DNA of 18,201 nt from Muribaculaceae bacterium. Lineage in GTDB: Bacteria; Bacteroidota; Bacteroidia; Bacteroidales; Muribaculaceae. The notes below the pieces were generated by a model. It saw only the letters and a list, made by a program, of their open reading frames with translations. It made no database searches and was not told the origin of the DNA. Positions 1 through 18,201 of this stretch are shown here, one piece after another. The stretch spans positions 1-18,201 of the forward strand of contig JAIDPP010000205.1 of assembly GCA_029062725.1 (NCBI GenBank). The letters run 5' to 3'. Made by a program: the position numbers and the translations under genes. The number at the start of each line of letters is the position of its first letter. Position 1 is the first letter of the stretch.

Positions 1-47
1 CTACACATATTAAGTCGTCGGCAGCGTCAGTTGTGTATATGAGACAG
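1..47 (+). other. Illumina Nextera adapter remnant (non-genomic)
   Basis: Bases 1-6 (CTACAC) match the end of the Illumina P5 oligo. Bases 7-14 (ATATTAAG) sit where an 8-base i5 index would be. Bases 15-28 match the Nextera read-1 overhang, and bases 29-47 match the 19-bp Tn5 mosaic end except for A-to-T changes at positions 31 and 40. All blocks are in the correct order and orientation for a library molecule whose insert begins at base 48. This is therefore untrimmed adapter at a contig end rather than bacterial sequence. Any protein that starts inside it (for example at the GTG at 33) has an artificial N-terminus. Confidence 0.96.
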
Positions 48-488
48 GTGATGCAGACGGCCAATTCGCGGGAACGAGGGGTTTATAATGGAGAAACCGG
101 TCGGATAACGGCTGTCACCCCCGAAGAGCAGACGCTGGAGGTCACCTTCTCCGACGGTCGCACCTCACTCTACGCCCGCAGCGAATTGAGCGAACTTGTG
201 CTTGCATACGCCACGACAGTCCATAAACTGCAAGGCTCCGAGGCACGCAACATCATCATCCCCGTAACGATGGCCCATAAGCCGATGCTCTACCGTAACC
301 TGATCTACACAGCCGTAAGCCGTGCAACGCGCCTCTGCATCCTTGTAGGGGAGAAAGAGGCTCTCGAATATGCCATAGAGAATACTCCGGCCGGTCGCCG
401 CAACTCCAATTTCCGCTATAGGCTTCAGGAAGAGGGAAGGGAGAAAGACGATGAAAAAGGAGATATAGACGATGGGTGTTACTCTTAA
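48..488 (+). CDS. RecD-like ATP-dependent DNA helicase, C-terminal fragment
   Basis: This is the 3' end (about 146 codons) of a superfamily 1 helicase of the RecD/RecD2 type, a DNA-unwinding enzyme of recombination and repair. The visible part opens with VMQTANSRERGVYNGETG, the small beta-barrel segment that precedes the last helicase motifs. It continues with LAYATTVHKLQGSEA (motif V region) and NLIYTAVSRATRLCILVG (motif VI, with the arginine of the arginine-finger region), together the UvrD_C_2 fold. The last 20 or so residues are a highly charged tail with no recognisable domain. The Walker A and B motifs lie upstream and are missing because base 48 is the junction with sequencing adapter. 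The reading frame is open across the adapter, so the upstream methionine there is artificial. The family call is firm; RecD2 versus another RecD-like helicase cannot be settled from this fragment. Confidence 0.88.
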   Translation: MMQTANSRERGVYNGETGRITAVTPEEQTLEVTFSDGRTSLYARSELSELVLAYATTVHKLQGSEARNIIIPVTMAHKPMLYRNLIYTAVSRATRLCILVGEKEALEYAIENTPAGRRNSNFRYRLQEEGREKDDEKGDIDDGCYS

Positions 489-503
489 CCGGAAAATTCT
501 TTG

Positions 504-511
504 TAACTTTG
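504..511 (+). promoter_or_regulatory. Bacteroidota -7 promoter element (TonB receptor operon)
   Basis: TAACTTTG matches the Bacteroidota primary sigma factor -7 consensus TAnnTTTG. It lies 19 bases before the ATG of the receptor gene, which implies a very short leader. No good TTTG -33 element is seen at the expected 19-21 bp upstream; only a weak TGTTA occurs near 477-481, inside the end of the helicase gene. The call rests on the -7 match and on position. Confidence 0.6.
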
Positions 512-530
512 CCACCGAAACGAAAGAGAG

Positions 531-2594
531 ATGGCAAAATCAATTTTCATACCCTTTTCCGCCCTGCTTGCCTCGGGATCTTTTTTCCCTGTCGCGGCGC
601 AGGAATCTGCCGATTCCATAGGACAGCTTGAAGAGATTGTCGTCACGGGACAGTCAGCAGGAAGCCGCATAAGTAGCCTGCGTCTGGGCGCCGAGAACCT
701 CGAACTATCCAAGATGGCTCTGATGCCGGTGCTATTCGGCGAGAACGATATCATCAAATCTATCACTTATCTTCCGGGAGTGCATAGCGAGGGCGACGGT
801 GCCGGAGGATTCGAGGTCCGGGGAGGCACATCCGGACAGAACCTTCTCCAACTCGACGGAATGACCCTCTATAACCCCACACATGTGATGGGTATTTTCT
901 CCACATTCAATGATCAGGCGATAGGTCATGCCACCCTCTATAAGGGTCCGATTCCGGCGGCTTTCGGCGAAGCCTCCTCCTCAGTGCTGGAGACGTCTCT
1001 CAATCCGGGCTCCCTTGAGAAATGGGGCGGTTCGGGCACCATAGGCATCCTCGCGGCCAAAGTCGCGGCCGGGGGTCCGGTAGTGAAGGAGCGGTTGTCA
1101 CTTGCCGTCACCGCACGGCGCTCATACGTTGACGCCTTTCTGAAACTGGTGCCGGAATACCGCGACATAGTGATGAATTTCTATGACGTTACCGCCAAGG
1201 TGCGCTATCAGGCGCGCAAGGAAGATGCCCTTGATCTTTCCTTCATAGCGGGCCACGACAATATGGCTATCGGAGGCGTCATGGGAATGTACTGGGGGAA
1301 TATCGCCGGGTCTGCGCAATGGAGCTCGCGCCGCGGCGATAACTGGAGATTCGCCACCACAGGCGCCTATACTTCTTTCGCTACCAAAATGGAGATGAGC
1401 ATAATGAAGGATGAACAGCTTCTGCGGGAATATATCCGCAACGCCTCCCTTAATGAGAACATACGTTACGATATTGATGAAGACCGTTCGCTTGATTTCG
1501 GAGTGAGATCGGAACTGCTGAGGGTGATGTCGGCCGATTTCACGCTTGCCGGAAACCGTAACCGGGATGTCAGGAGCGGCTGGGTCAACGCGGCCTGGGT
1601 CAATTACGAGGGGGTTCTCGGAGGTCCGCTCTATCTTTCGGGGGGAGTGAGGCTGAGCCTCTTCAGCACTCTGACCGGCGATCGTTTCCATCGTTTCTAC
1701 TCCATTCAGGAACCACTCCCTTCCTACATCCCTAAAACCTATTTCACTCCCGAGCCGCGCCTGAGTCTGAAATGGGAGATCAATGAAAACCATAATGTAA
1801 AGGGGGGAGTGTCGCTGACGAGCCAGAGCCTTCATTCGATGCGTGGCAGCGAGACGAGCATGCCTTTCGACCGCTACATGCTCTCCACTGCCGGAATAAA
1901 GCCGGAGCGGACCTGGCAATATGCGGCCGGATATGCCGGAATGACGCCCGATGGAGACTTCGACTGGTCGGCGGAGGCTTATTTCAAGCGGATGGAAAAT
2001 GTGTATGACTATCGCGATGGGAAAAGCATGTTTTCGGCTCTCGACATGGAGACGATAGTCCTGGGTGGGCGCGGAAGGAGCTATGGAGCGGAGTTTATGG
2101 CGCGCAAGAACAGCGGGCGCCTCACGGGATGGATCTCCTACAGTATTTCGAAGACACAGACCAAGATAGCCGGTATAAACGGGGGCCGATGGTATGACGC
2201 TACCAACGACCGCCGCCATGATCTTTCGGTCGTGGCTCTATACCACCTGACCGACCGCTGGAATCTCTCCGGCTCATGGATCTATTCCTCCGGTACTCCT
2301 CTGACCGCACCCGATGATAAATATGAATTGAGCGGAACCACCATCTATTATTACAGCAAACGGAACGGTTACCGCACTCCCGCCACCCACCGTCTCGACC
2401 TCTCCGCCACCTATACCCACCGGGGACGGCGTCTGACTTACGAATGGAGTTTCGGTGTCTATAACCTTTATTGCCGTTATAATCCGTATATTGTGTATTT
2501 CGAGGATGATCCGACGAACCCTTCCGGTTCGCGCGCTGTGTTGCGGGCGATGTTCGGAATCGTACCTTCGGTCTCATATACACTGAGATTCTAA
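531..2594 (+). CDS. TonB-dependent outer-membrane receptor
   Basis: This 687-aa protein is predicted to be a gated outer-membrane beta-barrel that imports a ligand with energy from TonB/ExbBD. A signal peptide (about residues 1-23, ending VAAQ) is followed directly by LEEIVVTGQ, which begins the plug domain. Plug hallmarks are ENDIIKSITYLPGV, FEVRGGTSGQNLLQLDGM and LYNPTHVMGIFSTFN (about residues 70-125). From about residue 145 the chain alternates polar and aromatic residues like barrel strands, and it ends in SVSYTLRF with the C-terminal phenylalanine typical of Bam substrates. It lacks the N-terminal carboxypeptidase-regulatory-like domain that many Bacteroidota receptors of this group carry, so it is somewhat short. 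The ATG at 531 directly precedes the signal peptide. It is followed after 30 bp by a DUF4249 lipoprotein, a common partner. The substrate cannot be told from sequence; the partner is not a SusD protein, so a polysaccharide ligand should not be assumed. Confidence 0.92.
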   Translation: MAKSIFIPFSALLASGSFFPVAAQESADSIGQLEEIVVTGQSAGSRISSLRLGAENLELSKMALMPVLFGENDIIKSITYLPGVHSEGDGAGGFEVRGGTSGQNLLQLDGMTLYNPTHVMGIFSTFNDQAIGHATLYKGPIPAAFGEASSSVLETSLNPGSLEKWGGSGTIGILAAKVAAGGPVVKERLSLAVTARRSYVDAFLKLVPEYRDIVMNFYDVTAKVRYQARKEDALDLSFIAGHDNMAIGGVMGMYWGNIAGSAQWSSRRGDNWRFATTGAYTSFATKMEMSIMKDEQLLREYIRNASLNENIRYDIDEDRSLDFGVRSELLRVMSADFTLAGNRNRDVRSGWVNAAWVNYEGVLGGPLYLSGGVRLSLFSTLTGDRFHRFYSIQEPLPSYIPKTYFTPEPRLSLKWEINENHNVKGGVSLTSQSLHSMRGSETSMPFDRYMLSTAGIKPERTWQYAAGYAGMTPDGDFDWSAEAYFKRMENVYDYRDGKSMFSALDMETIVLGGRGRSYGAEFMARKNSGRLTGWISYSISKTQTKIAGINGGRWYDATNDRRHDLSVVALYHLTDRWNLSGSWIYSSGTPLTAPDDKYELSGTTIYYYSKRNGYRTPATHRLDLSATYTHRGRRLTYEWSFGVYNLYCRYNPYIVYFEDDPTNPSGSRAVLRAMFGIVPSVSYTLRF

Positions 2595-2624
2595 ATTAGA
2601 GTGAACAAGGATCAAAGACTATAA

Positions 2625-3431
2625 ATGGATAAGAAGATATATAAGTTAGCAGCCGTAATGGCGTTGGTGCTTACTTTCCTTTGCGGTTGCGAGAAGGAAC
2701 TCGATTTCAAATACAACGATATAGACCCTATCCCGGTAATAGAGGGCTCCTTGACGCAGCATGGGGCGGAGGTTTCGCTTACCCTCACCACTCCTATGGA
2801 TGAGCCCATGCGTCGCGAACGGCTTACGGATGCCGAGGTAAGTATCCTTGACCTCACTACAGGAGAGGAGATTATGCTGACCATTGACGCAGAAGGGTTT
2901 TACGTCTCTCCGCAAGGAGGACTGGAGGGCCACACCTACCGCCTGATCGTGAAGCGCGGAGGGGAGCTCTACACCTCTGACTGCGAGATGCGTCCGGCTG
3001 TGGAGATCACCGGGATGGAGTTCTCATGGATAAAGATGCCCTACGATTATGTGGCTGTGCTTCAGGTCTCGTTTACGGATAATCCGGCTACGGTCAACGA
3101 CTGTTACTGGATGCGTCTTTACCGTAACGGAGCGGCCTACCAATGGGCCGAGCTGAACGATATCCATGCCTCCGGAGGGGTGATCGATAAGGTGGTGATG
3201 ACCACGCGGCGCGATCTTGAAGAGGAGGATGAAGCCGACCGTCTTGAGAAAGGGGATGTGGTGACAGCTACGATAGTGCCTGTAAGCCGCGCCATGCATG
3301 ATTATTTAGAGGCGTTGGCCGTAGGGAACAGCAACGGCCCGCGGATGTTCACCGGCGGTTTCTGTCTGGGCTATTTCCTTGCCGCACCCATTGCCGAGCG
3401 GACACTTATCTTTGATCCCGACAGCTTCTGA
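2625..3431 (+). CDS. DUF4249-family outer-membrane lipoprotein
   Basis: A 268-aa lipoprotein. Residues 1-21 form a signal peptide with a hydrophobic core and a lipobox (LCGC), so Cys22 is the predicted lipidated residue. The following EKELD is acidic, which fits surface-exposed Bacteroidota lipoproteins. The body resembles DUF4249: IPVIEGSLTQHGAEVSLTLTTP near the N-terminus, an Ig-like segment around TDAEVSILDLTTGEE and GHTYRLIVKRGGELYTSDC, and the closing GYFLAAPIAERTLIFDPDSF. DUF4249 proteins are typically encoded just downstream of TonB-dependent receptors, as here (30 bp gap, same strand, no promoter visible between). They are presumed to be accessory or ligand-capturing subunits, but no biochemical role is established to my knowledge. 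The family call rests on pattern resemblance and context. Confidence 0.8.
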   Translation: MDKKIYKLAAVMALVLTFLCGCEKELDFKYNDIDPIPVIEGSLTQHGAEVSLTLTTPMDEPMRRERLTDAEVSILDLTTGEEIMLTIDAEGFYVSPQGGLEGHTYRLIVKRGGELYTSDCEMRPAVEITGMEFSWIKMPYDYVAVLQVSFTDNPATVNDCYWMRLYRNGAAYQWAELNDIHASGGVIDKVVMTTRRDLEEEDEADRLEKGDVVTATIVPVSRAMHDYLEALAVGNSNGPRMFTGGFCLGYFLAAPIAERTLIFDPDSF

Positions 3432-3538
3432 TAAGAAGATAATAATCAGATTAAGAAGCGCGATCTTATGTGTAGAGAACTTTTCCTTCAGTTCGTGAGA
3501 TTTTTTGGAAGTCTGAAAGATATTCCGGATAATTTCAT

Positions 3539-3546
3539 TAACTTTG
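3539..3546 (+). promoter_or_regulatory. Bacteroidota -7 promoter element (alpha-amylase)
   Basis: TAACTTTG is identical to the -7 element before the TonB receptor. It lies 39 bases before the ATG of the amylase gene, in the only sizeable gap (154 bp) between that gene and the lipoprotein gene. No convincing TTTG stands about 20 bp upstream; the nearest, within 3501-3508, is about 31 bp away. The amylase is therefore probably transcribed on its own rather than from the receptor promoter. Confidence 0.6.
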
Positions 3547-3585
3547 CGTATTAATTACTTAAAAAGCTTAACATTAAAATCAGAC

Positions 3586-5796
3586 ATGAAAGGATTATAC
3601 TCACGCGCCTTGGCTTTAGGGCTTTTCGGCGCGGCTGTGGCAGCCACGGCTCCCGACGTCTCCGCACTCGGCTGGCCCGAGAATTACGAAGGCGTTATGC
3701 TCCAGGGGTTTTACTGGGATTCCTACAAGGATACAGCATGGACCAACCTTGAATCTCAGGCCGACGAGCTGTCAAAATATTTCAAGCTCATCTGGATTCC
3801 CAATTCCGGGAAATGCTCCTATATGGGTTATATGCCCCAGTATTGGTTCACGAACCATAATTCAGCCTTTGGCAGTGAGCAGGAGCTCCTCTCGATGATC
3901 TCCACCTACAAGGCGAAGGGAACCGGCTTCATAGCCGACTGTGTTATCAACCACCGTAACGGCGTGACAGGCTGGTATGATTTCCCTGTAGAGAAATGGA
4001 ACGGCCAGACCTGGAGCATCGGACTTGACGGGATCTGCCGTAACGACGAGATGTATTGGAATGAGGATCAGCCCAATCCTACTGGAAACTATGATACGGG
4101 AGAGAATTTCGACGGTTGCCGCGACCTGGACCATACAAATGCCAATGTGCAGGACAACTGCAAGAACTATGTGAAATGCCTCAAGGAGAAATACGGCTAC
4201 ATAGGTATGCGCTACGATATGGTGAAAGGTTACGGAGGTCAGTATAATAAGATCTACAACACTTACGCCGATGTGGAATATTCCGTTGGGGAGTATTGGG
4301 ATGGCTATGACGCTATAGCTGCCTGGATCGAGGCTACGGGAAAGACATCGGCGGCTTTTGATTTCCCGTGTAAGTATGCGCTCAATGAGGCTTTCTCCAC
4401 CGGAGACATGACCAAACTGGTATGGAAGGAGAACGGCGTCAATGATCAGCCGGCCGGAATGATCCATCATTGGTATCAGCGTTACGCGGTGACGTTTGTG
4501 GATAACCATGACACATACCGCGACGGTTCCAAATATACGGGCAATGTAATAGCAGCCAATGCCTTTATCCTCATGTCGCCCGGTACTCCTTGTGTCTTCC
4601 TTCCCCATTATCAGGCGTACAAGGAGGAGATTCAGCGCCTGATCGATATCCGTAACTCCGCAGGGATCCACAACCAGTCGAGTGTGAAGGTGCTTCGCTC
4701 TACCAGCGACTGCTATATGGCGGAGGTTGACGGGAAGAGAGGGAAGGTAGTGGTCAAGGTAGGCGGCGCTATGGCCTCTCCCGCCGGTTATTCCGATTCC
4801 GATATCAAGGCTGCCGGAAGCGACTATTGCGTATGGACCAAAGTGAATGTCGGAGGTGGCGACGATCCGGTCCCGACCCCTGCGGTTCCCGATCATTTAT
4901 ATCTGATGGGAAATCTTGATGGCGCTCAATGGAGCACATCGGCCTCCCCGGAGATGAAAAAGGATGGAGGCAAGTTCACCATAAGCGCTACTTTTGCGGT
5001 AGCCCCCGGGGAGAAGTATGCCTACTTTAATTTCTGCGATGCTCTGGCAGAAGATTGGGAGCCCCTGAATGCTACGGCTAACCGTTACGGAGCTCCGGAG
5101 GAGGGAACCGTTATCGCTGACAATACCACGGTAAAGATTCAGAAGCACGAGCGCGGAATTTCGGCTTCGAAAGTTCAATCCTGGAAGATTCTTCCGGGCA
5201 CATATACATTGACTGTGGATTTCAGCGATATGAGCCTTACTGTAGGAGAGCGAGGGGAGATAGAGACGGATCCGATGCCTGCTCATTTCTATATCATCGG
5301 TCATGCCGACGGTAATGACTGGGCCTCCGATAAGGGTGTGGAAATGGAGATTTCCGGTGATTGTTTCGTGGCTAAAGTGGATTTAGTGCCTCCTGTTGCT
5401 TCAGATACACGTGCGGGAAAGGCTAACGCTTATTTCAGTTTTACAAAGAGTCTTTCCGACACCTGGGACGGTTTGAATATCGCCGGCAACCGTTATGCTC
5501 CGGAAGTCGATACAGAGCTTACACCGGATGGAAGGCCTGTGGAGCTTAAGGCCAGTGCCAATCCGGCGGAGGCAAAAGCCTATAATGTGGTCCCCGGCCG
5601 ATACGACGTGGAGGTGAACTGGAAGGATAAGACCATCCGTCTGCGATCCGCCATAGAATCGGGGATCGGCTCCATCGACGTGTCGGGTGAGAAAGCGGCC
5701 TATTACAACCTTCAGGGGGTGAGAGTCGTATCACCCAAGAAAGGAGAAATCTACATCTGTGTGAAAGGAAATAAAGCGTGGAAAGTGGTATATTGA
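3586..5796 (+). CDS. Secreted GH13 alpha-amylase with two C-terminal modules
   Basis: This 736-aa protein is predicted to hydrolyse internal alpha-1,4 bonds of starch or glycogen outside the cytoplasm. Residues 1-27 are a signal peptide ending VSA, with no lipobox. The GH13 barrel (about 29-420) shows all conserved regions: FIADCVINH (I, Asp118), GMRYDMVKG (II, nucleophile Asp211), VGEYW (III, acid/base Glu236) and FVDNHDT (IV, Asp309). Two similar modules follow. Residues 436-555 start HLYLMGNLDGAQW and 565-688 start HFYIIGHADGNDW; each has YF(N/S)F, a W-x-x-LN stretch, NRY and a final GxYxxxV strand. They look like SusE/SusF-type starch-binding folds, but binding is inferred. The end (705-736) has YYNLQGVRV, a G-x-IYI stretch and a terminal Lys-Val-Val-Tyr, resembling a Bacteroidales C-terminal sorting domain. 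I chose the ATG at 3586 because the in-frame TTG at 3544 lies inside the promoter and would spoil the signal peptide. Confidence 0.93.
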   Translation: MKGLYSRALALGLFGAAVAATAPDVSALGWPENYEGVMLQGFYWDSYKDTAWTNLESQADELSKYFKLIWIPNSGKCSYMGYMPQYWFTNHNSAFGSEQELLSMISTYKAKGTGFIADCVINHRNGVTGWYDFPVEKWNGQTWSIGLDGICRNDEMYWNEDQPNPTGNYDTGENFDGCRDLDHTNANVQDNCKNYVKCLKEKYGYIGMRYDMVKGYGGQYNKIYNTYADVEYSVGEYWDGYDAIAAWIEATGKTSAAFDFPCKYALNEAFSTGDMTKLVWKENGVNDQPAGMIHHWYQRYAVTFVDNHDTYRDGSKYTGNVIAANAFILMSPGTPCVFLPHYQAYKEEIQRLIDIRNSAGIHNQSSVKVLRSTSDCYMAEVDGKRGKVVVKVGGAMASPAGYSDSDIKAAGSDYCVWTKVNVGGGDDPVPTPAVPDHLYLMGNLDGAQWSTSASPEMKKDGGKFTISATFAVAPGEKYAYFNFCDALAEDWEPLNATANRYGAPEEGTVIADNTTVKIQKHERGISASKVQSWKILPGTYTLTVDFSDMSLTVGERGEIETDPMPAHFYIIGHADGNDWASDKGVEMEISGDCFVAKVDLVPPVASDTRAGKANAYFSFTKSLSDTWDGLNIAGNRYAPEVDTELTPDGRPVELKASANPAEAKAYNVVPGRYDVEVNWKDKTIRLRSAIESGIGSIDVSGEKAAYYNLQGVRVVSPKKGEIYICVKGNKAWKVVY

Positions 5797-5812
5797 TCCA
5801 ATGAATTGAAAT

Positions 5813-5859
5813 AAAAAGGGGGAATATCCTGACTGACAGCCGGGATATTCCCCCTTTTT
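5813..5859. terminator. Bidirectional rho-independent terminator
   Basis: A perfect 17-bp inverted repeat, AAAAAGGGGGAATATCC at 5813-5829 and its complement at 5843-5859, encloses a 13-nt loop. The arm ends in five Ts on the plus strand and, by symmetry, five Ts on the minus strand. It lies 16 bp after the amylase stop and 42 bp beyond the stop of the convergent restriction-modification operon, so it should end transcription from both sides. Confidence 0.93.
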
Positions 5860-5901
5860 ATTTACAGTTTATAGGGTAAGTGGGTAAAGAGATGGTTGTT
5901 C

Positions 5902-8811
5902 CTACTTATTTTTCAGGCTGACACGTTTACGCACTGATGTAATAAGTAGCTCATAGAAGAAGTCGAGAAGTTTCACGGGGAGATTGTATGCCCTAAGAAC
6001 GGCTTTATCAAATTCAATCCTATCCTTACGCTTTACTTCTTCAAAGACCGTTCCGATTTCACGTGATTCTAAAACTTTGAAATTCTTAAGAATAAGTTGC
6101 CGGTCTTTTGGTGAAATCAGAGAGGGATCAGGAAGTTTTATTGTTTTGAAATAGTTTGCATTTAGGTCTAATGCACCGAGGTTCCTTGAAGTTCCCTTGA
6201 ATTCCAAGGTTAGGAAAGTGACAATGGAATTAAGTAAAGCACAGACCAACTTCAACTCAGATTTCTTGCTGATCTGCAGACCGGTCATCCTTTGATCGAA
6301 TGCAAAAGGAGTAGGAGAGTATGTGAAGAAAAACCGTTCGTATGGATTTATAGCAGTTATTATATTTGCTGTCTTTGGATTAATGGAATACCAGAAAGGC
6401 TTATGTCCGGCACATGCCTGCGGCACGGTAAGAGAGCCATTCCTGTTCATTGTATTAACAAAGCGGTTGATCCATTTCTTTGTGGCAGTGTCCAAAGAAT
6501 CGATAGGGGTAGCGCATACAAAGACGGAGTGTCGGTAATCTTCTGCAAATTTGATAGATCGACATTCGACAGGAGATTTTATGTAAGGCTTCAGGTATTT
6601 AGATTCAATTCCTAAAGTTTCAATTTCCTTGTCGGGTATAATAAACATCGGATTCCATCCAGTCCTTTCTCCCCTGATAACGTTTACTACATTAGGATAA
6701 TATTGAACGGATACACGATCGAACATCTTTAAAGGATCAACAGCAGTAAAGAATTGATCCCAATTTATTCCTGTTGAAAGAGAAGTAAGCAGAGTATCCC
6801 TGTCAACAGTAACTATCTCCATGAGGTTGTCTATGGAATTTACTTTTTCCGGAAAAACATTATCCACCTTCCAATAAGGATTCATCCCCGGCTCTGAATT
6901 ATCTATGTTTAAATATAGATTTTCGATTTTTTCCAGTTGACTTTTTACATCTTTTGTATCCTCAAAGAAATATGAGAGTTTGAAATTTAAATTAACGAAT
7001 TTAGTAGGTTTATTAAGATTTCCTTTCTCTGCCACGAAGAAAAGAGTGGATACCTGAGAGTCTGAAAACCAGTGTTCCGCTGTGCTCCTCACCACATATT
7101 TTATGTGGAAATTATTCAGGAGAAAATCCTTGAATTGTAGTCCGTAGTCCTTACCGAGCCATGCATTTGATGTAATGACGGAAAGTACGCCACCTGGCTT
7201 AAGAAACTGAAGAGAGTTATATACACAGTATGCGAAGTAATCGGCACGCTCGTTGATATGAAACTTATCCTTTTTGATAAATGCGCGTTGTGTTTTCCCA
7301 AATGTTTCTTTGAATAGGAATGTAAGTTTATCATTAGGTATATCCTCCTGTTGAATAAAAGGAAAATTACTGGCTATCCCATCAAAGAGGGGTATCTCTT
7401 CCGAAAGGTGTTTAGAGTAATCTGAAGAATCGGGGAAAGATATATCTTTACCCACATATAGATTAAAGAAATCCTCCCGGATTACTCGGGGGAAATTATC
7501 TGATTGCGTAACATCCTGCTTATAAAGATTAATGACCGAAAGGATAGCAGGAAAATGAGAGATATCATTACCCCATATCTGTCTCAATAATTTCTGATGA
7601 TTATTGTTTCCCCAATAGGAAAGGATTTTATAGAAGGAATTTAAGAAACTTCCGGTTCCGGCCGTTGGGTCGAACAACATTGCGTTTCTGTCAATGACGG
7701 CCGGAAAAGCAACTAAATCAGCTAAATGCTCGGAAGTGAAGTATTGGCCTAATTTTTGCTTTTCATCGTCTGGAACCAGATTCTCCAAAATAGTTCCTAT
7801 CACGCCAGCAGGGAGAATCTTGAAGTCAAATTCTTTAAGAGTGTCAATGAGCTTAGACAAAGCTTCGCAAGTCTCCTTGGAGAAAGCGATCTCATCCGTA
7901 AAGTATGGCATGAAAATAGCTTGATAATCTATTTCCTTGGCTTTACCGAAGAATGTTTCAAGTTCTTTTTGGAGATAAAGAGGATTATTAATAGTCAGGA
8001 GAGGAATTTGTGCTGGTAGGTTTTCATGTAATGTAAGGTAGAAAAGCAACTTTCCGATTACATTATAGAATGTGAAGGTGGCCAAAACCTGTTTTTCATC
8101 AATAAACTCGACTTTACGAGAGGATGACCCCAGTATCTTTAATGTCGAACTCTCATAGATTTTCCATTGATTATATTTATTCCTAAAATCCCGACTTTCC
8201 CCTATCCTGATATTTATGGCTTCTCTGAATTGGGGAACTATAATATTTTGCGCACGCTTTATTGCTTCAATTATATTACCGGAGATATTGATGGCTGTTT
8301 TCAACTCCCCTTTTAATCGCAACATATCAAGATCATGTAGAATTTCGGAGGCTCTGCGCCGCAAAGAGGCTTCATGAGTGCTATATTTTGTCGGGTCAGC
8401 TAAATCCTCCCGGTAGTTGATGGTTTTGACTTTTGGATAGCGTTTAAGAATTGTCAGGTTCTCAAGTGAATAGCTGTCTGTATCAATTTTCCAAATGATT
8501 GCTTCCGCTCCGTTCCAAGTCACAAACGAATCTGAATTGATTCGTCTGGCTTTTTCCAGGGCATTTTCTAACATTGCGACGTCATCTACCTTTGTGTCGG
8601 GAAATTTCAGTTCCCAACCATTGAAAATCAATCCTGAAGTCTTATTTGAGAAAATAAGAATATCAGGAAATTTAGTACGTCCACCTTCTATACTTACACT
8701 GGTGTCGTTTGTGGCATCTTCGAATGTTGTAGTTCCTTTTGATATATCCTCTTTCAACCAACTAATCAACTGACCTGCCCAATCCCTTTCGTTACGTTTG
8801 ATAGATGCCAT
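5902..8811 (-). CDS. Type IIG-like restriction enzyme: fused PD-ExK nuclease and N6-adenine methyltransferase
   Basis: A 969-aa single-chain enzyme predicted to recognise a DNA site, methylate adenine with S-adenosylmethionine, and cut DNA lacking the mark. The N-terminal region (about 1-120) has FPDILIF (Pro49-Asp50) and, 17 residues after the Asp, WELK (Glu67-Lys69), a PD-(D/E)xK nuclease signature. A helical linker leads to LGQYFTSEHLADL (motif X, about 354-366), FDPTAGTGSFL (motif I, 380-390) and SNFPF (motif IV, 481-485), the X-I-IV order of gamma-class methyltransferases. The last 370 or so residues look like a target-recognition region, rich in aromatic and basic patches. Motif IV has Phe where NPPY/NPPF enzymes have the first Pro. 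The frame also opens at a TTG at 8829, but I prefer the ATG at 8811, four bases after the stop of the upstream methyltransferase. The gene is visibly richer in A+T than its neighbours. Recognition sequence unknown. Confidence 0.88.
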   Translation of the reverse strand: MASIKRNERDWAGQLISWLKEDISKGTTTFEDATNDTSVSIEGGRTKFPDILIFSNKTSGLIFNGWELKFPDTKVDDVAMLENALEKARRINSDSFVTWNGAEAIIWKIDTDSYSLENLTILKRYPKVKTINYREDLADPTKYSTHEASLRRRASEILHDLDMLRLKGELKTAINISGNIIEAIKRAQNIIVPQFREAINIRIGESRDFRNKYNQWKIYESSTLKILGSSSRKVEFIDEKQVLATFTFYNVIGKLLFYLTLHENLPAQIPLLTINNPLYLQKELETFFGKAKEIDYQAIFMPYFTDEIAFSKETCEALSKLIDTLKEFDFKILPAGVIGTILENLVPDDEKQKLGQYFTSEHLADLVAFPAVIDRNAMLFDPTAGTGSFLNSFYKILSYWGNNNHQKLLRQIWGNDISHFPAILSVINLYKQDVTQSDNFPRVIREDFFNLYVGKDISFPDSSDYSKHLSEEIPLFDGIASNFPFIQQEDIPNDKLTFLFKETFGKTQRAFIKKDKFHINERADYFAYCVYNSLQFLKPGGVLSVITSNAWLGKDYGLQFKDFLLNNFHIKYVVRSTAEHWFSDSQVSTLFFVAEKGNLNKPTKFVNLNFKLSYFFEDTKDVKSQLEKIENLYLNIDNSEPGMNPYWKVDNVFPEKVNSIDNLMEIVTVDRDTLLTSLSTGINWDQFFTAVDPLKMFDRVSVQYYPNVVNVIRGERTGWNPMFIIPDKEIETLGIESKYLKPYIKSPVECRSIKFAEDYRHSVFVCATPIDSLDTATKKWINRFVNTMNRNGSLTVPQACAGHKPFWYSINPKTANIITAINPYERFFFTYSPTPFAFDQRMTGLQISKKSELKLVCALLNSIVTFLTLEFKGTSRNLGALDLNANYFKTIKLPDPSLISPKDRQLILKNFKVLESREIGTVFEEVKRKDRIEFDKAVLRAYNLPVKLLDFFYELLITSVRKRVSLKNK

Positions 8812-8815
8812 AAAA

Positions 8816-9667
8816 TTAATGTTTTGCAAAATCCTCCAGAGTAAAAAGGCTATTATTTGTGACTTCTTCCAGTCTTTGATTGCAGACTGTAATATAGTCG
8901 GTATCGATTGTTTTATGCAGTTTTACATCTTTATTTTTTTCAATCCCGATATATTTACGTCCTTCAAGTGCCGCGGCAACCAAAAAACTTCCACTACCGC
9001 AAGCATTGTCCAAAACCACGTCTCCGGGATTAGTATATGTACGGATCAGATAACGACCCAGTTCAACAGGTTTTTGAGTGGGATGATAGACCTTACCTTC
9101 CGATTCAGCAGTCTTGAAGTATAAGAAATCCTCCTGAGGTCCTTCCTCGAAGCAAATCACGTCATTGGGATATCGGTTGCCATCACTTTTTATGTGTCGT
9201 GGTTTGAAGTCACCGTAACTTCCTGTAAACTGATCTTTCCTGATCCCTTTGTCGTAACTTTCTCCAGCAGTCATCTGGGGGTTATAGGTCGGTTGCTGTC
9301 GATAGAATACACATATATCCTCATGCTTTCTAAGAGGTTGCTTTTTTGCATTAAGGAAATTGGTTGATTTTGATTTAATCCAGACTATTTTGTATTTGAA
9401 CCATTTCTCGTTGCTAAGAATAAGGTGAGCTGTGAATATACCCTGGGACGTCAGAACGATCACTCCATTCTCCTTTACAATACGTGTGTATTCTGCCCAT
9501 AATTTATCAAGATCAATCACAGAATCCCATTTATTCTGGGTTGTACCATAGGGAAGATCACACAGAACCATATCTACTGATTTATCCGGAATCAATGGCA
9601 TTAAGTCAAGACAATCTGCCTCAAAAACTTTATTAACAAACTTATCAATCGGTTCCATATACAACAT
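8816..9667 (-). CDS. Site-specific DNA methyltransferase, beta-class (probable adenine-N6)
   Basis: A 283-aa methyltransferase, first gene of the restriction-modification operon. The catalytic motif IV, DLPYGT (residues 37-42), is near the N-terminus. The SAM-binding motif I (LDNACGSGSF, 219-228) and the HPTQKP segment (195-200) are near the C-terminus, which is the beta-class order. The segment 105-190 between them is the likely target-recognition region. D-x-PY enzymes of this class transfer methyl to adenine N6 or cytosine N4; similarity of DLPYGTTQNKWD to known adenine methylases favours N6. The ATG at 9667 gives the longest form; a second ATG at 9658 is equally possible. The stop lies four bases before the nuclease-methyltransferase ATG, so the two are co-transcribed and probably translationally coupled. 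Placing the methyltransferase first lets protection appear before cutting. A likely job is to methylate the opposite strand of an asymmetric site. Confidence 0.9.
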   Translation of the reverse strand: MLYMEPIDKFVNKVFEADCLDLMPLIPDKSVDMVLCDLPYGTTQNKWDSVIDLDKLWAEYTRIVKENGVIVLTSQGIFTAHLILSNEKWFKYKIVWIKSKSTNFLNAKKQPLRKHEDICVFYRQQPTYNPQMTAGESYDKGIRKDQFTGSYGDFKPRHIKSDGNRYPNDVICFEEGPQEDFLYFKTAESEGKVYHPTQKPVELGRYLIRTYTNPGDVVLDNACGSGSFLVAAALEGRKYIGIEKNKDVKLHKTIDTDYITVCNQRLEEVTNNSLFTLEDFAKH

Positions 9668-9719
9668 ACTGTTCTGTCAGTTGCAATCCTCGTGTGGATT
9701 TACAGGTATTGTTTTAGAG

Positions 9720-9753
9720 AAATGGTTTTAGATTAATGTTTTGAAAACCATTT
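9720..9753. repeat. Perfect 10-bp inverted repeat in R-M leader
   Basis: AAATGGTTTT at 9720-9729 and AAAACCATTT at 9744-9753 are exact complements separated by 14 bases. The distal arm starts three bases downstream (minus strand) of the R-M -7 element, so the repeat covers the expected transcription start and early leader. It could be an operator for a repressor or a hairpin at the mRNA 5' end. There is no U tract to make it a terminator. Confidence 0.7.
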
Positions 9754-9756
9754 ATT

Positions 9757-9788
9757 CAAATTTAAGAATTTATATTTATATTTCCAAA
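9757..9788 (-). promoter_or_regulatory. Promoter of the restriction-modification operon
   Basis: On the minus strand TTTG (9785-9788) is followed after exactly 20 bp by TAAATTTG (9757-9764), matching the Bacteroidota consensus TTTG-N19-21-TAnnTTTG. Transcription should begin near 9750, giving a leader of about 80 bases before the methyltransferase ATG at 9667. It points away from the divergent lipoprotein promoter. Confidence 0.82.
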
Positions 9789-9820
9789 TTGGAGGAGGAT
9801 TAAAATTGCCGAATATTTAT

Positions 9821-9828
9821 TAAATTTG
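9821..9828 (+). promoter_or_regulatory. Bacteroidota -7 promoter element (DUF5715 gene)
   Basis: TAAATTTG matches TAnnTTTG and lies 55 bases before the ATG at 9884. No TTTG is found at the proper distance upstream, so the -33 side is weak. The rest of the 216-bp divergent spacer (9668-9883) is very A+T-rich and holds only the R-M promoter and the inverted repeat; I see no small gene in it. Confidence 0.55.
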
Positions 9829-9883
9829 CAGAATAAACACGCTTAATATAAAATAAAACAGGAATCGAAGAAAGCCGGACATA

Positions 9884-10741
9884 ATGTTACACCATCGCCA
9901 TTTTCATATCTTCCTTATAGCCTCGGTATTATCCATCGGGTTGATATCATCGTGCGGGCAGGGGAAGAAAAGTTATGATATCGACAGTCTGATAGAGGAT
10001 TATGCCTATGAGGAGGGAACGGAGTTTGTGGAGCTGCATGTGATGCGTCCCGGCGACAGGGACTCCTCCGGGGAAGAGATTCTAACCTCGAAGGAAGAGG
10101 CCGTAGCGGACACTGTTGACTCAGAGGCTGACGGCTATAGCGAGGAGCCGGAGACTGAAATCAAGGATGAGAGGCCGGTGCAGAGAGTACGCACCCGCAA
10201 TCTGGGACGTCTGCGGGAAGTTTTCAACGATTCCAACTACAGGCAGCTCGTATATGCGCAGAGTCTGGGAATAGCTCCGATCCGCAGCCTCTCGGATGCC
10301 TACCATACCCGGCGTCCTATCGTACGCGTGAAGAGCAACCGGGATTATACGGTCGATACCCTCACCCATTCGCTACCTTATCTGGTTCCAGAGGCAGAGC
10401 GGCTGCTTCGCGACATAGGACGCAATTTCCAGGATTCCCTTAAGAAAAGAGGGGATGCCCGTTACCGTGTCAGAGCAACCTCGCTGTTGCGCACTCCGGC
10501 TACAGTGAAGAAGCTGCGGCGTGTCAACATCAATGCCACCGATTCCTCCACCCATCAGTTCGGAACGACTTTCGATCTTTCCTATCACCGTTTCCACAAT
10601 CTTAATCCTGCTGTCGAGGTCTCAACCGAAGACCTTAAAAATGTATTGGCCGAGGTGCTTTACGATCTCCGTGAGCAAGGACGCTGTCTGGTTAAGTTCG
10701 AGCGCAAGACGGGGTGCTTCCACGTCACTGTCACACACTGA
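9884..10741 (+). CDS. DUF5715-family lipoprotein with M15 peptidase-like zinc site
   Basis: A 285-aa lipoprotein. The signal peptide ends in ISSC, so Cys24 is the predicted lipidated residue. Residues 55-100 are an acidic, low-complexity linker, which places the C-terminal domain away from the membrane. That domain contains [16 protein letters not shown] (198-213), then [14 protein letters not shown] (221-234), then CFH (278-280). The pattern Ser-x-His-x2-Gly-x3-Asp plus a late His matches the three zinc ligands of M15/VanY D-Ala-D-Ala carboxypeptidases (here His224, Asp231, His280). I therefore infer a cell-wall (peptidoglycan) peptidase or a close relative; the DUF5715 name is from memory of the family and activity is not shown. 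It reads divergently from the R-M operon. Its last 11 bases overlap the 3' end of thyA tail to tail, with no room for a terminator. Confidence 0.82.
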
Positions 10742-11525
10742 CTTGCCCTTTTATCGGAGGCCAGGGGTTGTAATCCTCAAGAGAGAAATCGTCATACCTG
10801 AACGCGAATATATCTTTCACTTCCGGATTCAGATGCATCCTCGGAAGGACCCGGGGTTCCCGCGCCAGCTGTTCGCGCACCTGGTCGAGGTGATTGAGGT
10901 AGATATGGGTATCGCCTGTGGTGTGTATGAATTCACCGGGTTCGAGGCCGCATACCTGCGCCATCATCATGCATAGGAGAGCGTAGGAAGCAATATTGAA
11001 AGGAACACCGAGAAAACAGTCGGCGGAACGCTGATAGAGTTGCAGCGATAACTTTCCGTCAGCCACATAGAACTGGAAGAAGGCATGGCATGGAGGAAGA
11101 TTCATATTCTTGAGATCGGCCACATTCCAGGCCGACACGATAATTCGGCGGGAGTCGGGACTATGCTTTATTGCCTCCACTGCTTCTGAAATCTGGTCGA
11201 TGAATCCTCCGTCATAGTCAGGCCACGACCGCCATTGATACCCGTAGATATGTCCCAGCGAGCCTTCGGGGTCAGCCCATTCATTCCATATCCTCACGCC
11301 GTTGTCCTGAAGATATTTCACATTTGTATCCCCTTTGAGAAACCATAGCAGCTCATGGATGATACTTTTCAGATGGACCTTTTTTGTCGTAAGGAGTGGG
11401 AAACCCTCGGAGAGATCAAAACGCATCTGGTGGCCGAAGATGGATATGGTTCCCGTCCCTGTACGGTCCTCCTTGCGGTGGCCCTCGGAGAGTATTTTCT
11501 TCAAGAGATCCTGATATTGTTTCAT
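10731..11525 (-). CDS. thyA: Thymidylate synthase
   Basis: This 264-aa enzyme converts dUMP to dTMP using 5,10-methylenetetrahydrofolate, in the cytoplasm. Length and residue numbering equal those of E. coli ThyA. Seen directly: RTGTGT with Arg21, WNEWAD (80-85), [11 protein letters not shown] with nucleophile Cys146, [19 protein letters not shown] (dUMP-binding Arg166 region), [11 protein letters not shown] and the C-terminal GQVSV. The gene is complete and all key residues are present. Its ATG overlaps the stop of the preceding polyferredoxin gene in an ATGA (11522-11525), so translation is coupled. A dihydrofolate reductase gene often follows thyA; here the next gene is instead the convergent DUF5715 gene, overlapping by 11 bp. 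Confidence 0.97.
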
Positions 11526-12340
11526 TTCGCTTCTGTTCTTTTCTGAAATAACGGAGTGAGTGGCATATTACGGTTCGACTGGAAACGTATGGCGTCCTCA
11601 TCACATACGGCCAGGCAGTCGAAGCATCGCAGACACCGGGGGTTATCCACCAGGCGATCAGTGACCTTTATACAGTGGGCCGAGCAGACATCTTCGCATT
11701 TCCCGCAGTACGTGCATCGGTCCGGATCAATCTCGATATTCATTATAGAGGAATGACCGATCGCGCAGAGAGCGGCACCAAGCGGGCATACGGTCGTGCA
11801 GTAATCTCGTCCGGACATCACTGACCAAACGGATACGATAATGAATGAGACGATTCCCGAGATTATACCGGTCGAAACACCATAACCGAAATCTATCCAT
11901 GTATCTGAGATAGCCTCGGGTCGCACTGTGGCCGCCATATCCGCCGTCATGTTCCAGGGGCCGAGGACATATCCTACCGGGAGGAAACCGAGGAGGAGGC
12001 TAAGGATAAATCCAATAAGGCATAATTCCCCCCAGATTTTCCTTGTTTTCCAACGGTAGGGTTTCTTTTTCTTCCGGAGGCGTCTTCCGAGTCTGGCGAA
12101 GAAATCGGTCATCGCCCCGATCGGGCATACCGTGGAGCAATAGATCCTGCCGAAGGAGAGAGTGATAAGGAGCCACACGAGTGTGGCTCCTATCGTAGTT
12201 GCAAGCAGAGAAAGATTTATCTGGCTTTTGACGGATATAACCGCCATGGGGTGAGCATCCGGTCCGATACAAAGATAGACCGTAGATGCGGCGAAGAATA
12301 GAATCGCCAGAAAAATCCTGAAAACTCTGATATTCTTCAT
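11522..12340 (-). CDS. Membrane-bound 4Fe-4S polyferredoxin (NapH/CcoG-like)
   Basis: A 272-aa inner-membrane iron-sulfur protein, predicted to pass electrons at the membrane. About four hydrophobic segments are seen (near 6-26, 42-64, 106-127, 153-175). Two CxxxCP motifs at the membrane edge, CSTVCP (Cys68, Cys72) and CTTVCP (Cys181, Cys185), are hallmarks of the NapH/CcoG/NosR-type family. The C-terminal part carries two ferredoxin clusters: [11 protein letters not shown] (209-219) and [11 protein letters not shown] (236-246). The basic loop 86-100 ([15 protein letters not shown]) should face the cytoplasm. It follows yidC by 40 bp with no promoter in the gap and overlaps thyA by 4 bp. No nitrate or cytochrome oxidase genes are nearby, so the specific NapH or CcoG role is not supported; the electron partner is unknown. 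Confidence 0.87.
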
Positions 12341-12380
12341 TTATGGGATAATCCTGTAAAAAAACGTTTAAGGTGAGACA

Positions 12381-14477
12381 TTACCGTTTACCCTGTTTCT
12401 TCTGCTGCTCGCGGAGCATGGCCTGCTGCTGGCGCTGCATCTCCTCGACGCGAGCCATAAACCCGGATTTCTTCTTAGGCTTTTTGGCGTTCTCGGCCAT
12501 CTTCTTTCTCACATCCTCCTCCTTGATGATGAAGCGGAAGGCGAAGGTCTGCATGATTGTGATGAGCAGGGAAAGGAAATAGTAGTAGGAGAGGCCTGCC
12601 GCATAGTTGTTGAAGAATACGAGGAACATGATCGGCATCAGATACATCATCCATTTCATTCCGGGCATACCGGAATTCGACTGGTTCTGCATGTTGATGT
12701 AGGTGTAAATGATGTTGGTCACTGTCATCAACAGACAGAAGAGGGATATGTGGTTTCCGAAATATTCAGTCACGAACGGGATGTTGCCGCTCCATGAGAT
12801 GATTGCGTCGGGAGCGGAGAGATCGTGGGCCCAGAGGAAACTTTGGCCTCGCAGCTCGATGCATGAAGGGAAGAAAGCGAACATCGCGAAGAGGATCGGC
12901 ATCTGCAGCAGCATGGGGAGGCATCCCGACATCGGGTTTGCTCCGGCCTGCGAATAGAGAGCCATGGTCTTCTGCTGGCGGGTAAGGGCGTTGGCCTGAC
13001 CGGGATATTTGTCGTTGATCTCCTTGATCTGGGGAGCGAGGAGACGCATCACGGCCTGGCTCTTGTAGCTCTTGTAGGTGAGCGGGAAGAGGATAAGCTT
13101 GATGAAGATAGTCAGCAGAAGGATGATTATGCCATAGTTGGAGATAAAGCTTCCGAGGAAGGTGAACACCGGAATGACGATGATGGTGTTGATCCAGCGG
13201 AAAAGACTCCATCCGAGGGGAATCAGACGCGTAAGGTGAAGGTTCTCCCCTGGGTCGATGCTCTTGTCGAGACCGGAGAGTAGGGGATAGAGGTTAGGCC
13301 CTATGTAGAGGGAGAAAGAGGCTGGATTGGGAGCAGACCAGTCATAGTCGTTGACCACAGCCTCGGCAGTAACCTTCTTAAGGTAGTCGGAACCTTTCAG
13401 CACCTCCGATTGAAAATCCGCCGAATGGAAATTTCTGTCGGCGATAAGGACAGAGGAGAAGAACTGGTTCTTGAATCCTATCCACTTGATTTTTGTCTGG
13501 CGTTCTTCAGTATCGTTCTTGGATTCAGAGAGGTGTTCCACAGAACCTCCGGCGAATTTATAGTAAAGGCCGGAATTTCGCTCCTCGAACATACGGCCCT
13601 TCTCCTGACGGCGGATATCCTGCATCCAGGTGAGGCCGAGGTTTCGGTTGTTAGACATAACTGCCTGCGCCATATTCTGCTGCACCACCTTGACGCCGAT
13701 CACATAACTGTCGCCTTTGGGGAGGGTGTATTCCAGGCCCCACCAAGAATCCGGAGATAGATTGAGAGTCATGCGGACTGTGGTGTCGTTGAGCTGAACG
13801 GGAGTGAAGTACAGGTCGGAGGTTCCGACAGGATTGGGGAGGGGAATATTGAAATTCAAGCTGTTGGATTCTCCCTCGAAAATCACCACCTTGTTCTTAA
13901 CGCTCTTGGTTTCGTCGGCGGAATATTCCGTGTCATATTTCTTAAGCTCAGCTTTTGTTATTGATCCCGACTTGCTGCTGAGGTCGAGGGCAAGGACATC
14001 GTTTTCGAGGCGTACAGTCTTGTTCTCTCCGACGGTGAACTGCGCGAACTTTCCGTAGCGTCCCATATTGTTGGAGAGGCTTCTTACGTTCTGGATTGCC
14101 TGACGCTGCTCTGCGGCCGACATTTTGGAGAGGTCAGCTGCTGTGATGTCGCTCCAGGCGAGCTTACGTCCGTTGACAGAGACGTAGCCGAAGATAGAAT
14201 CTCCGGCTAAAGATAGGTCTATACCGGCCTGGGAAAGATTGGTCACTTTAGAGGAATCCGGGAGGATACGTGTGGTTCCGTTGTCGGCGATGTTGGCGCG
14301 GAGCCATTCCATCTCTGTGGCCGACAGGCGATCGACGCCTCCGGGAGCGGTCTGTTCTGTAATGGCCTTTTTAGGGGCGTCGTTCTTCTCTTCGGGCTGC
14401 GGTTTGGGAGTGAGCCACATGAAAAGGAGGAAAACGGCGGCCATCAGGATCAGGCCGTTCAAGGTGTTTTTATCCAT
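12381..14477 (-). CDS. yidC: Membrane protein insertase YidC
   Basis: A 698-aa inner-membrane insertase that folds and inserts membrane proteins alone or with SecYEG. Transmembrane segment 1 is at residues 7-22. The large periplasmic domain runs to about 415 and includes FTVGENKTVRLENDVLALDLSSK (147-169). The conserved five-helix core is at about 420-650: helices near 427-465, YKSYKSQAVMRLLAPQIKEI (468-487) with the groove Arg478, NPMSGCLPMLLQMPILFAMFAF (514-535), 577-595 and 609-646. The tail (652-698) is very basic and Gln-rich, which fits ribosome binding. It is longer than the roughly 620 residues I remember for Bacteroides YidC; the extra length appears to lie between helix 1 and the periplasmic domain (about 50-145). 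It sits 19 bp after pyrG and clearly in the same operon. Confidence 0.96.
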   Translation of the reverse strand: MDKNTLNGLILMAAVFLLFMWLTPKPQPEEKNDAPKKAITEQTAPGGVDRLSATEMEWLRANIADNGTTRILPDSSKVTNLSQAGIDLSLAGDSIFGYVSVNGRKLAWSDITAADLSKMSAAEQRQAIQNVRSLSNNMGRYGKFAQFTVGENKTVRLENDVLALDLSSKSGSITKAELKKYDTEYSADETKSVKNKVVIFEGESNSLNFNIPLPNPVGTSDLYFTPVQLNDTTVRMTLNLSPDSWWGLEYTLPKGDSYVIGVKVVQQNMAQAVMSNNRNLGLTWMQDIRRQEKGRMFEERNSGLYYKFAGGSVEHLSESKNDTEERQTKIKWIGFKNQFFSSVLIADRNFHSADFQSEVLKGSDYLKKVTAEAVVNDYDWSAPNPASFSLYIGPNLYPLLSGLDKSIDPGENLHLTRLIPLGWSLFRWINTIIVIPVFTFLGSFISNYGIIILLLTIFIKLILFPLTYKSYKSQAVMRLLAPQIKEINDKYPGQANALTRQQKTMALYSQAGANPMSGCLPMLLQMPILFAMFAFFPSCIELRGQSFLWAHDLSAPDAIISWSGNIPFVTEYFGNHISLFCLLMTVTNIIYTYINMQNQSNSGMPGMKWMMYLMPIMFLVFFNNYAAGLSYYYFLSLLITIMQTFAFRFIIKEEDVRKKMAENAKKPKKKSGFMARVEEMQRQQQAMLREQQKKQGKR

Positions 14478-14496
14478 TTTATGAGTTGTTGTTGTT

Positions 14497-16125
<1,629 letters not shown>

Positions 16126-16136
16126 TTAGTTTTCTG

Positions 16137-16168
16137 CAAAGTTAATACCGATTCGGCGGATACGCAAA
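16137..16168 (-). promoter_or_regulatory. Promoter of the pyrG-yidC-polyferredoxin-thyA operon
   Basis: On the minus strand TTTG (16165-16168) is followed after exactly 20 bp by TAACTTTG (16137-16144), a near-perfect Bacteroidota promoter. The -7 element ends 17 bases before the GTG of pyrG, so the leader is only about ten bases. It lies in the 104-bp gap after the acyltransferase gene. The run of seven Ts at 16169-16175 (As on the minus strand) forms an A tract just upstream of the -33 element. Confidence 0.85.
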
Positions 16169-16223
16169 TTTTTTTCTCACTTAGGCGGTGTAAGCCGTAT
16201 AGGTGAGGTATGCAGGCTGGAGA

Positions 16224-17021
16224 CTAAAGGTAAACCATCCTTTTAATTTGCCTTGCAATGTCCGGGAGGGATTTCCCTTGGGCTTTCATGGCCGCCGGAT
16301 CGACGGGAGGGAGGAAGGTGATGGAGAAGCTTTTACCCCTTGAGGCGCAGACTTCGGAAGGGAGAAAAATTTGCTCGATATTGAATTTTATCCCTAACTT
16401 CCGCCTCCATTTGGCAAGGCGGTAGAATCGGCGGCGGTTGAGACCTTCGAAACGGACAGGGATGATTTTGCGCCCCGACTCAATGGCCTTGGCCACGAAA
16501 GATTTCTGCCAGTCGAGGTCGCGTATCTCTCCGTCGGGATGCAGCCTTGAAACCAATCCGGCCGGGAACATCACGATCTGCTTATCCGAGGCGTAGGCTT
16601 CATTTATAGCTTTTGTGGCTTCGCGTCCCTGGGTTCCGAACTTGTTGACAGGCAGGAACACTTTCCGCAGCGGCTCTACATTCATCAGCATGTCATTGAC
16701 CAGGACACGTATATTTCCGTCTCCATATTTTCGCCCCAGCACCTTCACCAATCCTATTCCGTCCAGGCCGCCCAGGGGATGGTTGGAAGCGAATACGAAT
16801 CTTCCTTCCTTCGGCACATTCTCCCATCCTTTCACATCGAGGGTAAGATTCAGATAAGAGTAAACGCTATCGGAGAAATCAGCGCCCTCCTTAGGGTAGC
16901 TGACGCGTAGAATTTCGTTAAGCTCCTCCTGATGGATAATCTGTTCTATCAATGATGTAACGAGCCCGGGAATTTTCATCCCCCGGGCTTTGACTATTTC
17001 TTTAAGATCTATCTTCAGCAT
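16224..17021 (-). CDS. PlsC-type acyltransferase (lysophospholipid/OlsA-like)
   Basis: A 265-aa acyltransferase predicted to move a fatty acyl group onto a lysolipid at the inner membrane. The LPLAT signature is seen in SNHPLGGLDG (79-88): His81 is the presumed catalytic base and Asp87 its partner. Here they are five residues apart instead of the usual four (HX4D). FPAGLVSR (152-159) replaces the usual FPEGTRS block III, and IIPVRFEGLN (185-194) matches block IV. These variants recall the O-acyltransferases of aminolipid synthesis (OlsA, Bacteroides GlsA) more than housekeeping PlsC, so an ornithine- or glycine-lipid role is possible but unproven. No matching N-acyltransferase gene is next to it. 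It follows obg by 29 bp on the same strand, so the two are probably co-transcribed. I see no terminator after it, and transcription may run on into pyrG. Confidence 0.85.
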   Translation of the reverse strand: MLKIDLKEIVKARGMKIPGLVTSLIEQIIHQEELNEILRVSYPKEGADFSDSVYSYLNLTLDVKGWENVPKEGRFVFASNHPLGGLDGIGLVKVLGRKYGDGNIRVLVNDMLMNVEPLRKVFLPVNKFGTQGREATKAINEAYASDKQIVMFPAGLVSRLHPDGEIRDLDWQKSFVAKAIESGRKIIPVRFEGLNRRRFYRLAKWRRKLGIKFNIEQIFLPSEVCASRGKSFSITFLPPVDPAAMKAQGKSLPDIARQIKRMVYL

Positions 17022-17050
17022 AATCCTTGCTCTTGCCTCTTTATCCGCGT

Positions 17051-18201
17051 TTAATCCGGATTGACGGAAGTCTCTTCATCCCAGAACTCCTCTTCCCAAT
17101 CTTCATCGGAATAATTGGAGAAGTCATCTTCCTCGGGTTCCTCCTGCTCGAAGATGAAGTTGTCTTCCTCCTCCACGCGGTGACGGATATCGAGGTTACG
17201 GTGTGTCATGGTGAAGTTATTGCTGTTCTCTTCGGAGTTTATTTCTCTCCACAGGAGGTCTTTAAGCTCGGTCAATCCCTGCCCTGTCACAGCCGAAATA
17301 AAGACCGTCGGCACCCCTTCGGGGAGTTCGCGTGCAATCTCCTCGCGCAGTTCGTCGTCGAGCAGGTCTGATTTGGTTATGGCGAGTACGCGACTCTTAT
17401 CCGCAAGTTCGGGATTAAATTCCCTGACCTCTTTAAGCAGCACCTCATAGTCGCGCTTAATGTCGTCGGAATCGGCGGGAACCATGAAGAGCAGGACCGC
17501 GTTACGCTCGATATGACGCAGGAAGCGGAGCCCAAGTCCCTTTCCTTCACTTGCTCCTTCGATGATTCCCGGGATATCGGCCATCACGAACGACTGACCG
17601 CCACGATATTCGACGATACCCAGAGAAGGCTCCATAGTGGTGAAGGGGTAATCGGCGATTTTCGGTTTTGCGGCCGAGAGAGCTGAAAGAAGGGTTGATT
17701 TTCCGGCGTTCGGGAAACCGACGAGTCCGACATCTCCGAGGAGTTTGAGTTCAAGGATCACGGCTTTCTCGATAGCGGGTTGACCGGGCTGTGCATAGCG
17801 GGGAGCGCGGTTGGTGGCAGTGGCGAAATGCCAGTTTCCGAGTCCCCCTTTTCCTCCGCGGAGGAGCTTTATTTCCTCACCGTCTTCTGTGATTTCAGCC
17901 AGAAACTGCCCTGACTCTGCATCGAATACGGCCGTCCCGACCGGTACCTCAATAATACGGTCCTCGCCATCCTTTCCCGTTGATTTATTCTCGCCTCCGC
18001 TTTGTCCATCGGTAGCGAACACATGACGGGTATATCGCAGGGGCAGGAGCGTCCACATATTTCGGTTTCCCCTAAGGATGATGTGACCTCCACGTCCACC
18101 GTCGCCACCGTCGGGTCCGCCTTTTGGAATATATTTCGCTCTGTGATAGTGCCTCGAACCGGCTCCTCCCTTGCCCGAGCGGCAAAGGATCTTTACATAA
18201 T
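17051..18201 (-). CDS. obg: Obg GTPase, 5' end outside window
   Basis: A ribosome-associated GTPase for large-subunit assembly and growth control. The frame is open to the window edge and 382 residues are visible; only the first few are missing. The Gly-rich Obg domain begins at the edge with [15 protein letters not shown] and goes on with [16 protein letters not shown] (visible residues 23-38). The G domain has GFPNAGKST (G1, 161-169), YPFTT (G2), ADIPG (G3), TKSD (G4, a variant of NKxD) and ISAVTGQG (G5). The C-terminal tail (about 50 residues after the G domain) is strongly acidic, rich in Glu and Asp. The internal ATG at 18058 is not the start, because conserved Obg sequence continues upstream of it. 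The acyltransferase follows 29 bp downstream. Confidence 0.96.

Follow-up and report, generated by a model that had tools for sequence, protein, structure and literature searches.

The window, an 18,201-nucleotide stretch from a Muribaculaceae bacterium (an assembly of 441 contigs, 80% complete), carries a two-gene DNA-defence cassette that was acquired horizontally. The cassette is a member of a widespread kind, in which a cutting enzyme fused with its own methyltransferase is accompanied by a separate helper methyltransferase. The GC content of the gene pair's island is 37-40%, and a congener has a different gene there. The smaller gene (beta) lies upstream of the larger one (gamma) on the same strand, both frames are open, and both open reading frames and their four-base spacing were found as the first-pass annotation had described them (Table 1). 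The gamma protein has 969 aa counted from the ATG at 8811; an alternative in-frame start, TTG at 8829, overlaps beta, and codon 4 of beta is a second ATG. The matches of both proteins in Pfam and PADLOC indicate that beta and gamma are homologous genes rather than chance open reading frames. The inverted repeat downstream of gamma is likely a bidirectional terminator, the beta promoter presumably lies within 9668..9883, and no regulator gene was seen at that intergenic stretch.

Table 1. Features of the cassette and its borders (positions in the window; a dot marks features without strand)
Feature	Position	Strand	Basis
Inverted repeat with A and T runs at its sides, lying between the convergent gamma and amylase genes	5810..5870	.	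read in sequence
Type IIG restriction endonuclease-methyltransferase (gamma), by anatomy and predicted fold	5902..8811	-	ORF, Pfam, PADLOC, AlphaFold/Foldseek
Target recognition domain of gamma, ~residues 641-920	6052..6891	-	stretch exchanged in L097 vs L070; Foldseek matches
Gamma-class methyltransferase domain, ~residues 301-640	6892..7911	-	Pfam, invariant residues, structural matches
Gamma motif I DPTAGTG, residues 381-387; motif IV NFPF, residues 482-485	within 6892..7911	-	
Nuclease domain of gamma, residues 1-130, PD-ExK (P49 D50 ... E67 L K69)	8422..8811	-	invariance and AlphaFold model
Gap of four bases, beta stop to gamma start	8812..8815	-	ORF coordinates
Beta-class DNA adenine methyltransferase, 283 aa	8816..9667	-	ORF, Pfam, PADLOC, PDB relatives
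Recognition region of beta, residues 112-190	9098..9334	-	conservation in 81 pairs
Beta motif IV D37-L-P-Y40	9548..9559	-	invariant in alignments
A+T-rich intergenic DNA separating beta from the divergently oriented DUF5715 gene	9668..9883	.	sequence

The beta protein matched N6_N4_Mtase in Pfam (6.4e-29) and MTase_II in PADLOC (PDLC03251; 1.6e-64, 216 bits), and its relatives in the PDB were CcrM, RsrI, and MboIIA. Its motifs follow the order IV (D37-L-P-Y), HPTQKP, and DNACGSGSF, indicating the beta class, and a D in motif IV is a sign of adenine methylation. Across 81 complete beta-gamma pairs, which formed the comparison set, beta was well conserved, its recognition region included: conservation of this region against the catalytic parts was 0.80 versus 0.82/0.79 in clade A of gamma, to which the window's gamma belongs, and 0.72 versus 0.71/0.71 in clade B. 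The conserved recognition region argues for a fixed target that is needed. The mean identity of 68 more distant beta relatives to the window's beta was 0.27-0.32 over residues 132-191.

In gamma, an N-terminal PD-ExK nuclease is followed by a gamma-class adenine methyltransferase and a C-terminal recognition domain, and motif I precedes motif IV, which precedes the recognition domain. Gamma matched Eco57I (3.1e-11) and N6_Mtase (5e-11) in Pfam, both above cut-off, and PADLOC REase_MTase_IIG (PDLC03606) over residues 4-944 (7.6e-112, 373 bits). The methyltransferase residues D381, G385, G387, N482, P484, and F485 were invariant in 81/81 pairs, as were the nuclease residues P49, D50, E67, and K69 in all 81 compared, so that the complete methyltransferase and the nuclease residues first read from the letters were both borne out in one chain. 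A profile of 29 N-termini gave no match in the PDB to E 10, and Pfam returned for the nuclease domain only two one-member matches (E ~0.04) to unrelated families. As there was no usable sequence match, the assignment was settled by the AlphaFold model and Foldseek. The model places a helix at residues 8-24, strands at 51-56 and 61-68, a helix at 78-90, and strands at 95-99 and 104-109, a nuclease-like fold at the N-terminus, for which the first-pass annotation had proposed a structure-prediction check. The best Foldseek match of the whole model was RM.BpuSI (PDB 3s1s; 1034 alignment columns, E 2.2e-25); CamA, BseCI, and MmeI (5hr4) also matched. The proposed type IIG build agrees with the BpuSI match and with that in PADLOC. 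By anatomy and predicted fold, gamma would be a type IIG enzyme, with catalysis presumed.

Motif IV of gamma had to be corrected to N-F-P-F rather than N-P-P-F/Y. The unusual motif and the lack of a Pfam or PDB sequence match for the N-terminal domain would suit a decayed cassette, in which the nuclease is inactive and both genes are kept as an epigenetic marker only. We consider such decay very unlikely, since the four nuclease residues are intact and invariant, both frames are open, N482, P484, and F485 occur in 81/81 family members, and a nuclease-like fold is predicted. Moreover, each of the eight sequences shown has F or L at position 483, and NFPF thus looks like a family trait.

Other assignments of gamma were rejected. 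With the BREX PglX model the score was 15.8 bits (cut-off 500), and the ten window proteins scanned contained no BREX match. The MADS MAD2 methyltransferase model scored 29.2 bits against a cut-off of 720. Membership of the MmeI family (type IIL) was set aside, as no MmeI Pfam match was obtained and a partner methyltransferase is present; MmeI_TRD likewise had no match in this incomplete (80%) genome.

The two genes travel together. A beta gene was present at 73 of the 75 gamma loci from genome contigs, the other two running off contig ends, which upholds the claim of a beta-class partner adjoining the fused enzyme. Beta was also present at 7/7 gamma loci on viral contigs, with a short partial match set aside, and in six of seven plasmid records covering at least 80% of gamma, the exception being the haloarchaeal H7. 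The beta-gamma pair is a conserved two-gene unit across phyla; no paper on it was found, judged by titles and the openings of abstracts. Paired-type betas also occurred without gamma in the visible stretch: 7 of 12 such betas on viral contigs (one more lay at a contig end), 3 of 7 in genomes of the class, and one on a plasmid. Seven gamma relatives had no partner, although the upstream view was short in three of them (162 bases in L039, less than 0.9 kb in L038 and L040). These solitary genes on both sides, together with the absence of covariation described below, would be expected if beta were not the protector but marked a motif of its own or regulated the operon, with gamma protecting itself like MmeI. 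This seems to us quite unlikely, because no paired-type gamma without beta was seen on genome or viral contigs in stretches long enough to tell, and because the conserved beta recognition region implies a needed fixed target.

The unusual trait is that, among the relatives of the cassette, the helper stays nearly constant while the adjoining cutting enzyme has been exchanged several times. The gammas of the 81 pairs fall into two clades with a mean between-clade identity of 26%, and betas as much as 95.7% identical adjoin gammas from different clades. At three loci (L062, L097, and L260), a gamma from the other clade stands beside a little-changed beta, and in one case the DNA identity ends at the beta/gamma junction. 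Grouping all 34 clade-B betas was not rejected by the AU test (p 0.186), so the tree alone is no proof of partner exchange; the exchange rests on the DNA comparison, on L097, which is a strain record, and on L260, which is from a genome. L062 and L114, whose betas are near-identical, were both assembled from metagenomes, and this pair, taken by itself, may reflect a chimera. Near-identical betas beside gammas of both clades suggest that the targets of these gammas overlap.

The recognition domains of gamma were also compared within clades. In clade A this domain fell well behind the methyltransferase domain in conservation (ratio 0.72), whereas in clade B the two were equally conserved (1.01); the ratio was 0.82 in the MmeI family (30 loci, 378 usable pairs), which was chosen as the control because the seven partnerless gammas were too few and too related. 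Clade A ratios were 0.58 for pairs of 50-60% and 0.66 for pairs of 60-70%, with higher control values of 0.86 and 0.78, and reached 0.78 at 70-80% and 0.90 above 80%, no longer below the control. Between L097 and L061 on one side and the L067-L073/L086 group on the other, the gamma recognition domains were 42-50% identical and the betas 81-98%; L097 represents a recognition-domain exchange (vs L070) and L061 divergence, with the betas little altered. The carriers of L097 (Allomuricauda taeanensis), L070 (a Chryseobacterium strain), and L067 (Flavobacterium taihuense) are cultured, and their gammas outside the exchanged domain resemble one another, as do their betas. No residual covariation between the beta and gamma recognition regions was detected (partial r 0.02 in clade A and 0.08 in clade B). 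R713, R716, Y808, Q840, R841, and R876 of the gamma recognition domain were each present in 79-81 of the 81 paired gammas and absent from all seven partnerless ones, which is what a shared core target would call for.

These comparisons bear on how the two enzymes share their task. The first-pass annotation made beta a helper for the other strand; this model is partly supported, since the linked beta-class partner and the conserved unit stood, but strand-specific matching is in doubt, as gamma recognition varies beside a little-changed beta. A strict division of one site, with gamma marking one strand and beta just the other, would demand matched recognition domains in the two enzymes. An asymmetric site does require two marks, the linkage is near-absolute (73/75), and invariant polar residues are common to the gamma recognition domains. 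Nevertheless, we hold this strict division possible but unlikely, as gamma recognition domains have diverged or been exchanged without matching change in beta, which is evidence against tight site matching, and as the accompanying enzymes of Eco57I, BpuSI, and BseRI are described as methylating both strands (PMC3874165, in the portion available).

We consider the locus to be, with good probability, a restriction-modification cassette of type IIG in which a separate methyltransferase provides protection; both activities, an overlapping target, and cutting outside the site are presumed. AcuI is a type IIG system with one accompanying methyltransferase. Eco57I and BpmI likewise combine one fused enzyme with one separate methyltransferase, according to the available part of PMC3874165. 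The Eco57I precedent invoked earlier holds for the separate partner but not for its class or strand: M.Eco57I is given there as a gamma-class enzyme that methylates both strands of the degenerate target CTNNAG, whereas the partner here is beta-class by motif order and the N6_N4_Mtase match. RM.BpuSI, the top structural match, shares with gamma the single-chain order of nuclease, gamma methyltransferase, and recognition domain at 13% identity and also has separate methyltransferases beside it; these are reported as gamma m6A and m5C enzymes (PMC3874165, same portion), in contrast to the one beta enzyme here. MmeI (5hr4) has the same three-domain build but, from what is available of PMC4081073, functions without a separate methyltransferase, unlike gamma with its linked beta. 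Both proteins belong to catalogued PADLOC families (PDLC03606 and PDLC03251), whose entries as shown name neither the pairing nor a target. A two-gene type IIG locus in Prevotella intermedia, with homologues in Rikenella microfusus and no target assigned in the accessible part of PMC5608340, and type II motifs in Lactobacillus brevis (PMC6533708, likewise in part) are known by description only and are not tied to this family.

Fixed, probably degenerate protective methylation by beta, resembling that of Eco57I, fits these observations best. The well-conserved recognition domain of clade B speaks for it; the variable one of clade A, the exchange and divergence beside little-changed betas, the lack of covariation, and the betas without gamma weigh against it. 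Gamma would recognise an asymmetric site with its C-terminal domain, methylate adenine on one strand only, and cut unmodified DNA with its N-terminal PD-ExK domain at a fixed distance from the site, cleavage and methylation presumably sharing one recognition domain. Beta would place m6A at a fixed target, probably a short or degenerate one, that covers the gamma sites, and this mark would protect host DNA after replication and while the cassette establishes.

A bolder variant makes beta a universal helper, that is, a conserved adenine methyltransferase of low specificity, or one recruited by gamma, that protects the sites of many gammas; we judge this decidedly unlikely. Under this variant beta may be nonspecific like M.EcoGIX, a likeness by description only, M.EcoGIX being described as a nonspecific enzyme in the part of PMC7736820 available. 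Within the MmeI family, type IIG enzymes switch targets freely (PMC4081073, in part), but Eco57I is thought to be constrained, as its partner, reported to limit the target, must still fit (PMC3874165, in part). A universal helper, if real, would break the rule that the accompanying methyltransferase pins a type IIG target, would let a single step replace or re-target the restriction half with no matching change in the protector, and would turn phage-borne beta copies into a broad counter-defence. The loci with a constant beta beside a swapped or varied gamma are natural experiments on whether a fixed helper fixes the target.

The cassette in the window consists of the gene of a beta-class adenine methyltransferase (beta) followed by that of a fused nuclease-methyltransferase (gamma), both read at the coordinates and with the four-base gap described in the first-pass annotation.

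Open reading frames of the restriction-modification cassette
Feature	Position	Strand	Basis
Beta-class adenine methyltransferase, 283 aa	9667-8816	-	ORF read in window
Fused nuclease-methyltransferase (gamma), 969 aa	8811-5902	-	ORF read in window

Beta matched Pfam N6_N4_Mtase (6.4e-29) and PADLOC MTase_II (1.6e-64), with CcrM, RsrI and MboIIA as relatives of solved structure. The proposed type IIG build of gamma was borne out by Pfam Eco57I and N6_Mtase (each above cut-off), by PADLOC REase_MTase_IIG, which covers residues 4-944, and by RM.BpuSI as the top Foldseek match to the AlphaFold model (E 2.2e-25, 1034 columns), ahead of CamA, BseCI, MmeI, BrxX and DrdV among the 50 matches listed. 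TM-scores by query length were low (0.27-0.45) and rigid-body superposition on BpuSI was poor (rmsd 16.9), which we take as bending between domains. In the model (mean pLDDT 86.7, pTM 0.79; residues 37-47 below 50), residues 8-125 form a helix and two strands, then another helix and additional strands, followed by a helical linker, the methyltransferase and the recognition domain. As neither Pfam nor the PDB gave a useful sequence match for the nuclease domain alone, its assignment as a putative nuclease rests on invariant residues and this model, in which the anticipated N-terminal fold appears as a helix/strand core, with D50 directly preceding and E67 within the first two strands. The cassette appears to be ordinary in kind, a type IIG system in which a separate methyltransferase accompanies the fused enzyme, built from catalogued protein families.

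The cassette has a G+C content of 37-40%, compared with about 49-56% on either flank. Its neighbours are a convergent alpha-amylase gene on one side and, on the other, a divergent DUF5715 gene followed by a thymidylate synthase gene. It is single-copy in the source genome (1.83 Mb assembly, 441 contigs, 79.6% complete), which gene content and relatives place in Bacteroidota. The congener G743 is collinear with the window on both sides (DNA identity 68-78%) and has at this spot, in the same relative orientation, a 266-aa gene (L223:9744-10544 versus window 5797-9883), read by eye as a probable RNA methyltransferase of the TrmH/SpoU kind. Because another gene occupies the spot between collinear flanks, the cassette either arrived there or replaced another gene, and is not common to this congener. 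A partial match to the 266-aa gene (66% identical) was found on another contig of the window's genome.

Beta accompanied gamma across genomes. The GTDB contig scan found 244 gamma relatives, and in the best 80 (75 loci) beta was present in 73 loci, the exceptions (L093, L098) beginning at a contig end. By record names, carriers included Bacteroidota, Pseudomonadota, Bacillota, a spirochaete, planctomycetes, Patescibacteria and an archaeal assembly. The arrangement differed at L112 (beta downstream of gamma, convergent) and L092 (gamma shortened, with beta 1.3 kb upstream). On viral contigs, seven of eight gamma matches were of the window's type, all seven with beta, and the eighth was a short partial match. 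Seven plasmid records covered at least 80% of gamma; beta adjoined gamma in all six bacterial ones (three from annotation, three by coordinates), and the haloarchaeal one had gamma without beta next door. Beta was not seen with seven more distant gammas in the stretch examined (L034, L036-L040, 1116-1169 aa; L043, 1002 aa), with little upstream sequence for L038-L040. The six longer ones are extended at the C-terminus by about 150 residues. By these comparisons, the pair is a conserved unit.

Within this unit, beta appears to be a steady helper beside a changing gamma. After duplicates and incomplete or low-scoring gammas were dropped, 81 pairs remained, whose gammas fall into clade A (47 pairs, window included) and clade B (34). 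Between the clades, mean identity was 26% for gamma and 65% for beta. Beta pairwise identity ranged overall from 50% to 100%, and its recognition region was conserved to the same degree as its catalytic parts; in 68 more distant viral-contig relatives, identity to the window's beta dropped to 0.27-0.32 over residues 132-191. The clades were a single split in the gamma tree; in the beta tree their labels needed five changes, three forced by starred branches. A single clade holding every clade-B beta was not rejected by an AU test (p 0.186), and DNA comparison gives a clearer case for partner exchange. Clade-A locus L062 and clade-B locus L114 shared 97.7% DNA identity over 1554 bases, a stretch that spans the upstream helix-turn-helix gene and beta and ends at the beta-gamma junction; similarity picked up again past gamma and the next gene. 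The same junction break separated L097 (a strain record, clade A) from clade-B L113 and L033 at 78-80% DNA identity. The long beta of L260 matched the helix-turn-helix-beta fusion of clade-A L070 with 86% identity over 410 residues, and its gamma was of clade B, 77% identical to that of L113. Judged by titles and abstract starts, no description of gamma exchange under a steady beta was found among the papers that the literature searches listed.

Gamma also varied within clade A. In 40-residue windows, identity between the L097 and L070 gammas was 75-97% as far as residue 640, 34-62% over the following stretch and 90% beyond residue 920, which marks an exchange of the recognition domain; their betas were 83% identical. 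At L061 and L072, betas were 98% identical in the core and gamma recognition domains 45%, the gammas differing elsewhere too (0.62-0.72). With 30 MmeI-family loci of the same phylum as control, the ratio of recognition to methyltransferase identity was 0.82 in the control, 1.01 in clade B (more conserved) and 0.72 in clade A (less conserved); by identity bins, clade A was lower than the control at 50-70%, similar at 70-80% and higher beyond. Recognition-domain residues R713, R716, Y808, Q840, R841 and R876 each occurred in 79-81 of the 81 gammas that have a partner and were absent from all seven partnerless ones. Given the methyltransferase domain, the partial correlation of the beta and gamma recognition regions was 0.02 in clade A (190 of 500 permutations as high) and 0.08 in clade B (49 of 500).

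On our reading of these sequences, gammas would share a core target that leaves some scope for variation, and a fixed, probably degenerate beta target would cover their sites. The Eco57I helper reads CTNNAG, only the central two bases being free, and this account, in its available part, agrees with such an arrangement (PMC3874165). The beta class of gamma's partner in the window differs from the partner classes in published accounts of type IIG systems, as far as their available parts go.

Beta also occurred without gamma. Among the best 80 viral-contig beta matches listed, 12 were of the paired type (63-70% identity): four with gamma, seven without and one (L126) at a contig end. Four of the gamma-less betas lay near phage-type genes, namely for a terminase (L132), tail sheath (L130), DnaB-type helicase (L131) and exonuclease (L121). 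At L132:2110-4892, the terminase large-subunit gene overlaps the beta gene by four bases, with no gamma in the stretch examined. Given a fixed target, phage-borne betas would make sense as counter-defence. The 395 genomes of the class gave eight beta matches at 1e-60; identity was at least 58% in seven (window included), and gamma followed beta in four of the seven. In the named-phage collection, only two of 836 matching records reached 60% identity.

In 34 of the 81 pairs gamma is followed by an ORF in the same direction that is 140 aa or longer, and 32 were scanned. In three loci the next gene, starting 3-16 bases beyond gamma, is that of a prokaryotic Argonaute (L048:7924-9957, L068:7899-9800, L085:7924-10206), identified by Pfam Piwi and PADLOC pAgo_II in the first two and by BLAST cluster in L085. 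Other loci have GHKL ATPase, AAA_13, GajA-like, BrxC or PglZ proteins after gamma. A helix-turn-helix part stands at the beta N-terminus in nine loci (L061, 3758-4130, called by Pfam; L057, L067-L072 and L086, by similarity to L061), and in 18 loci an upstream gene clusters with the separate helix-turn-helix gene of L062, the only one scanned; neither form was seen in the window. On a viral contig (L123:773-2224), a LexA_DNA_bind and Peptidase_S24 part is fused in frame to a paired-type beta, which suggests damage-linked control of beta, and at L088 (Treponema vincentii) a MerR-type helix-turn-helix is fused to beta.
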